Shown piece after piece: positions 1 to 64,000 of a stretch of 64,000 bases of DNA. A model generated the notes under the pieces. The model had not been told where the DNA came from. It was given only the letters and a program-made list of their open reading frames with translations, and ran no database searches. Where the stretch lies: NCBI GenBank assembly GCA_021811315.1, contig JAJZPF010000014.1:1-64000 (forward strand), given 5' to 3'. The DNA comes from a bacterium (GTDB taxonomy: Bacteria; Elusimicrobiota; Elusimicrobia; Elusimicrobiales; UBA9959). A program made the translations under genes and the position numbers. Each line of letters starts with the position of its first letter. The first letter of the stretch is position 1.

Positions 1-28
1 AACAGAGGGCATGGAACCGCTCTTTCAT
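1..28 (-). CDS. Start of a gene cut by the window edge
   Basis: An ATG at 28 on the minus strand opens a frame (MKERFHALC) that leaves the window after nine codons. It lies five bases past the 3' end of a GEMM-like riboswitch, where a regulated gene would be expected to begin. No good Shine-Dalgarno is visible; any binding site would overlap the riboswitch closing stem, as in translational control. The frame is too short to identify. Confidence 0.3.
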
Positions 29-32
29 GGTT

Positions 33-107
33 ATCTCGGCAGCCAGGCAACCCCCTCGGGCCCTAGGCTTTGCGCCGCCGGCTTTGGCCGGCTTTGCTAT
101 TATCGGA
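33..107 (-). ncRNA. GEMM-I-like cyclic dinucleotide riboswitch, copy 1
   Basis: Read on the minus strand, this leader has the GEMM order: a 5' P1 strand, AATAGCAAAGCC, a GC-rich P2 hairpin with a four-base CAAA loop, then the invariant GGCGCAAAGCC, a second hairpin P3, and a 3' strand GGCTGCCGAGAT that can re-form P1. A second copy at 2726-2801 matches it almost base for base through the core. The GEMM-I family binds cyclic di-GMP, and subtypes bind cyclic AMP-GMP; the ligand here cannot be told from inspection. A strong promoter lies just upstream and an ATG follows at once. Confidence 0.72.
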
Positions 108-139
108 TTCAAACAAAACACCGCACCACTACGGATAAT

Positions 140-167
140 ATTATAGCAGATGGGCCGCATTTGTCAA
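140..167 (-). promoter_or_regulatory. Strong sigma-70-type promoter for GEMM leader 1
   Basis: On the minus strand, TTGACA (162-167) and TATAAT (140-145) are separated by 16 bases, both exact consensus hexamers. Transcription would start about 30 bases before the GEMM-like element. The same arrangement, with the same TGC before the -10 hexamer, is present at 2965-2992. Confidence 0.8.
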
Positions 168-194
168 GGCCCGCCTATTGACATGTCAAATCCG

Positions 195-229
195 GATAAA
201 AAACCTGTTATCGCCGCGGGCCCCGCGGC
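195..229 (-). terminator. Possible terminator after the PQQ-propeller gene
   Basis: Just past the stop at 234, the minus strand can fold CGCCGCGGG against CCCGCGGCG and reaches a run of six T about nine bases later. The gap before the T run makes it a weak match to an intrinsic terminator. Confidence 0.4.
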
Positions 230-233
230 GCCG

Positions 234-1679
234 TCAGGGCAGGGCGGACGCGCCGTAGACGGCGTATATTTTATTGTCATCCGAAGGGAAATAAACGGCG
301 CCGCCGGCGCTTACCGCCGGCGCGGAGTTTATGGCCGTGGCCGGAGCCTGCACTCCGGCCGGCCCCCATTTAAACGCCCCGCCGGGACTTTCGGCATAAA
401 GGTCGCCGGGGGAATCCACCAGATAAACCGAGCCGTCCGGCCCGATCACCGGAGCATAGGCGACGCCCATCAAAGACGTAAACGATTGCCCCGAGCCTGT
501 AACGGAACTTACAACTAAAACATCCGGGGTGGCCGTAAAAACATAAACCGCGCCGTCGGCGCCTATTACCGGCGGCGCGGCTATGGTCTGGGCGGTGCTG
601 TAAGGGCTCCATTTTGCGCTGCCGTCCGGCTTTGAGGCGTTCAGATCATACAGATTATCCTCCCAGTAAACGGAACCGTCGCGGCCGATAGCCGGCGGAT
701 ACGAAATTGCCGGAACGGATATTATGGAAGCATTGGACAAACTCTGGCCGGGCGCGACAGAATAAAGGTTGTCCAGCATATCCGTTACATAAAGCGTCCC
801 GCCCGGGCCCGTTACCGGCGGCTGGGCTATTCCGGACAGGGCCGTAAACGTGGATTGTCCCAGGCCCGTCGCCTGGTCCAGAACGTACAGCGCGTGGGCT
901 GTGCCGTCAAGAATATAAACTCCGCCATCGGGATTTAAAACCGGCCGGTTGGAGATATTATTTGCGGGAACTACCGGCGAGGGGCCCCATTTTTTGCCGC
1001 CGTCGGGGTTTACCGCGTAGGTTTTGGTGCCCGCGGCCACCACATACACCGTCCCGTCCCCGCCGACTACCGGCGGGAAATTAAGAACGTCGGAGTTTTC
1101 GGTCGTAAAGACCCACTTTTGCGAACCATCCGCCGGATTTATGGCGTAAAGTCTGCCGGTGTCGTCGGCGGCGTAAACGGTTCCATCCGGGCCCACGGCC
1201 GGTGAAAGGCTGATATTCGCCGAAGCCGTGAATTTCCAGTGCAGCGTGCCGGGAGGCACCGCGGTAATGGAAACACTGCGTGACACCGGGTTTTTGCCGT
1301 CGGAAACCGCGCAGGCCACGGCGTAAACTCCGGCCGTGGAAGGCGCCAGCCAGTTTATACTGGCGCCGGTACCGCCTATGGCCCCGGCGGTGGAAGACCA
1401 GACATAGCTCAGCGTGTCGCCGTCCGGGTCCAGGGCGGAGACGGAAATTGAGGTCAGCCCCCCCGCCGCCACGGTGGGATACGCGGCTGTTACGGCGGAA
1501 ACCACCGGGGGCTGATTTAATGCGGCCTGAGCGGCCCCGGCGGCCCGGAAAGCGGCCGCCCTGGCATCCAGTTTTGAGACCCGTTTTTTAACCGCGCCCG
1601 GGCGGCCCAGACTCAAGCCGGCGCAGAGCGCCCCGGCGCACAGGCATAAAAGCAAAGCGGCCAGAGCGGATCTTTTCAC
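234..1679 (-). CDS. Exported PQQ-type beta-propeller protein with a PKD/Ig-like domain
   Basis: 481 residues. A signal peptide (about 1-20) is followed by a low-complexity Ala/Arg stretch, then a PKD or Ig-like domain (about 55-140, ending in the typical VCAVSDG-type strand), then at least seven beta-propeller blades. Each blade carries a variant of PAVGPDGTVYAAD...LYAINPADGSQKW, the pattern of PQQ/quinoprotein-like repeats. No PQQ-binding residues or enzymatic domain are evident, so it is probably a structural or binding protein in the periplasm or on the surface. The start overlaps the stop of the upstream gene by four bases (ATGA), indicating translational coupling. Confidence 0.8.
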   Translation of the reverse strand: MKRSALAALLLCLCAGALCAGLSLGRPGAVKKRVSKLDARAAAFRAAGAAQAALNQPPVVSAVTAAYPTVAAGGLTSISVSALDPDGDTLSYVWSSTAGAIGGTGASINWLAPSTAGVYAVACAVSDGKNPVSRSVSITAVPPGTLHWKFTASANISLSPAVGPDGTVYAADDTGRLYAINPADGSQKWVFTTENSDVLNFPPVVGGDGTVYVVAAGTKTYAVNPDGGKKWGPSPVVPANNISNRPVLNPDGGVYILDGTAHALYVLDQATGLGQSTFTALSGIAQPPVTGPGGTLYVTDMLDNLYSVAPGQSLSNASIISVPAISYPPAIGRDGSVYWEDNLYDLNASKPDGSAKWSPYSTAQTIAAPPVIGADGAVYVFTATPDVLVVSSVTGSGQSFTSLMGVAYAPVIGPDGSVYLVDSPGDLYAESPGGAFKWGPAGVQAPATAINSAPAVSAGGAVYFPSDDNKIYAVYGASALP

Positions 1680-2206
1680 GGCTTTCCCCCGCTGAAATAC
1701 AGGTTGAAACCAAGGTTTATGACAAATTCCAGCCCGCTCTCCCCCAGCGAGGTGTTTTTATCCTTTATTGAGAGGTAAAACGCCCCCATGTCCGTCTGCA
1801 CCGAAACGCGGCGGCCCGGAAAGTACTCCACCCCTCCGTATAGCCCGCCCCCCGCTCCGGTCCCCCTGGAATAACGGCCCTTAAAGCCGATAACAGCCGC
1901 TTCAGCCGCCAGATAAGGGCACAGCGCGCCGCCCGCCAGCCCCGCCGGATAGTAATAATAACGGAAGCCGCCGGTGAAAATTTTATCCTGCCCCTGGCCG
2001 AATAACTCCAACCCACGCCCGGACGCCGGAAAATAACGGACAGCCGCGCCGGGATAGTTAATATCCAGGTTAAAACTCCCGGCGGCCGGGACTTGCGCGC
2101 CGCCGGCGGGCATGGCCGGCGCCGCCGCAGCGGGTTCGCCGGCGAGCGCCGCCGCGCAGAAGAAGGCAGAAATCGCGGCGGAAAGAATGAATAAGTTTAT
2201 TTTCAC
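1676..2206 (-). CDS. Small exported outer-membrane beta-barrel-like protein
   Basis: 176 residues from a GTG start at 2206. There is a clear signal peptide (about 1-22, ending ALAG), an Ala/Pro linker, then alternating aromatic and glycine-rich strands (YPGAAVRYFP, GGFRYYYYP, GGLYGGVEYFP) and a C-terminal strand with aromatic residues (FVINLGFNLYF). This is typical of a small outer-membrane barrel, but no family is recognised. It is coupled to the downstream propeller gene. It lies at the end of a roughly 750-base leader that begins with a GEMM-like riboswitch, so it may respond to a cyclic dinucleotide. A second, weaker promoter is possible at 2233-2262. Confidence 0.65.
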   Translation of the reverse strand: MKINLFILSAAISAFFCAAALAGEPAAAAPAMPAGGAQVPAAGSFNLDINYPGAAVRYFPASGRGLELFGQGQDKIFTGGFRYYYYPAGLAGGALCPYLAAEAAVIGFKGRYSRGTGAGGGLYGGVEYFPGRRVSVQTDMGAFYLSIKDKNTSLGESGLEFVINLGFNLYFSGGKP

Positions 2207-2232
2207 AAAAAGTACGCGCGACAGCCTCCGCG

Positions 2233-2262
2233 TAATGCCGATTGTACCAGATTATGAACGCA
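2233..2262 (-). promoter_or_regulatory. Possible second promoter before the barrel gene
   Basis: The minus strand has an extended -10 (TGGTACAAT) with a poor -35 (TTGGTG) 18 bases upstream. It would allow riboswitch-independent expression of 2206-234. The match is weak. Confidence 0.3.
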
Positions 2263-2530
2263 GGCACCAATTCAAGAATTACTCCGGGAACCACCAGTCC
2301 CGCCCATGAAGTCTGGATAACTTTACCATCGGTTTCGGAGTTAGCCTGGCCGTAGTCGCAACTTTCCGCCCGCATAGCGGGCGCCCTGCGGAAAGAATAC
2401 CGGCCTATGGCCGTGCCGTACCGGCGCTATGCGCCACTGACGGCCAGGAGCTATGCCAGGCGGCCTTCGCATCGCGCAGTATAATTCCGTTCCCTGATTT
2501 TCCCGGCGAGAACCACTTTAAAACGCAGGT

Positions 2531-2554
2531 TAAAACGGAAGATCTTCCGTTTTA
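2531..2554. repeat. Perfect 22-bp palindrome within the leader
   Basis: AAAACGGAAGA is followed at once by its exact complement TCTTCCGTTTT. It could be a protein-binding site or an RNA hairpin. It lies between the GEMM-linked terminator hairpin and the barrel gene. Confidence 0.5.
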
Positions 2555-2589
2555 CGACCGGCCGGCTGCTGGAACCGTCCTGCTTTCCC

Positions 2590-2663
2590 AGGTGCCCCCG
2601 AAAAAAGACCGTTTTAGCTTTCTTCGTCTTAACCCGGTTCTGGGTTAATACCCCGAAGACAGC
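2590..2663 (-). terminator. Long hairpin followed by six T, downstream of GEMM copy 2
   Basis: On the minus strand, GGCCGTTTTGGCTGTCTTCG pairs with CGAAGAAAGCTAAAACGGTC (one mismatch, two wobbles), with an inner stem TTAACCC/GGGTTAA. TTTTTTCGG follows directly. Its position after the riboswitch and far before the next real gene suggests a premature-termination switch. A 90-codon open frame crosses it and is judged non-coding. Confidence 0.6.
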
Positions 2664-2725
2664 CAAAACGGCCTTAAATTTCAGGTCGCGGGCCGCCAAA
2701 AACATCAGACGGCCTTTCTTCATCT

Positions 2726-2801
2726 CCGGCAACCTGACCCCCGCGCATTTAGCGGGTCTTAGCTTTGCGCCGCCGGCTTTAGCCGGCTTTGCTATTATCG
2801 G
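2726..2801 (-). ncRNA. GEMM-I-like cyclic dinucleotide riboswitch, copy 2
   Basis: The minus strand reads CCGATAA, AGCAAAGCC, P2 (GCCGGC-TAAA-GCCGGC), GGCGCAAAGC, P3 (GACCC...GGGTC), then GGTTGCCGG. The last seven bases, TTGCCGG, pair with CCGATAA to close P1, with one mismatch and one wobble. This order and the CGCAAAGC and GGTTGCCG strings are those of GEMM-I (cyclic di-GMP or cyclic AMP-GMP) aptamers. The core is shared with copy 1 at 33-107, while P3 differs but still pairs. A GGAG lies in the 3' P1 strand. Confidence 0.75.
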
Positions 2802-2819
2802 ACACTACCCAAATAAAAC

Positions 2820-2933
2820 GCCTCGCCCATCTGGGACACACACCGCGCCACACTACCGCACCGCGTCTGTCTGCGACCGCAACCGCCCGCAACTGCACCG
2901 CACCTGCTCACTACCAAGCCAGATGGGCGAGGC
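2820..2933. repeat. Inverted repeat between promoter and GEMM copy 2
   Basis: GCCTCGCCCATCTGG (2820-2834) has an exact inverted copy at 2919-2933, enclosing 84 bases rich in CGCAC/CCGC. Next to it is a tandem CACTG run (2933-2951). Leader 1 lacks this insert: its promoter and aptamer are only about 30 bases apart. Confidence 0.6.
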
Positions 2934-2964
2934 ACTGCACTGCACTGCACCGCTCTGCAAATAT

Positions 2965-2992
2965 ATTATAGCAGATAAGGGGCTATTGTCAA
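2965..2992 (-). promoter_or_regulatory. Strong sigma-70-type promoter for GEMM leader 2
   Basis: On the minus strand, TTGACA (2987-2992) and TATAAT (2965-2970) are 16 bases apart. It drives the leader carrying GEMM copy 2 and, beyond it, the barrel/propeller operon. Confidence 0.8.
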
Positions 2993-3079
2993 GGCCTAAT
3001 CCTTGACCTGTCAAGTCCCTGGCTGCCCCGGGTCAGGCCTATTGGGCGTGCCGTACCGGGAGCTATGACCTTCAGACGG

Positions 3080-4195
3080 CTAACGGCGCGCCGCGGCGTC
3101 GAAAAGACCGGCGGCCGAGGCGTAGGCGGCGTCGCCGAGCAGCGTCGTTTCTCTGGAATCGTCCCAGACACGCCCGCGCCCGCCGGCTTTCAGGTCCGGC
3201 TCCACGCCCTTCCCCTCCATCTGCGCTCCGGAAGGCGGGAACATCTTCGCTATGGTCAGTTCCAGGCCGCGCCCGTCGCCCAGGCTGAAAGCGCGCACCA
3301 GCGAAACGCTGCCGGCCGTGGGCTCCCCCACCAGGACGGCCCCGGCGAGGTCTTTGAGCGAGCGGGCGAAAACTTCAGCGGCCATGGAAGTCCCTGAATT
3401 TACGATCGCGGCAGATCTCATTCCCGCGAACCTGCCTTTTTCCGCCGCTCCGTAAACGGCCGAATAGCCTTTATGGCGCGATCTGACCTCGAAGACCGGG
3501 CCCGCTTTAGGCGCGAAAGCCCTAAGTATCTCCGCCGCCTCCGCGGGCACGCCGCCGGGATTGTCCCGCAGGTCGAAAATGACGTTCACGGCGCCCACGC
3601 GGTACAGCGCGTCGAGGCCGGCCAGCACGGCCTTCGAGGAGCCCTCGAAGAAAAGGCCCAGGCGCAAAAAAGCGGTGCGGGAGTCCCGGTCGTAAAAAGC
3701 GAAGGAGGGAGGAAAGAAGAAATCGTTCCTGGCCACCCCGGCCTCGAGCGGCCCGGCCGCGCCGCGGCGCTCCGCCTTCAGGCGGAAGAAAGCGCCCCCC
3801 TCTACGCGCCGGCGGACAGCGTCGGGAGTAGCCGCCTCGCCGTCCAGGGCCAGCACCCTGTCCCCGTCCCTGAAGCCGGCCGCGGCTCCGGGCGAGTCGC
3901 TGAAAACTTTCAGGACAAAGAGCCCGCCGCGGCGCTCTCCGAAGAGGAGGCCGGATGAAAAAATCCTTTCCGAGGGCCTGGCCCTCACCGGCCGCCTGGC
4001 CTTCAGAACCAGCGCGTGGCGGTCCAGCTCGGCGAGCCCGGCGGCGCCCTTCTCCTTCAGCAGGCCGGAGATCTTCTGCGGGGAATATTCCTCGCAGCTG
4101 TGGCGGGAAAATATTTTAAGGACTTCCTGCTCGGGAAGCTTCCCGGAGCAGGCCGCGGCGAAAAGTGCTAAGGACAAAAGGAACGGTTTCTTCAT
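3080..4195 (-). CDS. S41-family peptidase-like lipoprotein with PDZ domain
   Basis: 371 residues. The N-terminus (LSLALFAAAC) is a lipoprotein signal with the acylated Cys at 16. A PDZ-like segment (about 85-135, SDSPGAAAGFRDGDRVLALDGE) precedes an S41 core with the substrate-binding strand FDLRDNPGG and the nucleophile segment NSGTSMAAEVFA. The general-base lysine seen in CtpA-type enzymes (TFGKG) is not present; the corresponding stretch is GEPTAGSVS, closer to the tricorn/IRBP side of the family. It may therefore use another catalytic arrangement or be inactive. It follows the 509-aa membrane protein by 40 bases, probably in one operon. Confidence 0.75.
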   Translation of the reverse strand: MKKPFLLSLALFAAACSGKLPEQEVLKIFSRHSCEEYSPQKISGLLKEKGAAGLAELDRHALVLKARRPVRARPSERIFSSGLLFGERRGGLFVLKVFSDSPGAAAGFRDGDRVLALDGEAATPDAVRRRVEGGAFFRLKAERRGAAGPLEAGVARNDFFFPPSFAFYDRDSRTAFLRLGLFFEGSSKAVLAGLDALYRVGAVNVIFDLRDNPGGVPAEAAEILRAFAPKAGPVFEVRSRHKGYSAVYGAAEKGRFAGMRSAAIVNSGTSMAAEVFARSLKDLAGAVLVGEPTAGSVSLVRAFSLGDGRGLELTIAKMFPPSGAQMEGKGVEPDLKAGGRGRVWDDSRETTLLGDAAYASAAGLFDAAARR

Positions 4196-4235
4196 TGATA
4201 GCTCCGGGACGCTAAGTCTGACTGGCGCTGAACGC

Positions 4236-5765
4236 TCACTGCCCGGCCATGACGCCGCCGCTCGTAGTGGCGTCGCCTCCGCCGTACATCGCGGCGCCGC
4301 AGGGGTCGCTGGGCAGGAAGGGCCCGTACAGCGGACAATTCTGGCTGGCCGTATTCTGCGGCATGCAGCAGCATGGCGCTTCGGCCGTACAGCCGCATTC
4401 GCCGCCGAAACCTTCGGTCGCTACGAAGTCCGCCAGCCCCGCGGCGGTAACATCCGGCTGGTCATTGGGATCGGCAAAAGATTCCGGGCCGTCGGGAGGC
4501 CTGGGCCCGGCGCGGTCGTCTCCGGGAGGTTTAGGCCCGGCGCGGTCGTCTCCGGGAGGTTTAGGCCCGGCGCGGTCGTCTCCGGGAGAATTGGTGCCAG
4601 GAAGGCCCTTGAACAAATTGTTGATCATGCTGCTTGAGAACTCGTCGGTCTGTTTTTTGTCCTGGTAGTCCTTATCCGCTGCCAGCGCCTCTTTGGTTCC
4701 GTCCTTGTCGAACTTCGGCTTGGCCACGTTGGAAGCCGTCAGCGATTTGGCCCCCTCCGCGCTGAGGTCCTGGTCGCGCAGGAAGCCGGGGATGGAGTCC
4801 GGGTTCACCTTGTCCAGCTTGCGCATTTCCTCGTCGTACTGGATAGCGGTCGTGGCCTCGGCGCTGCCGTCGAAAGCCCGGGCCGTCCAGCCCCTGGCCG
4901 CGTCCTTGGAGGCGAGGCGAGCGCCGTATAAAGAGGCCTTAAAAGAGCCTTTCATGGCATCCAGCACCGAGCTGCGCCCCGCCTGTTTGGGCGACATTTT
5001 GGCGGTTTCCCGCTGGTCCGAAGCCTTGCCTATGGCGACGCCGTTGCCCTGGAAAGCCGGCGCTCCGGCGGGGAGGCCGGAAACGGAACCTTTGGCGCTT
5101 TTGGAGCCCATCGCGCCGCCCGACATGGAAGCCCTGGCCTGCAATTTCTCAGCCATCCCCCCCTGCCCCGCAGGGGCCGCCCCGGGAGCTCCCCCGGAGG
5201 ATGAATCCCCCTCCGGGCTGCCGGAGCTGGAGCCGGAGCTGGAGCCGGAGCCTTGCGCAAAGCGCTTCCCGGCCGCGTCCGCCGCCAGTTCTTCCTTAGT
5301 ACGGGCCAGGGAAGGATTGACCCTGTCTCCCGCGGCCCCGCCCGAGGGCCCGCCGGCGGCCTGCTGCCAGGCGCCTTCCTCGTCCTGCCGGAAATAATCC
5401 CTGTTCCCCGCCTGGCCCGCCTTTCCGTCGTAAATAGTGCTGTTGGCCGAGAGCTGTTCGTAATCCGCGCCGCTGCCCAGCTTATGCGCGGCCTTGCTCA
5501 TTCCGGTAACCGCGTAAAAACCGCCGCCGGACAATAACAGGAGGATGAGGCCCAGCGAAAGCAGCCAGAATTTCTTTTCCTTGTTCTTCTTTTTCTCTTC
5601 GGGGGTTTCTTCTTTTTCGGGCTCCTGCTCCCCGGACCCCTGTTCGGTGGTCTCGCCCTCCGCCGGCGCCTGCCCGTCGGCGAACTGGTCCGCTATTTCC
5701 CGTTCAGCGGGCTCATTTTCCGCGCTTTCCCGTCCCGCCGCGTCTTTTTCTTCATCTGAAGGCAT
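4236..5765 (-). CDS. Single-pass membrane protein with long disordered domain and tandem repeats
   Basis: 509 residues, with GGAGG seven bases before the ATG. An acidic Glu/Pro-rich N-terminus (1-62) is followed by one membrane helix (about 66-86, FWLLSLGLILLLLSGGGFYAV). A long Ser/Gly/Ala/Lys-rich region follows, then three to four copies of PGDDRAGPKP (about 390-425), then a tail with seven Cys (GECGC, CCC). No enzymatic domain is recognised. The polar, extended shape suggests an inner-membrane-anchored periplasmic scaffold; that is inference. The S41-like lipoprotein follows. Confidence 0.6.
   Translation of the reverse strand: MPSDEEKDAAGRESAENEPAEREIADQFADGQAPAEGETTEQGSGEQEPEKEETPEEKKKNKEKKFWLLSLGLILLLLSGGGFYAVTGMSKAAHKLGSGADYEQLSANSTIYDGKAGQAGNRDYFRQDEEGAWQQAAGGPSGGAAGDRVNPSLARTKEELAADAAGKRFAQGSGSSSGSSSGSPEGDSSSGGAPGAAPAGQGGMAEKLQARASMSGGAMGSKSAKGSVSGLPAGAPAFQGNGVAIGKASDQRETAKMSPKQAGRSSVLDAMKGSFKASLYGARLASKDAARGWTARAFDGSAEATTAIQYDEEMRKLDKVNPDSIPGFLRDQDLSAEGAKSLTASNVAKPKFDKDGTKEALAADKDYQDKKQTDEFSSSMINNLFKGLPGTNSPGDDRAGPKPPGDDRAGPKPPGDDRAGPRPPDGPESFADPNDQPDVTAAGLADFVATEGFGGECGCTAEAPCCCMPQNTASQNCPLYGPFLPSDPCGAAMYGGGDATTSGGVMAGQ
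4497..4590. repeat. Three 30-bp tandem repeats inside a gene
   Basis: The unit, containing GGCCCGGCGCGGTCGTCTCC, occurs three times in a row with only a C/T change. It encodes PGDDRAGPKP in the 509-aa protein. The sameness of the units implies recent slippage expansion. Confidence 0.85.
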
Positions 5766-5868
5766 AAAACCTCCTATAAACCCCTATTTTCGCTTACTGT
5801 TCCGTTAAAAAAGCATAACCTGTTTGTGTCCGGCAGTTAGTCAACTAGTCAACAACATCCTTTATCAC

Positions 5869-5968
5869 CTGACCGCCGCCCGGTAATTACGGGCGTGGCA
5901 CTGATAGTGCTTTAAACCGCGTACTACCACTACCCCAATGACCACTGCGCACAACTCATCTTCAATTT
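5869..5968. repeat. Cassette 3' element, copy 1
   Basis: About 100 bases, roughly 80% identical to 8490-8592. It includes a hairpin CGCCCG-GTAATTA-CGGGCG and the shared string ACTACCCCAATGACC. On the minus strand it lies downstream of the second gene of each cassette, so it marks the far end of the duplicated unit. The hairpin has no T run. Confidence 0.7.
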
Positions 5969-5989
5969 TCCAACTATACAGACTTCACG

Positions 5990-6526
5990 TCAGTGATGTT
6001 GGGATTCCTTTGTTGCGGCATCGCTTCCCTTTCGTTCCCGCATGAGGTAAAACAAAAGTTTGTCAATCAATATGCCTGCCGGATAGCAGGTAAGCATAAT
6101 TATGAGGAAAAGAATTATACCTATTATTAAATGTCCGAGAATTGCATACGGCAATTTGAAAAAAAACGAATCGAGAAAGGCACGGTAGCTGCCATAATAA
6201 ATATGGGCGTCTATCTCATTGTCCAGTAGATAATGAAAGAATAATGCGGATAATATTGGCGCGGCAACAAGGGCCAGTCTCTTTAAGCGTTTGTTGTATG
6301 CCCTTCGTATCATCACGATCATTGCAATGAAGAGGACTGTGGAAAACTTCCAATTATAAATGAAATAATAGCCGCCACAAGCAACGGCAAGCCCCCTTGA
6401 AATCAAGGCTTCATAATCCCCCTCTGGAAAGGATCGGAGGCCACCTTGAGGGAACATGTCAACGGCAAATATCATGGTTATTGACAGGATGATTGAGAGA
6501 AAGATTATTAAATGCTTCAATTTCAT
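5990..6526 (-). CDS. Small multi-pass membrane protein, partner gene of cassette 1
   Basis: 178 residues with about four hydrophobic helices (about 4-22, 58-75, 84-100 and 125-160) and a charged, His-ending C-terminus. No family is recognised. It starts two bases after the stop of the 553-aa cassette protein and is surely co-transcribed with it. The corresponding position in cassette 2 holds an unrelated protein. AT-richer codon use than most neighbours suggests a separate origin. Confidence 0.6.
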   Translation of the reverse strand: MKLKHLIIFLSIILSITMIFAVDMFPQGGLRSFPEGDYEALISRGLAVACGGYYFIYNWKFSTVLFIAMIVMIRRAYNKRLKRLALVAAPILSALFFHYLLDNEIDAHIYYGSYRAFLDSFFFKLPYAILGHLIIGIILFLIIMLTCYPAGILIDKLLFYLMRERKGSDAATKESQHH

Positions 6527-6528
6527 AA

Positions 6529-8190
6529 TTATTTTAGCTCCACTGGACTTGTTCCAGCTATGCTTGACTCTGTAATTACAACGTCGCTTCTTCCGGTGTA
6601 ACCCCGGGATCCTAAATCCTGGTGTACAACAAGTTTAAATGTTTTGGGCAGGAGAATAGCCGAGATTGCGTATATATCTGGCGTTTCACCATTGCTATCG
6701 GTTATTGCATTTCTTGGATTGGGAGCAAATGGGGAGAAAAAGCCGGCTTTCCAACACTCCACACTGCTTAGAGCGGAGTCGCACCAAACGACTTCGCTTA
6801 CACTGGTATTGCCCAATGGCTTTAAGAACTGATCCTTCAAAGTCCATATAAAATGACCATCAGTTCCTACGATGGGGGCGGGTGTAAGTCCGTCCTTTAT
6901 ATACTTGCCAAATTTCAAAGGTTCATGCCCCATACTTGCCGGGCGTCTTACCGTTAATTTTTTCTCAACGGAGTTGCCGTCAACGTCTACACTGACGGTT
7001 ACATCGCCTTCAGACTTGCTCTCTGATGTGGGAATAATCCAGACTGTCGCCTGGTCGGTCGCCCCGGTAAATTTTATTTTATCGCTGGAGGACGACCATT
7101 TAATTTTCACCGGACAGGGACAATTTATTGCGGCCTGCAGCGATACGGCAGGAGAATTCATATAAGGCTTAAATAAAATCAAGTCCGCTGGTCCGTTAAT
7201 CCCGATCCCTGTACACGCCTGCTTACCAGCGCACGTTTCTGTCTCTCCTTTACTCTTGTGGAATATACCCGCAAAAAAATCCACTATTGGTTTGAGGAGG
7301 TTGTCCCATATCAATTTCCAGACAGCTTTAAAAAAGTTGCCCACTTTGGCCAGAAAACCGGGACCTTTTGACGGCGGCTGGACCGCGGGCGGCGGTTGGC
7401 CCGTTGGTGGTGGCTGGACGACTGGCGGCGGCTGGACTATGGGTGGTGGTTCAACCACGGGTGGCGGGACAACTGCGCCGCACCGGCTTTGCACCGCAGC
7501 GCTTTGGCATTTAGATAAAAGCATCCAGCCCAGATTGAGGCCATTGGCACATATGCACTCCACCGTCGGCTCTGGCGGCTTCGGGATTACGCCGAGGGCA
7601 ACGGACGCGGCGGACTTTCCAAAGACTGCCCTGAGGTTCGGATCGCCGGCTTTTAAATCAGCCACGTTACCGGCAAGCGGAAAGCCGGTTAAACCTTTTG
7701 CCGGGGGATCCCGCGGCAAAAATTTATTCGCTCCGCATTGAGCGCACGGAACCGCGCCGGGATTCTCTACGACCTTAGGCAGATAATCGGGCGTAAGGCC
7801 TTTATCACATTGTTCCTTAACATGGAGTAAATTGTCCCTGGTGAGTTTCAGCTTGCGCTCGTATTGCCCGCATTCTTTGGCCTTATCCGTATAAGTTTCT
7901 GAGTAGGAAGAGGCCTGGCCCCCATCCGCCTTGGACGGACAGTTCTTCAGGCTGGCGGTTGTTTCCGCTATTTCGTTTTCAAGGTCTTTAACCATTAAAT
8001 TGCAGGCCGGGTCTTTGTAGGTCCCACTGCTTACGATTACAGAGGACGGGTTATCGCCGCATACCGCGGGGGAAGGCAGCATGGCAGGAACCAGCTGCAA
8101 AAGCGCGCTCCCACAGCCGCTATGACGTAACGGCAAACCGTCCACAGCACCGGGCCGGTGTAAAGCCGTTTGCCGCCGCTCCTTTTTCAT
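6529..8190 (-). CDS. Cys-rich cassette protein 1 with Pro-rich linker and Ig-like C-terminus
   Basis: 553 residues. Its N-terminal ~200 residues match the 588-aa protein at 9499-11265 (shared MKK, RQTALHRPGAVDGLPL, YKDPACN, VKDLENEIAETT, EQCDKGLTPDYLPKV, GDPNLRAVFGKSAA). A Pro-rich linker of PPPVVQ-type repeats follows (about 235-275), then a shared aromatic amphipathic block ending KPIVDFFAGIFHK, then beta-rich Ig-like domains unlike those of its paralogue. The signal peptide lacks nine hydrophobic residues present in the paralogue (VPAMLPSP), so export is doubtful. Function is unknown. It shares a leader and promoter with its paralogue. Confidence 0.7.
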   Translation of the reverse strand: MKKERRQTALHRPGAVDGLPLRHSGCGSALLQLVPAMLPSPAVCGDNPSSVIVSSGTYKDPACNLMVKDLENEIAETTASLKNCPSKADGGQASSYSETYTDKAKECGQYERKLKLTRDNLLHVKEQCDKGLTPDYLPKVVENPGAVPCAQCGANKFLPRDPPAKGLTGFPLAGNVADLKAGDPNLRAVFGKSAASVALGVIPKPPEPTVECICANGLNLGWMLLSKCQSAAVQSRCGAVVPPPVVEPPPIVQPPPVVQPPPTGQPPPAVQPPSKGPGFLAKVGNFFKAVWKLIWDNLLKPIVDFFAGIFHKSKGETETCAGKQACTGIGINGPADLILFKPYMNSPAVSLQAAINCPCPVKIKWSSSSDKIKFTGATDQATVWIIPTSESKSEGDVTVSVDVDGNSVEKKLTVRRPASMGHEPLKFGKYIKDGLTPAPIVGTDGHFIWTLKDQFLKPLGNTSVSEVVWCDSALSSVECWKAGFFSPFAPNPRNAITDSNGETPDIYAISAILLPKTFKLVVHQDLGSRGYTGRSDVVITESSIAGTSPVELK

Positions 8191-8321
8191 ACTCAGTTCC
8201 GCCCCCCCGGCTATTCAAACTGTGGCTTTCTGGCTGAAGCCGCCGCGAATGCAATAAACAGAACCTAAGGTCCGGGGACTGGTAAAACACCATCTCCAGG
8301 GCCTTTAATGTTTACCCCAAT

Positions 8322-8350
8322 GTTATAGCAGACGAAACGGTAAAATTCAA
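8322..8350 (-). promoter_or_regulatory. Promoter of cassette 1
   Basis: On the minus strand, TTGAAT (8345-8350) and TATAAC (8322-8327) are 17 bases apart. The same hexamers and spacer occur before cassette 2 and before the pilin at 18121. The roughly 130-base leader to the start codon is conserved with cassette 2, including GGTAAACATTAAAGGCCCTGG near its 5' end and a GGCTTCAGCC-GAAAG block nearer the gene. Confidence 0.8.
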
Positions 8351-8489
8351 GGGGGGCTATATTTTCCCTCAAAGGCCTCGCGGTACAGGCCGCCGCGCCC
8401 CCGGATTTGCTTATTTCACGGACAGAATCGCGGCGCAGCCGGGTAACGGCGGAATTGCGTCCGCCGGGATGGTGCGCCGCTTAATTTGT

Positions 8490-8592
8490 CAAAGATGCCG
8501 CCCGGCAATTACGGGCGTGGCACTGATACCGCCTTAAACCGAGTACTATCACTACCCCAATGACCGATGAGCACAACCCACCTCCAATTTTT
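8490..8592. repeat. Cassette 3' element, copy 2
   Basis: The counterpart of 5869-5968. It keeps the hairpin (CGCCCG-GCAATTA-CGGGCG), GGGCGTGGCACTGATA and ACTACCCCAATGACC. It ends the second cassette and, on the map, abuts the promoter of the first. The 8351-8490 stretch between them shows no other feature. Confidence 0.7.
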
Positions 8593-8693
8593 AACTATTT
8601 AGGAAAATCTTTTGTAGTCTCTACTTACACCTGTCATACATTTTAAAAGATCGCCGGGTAAACCAAACAGAATATCAACCCAAAATATATCCG

Positions 8694-9476
8694 CTATGGC
8701 GAATGGCTTAATGTTTTTTTCTGATTTTTATCCAAATGATACCCTGGCTGTGGACTATCCATGAACAAAACCAGCTTATTGTTTCTAAATTTTATTGCCT
8801 GCCAATGCGCAGGCGGGTTAGCCAGAGCTATCGCATTCAAACATTCCCGGATACTTACCTCGTGAGGAATAACCACATCTATTAATTGCTCGGCATCGTA
8901 GGATTCCGGATGTTCAAGTTTTCCGGAATCATTAAATTCAATCCCTCGTTTTATCGCTACCTCATGGAAAGGGGTGGTAATCGGGATATTATTCTCATTT
9001 CCAAGGCGTCTCAGATATTCTACGGCAAAAAGAGGCGTTATCCGGTGCACTTCAAAACGGGGGATTGTCATATCAAGCGGAGAAACAGCCCCGAAATCCT
9101 TATCAGGCTGAGATGGCAGTATATTGACGACACCGTCTTTTTCCTTCCAGTAATATTCGGGATTTAGGCGCATAATCTCATCCAGGATTTTCCACTTCGG
9201 CATTGATGAAACATTAAGCGAAAATTCCCGGGTTTTCTTCTCATCACTGTCATCCAATGAAAATTTTACCTCCAATCCTATAGTTGATGTGCAAAAAACA
9301 TCACACTTGCTGGCACATATAAAGCGAAACAAGTCGACGTCATTGAGCACACAATCTGCTTTCTTATTCAGTTCACTGCTATATTTGGGGGCATTATATA
9401 TCCGGAGCATAATTAATAATGCTACTATTAACCCAAAACCAATCAGGCTGATTATTACTGTTTTTTTAGTTTTCAT
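8694..9476 (-). CDS. Membrane-anchored protein with two STN-like segments, partner gene of cassette 2
   Basis: 260 residues from the ATG at 9476, which has GGAAAG eight bases before it. One N-terminal membrane helix (about 6-24) anchors a soluble domain. Two segments resemble the short STN/secretin N0-type fold: FSLNVSSMPKWKILDEIMRL...GVVNILP (about 85-125) and IDVVIPHEVSIRECLNAIAL...NKLVLFM (about 195-240). Known STN domains sit in secretins and TonB receptors and contact partners in the periplasm. The similarity is by eye only. It follows the 588-aa cassette protein by 22 bases and is unrelated to the partner in cassette 1. Confidence 0.55.
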   Translation of the reverse strand: MKTKKTVIISLIGFGLIVALLIMLRIYNAPKYSSELNKKADCVLNDVDLFRFICASKCDVFCTSTIGLEVKFSLDDSDEKKTREFSLNVSSMPKWKILDEIMRLNPEYYWKEKDGVVNILPSQPDKDFGAVSPLDMTIPRFEVHRITPLFAVEYLRRLGNENNIPITTPFHEVAIKRGIEFNDSGKLEHPESYDAEQLIDVVIPHEVSIRECLNAIALANPPAHWQAIKFRNNKLVLFMDSPQPGYHLDKNQKKTLSHSP

Positions 9477-9498
9477 AAATATCTTTCCATCATTAAAA

Positions 9499-11265
9499 CT
9501 AGTGTACCCATAAAGTTTCTGATTCCCGTCCCCCATCACTCCCACCTGCCGTCGCACGCATCACGAATACCCCTCCCCACGAGTTAATTTGGTAGATAAA
9601 GAGTCCTTCTTCCAGGGATTTATGTGTCAATACTATTAAGTTGGTTGGCAGAAAGTCGGGGGGAATCGCAACTGGGGTCAGCCGCACCAGATTCATATAA
9701 GCCGCCCCTGCCGGTTCGGTTGTAACTGTAAACTTTATGGTTCCACCTGTATTAACAGAACGGCGATCAGCCTTAATTGTTAACACCTTGACAAAAGCGA
9801 CAGTAATGCCTGTACGGCACGCGCTGCATGTTTTACTTCCGAAGGTGATTATGATTTTACCGGGATTCGCGCTTGTGATAGTGGCTTTTGTGGCCGATAA
9901 AACCGTCAATTGCCCGCCGCTTGCCGACCACTGAAACTGCCCTCCCGTTTCACCTGATACTGAAAGGGCGGCCGTCCCGCCTATCGGCAGAATTACCTCG
10001 CCGTTTATCGGCGCCGGGGCGGAGCTGATAGCTCCCGCCGAACAAGCTTTATCGCACTTATTTCCGTTCTCGCAGTATTCAGTCCCGGGATCGAAACACG
10101 CTCCGCCGCATTTCTCAACTATTGTTCCGTTTACGCAACATTCTTTGTCCGGATTAAACCGGTTCCCGCCGCACGTCCCTGTGTCGCCCCTAATCTTGTG
10201 GTATATACCCACAAAGAAATCTACTATTGGTTTGATGATGTTGTTCCATATCCAGTTCCCGAGTTTTGCATACCAGGGTTTGGAACCTGTGGGGGTGGAC
10301 GGCGGCCGGACTGTGCCGCCGTCCCCTCCGCCGGATGCGGCGCATTTGCCTTCAGCGGTCAGGGTCTGCCCGGGCGGGCAGCCGCATTTCCCCGCACTAA
10401 AGACTTGTCCTGCCGGGCATTCGCATGTTCCTGCCGCATTCCGGCTTTGCCCTCCCGTACACTTGGGAACACAGTTCCCATTCACCAGGTCTTGATTGGC
10501 GGAACATGACGGCTCTATGGGCGGCGTTGTCCCGCAATGTTCGCCGCATATACCACAACACTTCGCATAGAAGGCTGTTACGTTGGCGGCTTCAATAAAC
10601 TGGTCGTTGCAACACCAGGCTCCGATAAACTCTGGAGGCGGCACCCCTGTCGCGGCTAGGGTGGGACCGGCTGCGGACTTTCCAAAGACTGCCCTGAGGT
10701 TTGGATCTCCGCCTTTTAGATCCATCACACTGCCGGAACCCGGAAGGCCGGTTAAAACTTTTGCAGGTGGTTCCCGCGGTAATAGTTTATTTGCAGTGCA
10801 TTGCTCACATGGAACAGCATTAGGGTCCTCTATAACCTTGGGCAGATAGTCGGGCGTGAGGCCTTTGTCGCATTGCTCCTTAACCTGAAGCAGATTCTTT
10901 TTGGTGAGCTTCAGCTTCCGCTCGTGTTGCTCGCATTCCTTGGCCTTGGCTGCGGCGGCTTTAGGGGAAGTGGAAGATGGGGCTCCACAGCTTTTTAGGC
11001 TGGTGGTGGTTTCCGCTATTTCATTCTCAAGGTCTTTGACTATAAAATTGCAGGCCGGATCTTTGTAGGTTTGGCTGCTTTCGGTTACTGAGGACGGGTT
11101 AGCGCCGCATACTGCAGGGGAAGGTAATATGACCGCAGCGAGAATGGCCAGCAGCACGGCAGGAACCAGCTGCAAAAGCGCGCTCCCACAGCCGCTATGA
11201 CATAACGGCAAACCGTCCACAGCACCGGGCCGGTGTAAAGCCGTTTGCCGCCACCCCTTTTTCAT
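9499..11265 (-). CDS. Cys-rich cassette protein 2 with Ig-like C-terminus
   Basis: 588 residues from the ATG at 11265, aligned with the paralogue's start. The signal peptide has an unusually long polar n-region (about 35 residues) before the core VLLAILAAVIL. The Cys-poor coiled segment and shared N-domain (about 55-215) match the 553-aa protein. A Cys-rich region follows (about 235-330: CNDQFIEAANVTAFYAKCCGICGEHC, then CPAGQVFSAGKCGCPPGQTL), resembling EGF/TIL-like knots. Then come the shared KPIVDFFVGIYHK block, another Cys cluster, and two Ig-like domains (about 415-580). Probably a periplasmic or surface protein; function unknown. Confidence 0.7.
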   Translation of the reverse strand: MKKGWRQTALHRPGAVDGLPLCHSGCGSALLQLVPAVLLAILAAVILPSPAVCGANPSSVTESSQTYKDPACNFIVKDLENEIAETTTSLKSCGAPSSTSPKAAAAKAKECEQHERKLKLTKKNLLQVKEQCDKGLTPDYLPKVIEDPNAVPCEQCTANKLLPREPPAKVLTGLPGSGSVMDLKGGDPNLRAVFGKSAAGPTLAATGVPPPEFIGAWCCNDQFIEAANVTAFYAKCCGICGEHCGTTPPIEPSCSANQDLVNGNCVPKCTGGQSRNAAGTCECPAGQVFSAGKCGCPPGQTLTAEGKCAASGGGDGGTVRPPSTPTGSKPWYAKLGNWIWNNIIKPIVDFFVGIYHKIRGDTGTCGGNRFNPDKECCVNGTIVEKCGGACFDPGTEYCENGNKCDKACSAGAISSAPAPINGEVILPIGGTAALSVSGETGGQFQWSASGGQLTVLSATKATITSANPGKIIITFGSKTCSACRTGITVAFVKVLTIKADRRSVNTGGTIKFTVTTEPAGAAYMNLVRLTPVAIPPDFLPTNLIVLTHKSLEEGLFIYQINSWGGVFVMRATAGGSDGGRESETLWVH

Positions 11266-11396
11266 ATTCAGTCCCGCCACCAGGCAATTTGAACTGTGAC
11301 TTTCGGGCTGATGCCACCGCTAATACAATACAAAAAAACCTAAGGTCCGGGGACTGGTAATGTACCATCTCCAGGGCCTTTAATGTTTACCCCAAT

Positions 11397-11425
11397 GTTA
11401 TAGCAGACGAAACGGTAAAATTCAA
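11397..11425 (-). promoter_or_regulatory. Promoter of cassette 2
   Basis: TTGAAT (11420-11425) and TATAAC (11397-11402), spacer 17, on the minus strand. Identical to the cassette 1 promoter across the whole 29 bases. A run of ten G (11426-11435) lies directly upstream, against six in cassette 1. Confidence 0.8.
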
Positions 11426-11496
11426 GGGGGGGGGGATAGGTGAGGCCGCTGGCCCGCTGATCCGATTTGGCTCCTGGTCTTCCGGAGTCGGCGGGT

Positions 11497-12108
11497 CTAG
11501 CGCCCTTCTCCCCGGTTTATCCGCGGCGGTTTTGGGAAGCCGAAAGCCCGCCTGAATTTATCCAGCTTTCCCCATATAAAACAAATCCTATTGTATAAAG
11601 GCCTCCAGGATTTATTTGATTGCAATTCAAAGGTACTTGGGTGATGATTCAGAGTATTGAGAATTTGAAGATATTCCCTGACGCACCTGGTTATGCGGGC
11701 GGATGTTTTTATCGCGGAATAGTTCAGGCCAAAACACTTAAGCAGCCTGCCAAAGTCCTTAGACCTGACAGTGTATTTTGAAAGTATTTCATCCGCATGG
11801 CGCGCATTTTCGATGTCGCGTATCAGGTCGAATTTGTCTATTTTGTCTAACAATCCGGAGATTCGAAGAGTTTCGGCGGGCAAAAATCTGATAATTCCTT
11901 CGTCTTCCCCGCGCTGAAGCAGCTGCCTGACACGTTCGCCCGATATTCCGAACGCTTTTCCCGTTTCCGTCAGTGAGAGCACTTTTTTATAAACCCTATA
12001 AATCTTTTTTATCCGGTTTTCCGATTTTGCGCCCATGCTCTTGTGCAGAACCCCGCTCTTTGTGCGGCGTTTCGCGGTAACCGCCATTGTTTGTATCCGA
12101 TATTTCAT
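11497..12108 (-). CDS. Helix-turn-helix protein, sigma-region-4-like
   Basis: 203 residues, basic N-terminus. Residues about 33-70 (RIKKIYRVYKKVLSLTETGKAFGISGERVRQLLQRGEDEG) form a helix-turn-helix like that in sigma factor region 4, with the GISGERVRQLLQRGE recognition helix. The rest is helical and basic with no recognised domain. It is probably a DNA-binding regulator; the lack of sigma region 2 argues against a full sigma factor. It sits alone between the cassette locus and a small membrane-protein gene. Confidence 0.55.
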   Translation of the reverse strand: MKYRIQTMAVTAKRRTKSGVLHKSMGAKSENRIKKIYRVYKKVLSLTETGKAFGISGERVRQLLQRGEDEGIIRFLPAETLRISGLLDKIDKFDLIRDIENARHADEILSKYTVRSKDFGRLLKCFGLNYSAIKTSARITRCVREYLQILNTLNHHPSTFELQSNKSWRPLYNRICFIWGKLDKFRRAFGFPKPPRINRGEGR

Positions 12109-12129
12109 AATTTTATAACCGCGGTTGGA

Positions 12130-12462
12130 TTATTTTCGGGCAGGTTTAATCTGACCCGCCACCATTTTACTCACAAACTTCACACACAGGAGGGTCATCA
12201 AATATCCCGTAACCAATGGAAAAACAAACGCGACTACAAACACAAGAATGACGGCGCCCAACCCCATCCATGCGGCGATAAAAAATAGTTGCAGAGGCCA
12301 TGAACTTAAACTAAAATTTTCATCAAAGATCTGCGGGCCTATAATCCACCCTAAAGCCAGATAAATACTGACAGCAAAACCGATAGTTGACGTAATTTCT
12401 ATAAGTTTTACGAAAATATTTTTCAGCAATCTAATTGCGTCTTTTTTATTCCCGATTTCCAT
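12130..12462 (-). CDS. Small membrane protein of unknown function
   Basis: 110 residues with about three hydrophobic helices (about 14-38, 50-75 and 80-100) and a positively charged C-terminus. No family recognised. It lies between the HTH gene and the CreD-like gene, 21 and 72 bases away, and could belong to either unit. Confidence 0.5.
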   Translation of the reverse strand: MEIGNKKDAIRLLKNIFVKLIEITSTIGFAVSIYLALGWIIGPQIFDENFSLSSWPLQLFFIAAWMGLGAVILVFVVAFVFPLVTGYLMTLLCVKFVSKMVAGQIKPARK

Positions 12463-12534
12463 TTATGCCCGCCAAGGTCATAACGAACAGCTACCCGCAC
12501 TATTCACGGAACGCCGGGGCGGGACGCGGCATTT

Positions 12535-14238
12535 TCATTTCTCCCGATACGGCTTGAATTCCAGGTTATACCAGTCGGTATTTCTTGTCACGTACATTAC
12601 TAGCGCGATTACGGCGAACAACCCGACGCTGCCGAACAATAAAGCGTAATCTTCCAGCCGCAGAATAACGTACATAAAGCCATACAATAAAACCAGTATG
12701 CCGCACATTGCGAACGTAAGGCGTTTTTGCCTGAAAATATGGTGCGAATGGTAAGTAACCAGCAATATCGTGGCAATCCCCGACACGGCATAGGCGCCGT
12801 CAAAACCCAGATATTCCGACACTGACAGGAGAAGCGTGAAAAACACGCATAACGTCAATCCGACCAGAACGTAATGAATCGGGTGAATTTTCCGCCGATT
12901 CAAGACCTCAACAAAGAAAAAAACCAGGAATACCAGAGAAATGAACATAACGGCATACTTCGCGGCCCTGGAGTTCTTTTGATAGTTATCAATCGGAGAT
13001 AAAAACTCAACTCCAAAAAAAGAGTTATATAGCTCCACGGATGTCCCTCCCAACCATCTCTGCGGATAAGTTCTGCTTAAATCCAGTATTTTCCAGCCGG
13101 CGGAAAATCCCTTTTCCGTCACTTCCCGGCTGTCCGGCAGATATTTACCGGTAAAACTCGGACTCTTCCACGGAGAGTTTATGTTCACCGTAGTTAAACG
13201 CCCAAGCGGCGCTAAATGCAGTTTGCTGCTGCCGTTCACTTTGAGTCCGACAGAAAACCGATACGCCTTGTTTTTATCAGTGATTGGATAATACGCGCTG
13301 AATCCTGGTGAATAAGCGGCGGCAACCAAGGAATCTTCTCTCCCGGGCTGACTCAATTTAGATAGGAAAACATTGTTGATTTCAATGCCCGGAGTAAAAG
13401 CCAGTTTGTCGCCGTTCCATGTCAATTCGCTAAGTTCCTTAATCCCGCCCACATCGAAAATCCCCATGGAAATAAACGCTTTTTTCCATAAAATATCTTT
13501 TTCGGCGATATTCCAATCTTTAAAATCCGGGGCGGAAAATTTTCCGGCAAAATGCAGATCAGCCGTATATACCACAACTTTATAAATTCCCCGGCGCCTT
13601 ACCTGCGGGTTGACTTGTCCCTTCATACTGAGTTCGTCGGGCAAAAAGCGCGCGTACTGGATTAATTCAACAGCTTTGTTGTTTTTATCCGCGGAATAAG
13701 ATTTATAGGGAACTATCAGCACAGGCCCCATAATATACTGGTCAGCACCCCATTTAGAGGTCACTTCCCGGATCGTCGCCGAATGCCGGTCTTTGCGTTC
13801 CGTGATCAGCGACCCGATCATGGACATGGGAATGAGCATTATCGCCAGCAAGATTCCGACGATAATCAGCCTTAGCGTGATTGAATCGCGTACCGCATAT
13901 TTGAATTGGCCGTGTAAGGTGTGTTCTTCCATTTCCCTTGCCCCCCTGTTTTCCGCATTGCGTTTAAACTCCGTAATATCTTCACCGTCGCTCTTACTGA
14001 TATAAACCGGGGTAATAGCCCAGATGGCGGCAACCGCGGTGGAAATCAGCATGATAACCCCTGACACGCATATCATTACATACCCGGTGGTGCCGACTTC
14101 AAATTCTTTCGGTCCCATAAAGAGAGCGGCTACCACAAGGACAAGACTCCCCGCCGCAGCCAAAAAGGCCGGAATTCCGACAAGAAGAATTCGCCACAAC
14201 TTGTATTGATAAACAGGTTTTTCCGGGCCGATATCCAT
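12535..14238 (-). CDS. creD: CreD-like inner-membrane protein with N-terminal extension
   Basis: 567 residues. The CreD family hallmarks are present: a helix followed by SMIGSLITERKDRHSATIREVTSKWG (about 135-165), a large periplasmic domain with VLIVPY and SPWKSPSFTGKYLPDSREVTEKGFSAGWKI, and a run of C-terminal helices (about 425-550). Family proteins are about 450 residues; here an extra ~110 residues with two membrane helices precede the usual start. In E. coli CreD affects envelope integrity and colicin tolerance and is controlled by CreBC; no creBC homologues sit beside it here. Confidence 0.8.
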   Translation of the reverse strand: MDIGPEKPVYQYKLWRILLVGIPAFLAAAGSLVLVVAALFMGPKEFEVGTTGYVMICVSGVIMLISTAVAAIWAITPVYISKSDGEDITEFKRNAENRGAREMEEHTLHGQFKYAVRDSITLRLIIVGILLAIMLIPMSMIGSLITERKDRHSATIREVTSKWGADQYIMGPVLIVPYKSYSADKNNKAVELIQYARFLPDELSMKGQVNPQVRRRGIYKVVVYTADLHFAGKFSAPDFKDWNIAEKDILWKKAFISMGIFDVGGIKELSELTWNGDKLAFTPGIEINNVFLSKLSQPGREDSLVAAAYSPGFSAYYPITDKNKAYRFSVGLKVNGSSKLHLAPLGRLTTVNINSPWKSPSFTGKYLPDSREVTEKGFSAGWKILDLSRTYPQRWLGGTSVELYNSFFGVEFLSPIDNYQKNSRAAKYAVMFISLVFLVFFFVEVLNRRKIHPIHYVLVGLTLCVFFTLLLSVSEYLGFDGAYAVSGIATILLVTYHSHHIFRQKRLTFAMCGILVLLYGFMYVILRLEDYALLFGSVGLFAVIALVMYVTRNTDWYNLEFKPYREK

Positions 14239-14263
14239 ATTTAATCCGCACTGGTCGCACGGG

Positions 14264-15883
14264 TCATCCTTTTTTTAAAGGCCTCGGCGGCTTGCCGTAT
14301 TCGGCGAAAACCGCGACTATCTCGTCGTAATCCAGCTCCTCGCGGGCGAGGAGCTCCTTGACGAAGCGCTCGACTATCGGCCAGTTTTCCTTAAGGAGCG
14401 CTTCCACAAGGACATACTGCTCCTTGATTATCTCCTGCGACTCCCGGTTGAGGGTGTTATTGATATCGCTGGAGCGCTCGTGCTGGGGAATAACGGTAAA
14501 GTCGCCCAGGAAGCCCGTTTTGCCCATGCCCAGCTTCCACACCATATTGTGCGCCAGCCTGGTGATATTGGCGAAGTCGGAGCTGACGCCCTCCGTGGTC
14601 ACACCATACTTTATTTTCTCGGCGGTGTAGCCGCCAAGCGAAGTGCGGATATGGGCCAGCAGGGTGTCGCTGTCGGAGGCGTAAATTTCCTCGGTAGGCA
14701 CGGAATGCACCACGCCCATGGCGCCGCCGCGGTTCAGGATGGACACTTTGAACACGTCGTTGGTGGGGTGCGTCAGGTAAAGCGCCAGCAGGTGGCCCGC
14801 CTCGTGGAAGGCGGTCATCTCTTTCTCCCGCGCGGTCATATTCAGGCGGTGGGCCACGCCGAGGTCCACGCGCTCGATCGCCTCGCTGAAATCCTTGTAG
14901 GTAAGCATGTCGCGCGAGCCCCGGGCGGCTATCAGCGCGGCCTCCTTTATTATGTTCTCTATCTCCGCCGGCGTCTTGTGCACGGCTTTGCGGGCCAGGC
15001 GCCCGATCTCCAGGGCCGGGTCGTATTTCACCTTGCCCAAATAGTAGCCGAACAGCGCCTCGCGCTCCTCCAGGTTGGGGCGCCCGACGAAGATCTTGCG
15101 GTCGAAGCGGCCCGGCCTCAGCAGCGCGTCGTCCAGGATCTCCTCGAGCGCGTTGGTGGCCGCGAACACCACCACGTTGGCGCCGGACTCCAGGCCGTCC
15201 ATCTCCACCAGCAGCTGGTTCTGCGTGCTGTTGGTCTCGGAGCCGCCGCCGAAAGCGTCGTAGAGCACGCGCTTGCGCCCGATGACCTCTATCTCGTCGA
15301 TGAAAATTATGCACGAGCCGTGGGCCTGCGCGTATTCTTTGGCCTGCTTGAAGAGCTTGCGCACGCGGCTGGCGCCCACGCCGACAAAAACCTCCACGAA
15401 TTCCGAGCCGGAGATGGAGATAAAAGGCACGCCGGCCTCGGTGGCCACGGCCTTGGCCAGCAGGGTCTTGCCGCAGCCCGGAGGCCCGACGAGCAGGACG
15501 CCTTTCAGGATCTTGCCGCCGATGGCCTTGACGCGGGTGCGGTCCTTGATGAGCTGCACCACCTCCCACGCCTCGCGCTTGGCCTCCGTCAGCCCTATCA
15601 CGTCGGAGAACTTGATATTGACCGCCGCGGCGTCCACCTTGCTCTTCTTCAGCGCGCTCAGGCCGCCCGACTGCATCAGGTACAGGAACCCGACGAAAAT
15701 GACCGTATTCAGCACCATCCAGGGCATGCTGGCCACGTTCATGCTGATGATATAGCGGCGGGTATTCTCCTCGACGCCGGCCAGGTACCAGATCGGGAAG
15801 AGCACCGCCCCGACGACGATGGCGGCTATCGAAAGCCCCACCCAGTGCCGCTGAAAAAAGAGCTTAATTTTGAACCAAAGCAT
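14264..15883 (-). CDS. ftsH: FtsH-type membrane AAA+ zinc protease
   Basis: 539 residues, somewhat shorter than typical FtsH. Two N-terminal membrane helices (about 16-36 and 52-71) flank a very short periplasmic loop. The AAA module has Walker A GPPGCGKT (about 134), Walker B IIFIDEI and an arginine-finger segment [10 protein letters not shown]. The zinc site is HEAGH (about 358-362), with the downstream Asp in [12 protein letters not shown] as likely third ligand. It should degrade membrane and short-lived cytoplasmic proteins. The ATG has AAGGA upstream. It follows the TadE-like gene across a palindromic intergenic element. Confidence 0.9.
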
Positions 15884-15908
15884 AGTTTTCCTTTATTTAA
15901 GCCATTCT

Positions 15909-16043
15909 CCGGAACACCGAGGGCAGGGGTTCGGCGGGCCTTCCCGCAGGCCGGAGCTTACGTAAGAGCGGAGGCCGAGGGGTGAGCGCGGCCACGGTGT
16001 GGCCGATAGCGCGCCCGACGGGCCCCTGCCCTCGGCGTTCCGG
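15909..16043. repeat. Palindromic intergenic element A, copy 1
   Basis: Arms of 21 bases (15909-15929 and 16023-16043) pair with one mismatch and enclose a core shared almost exactly with 25761-25891 and 42529-42659. The core holds its own hairpins (CGGCCACGGTGTGGCCG). The arm sequence (GAGGGCAGGGG) differs from the other copies, yet still pairs with its partner arm. It begins 27 bases past the stop of the gene at 16070. It may act as a terminator or REP-like element. Confidence 0.75.
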
Positions 16044-16069
16044 CCCCGGTGGCGCGGCCAGGGTTATCA

Positions 16070-16654
16070 TCATTTCAGGCCCGGCAGAACGAACTGTATC
16101 GGGCGGTCGCGGTTGGGCACGTACTTTATTACTTCCATAGATTTCCCGCCCTGGCAGAGATAGGCGTAGCCGTCGGCGCAGGCCTTGCCGTAGGGATGCG
16201 CGCAGACCGCCTGGGAGGGATACTTGCACAGCATCTTCACGCCGGCCGGGGTCGTGGTCACGGTCAGGGTTATCACGTTCCAGACCTGCGTGCGCACGAC
16301 CTCCAGTTTCATATCCTTCAGGTTCAGAAATTTGCTCACGGCGGCCTTGTCGAAACCGATATATTTGCGCACGTTCTTCTCGATATCTTTCTTAAGAGTA
16401 TTCTCGTCCCAGACGGCCTGGTCGGCGTTAAGGTGCGATTCCAGCTGCCAGCGGCGGGCGGCGTAATAGGAGGCTATTTCGAGCTTCTGGATCAGCACCA
16501 GCAGCGCGAAGATCTTGGCGGTTATAAAGACTATCAGCAGGAAAAGCGGGAAGAGCAGCACCACCTCGGTCATGGCCTGGCCGGGCCGCCCCGCCCTGAG
16601 GCAGGAGGCCGCGCGGGCCAGGCGTCCTGAAATGGTTTTTATGGTCTTCCTCAT
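16070..16654 (-). CDS. TadE-like pilus assembly protein
   Basis: 194 residues from the ATG at 16654. A basic N-terminus is followed by the TadE signature GQAMTEVVLLFPLFLLIVFITAKIFALLVLIQKLEIASYYAAR (about 25-65), one hydrophobic helix with the conserved Glu, then a soluble domain. TadE-type pseudopilins are processed by prepilin peptidase and take part in Flp pilus assembly. It starts five bases past the upstream TadG-like stop and ends the 18.1-16.1 kb operon. Confidence 0.75.
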   Translation of the reverse strand: MRKTIKTISGRLARAASCLRAGRPGQAMTEVVLLFPLFLLIVFITAKIFALLVLIQKLEIASYYAARRWQLESHLNADQAVWDENTLKKDIEKNVRKYIGFDKAAVSKFLNLKDMKLEVVRTQVWNVITLTVTTTPAGVKMLCKYPSQAVCAHPYGKACADGYAYLCQGGKSMEVIKYVPNRDRPIQFVLPGLK

Positions 16655-16659
16655 AACGC

Positions 16660-17847
16660 CTACGGGTAAAGCCTGGTCTGGTACTTCGGCGTGGGGGCCG
16701 GCCAAACGCAGTTATTGTCCTCTGTAAAGCCGTTGTGCATCCTGTATCCCGGGCACTGGCTGGTGATCTTGGCGTGCACGCAGGGCCTGCCGGTCTCCGT
16801 GCACTTCCCGATCTGGTTAAAGTCCACGTTGAAATAATTCGCAGGGGTGTCCCAGCCCTGGAAGACGTCCAGCCCGTCACCGAACGCTTTAAGCTTGTCG
16901 GCTCTGACGGTGGCCAGTTGGAACAGGCCGCTCCCGTCGGGGGACATGCTGGTCATGTCCATGGGCGGGTTGGTGTAGCCTTGGTAGTACGGCGGCAGGC
17001 TGGCGCCGGTGAAGACCTTGGCGGTAAACCCTGTCTTCTGGACGTAATGCATAAAGAAATTGCTTCCCTTGGTCAGCTTGTTGGAGTTGAAGCCGCCGCT
17101 GCTGTAGATCCCGTCGTTCCCGCAGGTTCCGGGGTTTTTTACGCAGTCGGGGGTATTCGCGTTGAGATAGTAGGATTTGCGGAAAAAGTTGAAGCTTTCG
17201 GTAAGGCGGTCGAAGACCGTCCACTGGGACTCCTCCACCGAGCCCAGCAGGCTGTAAACCTGCGAATAGAACTTGTAATAACCTATGGCGGTGCCCCATT
17301 CCAGCATTACCCTGAACCCGCCGGGGGAATTGTTCTGCTGGATCAGATCGAGCAACGGCCTGTTTTGCTGCGAAGCCGGGTTGGTGATAAACTCGGGCCT
17401 TACCGCGGGATCGAACTCTATCTCCCATTTCTTTACGCCGTCCAGCGTGGAGGGCTGCGCGCCTTCCACGTCGTTCTTGTACTTGGGGAAGGCCCCGTTG
17501 GCGTAGTATAGTTTGTAGGGACAGATGTCCGGGGTATCGTCGCTCTTCTTGAAGGGGGTCTCCGGCGGACACTCGTAGGCCTCCTTGAAAATGCGGTAGG
17601 GGAAAGCGCCGTTGACGTAGGCCGTGCGGTTCAGCAAATTGGTATAGTCGCCCATCTGGATGAAGGCGGCCGAGTCCGTGGCGAACTGCTGGCGTATTTT
17701 TTCGCGCGAGAGCTTGGTGGTCTCGAAAAGGAGGTAGACGAAGATCAGCAGCGACGGGATGACCAGCAGGGAGGGAATGAGGATCTGCCCGGCCCGCGAG
17801 GCGGGCCGCCGGAACCGGCTGAACATATTCCCCGTGGTCCTCTTCAT
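16660..17847 (-). CDS. TadG-like pilus-associated membrane protein
   Basis: 395 residues. The N-terminus (RAGQILIPSLLVIPSLLIFVYLLFETTKLSREKIRQQFATDSAAF) has the single helix and the following heptads typical of Flp-pilus TadG or minor-pilin proteins. The long C-terminal domain is rich in Tyr, Asn and Pro with several Cys. It has no visible von Willebrand MIDAS motif, so it is only TadG-like. It follows the Flp-type pilin by four bases and precedes tadE-like by five. Function in the pilus tip or base is inference. Confidence 0.6.
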   Translation of the reverse strand: MKRTTGNMFSRFRRPASRAGQILIPSLLVIPSLLIFVYLLFETTKLSREKIRQQFATDSAAFIQMGDYTNLLNRTAYVNGAFPYRIFKEAYECPPETPFKKSDDTPDICPYKLYYANGAFPKYKNDVEGAQPSTLDGVKKWEIEFDPAVRPEFITNPASQQNRPLLDLIQQNNSPGGFRVMLEWGTAIGYYKFYSQVYSLLGSVEESQWTVFDRLTESFNFFRKSYYLNANTPDCVKNPGTCGNDGIYSSGGFNSNKLTKGSNFFMHYVQKTGFTAKVFTGASLPPYYQGYTNPPMDMTSMSPDGSGLFQLATVRADKLKAFGDGLDVFQGWDTPANYFNVDFNQIGKCTETGRPCVHAKITSQCPGYRMHNGFTEDNNCVWPAPTPKYQTRLYP

Positions 17848-17851
17848 AAAG

Positions 17852-18121
17852 TCAGGAGGTAGGCGTCCCCGCGCCTACTATCATCCCCACCAGCGTGAAC
17901 AAGCCGCCCAGGATGCGGCGGTGGAACAGCACGCCTATCATCGAGGCCATGCCGGCCACTACGGCCAGCATGAGCAGGTATTCCACAGTGCTCTGCCCGG
18001 GCCTGGCCCTGAAGGCGGCCGGGGACAGCCCGCAGGGCAGCGAATAAAAAACCGCCTCCCCGCGGCGGTAAACCCGCCGCAGCGAACTCTTAAGGCCTGA
18101 GAAAACTCCCTGTTTCGCCAT
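17852..18121 (-). CDS. Flp-type pilin
   Basis: 89 residues. A basic leader of about 38 residues ends at the prepilin site; GQSTVEYLLMLAVVAGMASMIGVLF carries the Flp signature, with Glu at position 5 of the mature protein and Tyr next to it. The leader is long for an Flp pilin. It heads the three-gene operon and has its own promoter at 18207-18235. Confidence 0.75.
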   Translation of the reverse strand: MAKQGVFSGLKSSLRRVYRRGEAVFYSLPCGLSPAAFRARPGQSTVEYLLMLAVVAGMASMIGVLFHRRILGGLFTLVGMIVGAGTPTS

Positions 18122-18140
18122 CTATCTCCGTTCTTTTATC

Positions 18141-18196
18141 GTCTTTGATTCCCGATTCTTGATCCTCGACTTTCGATTCCCGATCCCCGATTTCCG
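18141..18196. repeat. Heptamer-type spacer repeat
   Basis: A run of degenerate GATTCCCGATCC units (TTGATTCCCGATTC, TCGATTCCCGATCCCCGATTTCC) between the promoter and the pilin start. It is the complement of the TCGGGAN arrays seen in several other spacers of this window. Confidence 0.7.
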
Positions 18197-18206
18197 CTAT
18201 TGCAAT

Positions 18207-18235
18207 GTTATACCACCAAAAACGGCCTAATTCAA
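18207..18235 (-). promoter_or_regulatory. Promoter of the pilin operon
   Basis: TTGAAT (18230-18235) and TATAAC (18207-18212), spacer 17, on the minus strand: the same hexamers and spacing as the two cassette promoters. Transcription starts about 80 bases before the pilin ATG. Confidence 0.75.
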
Positions 18236-18298
18236 GGCTTATATATAGTGTACAAACCCGTTGTTTCTATATTATTAAGCGGCCGGAGCCACAGAAAA

Positions 18299-18331
18299 AC
18301 GGCCGGCCTTTGCAGGACCGGCCGCTTTTGC
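18299..18331. terminator. Intrinsic terminator, probably bidirectional
   Basis: CGGCCGG pairs with CCGGCCG around TCCTGCAAAG, followed by five T on the minus strand and four T on the plus strand. It ends the response-regulator transcript whose stop is at 18346. Confidence 0.8.
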
Positions 18332-18345
18332 TGGAAGTGCGGTTC

Positions 18346-19020
18346 TTACCTGCCGTCTTCCGGGGAGATGAGGCCCTTCTCTATGGCCCTGACCACCGCT
18401 TCGGTGCGGTTGTTCACGCCCAGCTTCTGGAAGATGCTGTTAAGGTGGTTCTTTATGGTCTTAACGCTGCAGCCCAGCTCGGCGGCGATCTCTTTATTGC
18501 TCTTGCCCTTGCCCAGGAGGGCCATGACCTTGATCTCGGTGGCGGTCAGCGCGTCCGGGGCGCTGTCATAGCCCGGGGTGCCCATCTGGCGCAGGCCCTG
18601 GATCAGCTTGCCCATGATGGGCTGCGGTATCATGACGCCCTCTGAATTGAAGGTCTTGAGCGCGTGCACCAGCTCGCTGGCGGGCAGCATCTTGGAGAGG
18701 TAGCCGTTGGCGCCGGCCTGGATGGCCTCGGTCACATGGGCTTCGTCTTCGTAGCCGGAGAGGATCAGCACATTGGTCTGGGGGCATTCCTTGCGGATGA
18801 TGCGGGTGGCGGAAACTCCGTCCATCTGCGGCAGCTTGATGTCCATGAGGATGACGTCAGGCTTGAGCTTCTTGGCCATGGCGACCACTTCGGGGCCTGT
18901 GGAGGCTTCCCCTACCACGGTGATGCCCTTCTCGTCCTCCAGGAGGTCCTTGATGCCTTCCCTGAAAAGTGTCTGGTCATCGGCGATAAGTACTGTCACG
19001 TTTTTCTTTGCAACGGCCAT
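18346..19020 (-). CDS. NarL/FixJ-family response regulator
   Basis: 224 residues from the ATG at 19020, with AAGGAG eight bases before it. Receiver domain (about 6-120) with acidic pocket ADDQ, phospho-acceptor in LMDIKLP, the Ser/Thr switch LILSGYED and LSKMLPASEL at the Lys position. The C-terminal LuxR-type helix-turn-helix (about 155-215) reads LTATEIKVMALLGKGKSNKEIAAELGCSVKTIKNHLNSIFQKLGVNNRTEAV. It should bind DNA when phosphorylated. It follows the hybrid kinase gene by 45 bases and is likely its partner. Confidence 0.9.
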   Translation of the reverse strand: MAVAKKNVTVLIADDQTLFREGIKDLLEDEKGITVVGEASTGPEVVAMAKKLKPDVILMDIKLPQMDGVSATRIIRKECPQTNVLILSGYEDEAHVTEAIQAGANGYLSKMLPASELVHALKTFNSEGVMIPQPIMGKLIQGLRQMGTPGYDSAPDALTATEIKVMALLGKGKSNKEIAAELGCSVKTIKNHLNSIFQKLGVNNRTEAVVRAIEKGLISPEDGR

Positions 19021-19065
19021 AGTTAAGCTCCTTGTACCCAATGTTTGCTGTCTACTGACGCTACA

Positions 19066-20235
19066 TTAGTGATGCCCTTCGTCCGGGGCCTGCCCGCCTT
19101 TCGCGTCCGCGGGGGGCGGCTCCTTGGCGAAGGGGATGGTGAACATGAAGGAGGAGCCTTTGCCCACGCCCTCGCTCTCCACCAGTATCTTCCCCTCGTG
19201 GTTCTGCACTATCTCTTTCGAGATAGAGAGCCCCAATCCCAGCCGCCCGTGCGGCGATTTTCCGCCGGCGGGCTGGTAAAAGCTCTGGAAAAGCTTCGGG
19301 AGCACCTCGGGGTCTATGCCCTCGCCGGTGTCCTTGACGGAAACGCAGACCGAATCCTCGAGCGGGGTGACAAATACGGTGATCTTCCCCCCCCGCTGGG
19401 TATGGCGGATGCCGTTCTCGAGCAGGTTCAGGAGCACCTGGCCTATGCGGCGCTTGTCGGCGCAGACCATCTTGAGGCCCGGGGAGCATTCCGCCGTGAT
19501 CTCGATGTTCTTCTGCTGGGCGCGGGCCTTGGGGCCCACGATCATCTCCTGCACCATCTTGTCCATCTCGAAATAGTTCTTCTCCATGCGGAGCTTCCCC
19601 TGCTCGATGGAGGCCCAGTCCACCAGGTCCCCGATCAGGCGGGAGATCTGGGCGATGCTGGTATTGATGAAATCCATCTTCTTCTTCTGGTCCGGGTTCG
19701 GGTTGACCGTGGCGGCCAGCATCTCGAAGCTGATCTGCAGCGTCATCAGGGAGTTGGACAGGTCGTGCGAGGCCATCGACATGAACTTGGATTTCATGCC
19801 GTTAAGGCGGTCCAGTTCCTCGTTGTTGTGCTTGAGCATGTCGATCAGGCGCTTGTTCTCCTGCTCGAGGTAAAGCTTCTCCTCGGCCTTCTTGATGGAG
19901 CGGCGCAGGTAGTTGAAATCGACGGGCTTGATCAGGAAATCGTAGACCGATTCCTGGATGGCGCGCACCGCGGTGTCGAGCGAGGCGTGGGCGGTCATCA
20001 TCAGGATCTGGCTGTCGGTATTGAGCTTGCGGATGTCCTTGATGACCTCGATGCCGGTCTTGTCGGTCAGGTTGAAGTCCATCAGGATGACGTGGAAGAA
20101 ATCGGAGACGACCATCTTCATGGCCTCGGCGCCGGAGCCGGCCTCGAAGACCTTGTAGCCTTCCATTTCGAGGAGGTCCCGCAGCGTCTCGCGCAGGTGG
20201 GCGTCGTCGTCAACTACTAAAATTTTGCTTTCCAT
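19066..20235 (-). CDS. Receiver-histidine kinase fusion
   Basis: 389 residues, no membrane segment. An N-terminal receiver (about 1-120: VDDD, LMDFNLTD with the phospho-acceptor, TAHAS, KPVD) is joined by a coiled coil to a HisKA box MASHDLSNSLM (about 178) and an HATPase domain with N box LLENGIRHT, G1 KDTGEGID and G2 GRLGLGLS. Such receiver-first kinases are cytoplasmic and receive phosphate or signal from other kinases. The N box has Leu-Leu-Glu-Asn rather than the usual Asn-Leu-X-X-Asn, a small deviation. Confidence 0.88.
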   Translation of the reverse strand: MESKILVVDDDAHLRETLRDLLEMEGYKVFEAGSGAEAMKMVVSDFFHVILMDFNLTDKTGIEVIKDIRKLNTDSQILMMTAHASLDTAVRAIQESVYDFLIKPVDFNYLRRSIKKAEEKLYLEQENKRLIDMLKHNNEELDRLNGMKSKFMSMASHDLSNSLMTLQISFEMLAATVNPNPDQKKKMDFINTSIAQISRLIGDLVDWASIEQGKLRMEKNYFEMDKMVQEMIVGPKARAQQKNIEITAECSPGLKMVCADKRRIGQVLLNLLENGIRHTQRGGKITVFVTPLEDSVCVSVKDTGEGIDPEVLPKLFQSFYQPAGGKSPHGRLGLGLSISKEIVQNHEGKILVESEGVGKGSSFMFTIPFAKEPPPADAKGGQAPDEGHH

Positions 20236-20306
20236 GTTGTAGGGGCGGGCGGCGCTGGCCGCACGCTCTTCATATTTATATTACTTTATAAGGCGGAATA
20301 CAAGGG

Positions 20307-22199
20307 TTATCCGCGCGGGGCGGGCGGGGGCGGGTTCTGGACTACCGGGATGTAAAATTTAAAGCAGGTTCCCTGGCCCACCACGCTGGAGACTTCCACT
20401 TTGCCCTTGTGGCGGTCGGCCACCTTTTTGACCACGGCCAGGCCCAGGCCCGTGCCGCGGGCCTTGGTGGTGAAGAAAGGGGCGAAGATCTTCTCGGCCG
20501 TTTCCTTGGGCATGCCGCAGCCGGTATCCTCCACGTCGATGCGGACGGTGCCCGCGTCGACCATCTCGCTGCGCACGTAGAGCTTGCCGTGCTCCGGCAT
20601 GACCTCGATGCCGTTCTTGATCAGGTTCCGCAGCGCCTGCGACATCTCGTCGGAGTCGATGTTCACCGTCGGGTTCTCGCCGGCGAAGTTCTTTACCATC
20701 TCGATATGAGGGGGCACCGGGAAGGACATGGTAAGGTCTTCCAGGTAGGAATTGAGGTGCACCAGCTTGGGATTCAGCTCGCGCGTGCGGGCGAAACCCA
20801 GGATCTCGTCGATGATGCCGTTCGCCTGCCGGATCTCGGACTCGATGATGGCGATATGCTTGATGACCTTGGGCTCGGGGTTCGGCTGCGCGTTGGTCTT
20901 GGTCTTGATGAAATAGATGGAGTTGTTGATGACGGCCAGCGGGTTGCGGATCTCGTGGCCTACGACGGAGGCCATCTGCCCGATGGCGGCCAGGCGCTCT
21001 TTCTTGATCAGCTCGTCCTGCGCCGATTTCAGCTCGCGCGTGCGGGCCTCGACGCGGTTCTCCAGGCTCCGGTTCAGGCGCTCGAGCTCGTCCTTGGCGG
21101 ACATGATCTCGGCCGTCTTGACCTTGAGCGATTCGCTCATCTGCATGAAAGTGTGCGCCAGCTCGCCGATCTCGTCGTTGGGCATGCTGAGGTCGGGCAA
21201 ATAGTCGAAGTCCCCTTCGCCGAGCTTGATGGCGGCCTCGCGCAGGGCGGAGATGGGCTGGGTGATGATCAGCGAGACCGCGTAGCCGAGGAAGAGCACG
21301 AAAACCGTGACTATCAGCATCATGTTCCGGGTGCGCTTCATCATGTCGTTGGAGGCCGAGTAGGCCACGGAGACGGAGCGCTGGATGTAGACCACCCAGC
21401 CCAGGTCCGAGACCTCGGCGAAGGCGCCCAGCACCCGCTCGCCGGTCTCGAGGATCAGCTCGCCGCCGCCGGTCTTGGCGTCGTTCTGCAGCAGGATGCG
21501 CAGCACGTCGTCGGGCAGCTTGGCGTCGGGCTTATAAATTTCCTTGGAATTTGAATGCGCTATCAGGAAGCCGCTGGAATCTATCACGGCCGCCTGTGTG
21601 TGCGTGGTCTCCGGGAAGCCGGTCTTCAGCAGGCTGGAGATGGCGGTGAGGCTCATCTTGGCGAGGATGGCGCCCACCGGCTGGTTCGTCGCCGGGTTTA
21701 TGATCTGCGCGCCCATGGTGATTGCGGGGTATTTGCCCTGGTACTTCTCCAGGCCGCCCACGAATTCGCCGGCGCGCATGACCTTGGCGAACAGCGCGTC
21801 GCCGGAGAAATCGCGCATCTTGCTTTCGTGCTCGAAGCGCCCCAGCCGCACCTTCTCCTGGCCCGAGGCGTCTATCACGGAGATCTCGAGGAAGGCCGCG
21901 TGGAGCACCATGATGTGGTCCACCAGGCCCTGCTGCTTGGCCGTGTTCATGGAGGCGAAGTCCTCCAGGTGGGCGGCGTCGGAAAGCACGTTGCGGAAAT
22001 TGATGATGTAGCTAGAGACGGTGTCGGCGAAGCCGACGGCCAGCGACTCCTGGTCGCGGGAGATGGCCCTGTTAAGCGTGACCTGGCTGAGGTTCACGAG
22101 GTAATAGCCGACGATGCCGAGGGGGACCAGCGAGACTATGAGGAAAATCAGGAGGAACTTGTAGAACAGCCTTCCTCTTTTCTTTGGAGCTTCTGTCAT
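20307..22199 (-). CDS. Membrane sensor histidine kinase (Cache-HAMP-HisKA-HATPase)
   Basis: 630 residues. Membrane helices at about 13-33 and 285-307 bracket a periplasmic Cache-type sensor domain. HAMP (about 308-360), a coiled coil, the HisKA box VVGHEIRNPLAVINNSIYF (about 412) and a complete HATPase (NLIKNGIEVM, DTGCGMP, GTGLGLAVVKK) follow. It senses an unknown extracellular signal. It lies 71 bases upstream of the receiver-kinase, which suggests a chain of three signalling proteins. Confidence 0.9.
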   Translation of the reverse strand: MTEAPKKRGRLFYKFLLIFLIVSLVPLGIVGYYLVNLSQVTLNRAISRDQESLAVGFADTVSSYIINFRNVLSDAAHLEDFASMNTAKQQGLVDHIMVLHAAFLEISVIDASGQEKVRLGRFEHESKMRDFSGDALFAKVMRAGEFVGGLEKYQGKYPAITMGAQIINPATNQPVGAILAKMSLTAISSLLKTGFPETTHTQAAVIDSSGFLIAHSNSKEIYKPDAKLPDDVLRILLQNDAKTGGGELILETGERVLGAFAEVSDLGWVVYIQRSVSVAYSASNDMMKRTRNMMLIVTVFVLFLGYAVSLIITQPISALREAAIKLGEGDFDYLPDLSMPNDEIGELAHTFMQMSESLKVKTAEIMSAKDELERLNRSLENRVEARTRELKSAQDELIKKERLAAIGQMASVVGHEIRNPLAVINNSIYFIKTKTNAQPNPEPKVIKHIAIIESEIRQANGIIDEILGFARTRELNPKLVHLNSYLEDLTMSFPVPPHIEMVKNFAGENPTVNIDSDEMSQALRNLIKNGIEVMPEHGKLYVRSEMVDAGTVRIDVEDTGCGMPKETAEKIFAPFFTTKARGTGLGLAVVKKVADRHKGKVEVSSVVGQGTCFKFYIPVVQNPPPPAPRG

Positions 22200-22268
22200 A
22201 TAATAAACCGGGCCCTATACGCGCAGGACAGTTATATTATCCTAAAAGGCTGTTACGAAATTGTTTCG

Positions 22269-22307
22269 CCCCCAAAAAAACGGCCGGCTGTTACGCCGGC
22301 CGTTAGC
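22269..22307 (-). terminator. Intrinsic terminator after the thioredoxin-like gene
   Basis: On the minus strand AACGGCCGGC pairs with GCCGGCCGTT around GTAACA, then seven T. It closes the unit that ends at 22310 and separates it from the kinase genes. Confidence 0.88.
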
Positions 22308-22309
22308 GC

Positions 22310-23785
22310 CTACTTCGCGCAGCCGGCGGCGGGCTGCCCGGGCGGCGGGATCTTCCCGAAGCCGGCGGCCTTCGTCAGCTCGCCGAGCCCCACCATGAAG
22401 TTTTGGCCGTTCACCATGAACGACGGGGAGGTGCCTATCCCGAGGGCTCCCGTGGCGGCGAAATCGGCGGCCAGCAGGTTATTGGCCTCTTCGGCGCCGG
22501 CGGTCACGGCCGCGGCGTCGATGCCGGCGGCTTTGGCCGCGCTCTGCCAGTCCGGGGAGGTTATGGCCTTGTTGCGCTCAAGCAGGTAGGCGTTGTACTT
22601 GTCCGGGAATTTCCCGGCTATATAGATCTGCCGGGCGTCTTCCTCCCACTCCGCCTTCCCGTGCAGGCTCGAGAAGACCCAGGCGCCTTTCTCGTCCTTT
22701 TTGGCGTCGCCGATAAAGTGTATCTCTATCTTCAGGCCTTCCGGCAGGAGCTTGTTCTTCTCGGCCTCCAGCACGGCGTTCTCCGCGAGCACGCCGAAAG
22801 GGCACTGGCTCATCACGAAGAGCTCCAGCGTGTTCTTTTTGTCCGGGCGCCCGGCGTAAAGCCCGGCGCGCTGCCTGTCCTCGTAAACCAGGTAGCCGCC
22901 GTTCTCTTTGAACAGGCCGGCCTTTATCTCGGCGTCCAGGCGGGCCCTGGCCTCCGGCGTGGCGGCCAGGATATAGGCGGGGACGAACTCCAGGGAAGGG
23001 AAGCGGGCGGCGCGGTCCGCCGAGCCGTAATCAAGGATGACCGGCTTTATGCCCTCGAAATACCTGTCGAACACTCCGACCAGCGCGTCGTTGGCGGGAA
23101 TGCCGGAGCTGAGGACCACCCAGAAGCCGGGCGGCGGCGCTTTGGGCTTGGGGGTATAGCCGGGCGGGGGCGGGACGCGCTTGGCCGCGGGCAGGGAGCC
23201 GTTGACCGCCGCGTAAAGCGGCATCAGGCGCTGGGAACCGCCGTAGGGCTTCCCGCCGAGGAACAGCGTAGTCCCGGTCACGCCGGCGGCCGAGGATCTC
23301 TTATAGGCTTCGGCCAGGGCCGAAGCCCCCCCGGAAGCGGCGAGTTTTTCAAGTTCGTCCGGGTTGACGCCGGCGAAGACGGCGGCGTCGCGCCAGCCGT
23401 CCGCCGCGGGGCTGAGGGAGCGCGCGTTAAGATAGTTGAGCAGCTTGCCGGGATAGGCCTTGGCGAGCACGGCGAGGCGCACGGATTCGGCCAGCTCCGT
23501 CTCACCGCGGCGGGCGGCGAAAGTCCCGTCGGCGTTTTTCGTCACCAGCGGGTACACTTTAAGCCCGGCCCCGTCCAGGCGGCGCCTCACGGTATCGGCG
23601 AGGAAAAACCACTGCCACCCCTGGCCGTCCATGGCCTCGAGGTAGAGTTCCAGCTGGCCGGCCGCGGGATTCGCGGCGGAGACGGAGGCTTTGGCGGGAG
23701 CGGGCTTTGCGGCCGCGGGGGCTTGCTGCGCTAAAACCGGGCTGGCGAGGAGGGCGGAAAGAAGGACCAGGGCGGCTCTTTTCAT
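22310..23785 (-). CDS. Exported protein with tandem thioredoxin-like folds
   Basis: 491 residues with a signal peptide (about 1-19). Two thioredoxin-like regions are visible: one at about 45-190 and a DsbA-like one from about 338, starting LELFVMSQCPFGVLAENAV and ending in the cis-Pro segment GIGTSPSFMVNGQNFMVG. The active-site motif is CPFG followed by Val, so it has one cysteine and not CxxC; disulfide exchange would need a partner. Its ATG directly follows the stop of the receiver gene at 23786. The reason for its place inside a signalling block is unknown. Confidence 0.65.
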   Translation of the reverse strand: MKRAALVLLSALLASPVLAQQAPAAAKPAPAKASVSAANPAAGQLELYLEAMDGQGWQWFFLADTVRRRLDGAGLKVYPLVTKNADGTFAARRGETELAESVRLAVLAKAYPGKLLNYLNARSLSPAADGWRDAAVFAGVNPDELEKLAASGGASALAEAYKRSSAAGVTGTTLFLGGKPYGGSQRLMPLYAAVNGSLPAAKRVPPPPGYTPKPKAPPPGFWVVLSSGIPANDALVGVFDRYFEGIKPVILDYGSADRAARFPSLEFVPAYILAATPEARARLDAEIKAGLFKENGGYLVYEDRQRAGLYAGRPDKKNTLELFVMSQCPFGVLAENAVLEAEKNKLLPEGLKIEIHFIGDAKKDEKGAWVFSSLHGKAEWEEDARQIYIAGKFPDKYNAYLLERNKAITSPDWQSAAKAAGIDAAAVTAGAEEANNLLAADFAATGALGIGTSPSFMVNGQNFMVGLGELTKAAGFGKIPPPGQPAAGCAK

Positions 23786-24163
23786 TTATTTCCCCTTCCT
23801 TGTGAGCAGCTGGCGGATGCGGATGCACAGCTCCGGGATATCGAAAGGCTTGGTCATGTATTCGTCGGCGCCCAGGGAGAAGCCCTGCGTCTTCTCCTCG
23901 GCGGAGAGGAAGCGGCCGGTCATCATGATCAGGATGAAATCCTTGGAGAACCTGCGCAGCTCCTGGCAGATCTGGAAGCCGGAGGAGTCGGGCAGCTGGA
24001 TGTCCATGATCACCACTTCGGGCTTGTGCTTCTTGGCGGAGTCTATGCCGGTCTTCGCGTTGCCCGCCTGGAAGCAGGTGAAGCCCTCCATGTCCAGGAC
24101 CTCGGCCAGGCTCTCGCGCAGGTGCGCGTCGTCGTCGATTATCAGGATCTTTTGTGCAGCCAT
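23786..24163 (-). CDS. Stand-alone receiver (CheY-like) protein
   Basis: 125 residues: a single receiver domain with DDD (about 9-11), phospho-acceptor in VVIMDIQLPD, MMTGR and MTKPFDIPEL. No output domain, so it should act by protein contact or relay. It lies between the OmpR-like regulator and the thioredoxin-like gene. Confidence 0.88.
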   Translation of the reverse strand: MAAQKILIIDDDAHLRESLAEVLDMEGFTCFQAGNAKTGIDSAKKHKPEVVIMDIQLPDSSGFQICQELRRFSKDFILIMMTGRFLSAEEKTQGFSLGADEYMTKPFDIPELCIRIRQLLTRKGK

Positions 24164-24217
24164 AATTTTTCTCCAGTTTTTCTGAAATTTACCCGCTCCC
24201 CGACCTTGCCCCCCGCC

Positions 24218-24976
24218 CTATTTGGCGGGGACCAGCTTGTAGCCCACGCAGGGCACCGTGTGCACGTAGCGCGAGGCCTTGCCCATCTTGGAGCGAAGCC
24301 GGCGGACGTGAACGTCGACCGTGCGCGGGGAACCGAAATAATTGTAGCCCCAGACGCGCTCGATCAGGTAGGGCCTGGACAGCACGCGGTTGGGAGAGCT
24401 CAGGAACACGTAGAGCAGGTCGAATTCCTTGGCCGTCACCTTTATTTCCTTGCCGCCGATCTTGACGGTGTAGCTGGACATGTTCAGCTCTATCTCGTTC
24501 ATCTTCAGCACTTCGTCCGCCTGCACGCTCACGGTGCGGCGCACGACGGCGCGCACGCGGGCCACGCTCTCGTGCAGGTCCTGGCTGTAGGCCAGGCACT
24601 CGTCCGCGCCGAGCTGGAAGAAGGCCAGCTTGTAGGAGATCTTGGGCGTCTCCCGCCCGGTATGCCCGTGCGGCAGCAGGGTCTCCATGCTGAGGCCGGA
24701 CGGCATATGGTCCAGGAAAGTGTCCGGCGATTCCAGCATGGCTATGACCGGGATATTCTTGTTCTTGGCCCTGAGGTTGCGCAGGAAGGTCAGGCCCTCT
24801 TCGTCGGCCAGGTTCTGGCCGATCATTACCATGTCGAAAGACTTCTCGGCCAGCATCCCCATCACCTCGCGCGCGCGGTGGGCGGTGGCTACGGCGTAGC
24901 CCTGGCGCGCGAGCATCTCCAGTATCAGCGAAGCCCGGGACAGGTCCTTCGAGGCAAAAATGATGTTTATTTTCAC
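24218..24976 (-). CDS. OmpR/PhoB-type regulator with degenerate receiver
   Basis: 252 residues from the GTG at 24976, with AGGAG five bases before it. The C-terminal winged helix (about 155-250) is typical: KEIKVTAKEFDLLYVFLSSPNRVLSRPYLIERVWGYNYFGSPRTVDVHVRRLRSKM. The receiver-like N-domain lacks the acidic pocket (IIFASKD) and the phospho-acceptor Asp (MVMIGQNLAD where LLDxxLPD is usual), and it has an insertion of about 25 residues before the QLGADECLAYS segment. It probably works without phosphorylation or binds a different signal. Confidence 0.85.
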   Translation of the reverse strand: MKINIIFASKDLSRASLILEMLARQGYAVATAHRAREVMGMLAEKSFDMVMIGQNLADEEGLTFLRNLRAKNKNIPVIAMLESPDTFLDHMPSGLSMETLLPHGHTGRETPKISYKLAFFQLGADECLAYSQDLHESVARVRAVVRRTVSVQADEVLKMNEIELNMSSYTVKIGGKEIKVTAKEFDLLYVFLSSPNRVLSRPYLIERVWGYNYFGSPRTVDVHVRRLRSKMGKASRYVHTVPCVGYKLVPAK

Positions 24977-25066
24977 AGGTTCTCCTAAATTGCGAACGGA
25001 ACCGCCGACGACTGACTGCGCGGGCAAGCCGCCGCCGGCTTTAACCGCGGTCGTCCGAGGAACTCG

Positions 25067-25363
25067 TTAATCGTGATGTATTTCTTCGATGTCGAAAGTG
25101 ATGCCGCGCAGGCCGAGCACTCCGGTAAGCACGTTATACACGAAAGAGGCGAACACCAGCACCGCCGTGCTTATGACCACGTAAAGCAGGGCGTAAAGGC
25201 CCACGCTCATCAACTTCTGCGCCCCGGTCATGGAAGCCAGCTGCACGTTCGGGACCACCATGAAGGTCACGATCCCGCCGAGCAGCGCCAGGGCGAAAAT
25301 AACCAGAGGCACCGAAGAGGTCACCAGTGAACCGACGCTGATATTGCGTACTTCAAGTTTCAT
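25067..25363 (-). CDS. Small two-helix membrane protein, DUF3566-like
   Basis: 98 residues from the ATG at 25363 (GGAGG seven bases before). It has two membrane helices (about 18-38 and 52-80) separated by a short loop, and ends in GLRGITFDIEEIHHD. The length, helix spacing and the V-R-x-I-S-V-x-S start fit the DUF3566 domain; the function of that domain is unknown. AT-rich DNA at 25470-25510 on the minus strand may hold its promoter. Confidence 0.6.
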   Translation of the reverse strand: MKLEVRNISVGSLVTSSVPLVIFALALLGGIVTFMVVPNVQLASMTGAQKLMSVGLYALLYVVISTAVLVFASFVYNVLTGVLGLRGITFDIEEIHHD

Positions 25364-25574
25364 GTTTCCTCCGAAGCTAAGCTCGTGGCGCCGCGCCACT
25401 ATCTCGTGCCGTATCAAAGGGCTATGCCCCCCGGACGGCCAAATAAATAACCCCGGGCGGAGCCCGTGTTGATAATATAATACATAATTATTCAGGAAAA
25501 TTAACAAGCGTACGAACAACACTGTCCGGGAACGAAAAGAAGCCTTGGTCCACACGCTGTAAGCATCAGGCGGC

Positions 25575-25690
25575 TGGGCGGCCTACCGTGCCGACCGGAA
25601 CGCAAAACGCGTTCGGCCACACCGTGGCCTCACTCCGCCTCAGGCCTCGGCGCTTACGCAAGCCTCGGCCTTCGGAGGGTTTTGCTTATC
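25575..25690. repeat. Intergenic element B, copy 1
   Basis: Shares CCGGAACGCAAAA and CGCTTACGCAAGC-TCGGCCT-CG-GAGGGTTTTGCT with 42352-42500. It lies next to an element A in both places. It is not coding; a GC-rich stem-loop structure is possible. Confidence 0.55.
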
Positions 25691-25760
25691 CGATCGCCAC
25701 GGTCTCCGCCCAGATTGCTCAACTTAACAAAAAAAGTTCTAGCCTTCAAAGCTGAGCGGA

Positions 25761-25891
25761 GGGGCGGCAAGGGTGTGGGTTCGGCGGGCCTTCCCGCAGG
25801 CCGGAGCTTACGTAAGAGCGGAGGCCGAGGGGTGAGCGCGGCCACGGTGTGGCCGATAGCGCGCCCGCCGGGCCCATACCCTTGCCGCCCC
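25761..25891. repeat. Palindromic intergenic element A, copy 2
   Basis: 19-base arms (25761-25779 and 25873-25891) carrying GGGGCGGCAAGGGT, and the shared core. It begins 31 bases past the stop of the gene at 25922. Confidence 0.8.
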
Positions 25892-25921
25892 GACTTTGCA
25901 TCTCGCGGTCTTCTCGCTCTC

Positions 25922-27037
25922 TTATATGCTTATTTCGGCTTTGGGGTAGAAGAGGATCAGGGTGCGGTTGGTTTCGGCGGTCTGGCCTACGTGGAGGACT
26001 TTTACGTTGAAATTCTGGCCCTTGAAGACGCTTTCGCCCTCGACCATCTGGTCGGGCTGCTCGAAGGCCTGGCCGACGAGGCGCAGCAGGGTCTGCTGCT
26101 GGCTGTCCACCACGTCCAGGAGGTGGATGGTCTTGGAATCCATCCCGGAATTGAGCTCGAAATTGGCGTAAAGGATGCTGTTGTTCTCGTCCACCACTAT
26201 CACGTAGTTGGTGGACGGGACGATGATGTTGAGGAGCGAGCGCCACCAGCGCTGTTCCGCCTCCTTGTAGGTCCGGTCGCGGTTGGAGATCCCTTCTATC
26301 TCCACCTTCATCTTCCCCATCAGCCGCGTAATGGCCCCCGAGAGGTCCCCGAACTCGTCGGTGCGCGCCGGGAAGCGCAGGTCGAAATTCTTAAGCGAAA
26401 CGCTTTCCACGCTGTCGCGCAGCGCGTCCATCGGTGAGATCACGTAGTGGTGGAAGAAGAAATAGAGCGGCAGGCCCAGCAGGAAAAGCACGCCGACGGC
26501 GCCGAACACGTATTTGCGCATCGCCGAGCCGATCAGCAGCTCCGCGCCGGCCCGGGAAACCATCAGGTCCACGATGCCGATGATCTCGCCGCGCACCGAG
26601 AACGGGATGGCGATCTCGTACAAAGGCTCGCCCTTCACCTGGCGCACCTTCGGCATCTTGGAGATATGCGCCTGCGCGATGGCGTCGGTGGGCGGCGGGA
26701 CCTGCTTCTGCAGCTCGTCCCAGCCCATGCCGATAAAGCGGGATTCCTTGTGCCAGCGCACGCGGCCCGAGCGGCTGAGGTAGAGCAGCGAAGTGATGCG
26801 CTCGTCCTTGTTCAGCGAGATCATGATGTCGTACTCTTCGAAAGAGATCGCGTTGGCGTTGTTGAGCAGGCCGTTGCGCATGGTGGGCGCGTAGACCTTG
26901 ACGGTCTCTATCACGTCCTGCTTGAGCTTCTCGTCGAAGGTCCACTTGAAAAGGTTGTAATAGAAAATGCCGCCGAGGAACATCACGTAGATGCCTATCC
27001 CGACGAACCACATCAGCCATTTTACCGTAAGCCGCAT
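25922..27037 (-). CDS. HAMP-PAS membrane sensor without kinase domain
   Basis: 371 residues. Membrane helices at about 7-28 and 170-195 bracket a periplasmic sensor domain of about 140 residues. The HAMP domain (about 195-250, ISPMDALRDSVESVSLKNFDLRFPARTDEFGDLSGAITRLM) leads to a PAS-like domain (about 270-365, NYVIVVDENNSILYAN). There is no kinase, GGDEF or methyl-accepting region, so it must signal through a partner protein. It follows the Tad operon's terminator and precedes the response-regulator block. Confidence 0.8.
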   Translation of the reverse strand: MRLTVKWLMWFVGIGIYVMFLGGIFYYNLFKWTFDEKLKQDVIETVKVYAPTMRNGLLNNANAISFEEYDIMISLNKDERITSLLYLSRSGRVRWHKESRFIGMGWDELQKQVPPPTDAIAQAHISKMPKVRQVKGEPLYEIAIPFSVRGEIIGIVDLMVSRAGAELLIGSAMRKYVFGAVGVLFLLGLPLYFFFHHYVISPMDALRDSVESVSLKNFDLRFPARTDEFGDLSGAITRLMGKMKVEIEGISNRDRTYKEAEQRWWRSLLNIIVPSTNYVIVVDENNSILYANFELNSGMDSKTIHLLDVVDSQQQTLLRLVGQAFEQPDQMVEGESVFKGQNFNVKVLHVGQTAETNRTLILFYPKAEISI

Positions 27038-27140
27038 AAATTTATCCTCTGGGCGAAAAGCCGTGAGAGCGTTGACCTGAATAAATTCTACATAAAGCGC
27101 GTTTCAAACTTGTTACAGAACGGTTAAAAAACGGCCTCTA

Positions 27141-27172
27141 AAAAAGGGGCCGCCCCTTGTCAGGGCGGCCCC
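27141..27172 (-). terminator. Intrinsic terminator at the end of the main Tad operon
   Basis: On the minus strand GGGGCCGCCC pairs with GGGCGGCCCC around TGACAAG, then six T. It lies 20 bases beyond the TPR gene stop at 27192. Confidence 0.9.
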
Positions 27173-27191
27173 TCGTCCCCGCGCCGCGCGC

Positions 27192-28508
27192 TTACTGCCC
27201 GCCGGAGAGGATCGACTCGATGCGCTTGAGGCCGGCCGCCGCGTCGGCGTTGCCGGGATCGAGCTGCCGGGCGATCGTCCATTCGTCGCGGGCTTTGTCG
27301 TAATTGGAGTTCTGGAAGGACTTGATGCCCTCCATGTAGTGCTGCTGCGCGGCCAGCCGGTTCTCCTCGGTCACGCCCTGGGGCTTCTTGCCGACTTCCT
27401 CGATGGCCACGCCCTTGCGCTTGGCTTCGGCCTCGGCCTTTTTGCGGTCAGCCTCTTCCTTCGCGGCAGCTTCTTCTTCCGCCCTGGCGCGGCGCGCGGC
27501 TTCGTCGGCGCGGCGCTTCTTCTCGTCCCCCTCCAGCTTCATCTGCTGGCGGGCGCGCGAAATAAGGTTGTTGATATAGGCCATGTTGGCGGTATAAGGC
27601 TTGGCCTTGTCCCACTCGCCTATGGCGTCGGGGTACTTGCGGGCCCCGTAAAGCTTCTTGCCGGCGGCCAGGAAGCCGTTCTCCAGCTCGCTCTTCACCT
27701 CGGCCAGGAGCTTGCCGGCCTTGGAATCGCCCGGCTGCACCTCGAGCGCGCGCTTAAGGCCCTCGTAGGCGTCCTTCAGCTTGCCCTGGGCGTAGAACTC
27801 CAGCGCGGCCTTGAGCATATCGTTCGCCTTCTGCTGGCGCAGCTCGTCTTCCACCCGCGTGATCCAGGTTATGACCAGGGTATCCCTGGGTCTGATCATC
27901 AGGGCGGCGTAAAAATTATCGAGCGAGCTCTTCAGGTCCCTGTTCTGGTAGTCCGAGGAGCCTTTCTGGAAATAATATTCCTTCAGGTCCTCCTTCATCT
28001 TGGCAAGCCAGTATTTCGCCTTGATATTGTTCGGGGCGAGCTTGACGACCTCGGTCATCTTGGTGTGCGCCTCGACGATGCGGCCCTCCGTATAGTAGGA
28101 AAGCGCCGTCTTGAAGCGGTCCTCGATCATCAGCTTCTCGCTCAGGCCCGGGCGCAGGCTGCCGCGCAGCTGGTTGGCGGCCTCCAGCAGCATGTGCGCG
28201 TCCTGGTGGTTGGGGTCGATGGCGATGATCTTCAGCGCCAGGTCCTTGGCGTCCTCGTAGTTCCCGTTGCGGTAATATTCGTAGGCGTTGTCGTAGATAT
28301 CGCCGAGCATCTTACCCTGCAGCTTCACCTTCTCCAGGCGCACCAGCTCCAGGAATTTGCGCTTCTCGTCCATCTCGTTCAGGGCGCCGAGGCCGGTCTT
28401 CTGCAGGTCCAGGAACAGCGATTCCTCGCTTTTCACGCGCTTGATCTGCGCGGAAGCCGGGGCGCAGAGCGCGGCCGAGAAAAGTATCGCCAGGAATATG
28501 TTCGTCAT
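27192..28508 (-). CDS. Exported TPR protein of the Tad operon
   Basis: 438 residues with a signal peptide (about 1-20, ending PASAQ). Several TPR-like helical repeats (about 70-300: YYRNGNYEDAKDLALKIIAIDPNHQDA, YYTEGRIVEAHTKMTEVVKLAPNNIKA, FYAQGKLKDAYEGLKRALEVQPGDSKA) are followed by a charged Lys/Glu/Ala coiled coil (about 325-370) and a last TPR. In position it matches TadD, a TPR lipoprotein needed for Flp pilus assembly, but it has no lipobox. It is the last gene of the operon. Confidence 0.75.
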   Translation of the reverse strand: MTNIFLAILFSAALCAPASAQIKRVKSEESLFLDLQKTGLGALNEMDEKRKFLELVRLEKVKLQGKMLGDIYDNAYEYYRNGNYEDAKDLALKIIAIDPNHQDAHMLLEAANQLRGSLRPGLSEKLMIEDRFKTALSYYTEGRIVEAHTKMTEVVKLAPNNIKAKYWLAKMKEDLKEYYFQKGSSDYQNRDLKSSLDNFYAALMIRPRDTLVITWITRVEDELRQQKANDMLKAALEFYAQGKLKDAYEGLKRALEVQPGDSKAGKLLAEVKSELENGFLAAGKKLYGARKYPDAIGEWDKAKPYTANMAYINNLISRARQQMKLEGDEKKRRADEAARRARAEEEAAAKEEADRKKAEAEAKRKGVAIEEVGKKPQGVTEENRLAAQQHYMEGIKSFQNSNYDKARDEWTIARQLDPGNADAAAGLKRIESILSGGQ

Positions 28509-28517
28509 AAAAAGCCT

Positions 28518-29417
28518 CTAGAACGGCATGCCGCCGGTAACCAGGTCCATTATCATCGGGGCCAGCATCAGGATGAACACCGTCGGGAAAATGAAGATGA
28601 ACAGCGGGATCAGCATCTTGGTGGAAGCCTGGGCGGCCAGCTTCTCGGCCTTGTTGAGGCGGCGGAAGCGCATGTCCGCGGAATAGTTGCGCATCAGCTC
28701 CACCAGGCTGGTGCCCAGCTCGTCCGACTGCACGATCAGGCCCACGAAGGAGCGCACTTCCTGCAGGCCGGTGCGCAGGGACAGGCGCCGCAGCGCGTCG
28801 CGGCGGGCGTAGCCCAGCTGCACCTCGTTGATGGTCTTCTCTATCTCCAGCTCGAGGCCGGTCTTCACCGGGGCGATCTTCACGATGCGGTCGAAAGCGG
28901 TCATATAGTCCAGGCCGGACTCGATCATCAGGGCCCCGAGGTCCACGAAGGTGGGGAAGTTGCGGATGATGCTTTCCTGGCGGTTGCGGATGCGGCCGGC
29001 CCAGATGGCCGCGTCGGGCAGCAGGAAGCCCAGCGGCGCGAAGATGACGCAGAAAGGGGACGCGGTAAGCACGAAGGATATCACGGGAAGGGCCAGGCCG
29101 GCGACGAGCTTCAGGTGCAGCATCTTCAGCGGGTTGGTGGTGGACGGGCTGCCCAGCAGCATATAAGTCTCGTCGAGCTTCTTCTCCATGCCCAATTGCT
29201 TGGCGAAGAAGAGGTCCAGCTTGTCCCAGAAATTAGCGCTGTTCTCCAGCTTCGAGAAGGCGGAGGTTTCCTTCCCCTCCATGTCGCTGATGTCCCCTAT
29301 CGCGGAGCGCGCCTCTTCGCGCGGCGCGAAAAAGCGCTGCACCGCCGTGAAGGCCGCGAAGGAGCCTACCATGGAGATGATCACGAGGACCGCGCTGGTT
29401 ATTTTATCAGGGCTCAT
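28518..29417 (-). CDS. tadC: TadC-type inner-membrane platform protein
   Basis: 299 residues with membrane helices near the N-terminus and at about 105-145 and 270-295. The type II secretion F domain is recognisable in FPTFVDLGALMIESGLDYMTAFDRI...VQLGYARRDALRRLSLRTGLQEVRSFVGLIVQSDELGTSLVELMRNYSADMR. TadB and TadC form the inner-membrane platform on which the ATPase acts. The start overlaps the TadB stop by four bases. Confidence 0.9.
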   Translation of the reverse strand: MSPDKITSAVLVIISMVGSFAAFTAVQRFFAPREEARSAIGDISDMEGKETSAFSKLENSANFWDKLDLFFAKQLGMEKKLDETYMLLGSPSTTNPLKMLHLKLVAGLALPVISFVLTASPFCVIFAPLGFLLPDAAIWAGRIRNRQESIIRNFPTFVDLGALMIESGLDYMTAFDRIVKIAPVKTGLELEIEKTINEVQLGYARRDALRRLSLRTGLQEVRSFVGLIVQSDELGTSLVELMRNYSADMRFRRLNKAEKLAAQASTKMLIPLFIFIFPTVFILMLAPMIMDLVTGGMPF

Positions 29418-30973
29418 ACGCGTATGTTCCCGAGGCTGGCCACGACTTTCATGCCTATCGCCACCCAGATGACGCAGAAGCAGGCGGTGGCCATGCCCAG
29501 CGGCGTGCTGTAGAACTTTATCATCGTCTCGGGCTGGAACATGAACATGACGCCCACCATCACCCAGGGCATGATGCCCACGACGATGGACTGGATCTTC
29601 TGCTGGGCCGTCATGGCCTTGGTCTTTTCCTCCAGCTTGGACTCCTCGCGGATGTCGATCACGATGCGCTCGAAAACTTTGGTCAGGTTGCCGCCGACCG
29701 CGCGCTGCAGCACGATGGCGCGGATCATATAGGCGAGCATCTTGGAGTCCACGCGCTCCTCCATCACGCCGAGCGACTTCTCGAAGGTCATGCCCAGCTG
29801 GTAGTTCTTGATCACCAGGCCGAACTCGTCGGAAATGGGCGGGATGAGGTCTTTCGAGACCATCTCGAAGCCCTGCACGATGTCCAGGCCCGAGCGGAGA
29901 CAGTTGGAGAGCAGGATAAGGCCGTCCATCAGCTGCGTGTCCACCTTCCGGCCGCGGGCGGCCTTCATGGTGTTCAGGACGAAGGCCGGCGTGCGCATGC
30001 CGATGGCCATGCCCAGCGCGCTGAGGATCAGGAAGGCGAAAATATTCATGGTGAGCAGGCCCAGCAAGGCGAAGACGGCCGCCGGCCCGAGCACCAGGTA
30101 TTTCACGTTGATATTGATGAACTGCCGGGAGAAGGCCTCGGTGAAGGTGGAGACCTTCTTGGAGTAGTCGCCCATCATCGCGTTGGTCTTATCGTCGTTC
30201 AGGGCGAAGAAGGCCTGGACCGCGAGGAAGATCAGGATGATGCCCAGCATCGAGAGCGCCGTATTGAAGACCTTGGCCTTGTCCGATTCTTTGGGCGGGG
30301 CCTCGTATTTGCGCGACTCCCTGAAAAGCGTGCGGAAAGCGTCCTGGCTGAGCACCGCCGAGGCCAGCACGGCGTCGGCGTAGCGGCGCTGGTTGGTGCT
30401 GGAGATGGCGTCGGCTATGGACTCCATCTCCTTGAGGATAAGGACGAAGTGGGACATGATGGTGCGGCCGCGGCCCCCCATCGAGTCGCCCATGGTGATG
30501 TCGCGGGTGCGGGCGCGGTAAAGCCTGTCCATCGACATCTGGAAGCGGATGCGGATATCCGCGTATTCCTTGACCAGCAGCCCGGGCTGGATATTGGCGC
30601 CGCCGGATTCCGGCGGGAAGGTCTTGCGGGTAAGCTCCAGGTACTCGTAGATGATGGAGACCGGGGTCTGCCAGAGCGTGGCCTCGGAGATCTCGCCTTC
30701 CTCCGGGTCCCGCCAGACTTTCCGCCCCGACATCTCCACCACGGCGGGCTCCACCCACTTGGGCATGACGTAGGCGGATTTCACCCCTTTGCAGGTCATC
30801 GGGAAATTAACGACTTTCGGGTCCCGGTTGGGGTCCAGGTAATAATAGAAGAGCTGCGTCTTAAGGGCGGCGCAGGAGACCTCGTCCATCTCCGACTGCG
30901 TAAAAACGCCGGCTTCCGCGGGTTTCCCCGCGAAAGCGCCGAGCAGCATTATTAGCACAGTCAGTTTCTTCAT
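29414..30973 (-). CDS. tadB: TadB-type platform protein with exported N-terminal domain
   Basis: 519 residues, much longer than the usual ~300 of TadB. A signal peptide (about 1-21) is followed by an extra periplasmic-looking domain of about 220 residues with no known fold. Then come the platform helices and F domain (LMDGLILLSNCLRSGLDIVQGFEMVSKDLIPPISDEFGLVIKNYQLGMTFEKSLGVMEERVDS...QRAVGGNLTKVFERI). Fusion of a periplasmic domain to TadB might couple the platform to the minimal secretin or the TPR protein; that is inference. Confidence 0.85.
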   Translation of the reverse strand: MKKLTVLIMLLGAFAGKPAEAGVFTQSEMDEVSCAALKTQLFYYYLDPNRDPKVVNFPMTCKGVKSAYVMPKWVEPAVVEMSGRKVWRDPEEGEISEATLWQTPVSIIYEYLELTRKTFPPESGGANIQPGLLVKEYADIRIRFQMSMDRLYRARTRDITMGDSMGGRGRTIMSHFVLILKEMESIADAISSTNQRRYADAVLASAVLSQDAFRTLFRESRKYEAPPKESDKAKVFNTALSMLGIILIFLAVQAFFALNDDKTNAMMGDYSKKVSTFTEAFSRQFININVKYLVLGPAAVFALLGLLTMNIFAFLILSALGMAIGMRTPAFVLNTMKAARGRKVDTQLMDGLILLSNCLRSGLDIVQGFEMVSKDLIPPISDEFGLVIKNYQLGMTFEKSLGVMEERVDSKMLAYMIRAIVLQRAVGGNLTKVFERIVIDIREESKLEEKTKAMTAQQKIQSIVVGIMPWVMVGVMFMFQPETMIKFYSTPLGMATACFCVIWVAIGMKVVASLGNIRV

Positions 30974-30983
30974 ACGTCTTCCG

Positions 30984-31029
30984 GCTCTTCTCTCCGGATC
31001 CCCGATTCCCGACTCCCGATCCTCGATTT
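30984..31029. repeat. Heptamer-type spacer repeat
   Basis: GGATCCCCGATTCCCGACTCCCGATCCTCGATTTCC between the tadB start and the tadZ-tadA stop: six or so degenerate 7-base units of the TCGGGAN family, in complement orientation. Confidence 0.75.
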
Positions 31030-31033
31030 CCCC

Positions 31034-33253
31034 TTATCTCCCGGCCCTCTGCCTTTTCTGTTCTTCCGTCCAGAAGATATCCAGCGGGACCTTCATGCCG
31101 TGGGTCTCGAAATCCTTGTAGAACTTGGGTGGGTCGCCGGTGGCCGCGAAATACCCGACCACCTTGCCGTTCTCGTCCATCCCGGTCTGGTGGTACTTGA
31201 AAATGTCATGGATCGTGATCTGGTTCTCCTCTCGGCCGGTGATCTCGGTGATGGCCGTGATCTTGCGGGTACCGTCGGAGAAGCGCGTCAGCTGCACGAT
31301 CATGTGCACGGCGGAAGCGATCATTTCGCGCAGGGCCCAGATGGGCAGGTCGGCGCCGGCCATCAGACACATGGCCTCCATGCGGGTCAGCGCGTCGCGC
31401 GGGGTATTGGCGTGGATGGTGGCCAGCGAACCTTCGTGGCCCGTGTTCATGGCCTGCAACATGTCCAGGGCCTCGGACGACCGGACTTCGCCGACGACGA
31501 TGCGGTCGGGGCGCATACGAAGGCAGTTCTTGACGAGGTCGCGGATGCTGACCTCGCCCTTGCCTTCGATATTGGGCGGGCGGGACTCCAGGCGGACCCA
31601 GTGGTCCTGCTGCAGCCTGAGTTCGGCGGTGTCCTCTACGGTCACGATGCGCTCGTCCTCGGGGATGTAGCTCGACAACATGTTCAAAAAGGTCGTTTTA
31701 CCGGTGCCGGTACCGCCGGAGATGATGATGTCTTTGCGCAGCTTCACGCAGGCTTTCAGGAATTCGACGCCGGTCTGCGAGATGCTGCCTTTCTTTATGA
31801 GCTCGGCGTCGGTGAAAGGCTTGGCGGAGAAGCGCCGGATGGTCAGCGTCGGGCCCGACACGGCCAGCGGCGGGATGATGCCGTTCACGCGGGAACCGTC
31901 CTTCAGGCGGGCGTCCACCAGCGGCACGGATTCGTCGATGCGCCGGCCCAGCGGGGCCACGATGCGCTTCATCACCTGCATGATCTGCTCGTCGTTGCGG
32001 AATTTGTATTTGGTAAGGATCAGCTTACCGGCTTTTTCTATGTAGACCTTGTCGAAAGAGTTGACCATGATCTCGGTCACGGACGGGTCGCGCATCAGCT
32101 CTTCCAGCGGGCCCAGGCCCAGGATCTCGTCGAGGAGCTCATTGATGAACTTGACCCGCTGCTCGCGGGTCAGGGGCGTGGCGGTCTCTTTCTGCAGCAG
32201 GCCGTTGATGATGCCGTCCACGCGCTTGCGGGTCTCCAGGTTCAAGGCGGGGTCGTCGGAAATTTTCACGCGCTCGGTCTCCAGCGCGGTGACCACGTTG
32301 CGGTGCACCTTCATCTTGAGCTCTTCCCAGAAAGGAGGGACGTCCACGCGCGGCGAGCCGGCCTGGGACTGGTCCTTGGACTGGCCCGCGGCCGGCGTCA
32401 GCGGCGCGTCCTTCTCGGTCTGCCGCCAGAGCATGTCGGAGCCGCCGGAGAACTCGGCGGTCGTGACGTTGGACGCCCAGAGCTTTTCCGTGGGTTTGAG
32501 CTCGGCCAGGCGCCCCAGCAGGACGCGCAGGATGCGCACCCACTGGGTATTGGGCTGCTCGGTGATCAGGATCTTGTTCTGGTTGGCGTAGGCGGGGAGC
32601 GCGTCCTCCCAGGGCATGAAGGCCAGGATGTCCTTGCCCATCTGCTTGTAGAACTTCTCCACTTCCTTCGGGCCGACGGCGCCGGGCATGTCGAAAAGGT
32701 TGGCCACCACTTCGAACTTGCTCATCGGGAAATGCAGCTCGTTTATCTCCCGGAAAATGCCGGCCGTGGCGTTCAGCGAGGAGACGTTGGAATTGGAGAC
32801 CCAGAACACCAGGTCCGAGATGTCGAAAGCGAAGACCTGCATGGGGAAGTAAGGGTCCACGTCGATGAAGATGTCGAAGTTCTGCGACAGCCTGGAAAGC
32901 ATCGGGAGGATGATGTCGGGAGACATCTTGGCCACGTCGGAGCGGCGCTTGCTCAGCGGAAGCACCCCGACGCCCCACTGCGATATCGGTATTTTTCCCT
33001 TAAGGAGGGCGCCCAGCGCGCCCACCGATTCGCGCCCCAGCTGCTGGATGATCTCCGCCATGGAGGGCGGGTTGAGGCCGAGCAGCTGCGCGTGCTCCGC
33101 GCGGCACATCGGGTCCAGCGGCAGGATCAGGACGTTGCGCTTCTGGTAATTGGCCCAGGCCAGGGCCAGGTTCATGACGACGGAAGTCTTGCCCACGCCC
33201 TCTTTAGGGCCCGAGAAAGTTATGACGCGCGGCGCGAGATTCTGTTCTTCCAT
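31034..33253 (-). CDS. tadA: TadZ-TadA fusion: ParA-like localisation domain plus secretion ATPase
   Basis: 739 residues. Residues about 8-255 are MinD/ParA-like, as in TadZ/CpaE, with a deviant Walker [11 protein letters not shown] (signature Lys 17) and [10 protein letters not shown]. The rest is a full CpaF/TadA secretion ATPase: [30 protein letters not shown], Walker [10 protein letters not shown] (about 513), the Asp box [30 protein letters not shown] and the His box [13 protein letters not shown]. TadZ and TadA are normally separate proteins; TadZ marks the assembly site and TadA powers it. No in-frame stop or frameshift separates them. It lies centrally in the operon. Confidence 0.92.
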
Positions 33254-33283
33254 ATAAGTAGGCCCGGGGGCCGGGCTGCCTGG

Positions 33284-34006
33284 CTATTTAATGATGTCGA
33301 AAGTCACGAACAGGAACAGCGAGCTCTGCTCCTCCACGATGTCGGTAGAGCTGAAAAGCGCGCCGATCAGCGGCAGGCTGCCCAGGATCGGGACGCGGTT
33401 CTTGGAGACGTTGCGCTTGCTCTGCTTCAGGCCGCCGATGACGAGGGTTTCGCCGCTCTTCAGCTCGACCTCGGTCTGGATCTGCCGGGTCACCATCGAG
33501 GGGATCGTCGTGCCGGAAGTGACGACGGGCTTGGAATAGTCCGGGTTCGAGACCTCGAGCTGGATCTGCACGTCCACGGTGTCCTTCTTCTCGGCCAGCA
33601 CCACGGGCAGCACCACCAGGATCACGCCGAACTTCTTGAACTCGGCGCCTACGCCCTGGTTATTGGAGTAAGGCACCGGGATCTCGCCGCCGACGGTGAA
33701 GTTGGCCTGCGTGCCGCTCTTGGTTATGACCTTGGGGTTGGACAGGATCTGCGCCTTGCCCTCGGTCTCCAGCAGCTTGAGCGAGGCCGTCAGCTGCGTC
33801 TTGCGCTCGAAGTCGCCCAGGGTTATGATGCCCGGGATGGTCTTCTCGTTGAAGTCGAAGAACTGGTTCCAGGAGAAGCCGCGCGTCTTCTGGATCGAGC
33901 CGCTTATCTCTACGATATCGGCGCTGACGGCCACCATCTGCGTGGCCTCGGCGGCCGCGATGGCCGGGAGGGCCAGGGCGGCTAAGGAGAAAATTAGTTT
34001 TTTCAT
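33284..34006 (-). CDS. Minimal secretin (CpaC/RcpA C-terminal domain only)
   Basis: 240 residues with a signal peptide (about 1-19). Apart from a short start, it consists only of the secretin domain: VSADIVEISGSIQKTRGFSW, LKLLETEGKAQILSNPKVITKSGTQANFTVGGEIPVP, FGVILVVLPVV, RQIQTEVELKSGETLVIGGLKQSKRNVSKNRVPILGSLPLIGALFSS. The usual BON/N0/N1 periplasmic domains of CpaC (over 400 residues) are missing. It should form the outer-membrane pore. It follows CpaB in the expected order. Confidence 0.88.
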   Translation of the reverse strand: MKKLIFSLAALALPAIAAAEATQMVAVSADIVEISGSIQKTRGFSWNQFFDFNEKTIPGIITLGDFERKTQLTASLKLLETEGKAQILSNPKVITKSGTQANFTVGGEIPVPYSNNQGVGAEFKKFGVILVVLPVVLAEKKDTVDVQIQLEVSNPDYSKPVVTSGTTIPSMVTRQIQTEVELKSGETLVIGGLKQSKRNVSKNRVPILGSLPLIGALFSSTDIVEEQSSLFLFVTFDIIK

Positions 34007-34015
34007 AAAGTATCC

Positions 34016-34771
34016 TTATTTTATAAGCTGCTTGAAAGAAGCTATCGCCATCGGATGCAGCTCCACGTCGCCGAGCCCGCGCACTATCACGTCCACCGTG
34101 CCCTGCTTGACGGAAAGGGCCAGGTACTGGGCCTCGTTGGGGTTGAGCGCCAGGCTGAGCGCCGCCTTCTCGGAGAAGGCCTGGTCGGCGGCCTCGGCCG
34201 CGGCCTTGGCCTTGGCCTGCGAGCCGGAAAGGCCCTGGCCGAGGTTGGAGCCTACGCCAAGCACCAGCACGTTCTGCAGGATGGTGGCGGTCACTTTTTC
34301 CTTGCGGTTGTCGCCCATCACGGCGTCGAAACTGACGAGGATGTCCACGCGGTCGCCGGGCTTTATCAGGCGGAGCAGGTCGCTCTCGAGGGGGAGCACG
34401 CAGCCGCGGTAGCCGGGCGGGACTTTCACGCTGAGGCCGGCCTCGGGGCTGAGGGAGACCAGCGCGGAATTAGTTATCTGGTTGCCTTTGGGGATGCGGA
34501 TCAGGGTCACGAGGTTGCTGACCAGCTTGATGTCGGACTGGGTCTTGACCTCGTAGGCGTCCTGCTCAAGGTACATGCGGGGAACTTCCCTGGTCTCTAC
34601 GACGTCCACGTTCATGATGGTGCGGGCCGGCAGGTCGAACCGGGCCACCAGCACGGTGGCGCGCTCGGTCTGGGCGGCCAGGGTGCGCTCCTTGGAGGTA
34701 AGCACCCACCAGTAAATACCTGCCGCGGCCAGGGCCAGCAGCACGGGGACGAGCATGCCTTTCTTTTCCAT
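34016..34771 (-). CDS. cpaB: CpaB/RcpC pilus assembly protein (SAF domain)
   Basis: 251 residues from the ATG at 34771, with GGAGAA ahead of it. One N-terminal helix (about 5-23), then a SAF domain (about 35-105: ATVLVARFDLPARTIMNVDVVETREVPRMYLEQDAYE) and a RcpC-type domain VPPGYRGCVLPLESDLLRLIKPGDRVDILVSFD. CpaB is a periplasmic component of Flp systems, thought to act with the secretin, whose gene follows. Confidence 0.9.
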   Translation of the reverse strand: MEKKGMLVPVLLALAAAGIYWWVLTSKERTLAAQTERATVLVARFDLPARTIMNVDVVETREVPRMYLEQDAYEVKTQSDIKLVSNLVTLIRIPKGNQITNSALVSLSPEAGLSVKVPPGYRGCVLPLESDLLRLIKPGDRVDILVSFDAVMGDNRKEKVTATILQNVLVLGVGSNLGQGLSGSQAKAKAAAEAADQAFSEKAALSLALNPNEAQYLALSVKQGTVDVIVRGLGDVELHPMAIASFKQLIK

Positions 34772-34846
34772 ATATATATTCTCCAACTAAATTATTAACT
34801 TCCCGTTAAATCCGTGTTAAATTCAAAAGCCGTTTCGCCGGCCGCC

Positions 34847-35362
34847 CTACTGGAAGTACGGCTTCTCCACCGGCATCTGCACCGTTACCACGATATCCTT
34901 GACGCGCTGGCCCTTAACGTCCGAAAGCAGCTGGCTGGAACCCGGGAAAATAAGCTTGTACCGGTATTTCAGCGTTACCACCAGGTCCTCCCCCATCTGT
35001 CCGGACTGAGGGTCCTTAAGCGTCGGCACCAATACGCCGTCGACGCTGGTATTGGGCGAAGCGGCGAACATCTGGCCGAGCACTTTAGTCATCTTCATAT
35101 TGGCCACCGCCTGGCCGCCGCCGGAGCCGGCCCCGGTCGGCCCGGCGACCAGCGACCCTATGCGGGCGAGTTCGTACGCGCAGTGATGGGCCAGGATGGT
35201 GTTAAAGCCCATGTTGCCCATTTCCATTATAAAGAACAGCAGCAGCATGAAGACCGGCAGCACCAGCAGAAGCTCGATGGTGACCTGCCCCGCCTTTTTC
35301 AGGCGCAGCATCAGATACGCCGCCGCAGTCCGCGGCCCTGCCGGGAGCTGTTTCACGCTCAT
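34847..35362 (-). CDS. TadE-like pseudopilin
   Basis: 171 residues from the ATG at 35362. After a basic leader comes KAGQVTIELLLVLPVFMLLLFFIMEMGNMGFNTILAHHCAYELARIG, the TadE/pseudopilin helix with a conserved Glu at mature position 5, then a soluble domain. It lies between the pilin genes and cpaB. A strong intercistronic hairpin precedes it. Confidence 0.8.
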   Translation of the reverse strand: MSVKQLPAGPRTAAAYLMLRLKKAGQVTIELLLVLPVFMLLLFFIMEMGNMGFNTILAHHCAYELARIGSLVAGPTGAGSGGGQAVANMKMTKVLGQMFAASPNTSVDGVLVPTLKDPQSGQMGEDLVVTLKYRYKLIFPGSSQLLSDVKGQRVKDIVVTVQMPVEKPYFQ

Positions 35363-35413
35363 AATATAGCCGCAACCTTTTCCGGGAACGAATCCCGAAG
35401 AGAACCGCGGTGC

Positions 35414-35446
35414 CCCGGTCACGGCGCTTTGCAGCGCCGGACCGGG
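35414..35446 (-). other. Stable intercistronic hairpin downstream of the pilin
   Basis: CCCGGTC and CGGCGC pair with GCGCCG and GACCGGG around TGCAAA, with one bulged base and no T run. It lies between the Flp pilin stop (35503) and the TadE-like start. Such hairpins often protect the 3' end of an abundant upstream message, here the pilin's; the effect is inferred. Confidence 0.6.
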
Positions 35447-35502
35447 CTAGGCTTTTTGCCGTGCCGTAACGGGAACTATGCCCGCCAAACGGCAAACCCG
35501 GC

Positions 35503-35697
35503 CTACGGGGTGTTGCCGCCGGAAGCGCCCAGCGTGCTGGCGGCGCCGTTGATCATGCCCTGGATGCTCTGGAACAGCGTCGGCATGTACTTCTTAAGGG
35601 CCACGCCGGCTATGAGCACCACGCCCACGACCACCGCGAGCATCAGAAGATATTCCACGGTGTTCTGGCCTTTCCTGCTTTTGAATAACTTATTCAT
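35503..35697 (-). CDS. flp: Flp-type major pilin
   Basis: 64 residues. A short basic leader MNKLFKSRKG ends at the prepilin cleavage Gly; the mature part starts QNTVEYLLMLAVVVGVVLIAGVALKKY, with the Glu-5/Tyr-6 pair of Flp pilins. The size and position fit the major subunit of the Flp pilus. No prepilin peptidase gene is in the window. Confidence 0.88.
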   Translation of the reverse strand: MNKLFKSRKGQNTVEYLLMLAVVVGVVLIAGVALKKYMPTLFQSIQGMINGAASTLGASGGNTP

Positions 35698-35733
35698 TTT
35701 TTGCGTTCCTCCATAAACAATTTCAAAGCTTAG

Positions 35734-35901
35734 CTACCAGGGGTCCACTTTGTACATCTTGATTATCACCAGGCCGCCGCGCTTGAACTGGTTGGCCAGC
35801 GCGTACTGCAGCGACTTGTACATGACCACGAAAACCACGAGCAGCGAAACAGTGACCAGCAGGTACTCTATCGTCGTCTGGCCCTTCCGCTTTATTTTCA
35901 T
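35734..35901 (-). CDS. Second Flp-type pilin or pseudopilin
   Basis: 55 residues from the ATG at 35901. MKIKRKG is a prepilin leader; QTTIEYLLVTVSLLVVFVVMYKSLQYAL follows with the Glu/Tyr pair. It ends in a short basic tail (YKVDPW). It lies four bases from the PorV-like gene and 36 from the major pilin, so it is likely a minor subunit. Confidence 0.78.
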   Translation of the reverse strand: MKIKRKGQTTIEYLLVTVSLLVVFVVMYKSLQYALANQFKRGGLVIIKMYKVDPW

Positions 35902-35905
35902 ACCC

Positions 35906-36904
35906 TTAGAACTGCACCCGTACCGCAAGCTGGCTCGCTTTCCCCAGGGCGCCGTAGGGCGCCAGGGTATAGTCGAAACCCATGCCGTAGCCCAGCGCCT
36001 GCGCGCTGTACAGCCCCACGCCGAAGGAGATGCCGGAAGATTCGTTCATCCCCAGGCTGTCCAGGGTCTTGTCGGTCATATTCTTGCCGTAATTGTCCCC
36101 GGGGGCGTACCCGGCGCGCAGCGAGACGCGGCCGACCTGCAGCAGCTCTTCCGGCAGGGTAAGCTCGATGCCGCCGGCCAGCTTGCCGCCGCGGTCCGAA
36201 TAGGTTTTCTGCTCCAGCAGCAGGGTGACGAAAGGGTTGAACGCGTAGGCCCCGCCGAGGCGGTTCACTTTCACCACCTGGTGCTTCTTGCCGGACATAT
36301 TGGCCCCGGACCAGCCGAGCGAAAGCTTGCGGCCGAGGCGGAGCACCGCGCCGAAATCGAAGACCAGGTTCTTGTATTCCTTGGTGTAATTGTCTTCCAT
36401 CACTTCTTTCGCGCTGACCCCGATCAGGAATCTTTCCAGGAAAAAGCCCTTGGCGATGGAGAAGCTGGCGTAGCTGTTGCGCACCTTGACGTCGGCGCCG
36501 TACTGGGGTTTGCCTTCGGAGTCGCGCACGTCGAACCCCTTCAGCCCGAAATAGGCGTAATTGACGGCCACTACGGACTGGCCGATGGGATGCACATAGG
36601 ACATATACTGCCCGGAATACTCCTGTATCCAGCTGAGGTGCGAGAAAGAAACTTCGCGCATCTGCGCCGAGGCTATGCCGGCCGGGTTTATCCCCATGGC
36701 TTCGCCCCCCTCCATCAGCGAAACGCCGTTATTGCCCAGCGCCTGCGCCCTGGGGCTGCCGGTGGGGATCTTCATGAAAACCGCGCCCTCGGTTCCTATC
36801 TTGGTATCGGTCGCGTGCAGGCTGGCTGAGGGCAGAGGAATGAAGGCCGAGGCTAAAAAGACCAGCCCCAAAACCCTTTTTCTAAAGTTTTTTCTCTTCT
36901 TCAT
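35906..36904 (-). CDS. PorV/PorQ-type outer-membrane protein
   Basis: 332 residues with a signal peptide (about 1-31). The N-terminal pattern GAVFMKIPTGSPRAQALGNNGVSLMEGGEAMGINPAGIA is that of the PorV/PorQ (UPF0164-like) family of FadL-like barrels, with later strands ending in AVRVQF. In Bacteroidetes PorV belongs to type IX secretion, but related proteins without that system are common in other phyla. Its place at the head of the Tad operon, just upstream of the pilins, suggests a role in secretion or anchoring of surface proteins. Confidence 0.78.
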   Translation of the reverse strand: MKKRKNFRKRVLGLVFLASAFIPLPSASLHATDTKIGTEGAVFMKIPTGSPRAQALGNNGVSLMEGGEAMGINPAGIASAQMREVSFSHLSWIQEYSGQYMSYVHPIGQSVVAVNYAYFGLKGFDVRDSEGKPQYGADVKVRNSYASFSIAKGFFLERFLIGVSAKEVMEDNYTKEYKNLVFDFGAVLRLGRKLSLGWSGANMSGKKHQVVKVNRLGGAYAFNPFVTLLLEQKTYSDRGGKLAGGIELTLPEELLQVGRVSLRAGYAPGDNYGKNMTDKTLDSLGMNESSGISFGVGLYSAQALGYGMGFDYTLAPYGALGKASQLAVRVQF

Positions 36905-36931
36905 AAAATTTACCCTCGTAAAAAATCGCAG

Positions 36932-36976
36932 CCTCTCCCGACACGATCTCCCGATCCCCGATCCTTGATCCCCGGT
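36932..36976. repeat. Heptamer-type spacer repeat
   Basis: CTCCCGACACGATCTCCCGATCCCCGATCCTTGATCCCCG, a degenerate 7-base array of the same family as other spacers here, between the PorV-like start and the giant protein stop. Confidence 0.7.
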
Positions 36977-36979
36977 CCG

Positions 36980-39900
36980 TTAAGGGACCAGGATCTTCTT
37001 TATCGTCTGGCACACGTCCCGGGTCCCGTCCGTAGCCTGGAACCGGATCACCGCGAAGTAGACGCCCGGCGCCACCGTCTGCCCGTAGCTGTTCACCTTC
37101 GGCCAGCACGCCTCGTTGGTCTGCGTGGTGGTGCACCGGCCGCCGCCGTCCACGTTGTTCCCCCCGTCCCGCGGGGCGTTCAGGTCCCCGAAATTCTTCT
37201 TGTACACCAGGTCGCCCGCCAGGTTGTACATCTTCAGGCTCACCCACCCGTTCATGATGAACGGGATCTTGAACCACCCCTCGATCCCGTTGTACGGGTT
37301 CGGGGCGAAGAAAGTCTCGTTGGCGAAATCGCCGCACAGGTCCGCCGTCCCGCCACGCGTCACCGGGATGTTCGAGGTCACGATATCCGGAACCCGGCAG
37401 CTCTCGTTCGGGCACAGCGTCGGCGACAGCACCCCGTCTATCGTGTTTATCGCCTCCGTCACCGTCGAGGCGTAGATCTTGAACACGTAGTTCCCGTCCG
37501 GAACTTTCGAAAGCGTCAGGTCCGTCCCGTCCCAGTATTCCGAGATCTGCGTCCGCGCCGGCCGCACGCCGATGATCCGCTTCACCAGCCGCCCCGCCGG
37601 GGGGTCGTCGGTATCGACGGGCATCGACGTGCCGGGCTTGAAGATCTTCGTCACCACTTTCATCGGCTCCGAGATCTGGTACGACACCACCGCCATATTG
37701 TCCAGCGTCAGCGGTACGATCGACACGTCGAAGATCCGCAGCGGGTCCACGTCTATCGTCATCTGCACCGTCGCCATCGAAGCCAGCTGCGCGTCTATGT
37801 CCTGCGCCGTGATCTGCACGTCGTAGGCGCCCGCCGGCACGAAATTGCCGTTCGCGTCCTTCCCGTCCCAGAAATCCTTGTAGACCATGTCCCCGTCGCG
37901 CACCTCGTTGTCGGTCACCAGCGCCGCCAGGTTCCCCGAGTTCGAGAAGGTCTGCCCGTAGAGCACCCGCACCGTCACCATCGACTGCCTCGTCACCGAG
38001 TAGTCTATCTCGTACGGCGGCAGCTTTATCGTGTCAGAAGAGTTGTACATCGTCGGGATGTTCGGGATCACGTCGAACCCCGTGAAGATGATCTTGCCCC
38101 GCGAGACGTCCACGTAGCCGTAGACCTTGTCCACCGAGTACATCACGTTCGTGGTACCCGTCGTGTACGCCACCAGCGTGAACGGGTAGCGCCCGTCGTC
38201 CACCAGCCGGCCGTTCACGTCGCGGCCGTCCCAGTATTCGGTTATCCTGAACCGCCCGGGCCGCATGCCCTCCACCGTGTACACCGGCGCCGCGTTGGTC
38301 GGCGTTATCCCGGGCAGCCGCGGGTCGCCCGTGGTGGCGAGGCTGATCACCGTGCTCACCGGGTAGATCGTAAGCTTCATGTACATAGGCTGCGACAGCT
38401 CGAAGGCCACCCGCGCCATGTCCGACGTGCCCCCCTGCAGCGAGGTCGCCAGCACGTCCACCGTCCGGAACATGTTCACCGGGATCACCGCCGTAGTCGT
38501 AGAGGTGTTCTGCTGCTGGCAAGCGAAAGGGTCCTTGCTCACCAGCTCCGCCAGGTACGAGCCGCTGGAAACATACAGGCCGTTATTGTCCTTGCCGTTC
38601 CAGATTTCCCGGTTCGAGAAATTCGCGTAGCGGATCGTGTTCTCCGTCACCGTCGCCACCACCGTCACGCCGTCCATCTTCTTTATGTACAGGCTGATGA
38701 AAGTGTCGCGCACCGGCGTGTACCGGAAATAGAAAGGGTCCAGCCCCGCCACCTGCTGCGTGGAGCCTATCACCGTAGAAGAGGGATTTATGAAAGCCAG
38801 CGGCTTGCCGCGCGCTATCGGGATGGTCCCGACCCTGGTCAGCTTCGTCCACACCTCGCCGTCGGGAGCGAAGGCGGAATTAGAGGACATGACGGCGCCT
38901 ATCGTGTAGACATACTCCCCGTCGCAGACCGGGCTGCCGTTACTATCGCGCCCGTCCCAATAAGTGGAAGTGGTCACGCGGCGGTCTTTAACCTCGATAA
39001 AGCGCCTGATAGGGTTATTCGGCGTCGCCGCGCCGGTAAGGTAGTTTATCTGCGTATTGGGCGGATAGATCGTCACGTAGACCGTGGCCGCCTCCGTCAG
39101 CATGTAGCTGATGGTGGCCATATCCGTCGAGGAGTTGCCCAGCGGCTTTACCGCGACGTCGGTTATCTGCAACGGGTCCAGAGAGATCTGGGTCGTATAG
39201 GTAAAGGCCCGGTCCGGTTCTCCGTCCCCGCGCTCCCACAAATCGTTTGAAAAAGCGTCCAGTTGGACAATATAATTACCACCGTCGACAAAATTACCGG
39301 TCCAGTCGCGGCCGTCCCAGAAATCGCCGTTGGTCATGGTCCCGTCGGGGGTACCCTCGCCGGTCCGGGGAGCGCTTGAGATTATACTGCGTACGAACGG
39401 ATAAACCCCCGGAGAAAGAACAAGAGTAGTGGCATCGTAAATTTTTATGCTAGTCAAAGCGTCTTTGCTTAAACGATAGAGGATGTTGTAAGGCTGCGCG
39501 GCCACGCCGGTTATCTTGCCCACCACGGTGGGGCTGGAGCGCACCGTGTGGATATTGGTCACGTTCACCTGGATAGGGATCTGGGTCTGGCCGGGGAAAG
39601 CGGCGGTCTGCTCGATAGAGATATTGCCGGCCGTGGCGCTGACCTGGTTGGTGCGCACCTTGGTGCGGAACCCGTACTGGCCGTTGGTCTTGCCGAATAA
39701 GCCGTTCAGATTATAGGAGCCGTCCCAGGGCGTACAGTAATAATTGCCCGCGCCGCCTACGACGTATTCCACATTATTGCTGCTCTGGCAGGTCCCGATA
39801 TTGTACATCGAGATCGTCTTTATAGGCGGGGTGGAGGCAGGGTCCAGGGGGTTGGCGCCCGATCCGAACTTGAACACCTCGAAAGTCAGTTCGTCTATGC

Positions 39901-40210
39901 CGAAGTAGCCGGCGGTGCTGACGCAGACTATCTGGGCGCAGAGGCCCAGGCAACCGCCGGGATAGCTGGGGTTACCGGTGCGCGGCCTTTCGAACTCTAT
40001 CAATGAAGAATTCTGCCAGACATTACCGCCAGTGCCGGGAATGAAAGACCGGTCCGGATCGGTGCCGACGACGTCGCTGCAGTAGCCATTTCCGCCGTCC
40101 TTATATTTCACGTCGATATCGCGCACATAAAGCTGCTGCGCGGATACCGGCGCGGACAGGCCGGCCAGCGCGGCCAGCACGCCGGAGATGAAAATCATTT
40201 TTTTCAGCAT
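36980..40210 (-). CDS. Giant exported protein with six FlgD-like Ig modules (paralogue 1)
   Basis: 1,076 residues from the ATG at 40210 (GAGGAAG upstream). Signal peptide to about 23. Six modules end in the FlgD-Ig signature YWDGRDxNGxxVxDGxYxYxI (for example DFWDGRDWTGNFVDGGNY, EIWNGKDNNGLYVSSGSY, EYWDGRDVNGRLVDDGRY). A last domain, APNPYN...WVSLKMYNLAGDLVY...VNSYGQTVAPGVYFAVI, resembles the C-terminal sorting or anchoring domains of surface proteins. The last ~630 residues are nearly identical to those of paralogue 2 at 42667. Probably a surface or secreted protein. The PorV-like and Tad genes follow it. Confidence 0.85.
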   Translation of the reverse strand: MLKKMIFISGVLAALAGLSAPVSAQQLYVRDIDVKYKDGGNGYCSDVVGTDPDRSFIPGTGGNVWQNSSLIEFERPRTGNPSYPGGCLGLCAQIVCVSTAGYFGIDELTFEVFKFGSGANPLDPASTPPIKTISMYNIGTCQSSNNVEYVVGGAGNYYCTPWDGSYNLNGLFGKTNGQYGFRTKVRTNQVSATAGNISIEQTAAFPGQTQIPIQVNVTNIHTVRSSPTVVGKITGVAAQPYNILYRLSKDALTSIKIYDATTLVLSPGVYPFVRSIISSAPRTGEGTPDGTMTNGDFWDGRDWTGNFVDGGNYIVQLDAFSNDLWERGDGEPDRAFTYTTQISLDPLQITDVAVKPLGNSSTDMATISYMLTEAATVYVTIYPPNTQINYLTGAATPNNPIRRFIEVKDRRVTTSTYWDGRDSNGSPVCDGEYVYTIGAVMSSNSAFAPDGEVWTKLTRVGTIPIARGKPLAFINPSSTVIGSTQQVAGLDPFYFRYTPVRDTFISLYIKKMDGVTVVATVTENTIRYANFSNREIWNGKDNNGLYVSSGSYLAELVSKDPFACQQQNTSTTTAVIPVNMFRTVDVLATSLQGGTSDMARVAFELSQPMYMKLTIYPVSTVISLATTGDPRLPGITPTNAAPVYTVEGMRPGRFRITEYWDGRDVNGRLVDDGRYPFTLVAYTTGTTNVMYSVDKVYGYVDVSRGKIIFTGFDVIPNIPTMYNSSDTIKLPPYEIDYSVTRQSMVTVRVLYGQTFSNSGNLAALVTDNEVRDGDMVYKDFWDGKDANGNFVPAGAYDVQITAQDIDAQLASMATVQMTIDVDPLRIFDVSIVPLTLDNMAVVSYQISEPMKVVTKIFKPGTSMPVDTDDPPAGRLVKRIIGVRPARTQISEYWDGTDLTLSKVPDGNYVFKIYASTVTEAINTIDGVLSPTLCPNESCRVPDIVTSNIPVTRGGTADLCGDFANETFFAPNPYNGIEGWFKIPFIMNGWVSLKMYNLAGDLVYKKNFGDLNAPRDGGNNVDGGGRCTTTQTNEACWPKVNSYGQTVAPGVYFAVIRFQATDGTRDVCQTIKKILVP
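36992..38880. repeat. Near-identical 1.9-kb duplication, copy 1
   Basis: Pairs with 42679-44567. Reading both side by side I found only a few differences (for example CACGC/CAAGC and GTTCAGG/GTTCAAG), all silent. Identity drops abruptly at about 38880, in the module before NSAFAPDGEVW. Outside this block the genes are roughly 85-90% alike, which suggests gene conversion. Confidence 0.9.
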
Positions 40211-40261
40211 AATCTTCCTCGAATAAAGGCAAAACAAGGCCGGGGCTTCCTCACCGGACAC

Positions 40262-40451
40262 CGGTCACGGATAAGCCGCATAGCGGCTTTCCGCGACCCC
40301 GGCGGGGACCTGTCGCTTCGCTCCATCCGGCGGTTTTGCTACGTAAAAAACCGCCTCCGCCCTTGCGGCCCGGCACAGCCGGACCTCACCTTAAATGTAC
40401 TTCCCAATTTTGCCATTTTAGCCATAATAAAATCAATATAAATAATAAGAC
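40262..40451. other. Intergenic region with hairpins
   Basis: Contains AGCCGC-ATA-GCGGCT and GGCGGTTTT-GCTACGTAAA-AAACCGCC stem-loops, then AT-rich DNA. The second hairpin may end the transcript from 40452 or precede the giant gene. No gene is seen. Confidence 0.4.
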
Positions 40452-42191
40452 TTAATCGTATAGTTTCAGGGAGTACTTTTTCAGTTCATAACCTCCTGAC
40501 AGATCGCCGGCTTTCTCTACCGACCAAAGGGTATTCGCCTCTATCCAGAAAGCGGAAGCCTGCTTTTTGCCGAAAGCCTGGCTGGAAAGCTCTTTGAAGA
40601 CGCCCTCTTTCAGAGCGAAGCGCCGCAGGACGTTCTTGCCGTCAAGCGTCCAGAGCCGGCCGCCGTACCACTGCATACAGACCAGGCTTTTTACGCCTTC
40701 AAGCTGGTAGGTGGCCGACGCTCCCGAGGCCGGGTCAAGGCCGTATTTGTAAAGCAGGCCGGAAGAGGCGTCGAAAGCCCACAGGCTATAGCCGTCCCAG
40801 GCCGCGCCCTGCGGGGCGGCGCCGGGGGTCTTGACCGACTCGGTAATTGCGCCGTCCTTGAAGCTCTGCCGGGCGTAGCGCAGCTGGGCCATATCCAGCG
40901 TCCAGAGGCCGGCGTCGGAAGCGCTCAGCGCCCCGGGCCTCAGCAGGCCGCCGGCTAAAGCGGGCATGACCCTGAGCGTAGAGAGGTCTTTCGTGTCTTT
41001 AAGAATAAGTCCCTTGTTCCAGTCGGAAAGCCACAGGCCCTCTTTGGTAACGGCCAGGCCGGAGGGGCTGGACAGGTCCAGCGGCGAGCTGGAGATAAGC
41101 TTGTAATGCGCTTTGGCGCGCCAGGCGTAGATCTGCCAGGCCGCCCCGGACATCAGCAGCAGGCCGGCGAGGCCCAGCGCCAGAGCGCGGGAAACGTTCT
41201 TCCGGGCGCGGATAAAAGCCTGGTCGGGCGAGGCGGAAACAAAAACGCTGGGCAATTCTACGCCTTTAAGAGCGTAAAGCTTCAGGACCTGGGTGACCTT
41301 CTCGGACCACTGGCTGGATTCTTTCAGCACATTGGCCAGGCCGGCGGCGTTCTCCACGCCCTTGGACTCCTGCTCGCGCATCTTCATGGTCCAGGCTTCG
41401 CGCTCGGAGCGCAGGCGCTCCTCCCAGACGGCGAATTCCTGCCTGTGCGTTTCCCAGACGGAGCGCTCGCGGTCCCACATTTCGCGCCACTGCACGCGCT
41501 CGGCGTCCCAGTTAGCTTTATTGCTCTCCAGGGTCCCGCTTAGGTCTTTTATTCTGGACTCCAGGTCCTTCAGCTTCGCCTGGTCGTCGCGGCGGTTCTT
41601 GCGCTCGCTAAGCAGCTCGGCGAGGGTCTTTTCCACCGCTTCTTTGGAATCCGCCAGCTTGGCGGCAAGCCCGGCCCTGTTATCGTCCAGGTCGGCTTTT
41701 TCCACGGAAAGCGCGTTGAATTTATTCCGCGCTTCGTCGCGCTCGGAGCGCAGCGCGTCGATGCGGCCCTGCAAACTGACCATCTCCACCTTGGTGCGCT
41801 CCAGGATCTCCTTGAGCAGGGTCACTTCGCGGGCGTGGTTCTTCTTCTGGGTGTCGATGAGCTTCCTGGATTCTTCCAGGTTCAGCGCCGTGGACAGTTC
41901 TTCGTTCAGGGATTTTTCGCGGGCTTCCTGGTAATGCTGTTTGATCTCGCCCAGGTGCGCCCTGGTCTCTTCCAGCTGGGAGGTAAGGTCGCGCAGCTGG
42001 GCTTCCTTGCCGGCCAGCAGGGTCTTCCATTCGCTCTCGGCCTTGGAAAAATTCTCGCGCAGGAAACGCATGGTCTCCATATTGGACTGGCGGATGTCCG
42101 GCGGCAAAGGCGAGGCGTCGGGCACATAGTCGCCGCCCGAGACTTTCTTCCAAAGGTCGTTCAAATGTCTGTCGATTTCTTTGCTTTCCAT
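40452..42191 (-). CDS. Cytoplasmic coiled coil joined by one helix to a propeller-like periplasmic domain
   Basis: 579 residues. Residues about 30-300 are a long coiled coil (ESRKLIDTQKKNHAREVTLLKEILERTKVEMVSLQGRIDALRSERDEARNKFNALSVEKADL). One membrane helix follows (about 331-352, ALALGLAGLLLMSGAAWQIYAW), then a beta-rich domain with repeated SPSGLAVTKEGLWLSDWNKGLIL, LWTLD and SLWAFDASSGLLYKYGLDP-type strands, like an NHL/Kelch-type propeller. No enzyme motif. It might transmit a periplasmic binding event to the cytoplasm or act as a scaffold; both are inference. It lies between the two giant paralogues. Confidence 0.65.
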   Translation of the reverse strand: MESKEIDRHLNDLWKKVSGGDYVPDASPLPPDIRQSNMETMRFLRENFSKAESEWKTLLAGKEAQLRDLTSQLEETRAHLGEIKQHYQEAREKSLNEELSTALNLEESRKLIDTQKKNHAREVTLLKEILERTKVEMVSLQGRIDALRSERDEARNKFNALSVEKADLDDNRAGLAAKLADSKEAVEKTLAELLSERKNRRDDQAKLKDLESRIKDLSGTLESNKANWDAERVQWREMWDRERSVWETHRQEFAVWEERLRSEREAWTMKMREQESKGVENAAGLANVLKESSQWSEKVTQVLKLYALKGVELPSVFVSASPDQAFIRARKNVSRALALGLAGLLLMSGAAWQIYAWRAKAHYKLISSSPLDLSSPSGLAVTKEGLWLSDWNKGLILKDTKDLSTLRVMPALAGGLLRPGALSASDAGLWTLDMAQLRYARQSFKDGAITESVKTPGAAPQGAAWDGYSLWAFDASSGLLYKYGLDPASGASATYQLEGVKSLVCMQWYGGRLWTLDGKNVLRRFALKEGVFKELSSQAFGKKQASAFWIEANTLWSVEKAGDLSGGYELKKYSLKLYD

Positions 42192-42332
42192 AAATTTTAA
42201 GCGCCCGCCCGCGCGGCCGTCTGATTTCCCATATGTTTAGTTTAACAGGAGGGTGTGAACCGGGAGTGAACTAATTGTTAACAAAAGGTTACAGAACGCT
42301 CTGGCTGCGGCCGGGCAAGGTTAGGTATACAC

Positions 42333-42512
42333 TTGGTCCAACGGCCTGCCACGGTGGCCGGAACGCAAAAACGTTGTCACTGCAGTGGCGCCGCGCCACC
42401 CGCACACCGTGCTCGCAACTCCCGCTCACTGCAGTGGCCGCTGCGGCCACCCGCCCTTTCCCGCGCTTACGCAAGCGTCGGCCTCCGAGAGGGTTTTGCT
42501 AACCCGGTCACC
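42333..42512. repeat. Intergenic element B, copy 2
   Basis: Carries CCGGAACGCAAAAACG and CGCTTACGCAAGCGTCGGCCTCC...GGGTTTTGCTA as at 25575-25690, with extra inverted CACTGCAGTGG units (at 42378 and 42427). It adjoins element A copy 3. Confidence 0.55.
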
Positions 42513-42528
42513 GCGTCAGGCCTGACGC

Positions 42529-42659
42529 GGCCGGGCAAGGGTATGGGTTCGGCGGGCCTTCCCGCAGGCCGGAGCTTACGTAAGAGCGGAGGCCGAGGGG
42601 TGAGCGCGGCCACGGTGTGGCCGATAGCGCGCCCGCCGGGCCCATACCCTTGCCCGGCC
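42529..42659. repeat. Palindromic intergenic element A, copy 3
   Basis: Perfect 19-base arms: GGCCGGGCAAGGGTATGGG (42529-42547) and its complement (42641-42659), with the shared core. It ends eight bases from the stop codon at 42667. Confidence 0.85.
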
Positions 42660-42666
42660 TGACCCT

Positions 42667-45600
42667 TTAAGGGATCAGTATCTTCTTTATCGTCTGGCAC
42701 ACGTCCCGGGTCCCGTCCGTAGCCTGGAACCGGATCACCGCGAAGTAGACGCCCGGCGCCACCGTCTGCCCGTAGCTGTTCACCTTCGGCCAGCAAGCCT
42801 CGTTGGTCTGCGTGGTGGTGCACCGGCCGCCGCCGTCCACGTTGTTCCCCCCGTCCCGCGGGGCGTTCAAGTCCCCGAAATTCTTCTTATACACCAGGTC
42901 GCCCGCCAGGTTGTACATCTTCAGGCTCACCCACCCGTTCATGATGAACGGGATCTTGAACCACCCCTCGATCCCGTTGTACGGGTTCGGGGCGAAGAAA
43001 GTCTCGTTGGCGAAATCGCCGCACAGGTCCGCCGTCCCGCCACGCGTCACCGGGATGTTCGAGGTCACGATATCCGGAACCCGGCAGCTCTCGTTCGGGC
43101 ACAGCGTCGGCGACAGCACCCCGTCTATCGTGTTTATCGCCTCCGTCACCGTCGAGGCGTAGATCTTGAACACGTAGTTCCCGTCCGGAACTTTCGAAAG
43201 CGTCAGGTCCGTCCCGTCCCAGTATTCCGAGATCTGCGTCCGCGCCGGCCGCACGCCGATGATCCGCTTCACCAGCCGCCCCGCCGGGGGGTCGTCGGTA
43301 TCGACGGGCATCGACGTGCCGGGCTTGAAGATCTTCGTCACCACTTTCATCGGCTCCGAGATCTGGTACGACACCACCGCCATATTGTCCAGCGTCAGCG
43401 GTACGATCGACACGTCGAAGATCCGCAGCGGGTCCACGTCTATCGTCATCTGCACCGTCGCCATCGAAGCCAGCTGCGCGTCTATGTCCTGCGCCGTGAT
43501 CTGCACGTCGTAGGCGCCCGCCGGCACGAAATTGCCGTTCGCGTCCTTCCCGTCCCAGAAATCCTTGTAGACCATGTCCCCGTCGCGCACCTCGTTGTCG
43601 GTCACCAGCGCCGCCAGGTTCCCCGAGTTCGAGAAGGTCTGCCCGTAGAGCACCCGCACCGTCACCATCGACTGCCTCGTCACCGAGTAGTCTATCTCGT
43701 ACGGCGGCAGCTTTATCGTGTCAGAAGAGTTGTACATCGTCGGGATGTTCGGGATCACGTCGAACCCCGTGAAGATGATCTTGCCCCGCGAGACGTCCAC
43801 GTAGCCGTAGACCTTGTCCACCGAGTACATCACGTTCGTGGTACCCGTCGTGTACGCCACCAGCGTGAACGGGTAGCGCCCGTCGTCCACCAGCCGGCCG
43901 TTCACGTCGCGGCCGTCCCAGTATTCGGTTATCCTGAACCGCCCGGGCCGCATGCCCTCCACCGTGTACACCGGCGCCGCGTTGGTCGGCGTTATCCCGG
44001 GCAGCCGCGGGTCGCCCGTGGTGGCGAGGCTGATCACCGTGCTCACCGGGTAGATCGTAAGCTTCATGTACATAGGCTGCGACAGCTCGAAGGCCACCCG
44101 CGCCATGTCCGACGTGCCCCCCTGCAGCGAGGTCGCCAGCACGTCCACCGTCCGGAACATGTTCACCGGGATCACCGCCGTAGTCGTAGAGGTGTTCTGC
44201 TGCTGGCAAGCGAAAGGGTCCTTGCTCACCAGCTCCGCCAGGTACGAGCCGCTGGAAACATACAGGCCGTTATTGTCCTTGCCGTTCCAGATTTCCCGGT
44301 TCGAGAAATTCGCGTAGCGGATCGTGTTCTCCGTCACCGTCGCCACCACCGTCACGCCGTCCATCTTCTTTATGTACAGGCTGATGAAAGTGTCGCGCAC
44401 CGGCGTGTACCGGAAATAGAAAGGGTCCAGCCCCGCCACCTGCTGCGTGGAGCCTATCACCGTAGAAGAGGGATTTATGAAAGCCAGCGGCTTGCCGCGC
44501 GCTATCGGGATGGTCCCGACCCTGGTCAGCTTCGTCCACACCTCGCCGTCGGGAGCGAAGGCGGAATTGGAAGACATCACAGCGTCTATTGTGAACTTAT
44601 ACTCGCCATCGCAGACCGGATTACCATTATCATCGCGCCCGTCCCAAAAGGTGGAAGTAGTGATACGCCTGTCTTTAACTTCTACAAAACTCCTTATCGG
44701 GGCCTTAGACGCGGTAAAGGGAGTAGTGTAGTTGAATTGCGTATCTGGCGGGTAGATCTTGACATAGACCGTGGCCGCCTCCGTAAGCATATAGCTGATG
44801 GTGGCCATGTCGGTCGAGGACGAACCGAGCGGCCTTACCGCAACGTCGGTTATCTGCAGCGGGTCTAATGAGATCTGGGTCGTATAGGTAAAGGCCCGGT
44901 CAGGTTCCCCGTCACCGCGCTCCCACAAATCGTTTGAAAAAGCGTTTAATTGGACGAGATAATTGCCGCCGGCGACAAAATTGCCGGTCCAGTCGCGGCC
45001 GTCCCAGAAATCTCCGTTGGTCATGGTCCCGTCGGGGGTACCCTCGCCGGTCCGGGGAGCGCTTGAGATTATACTGCGTACGAACGGGTAAACCCCGGGA
45101 GAAAGAACAAGAGTAGTAGCATCGTAAATTTTTATGCTAGTCAAAGCGTCTTTACTTAAACGGTAGAGGATATTGTAAGGCTGCGCGGCCACGCCGGTTA
45201 TCTTGCCCACCACGGTGGGGCTGGAGCGCACCGTGTGGATATTGGTCACGTTAACCTGGATAGGGATCTGCTGTTCTCCCGGATAAGCGGCGGTCTGCTC
45301 GATGGAGATATTGCCGGCCGTGGCGCTGACCTGGTTGGTGCGCACCTTGGCCCGGAAGCCGTACTGGCCGTTGGTCTTGCCGAACAGGCCGTTCAGATTG
45401 TAGGAGCCGTCCCAGGGAGTGCAGAAGGTTCCGACCTTATACTCCTCGTTATTGCTGCTCTGGCAGGTCCCGATATTGTACATCGAGATAGTTTTAATGG
45501 GCGGGGTGGAGGCCGGGTCCAGCGGGTTGGCGCCGCTGCCGAACTTGAATACCTCGAAGGTCATCTCGTCCACGCCGAAATAGCCGCCCGTGCTGACGCA

Positions 45601-46362
45601 GACCAGGGTAGCGCAGAGCCCGAGGCAACCGCCCGGATAGCTGGTCCTCGGGCGCTCGAATTCTATAAGGGAGGAGTCCGTCCAGACCTTGCCGGTCATG
45701 GCGGTATAAAAGCTTACCGGGATATCCGGGCCGGTGGAGACGCCGCTTACCGTACCGGCGATATTCCCGGACACGGACTCCCCGCCCGGTGCGTTCCCTA
45801 CCCACCAGGTTCCGCCCAAAACCCCGACCCCGCCGCTTTGACAAGTCAGGTTGGAAGTGGCCACGGGAGCGAAGACGGAGGCGGAAACCGCCCCGCCGTA
45901 ACTCCCTGTGCCGTTAACGAAGATGTTCCCCGTATTGAAGGTCAGCGGAGCGCAGGTCACCGCTCCGGCCCCTGAATTGCCGGTAACGGAAGGCGCCGTA
46001 ATATTTCCGGAGACATTTCCGCTGGCGTAATAGTCGTAACCGTTAAGCGTTCCGGTGAGGGTCCCGGTATAGGCCCCGGCGACAGCGACAGTTTCAGGAG
46101 TATCCTCGCCGAGATCGCAGACGCCGTTGCTGTTGGCGTCCACGCACAGGGTTCCCACGACATTGCCGCCTAGCGCGCCGGCCACGGGCCCGGTAACAGG
46201 CACCGTGATGGCCGTGGTGACGTCGCTGCAGTACCCGTTGGGGGCGGCGGTGCGGAACCAGACATCGGCCCTGGAAATATAAAGCTGCTGCGCCCCTGCC
46301 GGCGCGGCGCAAGCCGCCGCGGCCAGGACGGCTAAAAGCAGTTTATTAAAGGCTCTTTTCAC
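42667..46362 (-). CDS. Giant exported protein with FlgD-like Ig modules (paralogue 2)
   Basis: 1,231 residues from a probable GTG at 46362 (MKRAFNKLLLAVLAAAACAAPAGA signal peptide). It has the architecture of paralogue 1, with the same six FlgD-Ig modules and C-terminal domain. It also has a Gly/Thr/Val-rich insert of about 150 residues after GYCSDV (residues about 40-195), which contains DANSNGVCDLGED, a calcium-loop-like motif. Residues from about 600 to the end match paralogue 1 almost exactly. A palindromic element follows its stop. The start lacks a clear Shine-Dalgarno, so GTG is a judgement from the signal peptide. Confidence 0.82.
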   Translation of the reverse strand: MKRAFNKLLLAVLAAAACAAPAGAQQLYISRADVWFRTAAPNGYCSDVTTAITVPVTGPVAGALGGNVVGTLCVDANSNGVCDLGEDTPETVAVAGAYTGTLTGTLNGYDYYASGNVSGNITAPSVTGNSGAGAVTCAPLTFNTGNIFVNGTGSYGGAVSASVFAPVATSNLTCQSGGVGVLGGTWWVGNAPGGESVSGNIAGTVSGVSTGPDIPVSFYTAMTGKVWTDSSLIEFERPRTSYPGGCLGLCATLVCVSTGGYFGVDEMTFEVFKFGSGANPLDPASTPPIKTISMYNIGTCQSSNNEEYKVGTFCTPWDGSYNLNGLFGKTNGQYGFRAKVRTNQVSATAGNISIEQTAAYPGEQQIPIQVNVTNIHTVRSSPTVVGKITGVAAQPYNILYRLSKDALTSIKIYDATTLVLSPGVYPFVRSIISSAPRTGEGTPDGTMTNGDFWDGRDWTGNFVAGGNYLVQLNAFSNDLWERGDGEPDRAFTYTTQISLDPLQITDVAVRPLGSSSTDMATISYMLTEAATVYVKIYPPDTQFNYTTPFTASKAPIRSFVEVKDRRITTSTFWDGRDDNGNPVCDGEYKFTIDAVMSSNSAFAPDGEVWTKLTRVGTIPIARGKPLAFINPSSTVIGSTQQVAGLDPFYFRYTPVRDTFISLYIKKMDGVTVVATVTENTIRYANFSNREIWNGKDNNGLYVSSGSYLAELVSKDPFACQQQNTSTTTAVIPVNMFRTVDVLATSLQGGTSDMARVAFELSQPMYMKLTIYPVSTVISLATTGDPRLPGITPTNAAPVYTVEGMRPGRFRITEYWDGRDVNGRLVDDGRYPFTLVAYTTGTTNVMYSVDKVYGYVDVSRGKIIFTGFDVIPNIPTMYNSSDTIKLPPYEIDYSVTRQSMVTVRVLYGQTFSNSGNLAALVTDNEVRDGDMVYKDFWDGKDANGNFVPAGAYDVQITAQDIDAQLASMATVQMTIDVDPLRIFDVSIVPLTLDNMAVVSYQISEPMKVVTKIFKPGTSMPVDTDDPPAGRLVKRIIGVRPARTQISEYWDGTDLTLSKVPDGNYVFKIYASTVTEAINTIDGVLSPTLCPNESCRVPDIVTSNIPVTRGGTADLCGDFANETFFAPNPYNGIEGWFKIPFIMNGWVSLKMYNLAGDLVYKKNFGDLNAPRDGGNNVDGGGRCTTTQTNEACWPKVNSYGQTVAPGVYFAVIRFQATDGTRDVCQTIKKILIP
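42679..44567. repeat. Near-identical 1.9-kb duplication, copy 2
   Basis: The counterpart of 36992-38880, same strand, offset by 5,687 bases. It covers the coding sequence of the last ~630 residues. Direct copies this long and alike could also recombine and delete the 5.7 kb between them. Confidence 0.9.
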
Positions 46363-46421
46363 AATTTTACACAGCAACTCGTTAATTTACACCGCGTACC
46401 GCTGCGTCTGACTCGGGGACC

Positions 46422-46555
46422 GGGCCGGGCAAGGGTATGGGTTCGGAGCGACCTCTCGGAGGCCGACGCTTGCGTAAGCGCGGAGGCCGAGAGAGGAGGC
46501 GCGAGCACGGTGTGCGAGACGCCGTGAGCGACGGGCCCATACCATTGCCCGGCCC
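46422..46555. repeat. Palindromic intergenic element A, copy 4 (diverged core)
   Basis: 20-base arms GGGCCGGGCAAGGGTATGGG and CCCATACCATTGCCCGGCCC, one mismatch. The core differs from copies 1-3 (GGAGCGACCTCTCGGAGGCCGACG...) but has the same plan of inner hairpins. It ends three bases from the stop codon at 46558. Confidence 0.75.
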
Positions 46556-46557
46556 GC

Positions 46558-47979
46558 CTACCGAACCAATCCCTGCAGTTCCATGGTGGCCTGGCTTATG
46601 TCTATGCCCGAGTCCTGGAACTGCGTGAGCATGCGCTGCAGGTTGCTCTTAAGCACGTCGGGCGGCGCCCCGCCGCCCTTCAGCTTGAGATAGGCCTGCC
46701 AGTCCACGCTGAAATCGTATCTAAGCTGGGCGAGCTTATCCGCTTTCCGCTTTTCCGCCAGGGCCGCCAGCTCCGCCTCGGCGCTGGCCTGCCGCCTCAC
46801 CACCGCGGCCAGCCTTTCTTTCTCATTGCTGACGCTGGCTTTCTGCTCCTGCGTGTCTTTCAATTTGGCGGTAAGGGAATCTATCTCGGCCTTCATGGAG
46901 GCCATCTCCGTTTTTAAAAGATTTTCGCGCCGCGCTGATTCATCCAGCGCCTCCACCAGGTCTTTGCGGTATTTTATCTCCTGCTTTATGAGGCGCTCGT
47001 ATTCCGACTCGATATCCCTGTCGCCGAAGCGCAGCGCGAGCGTAAGCGAGTGCGCCGGAACTATGGCCCCGGTCAAAGGCACGGACAAGCCGTAAGAAAG
47101 CTCGGAGGCCAGGTGCTTCCAGCCCAGGCCCGCGCTCAGGGCAGAGGCGCGCTCCGCCAGGTTGACCCCCGCGCGGGAGAACAGCAGGCCCGCGCGCTGG
47201 GTGCGCCAGGCGTGCTCGACGCCGGGATTGACGCTTATGTTCCCCTTCTGCCCGGAGGAAGCCGTGCGCTTCGCCACGTCCAGGGACAGAGTATAATCCT
47301 CCCTGCGCTCGGAAACCCCCAGCCTTATCACCATCGGGGCTTTATCTTTGAGCGCGCCGATATTGAAAGACGGGTTGTTGAGATTGAGTATCGAAAAACC
47401 CAGGGTATGGTTGCCGTCGGGCCTGAAGGCGGCGCCCAGGTCCAGGGCCGCGCCGGAAGCGGAATCTCCTCCCTGGGAAGCCGCAGCAGAGAGGATCTTC
47501 AGATTTGCGCCCAGGTCGAACACCCCGGCGCCGCTTCTGCGCAGCTGCCAGGTTCCCCAGCCGAAGGAAATGGTCTTCTCCGTAAGGACGCCGCCGTCGT
47601 CCCTGTAAAGCCCCGCGATGGACAGGGTCCCCATCTTGCCGTAGGCCATGCGCGGGATCAGCGCCCAGACGCCGTAAGCCGCCAGGTCGGCCGGGCCCTG
47701 CGTGGTCCGCTTCGAAGAAAGGAAATGCGCCCCTGTTTCGAATTTACGGACGGAGCCTGAGAGAGCGGGATTGCCGTAAAGGGAAAGCGGGTCCTCGAGA
47801 GCGGCCGCCTGCCCGCCGAACCCGGCCTGCCGCGCCCCGGCGGGAAGATCCTCGAAAACCGCCAGCGCCGGAACGGGGGCGAAGAACAGGGGCGCGGAGG
47901 CGCAGAGGCACACCAGCAGCGAACGGCGGGCTTCCGCCATTCTGCGGCTTTGCGGCTTTGGCTCTTTGCGTCTAAACAT
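46558..47979 (-). CDS. PorV-like outer-membrane protein with C-terminal coiled coil
   Basis: 473 residues, with GGAGGA ten bases before the ATG. The signal peptide lies after a basic stretch (about 14-40). The barrel part (about 40-310) starts LPAGARQAGFGGQAAALEDPLSLYGNPALSG, the PorV/PorQ-like opening, and contains many Gly/aromatic strands. The last ~160 residues form a long coiled coil (EYERLIKQEIKYRKDLVEALDESARRENLLKTEMASMKAEIDSLTAKLKDTQEQ) that would lie in the periplasm. It overlaps the diguanylate cyclase stop by eight bases. Confidence 0.75.
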   Translation of the reverse strand: MFRRKEPKPQSRRMAEARRSLLVCLCASAPLFFAPVPALAVFEDLPAGARQAGFGGQAAALEDPLSLYGNPALSGSVRKFETGAHFLSSKRTTQGPADLAAYGVWALIPRMAYGKMGTLSIAGLYRDDGGVLTEKTISFGWGTWQLRRSGAGVFDLGANLKILSAAASQGGDSASGAALDLGAAFRPDGNHTLGFSILNLNNPSFNIGALKDKAPMVIRLGVSERREDYTLSLDVAKRTASSGQKGNISVNPGVEHAWRTQRAGLLFSRAGVNLAERASALSAGLGWKHLASELSYGLSVPLTGAIVPAHSLTLALRFGDRDIESEYERLIKQEIKYRKDLVEALDESARRENLLKTEMASMKAEIDSLTAKLKDTQEQKASVSNEKERLAAVVRRQASAEAELAALAEKRKADKLAQLRYDFSVDWQAYLKLKGGGAPPDVLKSNLQRMLTQFQDSGIDISQATMELQGLVR

Positions 47980-49489
47980 TGCTGGTTCCTCCGGCTTCCA
48001 CGGTTTTTTTCTTTTCCTCGGCGATATCGGAATAAAGCGCTATTTTCCCGCGGCCGTGCGACTTCACCCAGTAAAGAGCGTCGTCGGCTTTTTCAAGCAG
48101 GCCGTCCATGGAGGAGGCGTCCTGCGGGAAAGTGGACACCCCTATGCTCATGGTCACGCGCAGCTCTTTGGTCTTGGAAAAAGGCACGGGGATGCGCAGC
48201 TCGGAAAGCTCCTTGCTGAGGCGCTCCGACAGGCGCTGGGCCTCGAGGCCGCTGGCCTGCGGCAGGAGGATCAGGATCTCGTCGCCGCCGTAGCGGCAGG
48301 GGAAGTCTATCTTCCGCAAATTTGAAAGGATGACGCGCCCGACTTCCTTCAGCACTTTGTCGCCTATCTGGTGGCCGTAGGTGTCGTTGACTTCCTTGAA
48401 AAAATCCACGTCGGCCCAGACCACGGCCAGCGGCTGCTTGAAGCGCTCCGCGCGGTAGAACTCCTCCTGGAAGCGCTGGTTGAAATAGCGGCGCAGCGGC
48501 AGCTTGGTCAGCTCGTCGTAAAGGGAGAGCTCCTCTACTTTGTCGAAGAGCCGGGAATTGTCCACGGCCAGGGCTATCTGCCCGCCGAAGGATTTCAGCA
48601 TGGCCAGTTCGGCCGGCTCGATGCGCAGCTGGCTGAGCAGGTTGTCCACTATCAGAAGCCCGATGGTCACGCCCTGCACGGAGAGCGGCATGTAAAGCAC
48701 GCAGTCTTTGTAGCGCTCCATGAAGGCCCCGGAACTGCGCCCCAGCACGATATCCGCGAAGCGGTGCGCGCCGGCCTCCAGCGGGATCTCCTCGTAGGCG
48801 ATGCTCTTTATCTGCCCGCGGATGTCGGAGGAAAGCTCGCCCTTCAGCTTGCGGTTCTTCTCGTCGATCAGGTAAAGCCGCACGCGGTCGAAGCCGAAAT
48901 AAGTCTGGATGCCGGAGAGGATATGCTTGAAGCTGTCGCGCACGCGGAGCGCGGTGGCGAAAACCTCGGTCAGCTCGGTGATGGCGGCGACGTTCTTGTC
49001 GTACTTGCGGTGCAGCGCGAAGAATTCCGCTTTGAAGTAGTCGCGCAGGAAGGAGCGCAGATAAGCGTCCGCCCGCGCGGCCTCGGCGGGCGAAAAGCGG
49101 CGCTTCCTGGGGGAGCGCTCCATGCGCACCAGCCCGAAGCACGGGATCACGCTCAGCCCGCCGGCCGGGTCGCAGTAGTCGAACCTGAAAGGCGAATAGA
49201 GGAAGCTCCCCCCGGGCGTCTTCGCCGTTACGGCGGCGAGCGTCTCCAGGGCGCGGGAGGCGGCGGAGCCGGGCCCCGGGCGGAGGGTCTCCTCGTGCTC
49301 GAAAGAAACGCCGGCGACGCGGCGCTGGCGCAGGCGGAGCAGGCCCGTCTTCTCGTCGAATTCATAGAAGGAGGCCCCGTCCAGGGAGAACTGCTCCGAG
49401 ACGGCCTCCAGGGCCGCTTTCATGAAAGAATCGCGGCCTTCATAGACGGCCTGCGCGGGTTCGCAGGAAAATTTAAGGCTCTTTTTCAT
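47972..49489 (-). CDS. Diguanylate cyclase (GAF-GGDEF)
   Basis: 505 residues, no membrane helix. An N-terminal domain with no named fold, then a GAF domain (about 160-310), then a GGDEF domain (about 330-490) with the active site YGGDEILILLP. An RxxD inhibitory site (RKID) lies five residues upstream, so product inhibition by cyclic di-GMP is likely. It should make cyclic di-GMP from two GTP. The other clear cyclic-dinucleotide elements here are the GEMM-like leaders at the left end, so a link is possible. Its stop overlaps the PorV-like/coiled-coil gene. Confidence 0.9.
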   Translation of the reverse strand: MKKSLKFSCEPAQAVYEGRDSFMKAALEAVSEQFSLDGASFYEFDEKTGLLRLRQRRVAGVSFEHEETLRPGPGSAASRALETLAAVTAKTPGGSFLYSPFRFDYCDPAGGLSVIPCFGLVRMERSPRKRRFSPAEAARADAYLRSFLRDYFKAEFFALHRKYDKNVAAITELTEVFATALRVRDSFKHILSGIQTYFGFDRVRLYLIDEKNRKLKGELSSDIRGQIKSIAYEEIPLEAGAHRFADIVLGRSSGAFMERYKDCVLYMPLSVQGVTIGLLIVDNLLSQLRIEPAELAMLKSFGGQIALAVDNSRLFDKVEELSLYDELTKLPLRRYFNQRFQEEFYRAERFKQPLAVVWADVDFFKEVNDTYGHQIGDKVLKEVGRVILSNLRKIDFPCRYGGDEILILLPQASGLEAQRLSERLSKELSELRIPVPFSKTKELRVTMSIGVSTFPQDASSMDGLLEKADDALYWVKSHGRGKIALYSDIAEEKKKTVEAGGTSNV

Positions 49490-49511
49490 CGGTCGATAAC
49501 CAAGACCAAGA

Positions 49512-50693
49512 CTAATACAGCGACAGCAGGTAATCCGCCTCGCCCTGCGCCATGATCAGCTCGCGCGTCAGGTCCTCGCGCTCGTAATCCCTGCGCGCTA
49601 TCTTCAGCGACAGGTTCCACAGCGCCCGCTCCAGCAGCAGTTCGGCCGTGGGATAGACCATGATGTTCGGCATCAGTTCGGGCGCGGAAAAAAGCCGCCG
49701 GTAAACCGCCGACTCTTTTTCATCCCCCAGCCGCTCCTCGAATACGGACTTCAGGCAGGGGAAGACCCCGAAGCTTTCAGCGAAAGCGGAGACGTTGCGC
49801 GGCTCCATGGCCCAGGCTACGAAAGCCGCGGCCGGCCCGTGGTCCTTCGCCGAGGCGGAGACGGCCAGGTTGTAAACCAGCATAAGGCCGCCGCCGGACG
49901 GGTAGCCGGGATAGGGCAGCATCTTCAGGCCGGTGCGGCCCGAGCCCTGGACCTTCCTGGAGGAGATGACGAAAGCGCAGTCCTCGGCGGGGCGCGGGCC
50001 GTTCTCGAAGCGGTCCGGGCTGAAAAGCTCTATCTTGCCGCTGACGGCCAGCTCCAGCCAGTCCTCTATCCCGCCGGCGGTCTCCTCGCGGCTGAAAGTG
50101 GCCCTGTTGAAATCGTCGGAGAACAGCCCGCCGCGGCGGCTCCAGACCCTGGGAAGGACGTCCGACACCGAGACCGAGCCGGAGGAACCGGGTATGGAAA
50201 GCTCGCGGAAATTGCCCCGCCTCGCCGGCGCCTTCAAGCGGTCGAGCGCGGAGCGGAACCCCTCCCAGGAAGCGAGTTCCTTCTCCGGGTTCTCCACGGC
50301 GCCTTTGAGCGCCTGCGGCCTGTAAAAAAGGGCCGGGGCCTCCAGCCACCAGGGCGCGGAATAAGCCCGCGTGCCCTCGTCCCTGCAAAGCTCCTTGAGG
50401 ATGAACTCCGGGTAGCGGCGCTGGGCCAGCGGCTCCAGCCCGGAGGAAAGCTCCGCCAGCAGGCCGAGCTTGGCGAAAAGCTCGGTCCAGTTCTGCGGGA
50501 TCTCCATGACGTCGGCCAGCGGGTTGCGCTTCGGGTCGCGCAGGTGGGCGAACAGGCTTTCCCAGAGGCTCTGCCGGCTTTTTACCGAAAACTCTATGTT
50601 GCAGTCCTGGTAGGCGGCAGAGAACCTGGTCACCAGGCTTTTGAAAGCCAGGTGTTTCCTGTGGTCATAGTCCGAAAGCAGCCAGATTACCAT
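49512..50693 (-). CDS. Solute-binding-protein-like protein without signal peptide
   Basis: 393 residues. Features of the ABC sugar-binding family (SBP_bac_1-like) are visible: an N-terminal strand MVIWLLSDYDHRKHLAFKSLVTRFSAAYQDCNIEF, a hinge-like APWWLEAPALFYRPQALKGA (about 114-135), SWEGFRSALDRLKAP, and AFVAWAMEPRNVSAFAESFGVFP near the end. It starts directly at the first strand, without signal peptide or lipobox, so it appears cytoplasmic. The diguanylate cyclase follows 22 bases later. A cytoplasmic ligand sensor for the cyclase is one possibility. Confidence 0.6.
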   Translation of the reverse strand: MVIWLLSDYDHRKHLAFKSLVTRFSAAYQDCNIEFSVKSRQSLWESLFAHLRDPKRNPLADVMEIPQNWTELFAKLGLLAELSSGLEPLAQRRYPEFILKELCRDEGTRAYSAPWWLEAPALFYRPQALKGAVENPEKELASWEGFRSALDRLKAPARRGNFRELSIPGSSGSVSVSDVLPRVWSRRGGLFSDDFNRATFSREETAGGIEDWLELAVSGKIELFSPDRFENGPRPAEDCAFVISSRKVQGSGRTGLKMLPYPGYPSGGGLMLVYNLAVSASAKDHGPAAAFVAWAMEPRNVSAFAESFGVFPCLKSVFEERLGDEKESAVYRRLFSAPELMPNIMVYPTAELLLERALWNLSLKIARRDYEREDLTRELIMAQGEADYLLSLY

Positions 50694-50735
50694 CTTTTAA
50701 TTTATACCCCGCGCGTATTACGGTTATATTACGCG

Positions 50736-51782
50736 TCAGCCCGCCCAGCCAGCGCTTCCCAAGTCCGGCTCAACTCTGAGACTGTTCCTGAATTTGCCGG
50801 CCTCGAGCCGGCGGAGGGCGCACAGCGCCACCATGGCGGCGTTGTCTGAACAGTAAGCCCTCTCGGAAAACCTCGTTTCCAGGTCTTCGAGCCGGGCGAA
50901 GGCCGAGCGCAGCGCGCCGTTTGCCGAAACCCCGCCCCCCACGGCTATGCGCTTAAGCCCGAGGGAGCGCGCGGCGTCGGCGGTCTTTTTGACCAGGGTC
51001 TCGACCGCGGCGTCCTGGAAACTCCTGCATACCAGCGCTATTTCCGAAGCCGGCAGGCGCAAGCCTTTCTTGTAAAAATCCTGGCCGAGCTTCGCCGCCA
51101 GGTAATAGCTCACGGCGGTCTTAAGCCCGCTGAAAGAGAAATCCCTGGTCCCCGGCATGAAAGGGCGCGGAAAATCCGGCCCTTTGCCCTTCGCGCGCGC
51201 GGCCTCTTTTTCCACTTCGGGGCCGCCCGGGTAGGGCAGGCCGAGCAGCTTCGCGACCTTGTCGAAAGCCTCCCCGGCCGCGTCGTCGCGGGTGCGCCCC
51301 AGGACTTTATAATCGCCGTAACCGCGGGCGTGCCAGAGCTCGGTATGGCCGCCGGAAACGATAAGCACGAGCAGCGGGAACTTGAGCGGCCTCGCGACGC
51401 GGCCCTTTTCGAATTCGCAGGCCAGCAGATGGCCTTCAAGGTGGTTCACGCCTATCAGCGGGGCGCCCGAGAGCTCCGCGGCGGCCTCGGCCGCGACCCG
51501 GCCCACCATCAGCGCCCCGGGCAGCCCCGGGCCGCGCGAAAAAGCGACGGCGTCGAAGGCGCCGGCCTTTAGCGGAACCCCGATCCCGGCGCGGCGCAGC
51601 GCCCCCCCCAGCACGAAAGGGATCTTCTCCAGGTGCGCGCGGCTCGCCAGCTCCGGGACCACGCCGCTGTATTTACGGTGAAGTTTTATCTGCGAAAAAA
51701 CGGTATTGGAACGAAGGCTCCGCCCCTCGAGCACCGCCGCCGAGGTTTCGTCGCAAGTCGTTTCAAAAGCCAGGATTTTCAT
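50736..51782 (-). CDS. tsaD: tRNA N6-threonylcarbamoyladenosine synthase subunit TsaD
   Basis: 348 residues from the ATG at 51782. It starts MKILAFETTCDETSAAVLEG, as in TsaD/Kae1/Gcp, with the metal-binding NHLEGH (about 118), VSGGHTELW, RDDAAGEAFDKVAKLLGLPYPGGPEVEK and GGGVSANGALR. It transfers threonylcarbamoyl to A37 of ANN-decoding tRNAs with TsaB and TsaE, which are not in the window. Essential in most bacteria. Confidence 0.97.
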   Translation of the reverse strand: MKILAFETTCDETSAAVLEGRSLRSNTVFSQIKLHRKYSGVVPELASRAHLEKIPFVLGGALRRAGIGVPLKAGAFDAVAFSRGPGLPGALMVGRVAAEAAAELSGAPLIGVNHLEGHLLACEFEKGRVARPLKFPLLVLIVSGGHTELWHARGYGDYKVLGRTRDDAAGEAFDKVAKLLGLPYPGGPEVEKEAARAKGKGPDFPRPFMPGTRDFSFSGLKTAVSYYLAAKLGQDFYKKGLRLPASEIALVCRSFQDAAVETLVKKTADAARSLGLKRIAVGGGVSANGALRSAFARLEDLETRFSERAYCSDNAAMVALCALRRLEAGKFRNSLRVEPDLGSAGWAG

Positions 51783-51893
51783 CAAAAAAAGTCGGGAGTC
51801 GGGGGTCAAGGGTCGAGAGTCGAAGAACGGGGATAGTTAATCGGTCGCGGCCTTCCTTGACCCCCGCCCCCCCGACTCCTGACTCCCGACTCT
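51783..51893. repeat. Inverted pair of heptamer arrays
   Basis: AGTCGGGAGTCGGGGGTCAAGG (51785-51806) and CCTTGACCCCCG...CCCGACTCCTGACTCCCGACT (51853-51892) are complementary, so the tsaD-ctpA spacer can fold into a long hairpin. It belongs to the TCGGGAN family seen in other spacers. Confidence 0.8.
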
Positions 51894-53261
51894 TCATTTC
51901 GCCGGTTTAAGATTGCCCAGGACTTCCCGGGCTTTCAGAAGTTCCACGGCGCGCTCGAGCACCTCGTCGCGCGGGGCGTCCTTCTTTTTTTCAGCCTTGG
52001 AGTCTTTGAGGTCCCTGGCATCCTTGTCGCCCTTGGCGTCTTTAGCGTCTTTAGCGTCTTTAGCGTCTTTAGCGTCTTTGGCTTCCTTCCCGTCTTTGCC
52101 GGGATAATAGATCTCGTCGCCCTGCTGAAGCAGCTTTTTTTCCGCCTCGACGGTAACTTTGACCTCGATGTCGGGGTAGATGCCGCCGTTCTCGTTCTTC
52201 GCGTCGTGCTGTATCGATTTGCCGCTCGGCGTGTAATACTTGGCGATGGTCAGGCGCAGCGCCGACTTGTCCGAGAGCGGTATCATGCTCTGCACGCTTG
52301 CCTTGCCGAAAGAGCGCTCGCCTATGATGACGGCGCGCTTATTGTCCTGCATCGCGCCGGCGACGATCTCGCTGGCGCTGGCCGAGTAGCGGTTGACCAG
52401 GATGACCAGCGGCAGCGTCTCGTAGGCGCCGGAGCCGTTGGCCTTGAATTCCTGGTAGTTCTCCGGCTTGCGGCCCTTCGTGAAAACTATCATCTTGTTG
52501 TCGTTCAGGAACAGCTTGGAGATGTCCACGGCGGCGGAAAGAAGCCCGCCCGGGTTGTAGCGCAGGTCCAGCACCAGCGCCTCCATGCCCTTGCCCTTCA
52601 GCTCCGCCAGGGCTTTGTCGAAATTCTCCACGGCGTGGCCGGTGAATTCCACGATCTTGATATAGCCGGTCTTCTGGTCGATCATGTGCCACTTCACGTT
52701 CTCGGCCTTGATCAGCTCGCGGGTGAGGGTGAGGTCTTTCGTGATCCAGTCCGCGGTCTTATCCTCGGGCTCGCGCGCGGTGGTTATTTTGACCTGCGTG
52801 CCGGGTTTGCCGCGCAGCTTTTTTATGGCTTCGTCGATTATCAGGTCTTTAGTGGATTCGCCCTCGATCTTTATGATCTTGTCGCCGGGCAGCATCTCGG
52901 CCTTCCAGGCGGGGGTTCCGGGCAGCGGGGTCACCACGGTCAGCCAGCCCTCGCGGGTGTCCACGCGGATGCCTATCCCGCCGAATTCGCCTTCCGTGTC
53001 GCTTTTCACCCTGTCGTAGACGTCCGGTTCCATGAACTGGGAGTAGTCGTCCAGTTCGGCGACCATGCCCTTGGCGGCGCCGTAGACCAGCTTCTGGGGG
53101 TCTATCTGCTCCACATAGCTCTCTTTTATCAGCTCCAGCACGTCCACTATGACCTTGAGCTGCGCGTAAGTCTGGTCCAGCGCGAAATTCACATAGGGGA
53201 AAGCGGCGCCTATGACCAGGGCCGAAAGCGTGACAAAAAAAAGTTTCCTCGCGTTCTTCAT
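51894..53261 (-). CDS. ctpA: Carboxy-terminal processing protease (S41A, CtpA/Prc)
   Basis: 455 residues, with GGAGC eight bases before the ATG. An N-terminal membrane anchor or signal (about 7-27), an S41 N-domain, a PDZ domain (about 95-170, GWLTVVTPLPGTPAWKAEMLPGDKIIKIEG) and the protease core with nucleophile Ser in NRYSASASEIVAGAMQD and general-base Lys in RSFGKASVQ. It cleaves periplasmic proteins from the C-terminus. An unusual tail carries a (KDA) repeat of five to six units (about 402-420) plus more Lys/Asp. It precedes the EnvC-like/FtsX genes in reverse order. Confidence 0.93.
   Translation of the reverse strand: MKNARKLFFVTLSALVIGAAFPYVNFALDQTYAQLKVIVDVLELIKESYVEQIDPQKLVYGAAKGMVAELDDYSQFMEPDVYDRVKSDTEGEFGGIGIRVDTREGWLTVVTPLPGTPAWKAEMLPGDKIIKIEGESTKDLIIDEAIKKLRGKPGTQVKITTAREPEDKTADWITKDLTLTRELIKAENVKWHMIDQKTGYIKIVEFTGHAVENFDKALAELKGKGMEALVLDLRYNPGGLLSAAVDISKLFLNDNKMIVFTKGRKPENYQEFKANGSGAYETLPLVILVNRYSASASEIVAGAMQDNKRAVIIGERSFGKASVQSMIPLSDKSALRLTIAKYYTPSGKSIQHDAKNENGGIYPDIEVKVTVEAEKKLLQQGDEIYYPGKDGKEAKDAKDAKDAKDAKDAKGDKDARDLKDSKAEKKKDAPRDEVLERAVELLKAREVLGNLKPAK
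52020..52092. repeat. Nine-base tandem repeat in ctpA
   Basis: GTCTTTAGC (complement of the codons for KDA in frame) occurs about six times in a row with minor changes. It makes a variable Lys-Asp-Ala tail and is likely to slip. Confidence 0.8.
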
Positions 53262-53355
53262 GAAAAGCTCCTTAAAAAAACGAAAAGCCGGCGGTTCAGG
53301 CCAGATGCTTAACTTTTTAATTATATCTAATTTAACGCCGCGTGGATGCGGCCGA

Positions 53356-54573
53356 TTACGGGCCGATCACGGACGGGAGCCACTTCAGGGGGTCTAAAGC
53401 CCGGTCGCCCTTGCGTATCTCGAAATAAACCGCGCTTCCCGGGGACTTTTTACCCGAGCTCATGGCCTGCGTGTCCTCGCCGGCCAGGCCGAGAGGCGTC
53501 AGCGCGGCTACGGCCTGCCCCTTAGCCGCGTCTATCCGGCTTAAAAGCCCGTAGATGGTGAAAAAACCTTTCTCATGGTCGATTATTACCACGTTCCCGT
53601 AAGTGCGGAACGGGCCCGAGTAAATGACCTTTCCGGCCAGCGCGGAATAGACCGTGGCGCCCGGCTCCGTGGCTATGCGGATCCCCTCGCGCACGATCCA
53701 GGTCTTAAGCCCCGGCACGTCCTCCCTGCCGAAGCGGCTTATGACCTTGCCGCGGGCGGGCCAGTACATGGAGCCCTTGTCGATAGGCAGGTCGGTCCCC
53801 TGCTGGCTGCGGTAAGGCGCCTGCTTTTGAAGTTTTTTTACCAGCCGGGTAAGGCCGAGAGCGGCGTTCTGGAGATTTTCGAGCTCCCGGCCCAGCCTGG
53901 CCTGCTGCTCGTGCGTCTTATCCAGCTCGCTCTGCTTGGCTTTGACCATCGTCTTCTGGGCGGTGCTCTGCCTGCGCAGCAGCTCCTGCTTGGATTTCAG
54001 CTCCACGCCTTTCTGCTTGAGGGTTTCGATATCCTTGTTGACGCGGGCGGTCTCGCCTTTGATGCGGGTCAGCAGGGCGCGCTTGTTGAGCATGGCCGCG
54101 CGCATCAGCATATCCTTCGAGATGTCGCGCCCGCCGTAATACGGGTAATAAAAATCTTTCTGCATGGAATACATCACCAGCTCGCCGGAGATGTCCCCGG
54201 CCAGGTCTTTCTTGGCTTTTTCCAGCGACTCGTATTTCTGGCGGGCCTCTCCGGAGCGGGAGCGGGACCTGCCAAGGAGGCCCTCGAGTTCCTGGCGGCG
54301 GGAGGCGGTCTGCTTTTCCTCTTTTTTGAGGCCGGAGATCTCGGAGGAGATGCGCTCCTCCTCCAGCCGGTACTGCTCCAGCTCCTTTTTCTTTTCCTCC
54401 AGCTGGCGGTTTATCTCGTCGAGGTTCTTCTTCTTGGCGTCGACGGCGGGCTGCTGCCCCCGGCACTGGTGCGGGAAAGAGAAGCCGAGAACGAGCAGGA
54501 AAGCGGCGGCTGCGCCGGCGCGGGCCAGCGCGGCTGAAAATATCCGCGGCTTGTGAGTTGAAGCTTGTGACAT
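53356..54573 (-). CDS. envC: EnvC-like murein hydrolase activator (degenerate M23)
   Basis: 405 residues from the ATG at 54573. A signal peptide (about 14-38) is followed by a long coiled coil (about 45-240) and a LytM/M23 domain (about 285-400). The zinc ligands are gone: the usual HxGxD region is REGIRI and the HxH motif is SAVYFEIR. Catalytically dead LytM domains with a coiled coil are the hallmark of EnvC, which FtsEX uses to activate amidases during division. Its neighbour upstream is FtsX-like (nine-base gap), which supports this role. Confidence 0.85.
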   Translation of the reverse strand: MSQASTHKPRIFSAALARAGAAAAFLLVLGFSFPHQCRGQQPAVDAKKKNLDEINRQLEEKKKELEQYRLEEERISSEISGLKKEEKQTASRRQELEGLLGRSRSRSGEARQKYESLEKAKKDLAGDISGELVMYSMQKDFYYPYYGGRDISKDMLMRAAMLNKRALLTRIKGETARVNKDIETLKQKGVELKSKQELLRRQSTAQKTMVKAKQSELDKTHEQQARLGRELENLQNAALGLTRLVKKLQKQAPYRSQQGTDLPIDKGSMYWPARGKVISRFGREDVPGLKTWIVREGIRIATEPGATVYSALAGKVIYSGPFRTYGNVVIIDHEKGFFTIYGLLSRIDAAKGQAVAALTPLGLAGEDTQAMSSGKKSPGSAVYFEIRKGDRALDPLKWLPSVIGP

Positions 54574-54581
54574 TTGACTGA

Positions 54582-55382
54582 TCAATAGCGGTCGTTCTTC
54601 CACTGGCAGAGAGCCCAGCCCAGGAGCGCCCCGGAGAAGGCCATCCCCGCCTGCCAAAGCGGGTTGGGCCAGACCCAGAGCGGGCTTAGGTATTTGACCG
54701 GGTAGACCACCGCGTAGGCGGCCAGCGCCGAAGCCAGGGCGCCGCCGGCGCCGGCAAAGAACCAGTTCCTGTCGGCCCCGAGGGAAGCCGCCAGCGAAGC
54801 CGGGGTATGTCCGTGCGCGAGGGCCATGGCCGCCATGATCATGAAAGCCAGGAAGGCCAGGGCGAGGCCCAGCGTTATCAGGTGCCCGTAAAAAACGGCG
54901 TGCATTATGGCGTAAGCCTCGAGAGGCTTGTATTTTATATCGGCGACCCCCGGAACGCGCCAGGCGGCGTCCGTCCAGGCGTTCATGTCGCCCAGGGCGT
55001 CCTCGGTGATGATCACTTCCCAGGTGTCCGGCATCGGGTTCGAGCCCGGCGGCAGCACGGAAGAGACCAGCTCCGGCTCCTCCGCCTTAAGGCGGGCCAG
55101 CCTGTCCTGGCGGCTTATGTAAACGGCCTGCGAAGTCCCTTTGATCCCGGCGAGCGCCGCGCCCATGGCCTCCGCGCTCTCTTTCGTTTTTTCGTCGCGC
55201 ACGACTATGATGCGGAAATCTTCCTTAAGCAGCACCGCTATCTCGCGCATCTGGGCGTGCATGAAAAGAAGCATCTCGGCCAGGAGGCCGGCGGAAAAAG
55301 CAAGCAAAAAAGCCACCCGGTAGCCCTTGCGCGGCTTAACGTGCACGTGCGGGGCCTCATGAAGGTGTTTGTGTTCGATCAT
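54582..55382 (-). CDS. ftsX: FtsX-like cell-division ABC permease
   Basis: 266 residues from the ATG at 55382. A His-rich N-terminus, one helix (about 27-45), a periplasmic domain (about 46-160) with the FtsX pattern FRIIVVRDEKTKESAEAMGAALAGI and three further helices (about 165-195, 205-230 and 240-260). FtsX transmits ATP hydrolysis by FtsE to EnvC. No ftsE lies next to it in this window. Confidence 0.85.
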   Translation of the reverse strand: MIEHKHLHEAPHVHVKPRKGYRVAFLLAFSAGLLAEMLLFMHAQMREIAVLLKEDFRIIVVRDEKTKESAEAMGAALAGIKGTSQAVYISRQDRLARLKAEEPELVSSVLPPGSNPMPDTWEVIITEDALGDMNAWTDAAWRVPGVADIKYKPLEAYAIMHAVFYGHLITLGLALAFLAFMIMAAMALAHGHTPASLAASLGADRNWFFAGAGGALASALAAYAVVYPVKYLSPLWVWPNPLWQAGMAFSGALLGWALCQWKNDRY

Positions 55383-55446
55383 AAAGGCCAATTATAACTT
55401 TTATGGATGGTAACTGAAAGCGGCGGAGCGCGGCGCCGGGCGGAAA

Positions 55447-55477
55447 AAGACGCCGGCCGCTTTCGCGGCCGGCGTTC
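55447..55477 (-). terminator. Intrinsic terminator after the exported protein gene
   Basis: ACGCCGGCCGC pairs with GCGGCCGGCGT around GAAA, then CTTTTT on the minus strand. It lies about 20 bases past the stop at 55498 and isolates that gene from ftsX. Confidence 0.9.
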
Positions 55478-55497
55478 CGCGCGCGCCGCGCCATGCC

Positions 55498-56409
55498 TTA
55501 CAGCGAAGCGTCGTTGAATTCCACGGAGGCGACGAAGGGGGAGCGGGAAAGCTCGCCTATCATGTCGATGGGCAGGGTGCCTGTAACGTTAAACACGCTG
55601 AACTTGGACTCGGCGTTCTTCTCCGGCAGGCGGAACCAGTTATCGGAATCGAAGCCGCTTTTTTCGGTCAGGCCCTTTATGAACTCCGGCACGAAGACGT
55701 TCGGCTTGTTCTGGTAGGGGACCTTCAGGGTAAAGCGCACCTTCGCCTTGAGCGGCATGCCCGTGCTCTTTTTTTCCACGGCCACGCCGGTCACGCCGGG
55801 GATCTTGGCTATCCCCGCCATATTCGCGTAGGGCGCCCAGCCCAGCACGACGGTCCTTTTATCTTTTTTACCGTAAGAGATCTTTTCCCCGGCGAACCTC
55901 AGCCCCGCGGCCTCGAGCTTGGGCAGGAGCTTGTCATAGGAACCTTCGCCGACGGCGACGCCAAGCAGCACATACTCCCTGGCGTATTTCCGGGAGCCTG
56001 AATCCAGCGGCCTCACGTACGACCCTACGGGGCCGCTTTCTCCGGCGAAAGTCACTTTATAATGGCCGGACGGCAGCGCCGGCAGGCCGGCCCTGTCCTC
56101 GGGCAGCGCCCTGGCGGCCGCGGCGGGAATTTTGAGGGCGGCCGGATTCCTGGGCGCGGGGGCGGGCGCCGAGATCACGGAGTCGCGGAAGCCACGGGTA
56201 TCCTTGGGGGCGGAATAGAGGTTCATGGTGTTGCTCGAATTCAGGTAGCCGGCGGAGGTTTCTATGCAGTCCTCGAAAACCGGGTCCCAAAAGCCGCTGT
56301 GGCCGGTAAGGAGAGTGTCGAGCTTCATCTGTTCCCCGTCGGCGGAAGCAGAGAGGGCGGCGCAGGCCAGAAGAAGGAAGGCGTATATCAGGTTTTTTTT
56401 CATTTTCAT
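55498..56409 (-). CDS. Exported protein of unknown function with two ferredoxin-like repeats
   Basis: 303 residues (or 301 from the second ATG, which is better spaced from AGGG). Signal peptide to about 24, a Pro/Ala-rich region (about 75-120), then two similar segments: YVLLGVAVGEGSYDKLLPKLEAAGLRF...VVLGWAPYANMAGIAKIPGVTGVAVEKK (about 145-215) and FIKGLTEKSGF...FSVFNVTGTLPIDMIGELSRSPFVASVEF (about 240-300). The V-G-x-P...L...PxV..V-E pattern recalls the I9/propeptide-type fold. It is alone in its unit behind a structured leader. Confidence 0.6.
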   Translation of the reverse strand: MKMKKNLIYAFLLLACAALSASADGEQMKLDTLLTGHSGFWDPVFEDCIETSAGYLNSSNTMNLYSAPKDTRGFRDSVISAPAPAPRNPAALKIPAAAARALPEDRAGLPALPSGHYKVTFAGESGPVGSYVRPLDSGSRKYAREYVLLGVAVGEGSYDKLLPKLEAAGLRFAGEKISYGKKDKRTVVLGWAPYANMAGIAKIPGVTGVAVEKKSTGMPLKAKVRFTLKVPYQNKPNVFVPEFIKGLTEKSGFDSDNWFRLPEKNAESKFSVFNVTGTLPIDMIGELSRSPFVASVEFNDASL

Positions 56410-56432
56410 CCCTATGCGAATCTCCGGAAGAC

Positions 56433-56464
56433 AAAAAAAAGAGAAACGAAAAGATCTTCGTTTC
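56433..56464 (-). terminator. Terminator hairpin in the leader of the exported gene
   Basis: On the minus strand GAAACGAA pairs with TTCGTTTC around GATCTT, followed by TCTTTTTTTT. It lies 24 bases before the start codon of the gene it precedes, so it is an attenuator rather than an end-of-gene terminator. Confidence 0.8.
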
Positions 56465-56531
56465 CCTTGGTTACAGCTGGTTAAGGCCAGCCGGTGGAGT
56501 CTCCCCCGCCTGTTTCGGAGGATTACAAGGG
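56464..56531 (-). ncRNA. Riboswitch-like leader structure of unknown class
   Basis: On the minus strand CCCTTG and CAAGGG close a multi-branch structure with at least three hairpins: CCTCCG/CGGGGG, GGAG-A-CTCC and GGCTGG/CCAGCT. It starts about five bases after the predicted transcription start and its 3' strand touches the terminator hairpin. The layout (promoter, compact junction, terminator, gene) is that of a transcriptional riboswitch. It does not match any class I can recall from sequence. Confidence 0.5.
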
Positions 56532-56543
56532 TGCTACACGATC

Positions 56544-56571
56544 ATTCTATCACTCATTTGACTAAAGGCAA
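56544..56571 (-). promoter_or_regulatory. Promoter of the attenuated exported gene
   Basis: TTGCCT (56566-56571) and TAGAAT (56544-56549), spacer 16, on the minus strand. Confidence 0.6.
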
Positions 56572-56640
56572 TAGGGACATAGGGCCCAGGGATACGAAAT
56601 TAAAAGACCTATTCGCCGGTAGGCCTTTCGGGCAAGCCGG

Positions 56641-56669
56641 TTGCGCGCGGGCCGCGCAGGAAATATAAT
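56641..56669 (+). promoter_or_regulatory. Promoter of the plus-strand histidine kinase
   Basis: TTGCGC (56641-56646) and TATAAT (56664-56669), spacer 17. It is divergent from the promoter at 56544-56571. An AGGATG lies before the ATG at 56693. Confidence 0.7.
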
Positions 56670-56692
56670 ATACTTCCGGAGCAGGATGAACA

Positions 56693-58669
56693 ATGGATCC
56701 GACACATAAAAGACTGACGCCAAGATTCACGCTGGGCAGAAAACTGCTTATCGTCATCCTGACCTTCGCCGGCCTCTTCGTCGCCAACTTCCTGGCCTAC
56801 GACCACCTGCTGGACGACCTGGACCAGACCGCCGCCGCGGTGGACGCGGCCGGCCGCCAGCGGATGCTGTCGCAGAAAATAGCCTACATGGCTTTCCAGC
56901 TCGGCGCCGGGCGCGCCAGGGACCGGGGCGCGCTCGACGAACTTACGGCCGAATTCCACGAAACCCTGGAGGCTTTCAAGCACGGCGGCCCCTCGAGGAA
57001 TTTCTTCGTCTCCCGGGCCCCCGCGAAGATAGCGCCGCTGATAAGCGCCGAAGAGGCCGTCTGGAAACCCTACAGGGAAGCCGCGCTCGCGGTCTCGGGA
57101 AGCCAGGCCGGCGCCCGGGGCTTCAACGCGGCCCTCGGCTATATAGAATCGCATTCCGAGGCGCTGCTCTCCGCCTGCGACGCCGTAACCGCCGCTTTCC
57201 GGAAAACCGCGGAGGACGCTACGCGCGGCATGGCCCGCCTGATGCTGCTGCTGACAGCGCTGAACCTGCTTTTCGGAGCCGTAGTTTTTTACTTTACCCA
57301 AAAGAAAATAGTCGGGCCGCTCCTTGTCCTCGATAAGGCCGCGGCCGAGATCACCGCCGGGAATTTCAGGGAACTGGCGCCAGTCTCCTCCGGGGACGAG
57401 GTGGGGACCCTTTTCAAGACTTTCTCGGAAATGTCCAGGACCATAAGCAGGGACGTGGAGAAACGCGCCGCCATAGCCGGCCTGCTGGCCATCCTGCTGG
57501 AACACGGGACCCTGGCCGAACTGCTGGAGAAGTTCCTTGAGAATATCATGGCCATACCCTGGCTGACCCACGAGTCGAAAGGGGCCATACTGCTGGCCGA
57601 TACGGGCGGCGCGAGCCTCCGGATGGCGGCGCAGCGCGGGCTGGCCGAAGGCGCCGCCGCCGCCTGCCGGAACGTGCCTTTTGGCCGCTGCCTGTGCGGG
57701 AAGGCCGCCGAATCCGGCAGGACGGTTTTCGCGTCGGGCCTGGACGGGAGCCACGAGGTGCACTACGAGGAAATGAAACCGCACGGCCATTACTGCCTGC
57801 CGATAAAAGGCAGGGATAAACTTATCGGGGTCCTTAACCTCTACCTGCGCTCCGGGCATAAATACGACGAGAGCGAGCAGGCCTTCCTTGAAGCGGCCTG
57901 CGCCATAATCGCCAAGGCCGTAGAGTACAAGAACCTGGAGGCCAAAGCCTTCCAGGCCCAGAAAATGGAATCCCTTGGCAAAGCGGCCGGCGCCATAGCC
58001 CACGACTTCAACAATATCCTTACGGTGACCCAGGGCTTCAACGACCTGGCGCTTGAAACCCTGCCGGCCGGCAGCGAGGCGGAAAGATTCGTTAAAGAAA
58101 CGGCTTCCGGCCTGGACAGGGGCTCCGCGCTGGTAAAGCAGATCCTGGCTTTCAGCAGAAGCCAGCCGGCGGAGATGTCGGACCTGGACGTCAACGCGGT
58201 AATAAACGGCCTGAAAGGAATGCTGGGCGTGGTCCTTGAAAAGAAAATACGCCTGAAACTTTCCCTCGCTCCCGGCCTGCCTCTCATAACCGGCAACAAG
58301 GGCCAGCTGGAGCAGATCCTTGTAAACCTGGCCGTGAACGCGCGCGACGCGCTTCTCCCCAAAGGAGGCGAGTTTTCCATCTCCACCTCCGGGATCTCCG
58401 GGAAGGAAGCCGTAACCTGCGCCAAGGAAGTGACCGGGGCCGCAAGAGTAGTAAGGCTCACCGTGTCCGACAATGGCTGCGGCATGTCCCAGGAAGTGGT
58501 CGAGCGGGTCTTCGAACCGTTCTTTACCACCAAGCCGGAGGGCCAGGGAACCGGCCTCGGCCTCGCCACCGTTTACTCACTGGTGCAGCTCCATAAAGGC
58601 GGCATAGCGATAACCAGCCGCCCCGGAGAGGGGACCACCTTCTACATCTGCTTCCCCGCCGGCTCATAA
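56693..58669 (+). CDS. Membrane histidine kinase with PilJ-like sensor, HAMP and GAF
   Basis: 658 residues. Helices at about 16-36 and 183-203 bracket a helical sensor domain whose start, LDQTAAAVDAAGRQRMLSQKIAYMAFQL, is typical of PilJ/NIT-type domains. HAMP (about 205-255), a GAF domain (about 275-410, with CRNVPFGRCLCGKAAESG), the HisKA box GAIAHDFNNILTVTQGFN and a complete HATPase (NLAVNARDAL, DNGCGMS, GTGLGLATVYSLVQLHKGG) follow. The H box with DFNNxL is that of the hybrid-type kinases, but no receiver is present. The partner regulator is not adjacent. Confidence 0.92.
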   Translation: MDPTHKRLTPRFTLGRKLLIVILTFAGLFVANFLAYDHLLDDLDQTAAAVDAAGRQRMLSQKIAYMAFQLGAGRARDRGALDELTAEFHETLEAFKHGGPSRNFFVSRAPAKIAPLISAEEAVWKPYREAALAVSGSQAGARGFNAALGYIESHSEALLSACDAVTAAFRKTAEDATRGMARLMLLLTALNLLFGAVVFYFTQKKIVGPLLVLDKAAAEITAGNFRELAPVSSGDEVGTLFKTFSEMSRTISRDVEKRAAIAGLLAILLEHGTLAELLEKFLENIMAIPWLTHESKGAILLADTGGASLRMAAQRGLAEGAAAACRNVPFGRCLCGKAAESGRTVFASGLDGSHEVHYEEMKPHGHYCLPIKGRDKLIGVLNLYLRSGHKYDESEQAFLEAACAIIAKAVEYKNLEAKAFQAQKMESLGKAAGAIAHDFNNILTVTQGFNDLALETLPAGSEAERFVKETASGLDRGSALVKQILAFSRSQPAEMSDLDVNAVINGLKGMLGVVLEKKIRLKLSLAPGLPLITGNKGQLEQILVNLAVNARDALLPKGGEFSISTSGISGKEAVTCAKEVTGAARVVRLTVSDNGCGMSQEVVERVFEPFFTTKPEGQGTGLGLATVYSLVQLHKGGIAITSRPGEGTTFYICFPAGS

Positions 58670-58710
58670 TCTTTTCCCCCGGCCCCCTACTCCCGATTTC
58701 CCCCTTCGCC

Positions 58711-58758
58711 TTGACAGGCCCGCGCCCCCTCTGCTACAATTTATCTACCGGTAGGTAA
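58711..58758 (+). promoter_or_regulatory. Promoter and TetR-type operator of the efflux operon
   Basis: TTGACA (58711-58716) and TACAAT (58735-58740) with an 18-base spacer. At once follows TTATCTACCGGTAGGTAA (58741-58758), an 18-bp palindrome with one mismatched pair, over the expected transcription start. A TetR-family domain is encoded 14 bases further on, so autorepression is likely. Confidence 0.82.
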
Positions 58759-58771
58759 GTTTTTCGCATTT

Positions 58772-60649
58772 ATGAAACAACAAAAGACACCCAAAGAAAC
58801 GAAGGGCGACAAGACCCGCCAGCGCATCCTGGAGACGGCCTCCGCCCTGATGGCCGAGAAAGGCCCGGACGGCGTCTCGATGCGCGAGATCTCCGCCAAG
58901 CTGAAGATCACCAAGCCGGTGCTCTACTACTATTTCAAGGATAAGGACGAGCTTATCCGGGCCTCCTTCACGGAAGGGACCAAGCATTTCGAAGAGCTCA
59001 ACATGGAGATAAAGGACTCCGGCCTGACGCTGGAGCAGAAGCTGGAGCGGATCTTCTCCAACCACCTGGCCTTTATCAGGCGCTACCCCGACATGCCGAA
59101 GTGCGCGCTCAAGATAATAGCCTCCCCTTCGGAAGGCGTGCTGAGCCAGATGCACAGGGAATTCAAGACCAATAACCGCGCCGCGCTGCGCCGGATGCTG
59201 GAAGAGGAGAACCTGCCGCGCCGGGCCGCGGAGGACATCATCCATATGGTGGGCGCGGTGCTGGCCCATTTCATGATAGAGGCCCGCGAATTCGGGGCGG
59301 CCAGCCTGGACAAAAGCCTGCCGGCCCGCCTCGCCGGCATCATAACGCGCGGCTCGCGCGGCCTGAAGGCGGCCCTGGTCATCTTGCTGCTCTCCCCCCT
59401 GCTCGCCAAAGCCCAGGCCGCCGGCCTCAGCGTCGACTCGGCGGTGGACCTGGCCATGAAGAACAACACCTCCGTGGCCAACGCCGAGCGCTCCCGCCTC
59501 ATCTATAAGGAGAAGATCCTGGAGTACTGGGGCGGGGTCTACCCCCAGCTGAGCGCCAGCGCGCAGTACACGCGCAATATAGAGAAGTCCTCCATATTTT
59601 TCGGCGGCAAGAAGATAACGATGGGGCTGGACAATTCCTATGCGGCCTCGCTGGACCTGAACCAGGTGCTCTGGGCCGGCGGCAAAGTGCACACAGGGAT
59701 AACGATGGCCGGCATCTATTCCGACTCCAGTTCGGAGCAGCTGCGCGCGGCCAAAAACACGGTAAAAAAAGCCGTCACCCAGCTCTATTATTCGGTGCTC
59801 CTCTCCAAGGCCATGGCGGACATACAGAAGGAGACGCTGGAACTCGCGAGGCAGCATTTAGCCACCATAGAGGCCCAGTATAAACAGGGTCTCGCCAGCG
59901 ACCTGGCCGTGCTGCGCCAGAAAGTGGAAGTCTCCAACAACGAGCCCGCCGTGACGCAGAACCAGAACTATTACGAGCTGGGGCTGCTCTCGCTTAAGAA
60001 TCTCCTGGGCATGGAGCCCGACGCCCCGCTGGCCCTTTCCGGGAGCATGGGCTGCGCGGCGCAAAGCGCCCCCGCGCTGGAAACTCTTTACGCGAAGGCC
60101 ATGGCCTCCCGCCCGGAATACCGCCTGGCGGACCTGCAGAAAAGGCTGGCTTTCGAGAACATAACGATAGAAAGAGCGGGCCACTATCCTTATCTCGGGG
60201 CTTACGCGACGAAGCAGTTCCAGGGCCAGACCAACGGCGGCTTCCCCGGCGCCGACGAGCGCACCTGGAGCCTGTCGGCCGGGCTGAGGCTCAGCCTCCC
60301 GCTTTTCTCCGGCGGCGCGGTGGTCTCCAAGGTAAAGCAGGCCGAACTTGAACTGGCCATAGCCGGCGAAAACCTGAAAAATACGGGGCGCGAATTGAAG
60401 ATAGCGGTGAAAAAAGCCTGGCTGGAGCAGAACGAAGCCGCGCAGCGGCTGGCCTCCCAGGAGACCGCGGTGCAAACGGCCAGGACGGCGCTCGCCGCCA
60501 CGGAACTCCGCTTCCGCAACGGCCTTGCCGGGCAGCTGGACCTTAACGACGCGACGCTGGCCCTGAACAGGGCGCAGACGCTTTACACCCAGGCCCAGCA
60601 CGACGTCTGCGAGGCGGCCGCGGAGCTGGCGTGGGCGGTAGGGGAATAG
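58772..60649 (+). CDS. TetR regulator fused to TolC-type outer-membrane efflux protein
   Basis: 625 residues in one open frame. Residues about 14-195 are a complete TetR-family regulator: the helix-turn-helix RILETASALMAEKGPDGVSMREISAKLKITKPVLYYYFKDKDEL and a helical ligand domain. A hydrophobic stretch with signal-peptide character follows (about 198-216, GLKAALVILLLSPLLAKAQAAG). Then comes a full TolC family domain (about 218-625) starting LSVDSAVDLAMKNNTSV and with two outer-membrane efflux repeats. No in-frame ATG or GTG lies close before the hydrophobic stretch. It is followed by a membrane-fusion protein and an RND pump. Confidence 0.9.
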   Translation: MKQQKTPKETKGDKTRQRILETASALMAEKGPDGVSMREISAKLKITKPVLYYYFKDKDELIRASFTEGTKHFEELNMEIKDSGLTLEQKLERIFSNHLAFIRRYPDMPKCALKIIASPSEGVLSQMHREFKTNNRAALRRMLEEENLPRRAAEDIIHMVGAVLAHFMIEAREFGAASLDKSLPARLAGIITRGSRGLKAALVILLLSPLLAKAQAAGLSVDSAVDLAMKNNTSVANAERSRLIYKEKILEYWGGVYPQLSASAQYTRNIEKSSIFFGGKKITMGLDNSYAASLDLNQVLWAGGKVHTGITMAGIYSDSSSEQLRAAKNTVKKAVTQLYYSVLLSKAMADIQKETLELARQHLATIEAQYKQGLASDLAVLRQKVEVSNNEPAVTQNQNYYELGLLSLKNLLGMEPDAPLALSGSMGCAAQSAPALETLYAKAMASRPEYRLADLQKRLAFENITIERAGHYPYLGAYATKQFQGQTNGGFPGADERTWSLSAGLRLSLPLFSGGAVVSKVKQAELELAIAGENLKNTGRELKIAVKKAWLEQNEAAQRLASQETAVQTARTALAATELRFRNGLAGQLDLNDATLALNRAQTLYTQAQHDVCEAAAELAWAVGE

Positions 60650-60700
60650 GAATCGGGAGTCGGGAGTCAAGAATCGAGGATCGGGGATCGAAGAACGGGA
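60649..60700. repeat. Heptamer-type spacer repeat
   Basis: ATCGGGAGTCGGGAGTC, AATCGAGG, ATCGGGGATCG between the TolC stop and the lipoprotein start: a 7-base array of the TCGGGAN family. Confidence 0.75.
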
Positions 60701-60708
60701 ACAAATTT

Positions 60709-61596
60709 ATGAAAAACATTAAAACGCAAATACTTGTTTTGACGCTCGCGGCGGCGGCGCTCGCCTCCGGGTGCAGGAATAAAGAGCTGGAAGCTTTCAA
60801 CAAACTTGAGAAGGACCGCTTCCTGGTAAAGACCGAGAAGGCACAGGTGAGGAACCTGGAGGAATACATCCTGCTGACCGGCTCGGTGAAAGCCATGGAC
60901 GAAGCCACGCTCTATCCAAGGATCTCCGGCAAGCTTATGAAGAACCTCCTGAAAGAGGGCGACCCGGTAAAGAAAGACGAGGCCGTGGCCCTGATAGAGC
61001 GCGACGAGGTGGGAACGGTCTACGAACCCGCGCCCGTGCCGTCCACGCTGACCGGGGTGGTCGGCCGCGTCTACCAGGACATCGGCGCCAGCGTAAATCC
61101 GCAGACCCCTATAGCCCTGGTGGTCAACCAGGGCATGGTCCGGGTGGCGGTGGACGTGCCCGAGAAATACATAGGCAAGGTTTTCAAGGACCAGCGCGCG
61201 CGGATTAAGGTGGACGCCTTCCCAGACTCCTACTTCTCCGGCAGCGTCTACCGCGTCAGCCCGGTGGTGGATTCCCGCTCGCGCAATACGCTGGTGGAGG
61301 TGCTGGTGGACAATATCGACGGGCGCCTTAAATCGGGAATGTTCGCCGAGGCCCGCCTGATAACGGCCTCCCGGGGCGCGGCCCTTTCGGTGCCGGCCGG
61401 CGCGGTGGTGAGCCAGGACGGAGGAGATTTCGTGTTCGTGCCGGCGGCGGGGAACCTCGCCGCCAGGGTGCCGGTGAAAACCGGGATAAAGACGGACGAC
61501 TTCGTGCAGATCAGCGGCGTAAAAGAGGGCGCGGAAATCATAAGCTTCGGACTGTACGGTTTAAAAGACGGGAGCAAAATAAAAGTGCAGAATTAA
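60709..61596 (+). CDS. RND efflux membrane-fusion lipoprotein (HlyD/AcrA type)
   Basis: 295 residues from the ATG at 60709. The lipobox LASGC puts the lipid-modified Cys at about 21. The barrel-sandwich (lipoyl) half-motifs (GSVKAMDEATLYPRISGKLMKNLLKEGDPVKKDEAVALIE and PSTLTGVVGRVYQDIGASVNPQTPIALVVNQ) are followed by a beta-barrel with VDVPEKYIGKVFKDQRARIKVDAFPDSYFSGSVYRVSPVVDSRSRNTLVEV and a membrane-proximal domain. The long helical hairpin of AcrA is absent or very short. It links the inner RND pump to the TolC-type channel. Confidence 0.93.
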   Translation: MKNIKTQILVLTLAAAALASGCRNKELEAFNKLEKDRFLVKTEKAQVRNLEEYILLTGSVKAMDEATLYPRISGKLMKNLLKEGDPVKKDEAVALIERDEVGTVYEPAPVPSTLTGVVGRVYQDIGASVNPQTPIALVVNQGMVRVAVDVPEKYIGKVFKDQRARIKVDAFPDSYFSGSVYRVSPVVDSRSRNTLVEVLVDNIDGRLKSGMFAEARLITASRGAALSVPAGAVVSQDGGDFVFVPAAGNLAARVPVKTGIKTDDFVQISGVKEGAEIISFGLYGLKDGSKIKVQN

Positions 61597-61744
61597 GAAG
61601 TCGGGAATCGGGAATCGGGAATCGGGAATCGGGAATCGGGAATCGGGAGTCGAGGGTCGGGAGTCAAAGACCCGAGACTGGTGTTCCAAAAAACTAAGTT
61701 CTTTTCCCGGACTCCCGACTACCGACCCCCGACTCTCGACTTTT
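61597..61744. repeat. Perfect TCGGGAA heptamer array with inverted partner
   Basis: Six tandem TCGGGAA units (about 61602-61643) followed by TCGGGAG, TCGAGGG variants, then a complementary stretch (61712-61741: GACTCCCGACTACCGACCCCCGACTCTCGAC). Tandem GGG spaced by four bases is the canonical G-quadruplex pattern. It lies between the fusion-protein stop and the RND start. Confidence 0.85.
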
Positions 61745-61757
61745 TTAGGTATTATTT

Positions 61758-64000
61758 ATGAAAATAACAGATGTCGCGGTCAGCAAACCGATCTTTACCA
61801 CCATGATGATCCTCACGATCGTGGTGCTGGGCGCCTTCTCCTACTTCCGCCTGGGCGTGGACCTCTTCCCCAACGTAGAGTTCCCCTTCGTGATAATCCA
61901 GACCACCCTGCGCGGCGCCGGCCCCGAAGAGGTCGAATCCTCGATCACCAAACCCATCGAGGAAGCCGTGAATACTATTTCCGGCATCGAAGACATCGCC
62001 TCTACCAGCTACGAGGGCCTCTCGATAGTGATGGTGAAGTTCATCCTGGAAAAGAACGGCGACGTGGCCGCCCAGGAAGTGCGCGACAAGGTCAACTCCG
62101 CGCAGCGCCAGCTGCCGCAGGGCACCGACGCGCCGATGATAGCCAAGTTCGACATGGGCGCCACCCCGGTGCTTAACGTGGTGGTCTACGGCAACCGGGA
62201 CCTGATAGATCTGACCCAGCTGGCCAGGAAAAAGATCAAGGAGAACATCGAGACCGTCAACGGCGTGGGCGCCGTGGACATCGTGGGCGGCCGCGAGCGC
62301 GAGATCCACCTGGTAGTCAACCCGCTGAAGCTTTCGGCCATGAACCTGTCGATAAAACAGGTCAAGGACGCCATCATCCAGCAGAATATCGAGATCCCCG
62401 GCGGCAAGGTGGAGCAGAAGAACAAGGAATTCGTGCTCCGCACTATGGGCCGCATCCAGAACGTAAAGGATTTCAACGATATCGTCATTACCACCATAAA
62501 CGGCACGCCGGTGCGCGTCTCCGACATCGGCAGCGTCGAGGATACCGGGGCCCGCATGACGACCTCTTCCTCCTACAACGGCGCCCCGTCCGTCACCCTG
62601 GTGGTTAAGAAGCAGTCCGGGACAAATACCGTGGCCGTGGTCAAGAACATCAAGGCGCGCCTGGAGGAGTTGAAGAAATCCCTGCCGCCCGGCGTGGAGA
62701 CCAAGATAATCGGCGACCAGTCCATTTTCATCCAGGCCTCGGTCGACACCGTTAAAGAACACCTGGTGCTCGGCGCCATCCTGGCCGCGCTTATGGTGCT
62801 GCTTTTCCTCGGCGACTTCCGGTCCACCATCATCTCCTCGCTGGCCATTCCCACCTCGCTCATCGGCACGCTGATCTTCATGGACCTCTCCGGCTTCACG
62901 CTGAACAACATGACGCTCCTGGGCCTGACCATCGCCGTCGGCATAGTCATAGACGACGCCATCGTCATGCTCGAGAATATCTACCGCCACATGGAGGAGC
63001 ACAAGATGGACCCGCTGAAGGCCTCGCTGGAAGGCTCGCGGGAAATAGCTTTCGCCGTGCTGGCCATGTCCACCGCGCTCCTGGTCATCTTCGTGCCGCT
63101 GGCCTACATGGGCGGGATCGTAGGCCGCTTCATAAAGAGCTACGGCCTCACCATAGCCTACGCCGTGGCCATCAGCACCTTCGTGGCCCTGACGCTTACG
63201 CCCATGCTCTGCTCCATCTTCCTCAAGGTCAATCCCAAGGGCAAGACCGGGATGCAGAAGCGCACCGACAGGATCAACGAGTTCCTGGCCAAGTATTACA
63301 TAATGATGCTGGAATGGTCGCTGGCCCGCCGCAAGCGCATGGTCGCCTTCGCGGTGATCATAATGCTCTCCATGGTCCCGCTGGCCATGTTCCTGGGCAA
63401 GGACTTCCTGCCCTCCGACGACACCGGCCAGTACCAGATCATCATAACCGCGCCGGAAGGGACCAGCCTCTCGATGATGAAGCAGATCTTCGCGCAGGTG
63501 GAGACCGAGACCAAGCAGATCCCTTACGTGGTAAATACGCTGTCCTCCATCGGCACCGGCACGGGCAGCCACAGCGGCTCCTCGGCGCCCAACGAAGGTT
63601 ATGTCCTGGTGGAGGCGGTCGACATAAAAGACCGCTCACTGCCCATTTCCAGGCTGGTGCTGGCCTCGCGCGAGATGATGAGCAAATACAAAGGCCTGCG
63701 CGTCTCGGTGGCGGCCGTAGGCGGCTTCGGCGGCGGCGAGGCCGAGCTGCAGTACAATATCTCCGGCCCGGACCTGAACAAGCTCAACGAATATTCCATG
63801 GCCGTGGCCGACCGGCTGCGCAAGGTCAAGGGCGCCGTCGACGTGGACACCAGCTTCTCCTACGCCAAGCCGGAATACCGCGTCGAGATAGACCGCAAGC
63901 GCGCCCACGACCAGGGCGTGAAGGTGGAGGATATCGCCACTTCCCTGCGCACCATGGTGGGCGGCGAAGAGGACATCACCAAGTTCAAGGACGGCGACGA
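61758..64000 (+). CDS. RND efflux pump, partial (cut by window end)
   Basis: 747 codons are visible; the C-terminus lies beyond the window. The N-terminus MKITDVAVSKPIFTTMMILTIVVLGAFSYFRLGVDLFPNVEFPFVIIQTTLRGAGPEEVESSITKPIEEAV is that of AcrB/HAE1-type pumps. The periplasmic porter domain and helices TM2-6 follow, with the proton-relay Asp pair in GIVIDDAIVMLENIYRHMEE and the R-rich loop RKRMVAFAVII before the second half. It is a proton-driven exporter of unknown substrate and works with the two genes upstream. The start ATG follows TTTTTTAGGTATTATTT. Confidence 0.95.
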   Translation, partial: MKITDVAVSKPIFTTMMILTIVVLGAFSYFRLGVDLFPNVEFPFVIIQTTLRGAGPEEVESSITKPIEEAVNTISGIEDIASTSYEGLSIVMVKFILEKNGDVAAQEVRDKVNSAQRQLPQGTDAPMIAKFDMGATPVLNVVVYGNRDLIDLTQLARKKIKENIETVNGVGAVDIVGGREREIHLVVNPLKLSAMNLSIKQVKDAIIQQNIEIPGGKVEQKNKEFVLRTMGRIQNVKDFNDIVITTINGTPVRVSDIGSVEDTGARMTTSSSYNGAPSVTLVVKKQSGTNTVAVVKNIKARLEELKKSLPPGVETKIIGDQSIFIQASVDTVKEHLVLGAILAALMVLLFLGDFRSTIISSLAIPTSLIGTLIFMDLSGFTLNNMTLLGLTIAVGIVIDDAIVMLENIYRHMEEHKMDPLKASLEGSREIAFAVLAMSTALLVIFVPLAYMGGIVGRFIKSYGLTIAYAVAISTFVALTLTPMLCSIFLKVNPKGKTGMQKRTDRINEFLAKYYIMMLEWSLARRKRMVAFAVIIMLSMVPLAMFLGKDFLPSDDTGQYQIIITAPEGTSLSMMKQIFAQVETETKQIPYVVNTLSSIGTGTGSHSGSSAPNEGYVLVEAVDIKDRSLPISRLVLASREMMSKYKGLRVSVAAVGGFGGGEAELQYNISGPDLNKLNEYSMAVADRLRKVKGAVDVDTSFSYAKPEYRVEIDRKRAHDQGVKVEDIATSLRTMVGGEEDITKFKDGD

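Follow-up and report, generated by a model that had tools for sequence, protein, structure and literature searches.

How can a DNA-binding repressor of the cytoplasm and a channel of the outer membrane be encoded as one chain, and what becomes of that chain? The question is raised by an uninterrupted open reading frame (58772..60649, + strand, ATG to TAG, 625 amino acids) in a 64,000-nucleotide stretch of DNA, hereafter the window, which comprises positions 1-64,000 of the forward strand of contig JAJZPF010000014.1 (assembly GCA_021811315.1; Elusimicrobiota, UBA9959). The genome from which the window derives is 63% complete. The original prediction had read the frame as a complete TetR regulator, a signal-like hydrophobic stretch and a complete TolC protein within 625 codons, a reading that was confirmed by the unbroken frame and by Pfam matches at both of its ends.

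The first 195 residues (58772..59356, + strand) were assigned to a TetR-family repressor on the basis of Pfam, modelled helices, Foldseek and dN/dS. TetR_N (PF00440) matched residues 19-64, the DNA-binding HTH (58826-58963, + strand), with an E-value of 1.4e-14 and 54 bits against a cut-off of 24; on the same chain, OEP (PF02321) matched the TolC-type outer-membrane channel (residues 217-625, 59420..60646, + strand) in two stretches reaching residue 620 (E 1.5e-55, 188 bits). Exactly between the two domains lies the hydrophobic stretch LKAALVILLLSPLLAKAQA (residues 198-216), contained in an internal signal peptide (residues 196-216, 59357..59419, + strand; RGLK / AALVILLLSPLL / AKAQA) with a predicted cut after A216. 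An AlphaFold2 model built from a 22-row alignment (mean pLDDT 82.9) placed nine helices in the TetR part, from 11-30 through 183-195, and a TolC fold after residue 217, the two ordered domains flanking a segment of very low pLDDT at residues 197-217. Foldseek matched the TolC part to TolC (1ek9; E 9.5e-18, TM by target length 0.80) and the TetR part, with weaker E-values, to 3f1b, 3whb (FadR) and 3lhq (AcrR) at target TM 0.64-0.75.

Residues 1-195 satisfy two criteria of the TetR family, an N-terminal TetR_N HTH and an all-helical fold with a C-terminal ligand/dimer domain, and the TolC part satisfies one of the outer membrane factors by its OEP domains and TolC fold. A further criterion of the outer membrane factors is not met: the signal peptide is internal rather than at the N-terminus of the gene product, and therefore the TolC domain is a family member while the whole gene product is a fusion. 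An outer-membrane trimer working with adaptor and pump would also be expected of this family, and adaptor and RND genes do follow. The NCBIfam model type_I_sec_TolC scored 161, under its own cut-off of 225, so we do not claim this subfamily name.

Conservation and origin of the fusion

The original prediction had proposed looking for the same join in other genomes. That search, run here, recovered the whole 625-residue protein, stop-free and in one frame at 58-95% identity, in 29 of the 31 other genomes of the genus; the two exceptions (G008 and G023) gave weak matches only, to other TolC or TetR genes, and therefore carry no split version of the gene but are missing it or its contig. HMMs built from the fused protein extended the count to 54 distinct, non-duplicate fused loci in Elusimicrobiota, a large uncultured bacterial group, with a gene GC of 26-69%. 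Within the family the fusion is found in many genera, and beyond it in further families of the class (G169, G212; the copy in G163 is truncated); named relatives include the Elusimicrobia metagenome-assembled genomes (MAGs) RIFOXYA12_FULL_57_11 and GWC2_61_19. Across the 45-codon junction, the fused frame was open at every one of the 54 loci, with stops in the +1 frame of 53 and in the +2 frame of 20. Chance openness from high GC was ruled out because low-GC members (26-43%) are also fused. The fusion is real, and it is conserved. Separate genes in close relatives, which had been named as grounds for rejecting the join, are not the rule: nearly all close relatives are fused, although the sister family has split genes, as do a few cases that look secondary.

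A contig search beyond the phylum, restricted to two peptide patterns and 80 loci, found no fusion outside Elusimicrobiota; the relatives in Calditrichota, Nitrospirota, Cloacimonadota, Ignavibacteriota and Gemmatimonadota are adjacent split genes, and fusions elsewhere are not excluded. Among plasmid records, no match covered more than 80% of the query, and the best matches spanned the TolC part only.

On a tree of the TolC parts (108 rows, quick method, with unsure placement of deep long branches), one group with a support of 86 held 51 fused and 2 split sequences. Its sister group consisted of 26 split sequences, mostly from the sister family, in which tetR and tolC are separate but neighbouring. 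Two more fusions were placed far off: L040/L152, a distant paralogue of 27% identity with a separate TetR gene immediately upstream, and L149. The fused/split label requires five changes on this tree, and the distance of L040/L152 and L149 from the main group makes at least three separate fusion origins likely, as far as such a tree can resolve them. L040 (G028:C51:72500-78000) and L152 (G151:C27:6100-9000) come from different genera and their proteins are almost identical, which suggests a recent transfer or MAG contamination. In another locus (L006, G000:C43:6201-9386), one open frame at 1294-2661 apparently holds two tandem TetR-like HTH segments.

In the split relatives, tolC often follows in frame right after the tetR stop, as in L042 ('...DKK', stop, 'MKRASF'). 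In the two split members within the fused group (G156 and G176), the tolC ATG overlaps the tetR stop as ATGA; both tolC genes possess a proper ATG, and each product has its own N-terminal signal peptide. These two look like secondary fissions, a one-base assembly error being excluded for neither, and for G176 an early split remains a possible alternative.

The junction between the two halves

Signal-peptide features were scored with a simple script rather than a trained predictor. By this measure, a hydrophobic core and a small -3/-1 pair were present at the junction of 54/54 fused loci, a strict AxA in 44/54, and a net positive charge ahead of the hydrophobic core in 52/54. The AxA-type sites stand directly before the conserved start of mature TolC, and the segment keeps its form while varying more in sequence. 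This is the anatomy expected of a polyprotein cut at an internal signal peptide: a single chain in which the inner signal peptide has an n-h-c layout and small residues occupy -3/-1. Export of the TetR part, which the original prediction had left as an option, is disfavoured by the positively charged n-region.

The strongest competing explanation, which we nonetheless regard as unlikely, holds that a hidden start late in the TetR region (ATG168, codon 198 or TTG205) makes most of the TolC, the fused frame being a by-product of overlapping genes. A hidden start had been envisaged from the outset alongside the remark that no ATG or GTG lies near the junction; the remark is slightly off, in that TTG205 and ATG168 are in frame, and neither carries a Shine-Dalgarno (SD)-like motif. 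The idea draws support from ATG168, which encodes a conserved TetR methionine and is found in 26/30 genus copies, from codon 198, which is the tolC start position of the split relatives and reads ATG in 7/30 genus copies, and from the split relatives themselves, where tolC often begins right after the tetR stop or overlaps it. Several lines of evidence oppose it: i) no SD-like motif precedes ATG168 (0/26 genus copies), against 16/30 adaptor genes in an identical test; ii) in the remaining genus copies codon 198 has drifted to what we count as non-start codons, reading TTG, CTG, CTC, CTT, CTA, TTA, GCC, GCG or GCT; iii) synonymous conservation reaches its minimum at residues 186-205 (z -2.3), whereas it is raised at the true start, residues 1-15 (z +2.1); iv) an incidental join predicts drifting frames or stops, and no drift was seen in the 54 loci; and v) where the genes are split inside the fused group (G156 and G176), tolC has a proper ATG. 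A conserved hidden internal start is thus unlikely on the sequence evidence, while weak internal initiation cannot be excluded from it, given the prevalence of ATG168. What fits best is an AxA-type cut with TetR on the cytoplasmic side and at first tethered, although the cut itself has not been shown.

Promoter, selection and the rest of the operon

The operon promoter comprises a -35 box, TTGACA (58711..58716, + strand), and a -10 box, TACAAT (58735..58740, + strand), separated by an 18-bp spacer; nearly all genus copies have a TTGAC-like -35 box in roughly this position, and the -10 box reads TATAAT in many relatives. Between the -10 box and the start codon lies a putative TetR operator, TTTATCTACCGGTAGGTAAG (58740..58759, + strand), with the core TACC-N4-GGTA at 58746-58757. 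An 18-bp palindrome had been predicted at the promoter, in keeping with TetR autocontrol; a palindrome is indeed present, but what is perfect is a 10-bp core, CTACCGGTAG (58745-58754), within a 20-mer that shows 3 mismatches to its own reverse complement. Conservation of the palindrome is the stronger evidence, because 30/30 genus copies have TACCGGTAGGTAAGT downstream of the -10 box and ahead of the ATG. The 20-mer has a single site in the window genome at up to 3 mismatches, and TACC-N4-GGTA recurs upstream of tetR in many split relatives and at a few loci of other phyla. The repressor half probably controls the efflux-pump operon; the operator-like palindrome is conserved, and repression is inferred in the absence of binding data.

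A perfect-armed palindrome, TTTACC-GCTC-GGTAAA, was also noted shortly upstream of another TolC gene (G000:C26:215388-215403; L177, L002), which is followed by adaptor and ABC-type genes; the 4.1 kb inspected there contained no TetR gene. It is possibly a second target of the fused gene's repressor or the site of another repressor.

Both halves of the fusion are maintained. For the three closest pairs, dN/dS was 0-0.07 in the HTH, 0.11-0.24 in the TetR core and 0.08-0.16 in TolC; values well under 1 in both halves indicate that both are kept, and purifying selection acts on each. These values bear on the proposal that the TetR part is vestigial, a mere leader for TolC that regulates nothing, for which two naturally truncated copies could be cited: L053 (G003:C47) has lost TetR residues ~48-174 in frame and retained its start, signal peptide and TolC, and L137 (G163:C64) has lost the HTH with the signal peptide and TolC intact. 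In both, however, the control region has decayed as well: L053 lacks a recognisable -10 box and carries a one-base change in one half-site of the operator, while the operator of L137 has decayed. In these cases, therefore, an intact operator accompanies an intact TetR. Together with the strong constraint on the HTH in full copies and the retention of the operator throughout the genus, this leaves a vestigial TetR a slim prospect.

Downstream of the fused gene lie a gene for the periplasmic adaptor (MFP) lipoprotein of the pump (60709..61596, + strand; HlyD_D23, RND_mfp), the start of which is similarly placed in 30/30 genus copies, and a gene for an RND efflux transporter (61758..64000, + strand, continuing beyond the window end; ACR_tran 659 bits, RND_permease_2). 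The spacer upstream of the adaptor gene (60650-60705) is composed of degenerate GGAATCGGGAGTC-like repeats, which are found at the equivalent spacer position in several relatives (L007, L010, L011, L012).

The operon also bears on whether the product is cut at all. Were it to stay whole, TetR would be a cytoplasmic sensor held by an inner-membrane-anchored TolC, and the single chain, with a signal-like segment that could serve as a plain membrane anchor, would allow this. A TolC so anchored could not occupy the outer membrane, however; AxA-type sites are kept just ahead of the conserved mature start, and the usual adaptor and RND genes follow, as with an ordinary channel, so that we hold the chances of an uncleaved product to be slimmer still. 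Virtually no chance is left to an artefact in which assembly error or frameshift joined two genes, the finding that by the original prediction's own account would have overturned it: the sources are nearly all draft MAGs, but the same join recurs in dozens of separate assemblies of widely differing identity, with a nearly constant junction length, and the artefact is already refuted.

Proposed processing model and known systems

The family-wide arrangement suggests joint synthesis of the pair followed by separation at the membrane, cleavage being an inference. We propose that the gene encodes a self-regulating polyprotein, TetR-signal peptide-TolC, which is cut at the membrane and whose TetR part represses its own operon; we put the probability of this reading at roughly 0.7, with cleavage, tethering or release, repression and ligand all inferred. 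From one start codon, a single chain would be made, the TetR part of which would fold in the cytoplasm and give TolC's signal peptide a very long n-region. The internal signal peptide would insert N-in, an orientation predicted from the positive charge ahead of the core, and direct the TolC part into the Sec pathway, so that TetR would stay cytoplasmic while TolC is exported. Signal peptidase I would cleave after the AxA motif (~residue 216) and free TolC, and the mature protein would reach the outer membrane and join the adaptor and RND pump of the same operon. TetR would be left at the cytoplasmic face of the inner membrane, anchored at its C-terminus by the spent signal peptide, from which an RseP-type site-2 protease (S2P) may later release it. 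A TetR dimer would bind the TACC-N4-GGTA operator over its own transcript start and repress the whole operon, and a ligand would relieve the repression. Such a polyprotein under autorepression would supply one repressor per channel subunit.

E. coli RseP removes signal peptides following leader-peptidase cleavage (PMC8144685), and removal of this type would free TetR. Signal peptidase I and S2P protease families were present in 6/6 near-complete relatives tested; the window genome, 63% complete, yielded a partial S2P-type match and no signal peptidase I. Counting against the polyprotein, a folded 195-residue n-region is unusual for Sec export, and there are no protein or RNA data. A more tentative extension, which we consider doubtful, is that TetR stays tethered until cut by signal peptidase and then S2P, making repression of the pump operon dependent on channel export. 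If true, TetR release would report channel export, an export-coupled feedback loop within one gene.

Should the polyprotein reading hold, a single chain gives rise to both a DNA-binding repressor of the cytoplasm and a channel of the outer membrane, in an arrangement that is kept family-wide and has apparently arisen on more than one occasion. Two questions become testable: whether Sec can export a protein that has a folded regulator of 195 residues ahead of its signal peptide, and whether a spent signal peptide can couple export to transcription. It also carries an annotation warning: Elusimicrobiota entries named 'TolC family protein' may include their own repressor.

None of the component parts is new in kind: both TolC channels and TetR repressors that act locally on efflux operons are textbook matter. 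What is unusual is the join. We found no description of a TetR-TolC join in the open-access papers searched, nor anything on point there for membrane-bound TetR or fbcH; subscription papers and domain-architecture databases were outside the scope, and we make no claim of priority.

The cytochrome b/c1 protein of Bradyrhizobium japonicum (fbcH) is a polyprotein of two respiratory-chain proteins that is cut at an internal signal peptide. The TetR-TolC gene likewise encodes two proteins in a single chain, joined by an internal signal peptide, the cut here being inferred; unlike in fbcH, one of the two is a DNA-binding repressor. By analogy, we take cytochrome b/c1 to be the nearest precedent for the logic. 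With the AcrR-type TetR local repressors of RND efflux operons, the locus shares the N-terminal HTH, the all-helical ligand domain and the promoter palindrome, as well as an operon that also encodes an adaptor, an RND pump and an outer-membrane channel; the general scheme of such local repressors is described in PMC8277102. With the TolC or outer membrane factor family it shares the OEP domain, TolC fold, signal peptide and pump operon, and it departs from that family in the place of the signal peptide, which lies inside the chain and follows a DNA-binding protein of 195 residues.

CadC and ToxR are membrane-bound one-component regulators with an N-terminal DNA-binding domain, and the fused protein resembles them in that a single membrane-spanning segment follows a regulatory domain located in the cytoplasm. 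It resembles the FecR/RseA type of intramembrane proteolysis (PMC8144685) in that release by S2P is possible. In contrast to either group, the DNA-binding domain belongs to the TetR type, and an outer-membrane channel's signal peptide provides the membrane-spanning segment. For as long as the spent signal peptide remains, the anatomy fits that of a membrane-tethered one-component regulator, with stable anchoring inferred.
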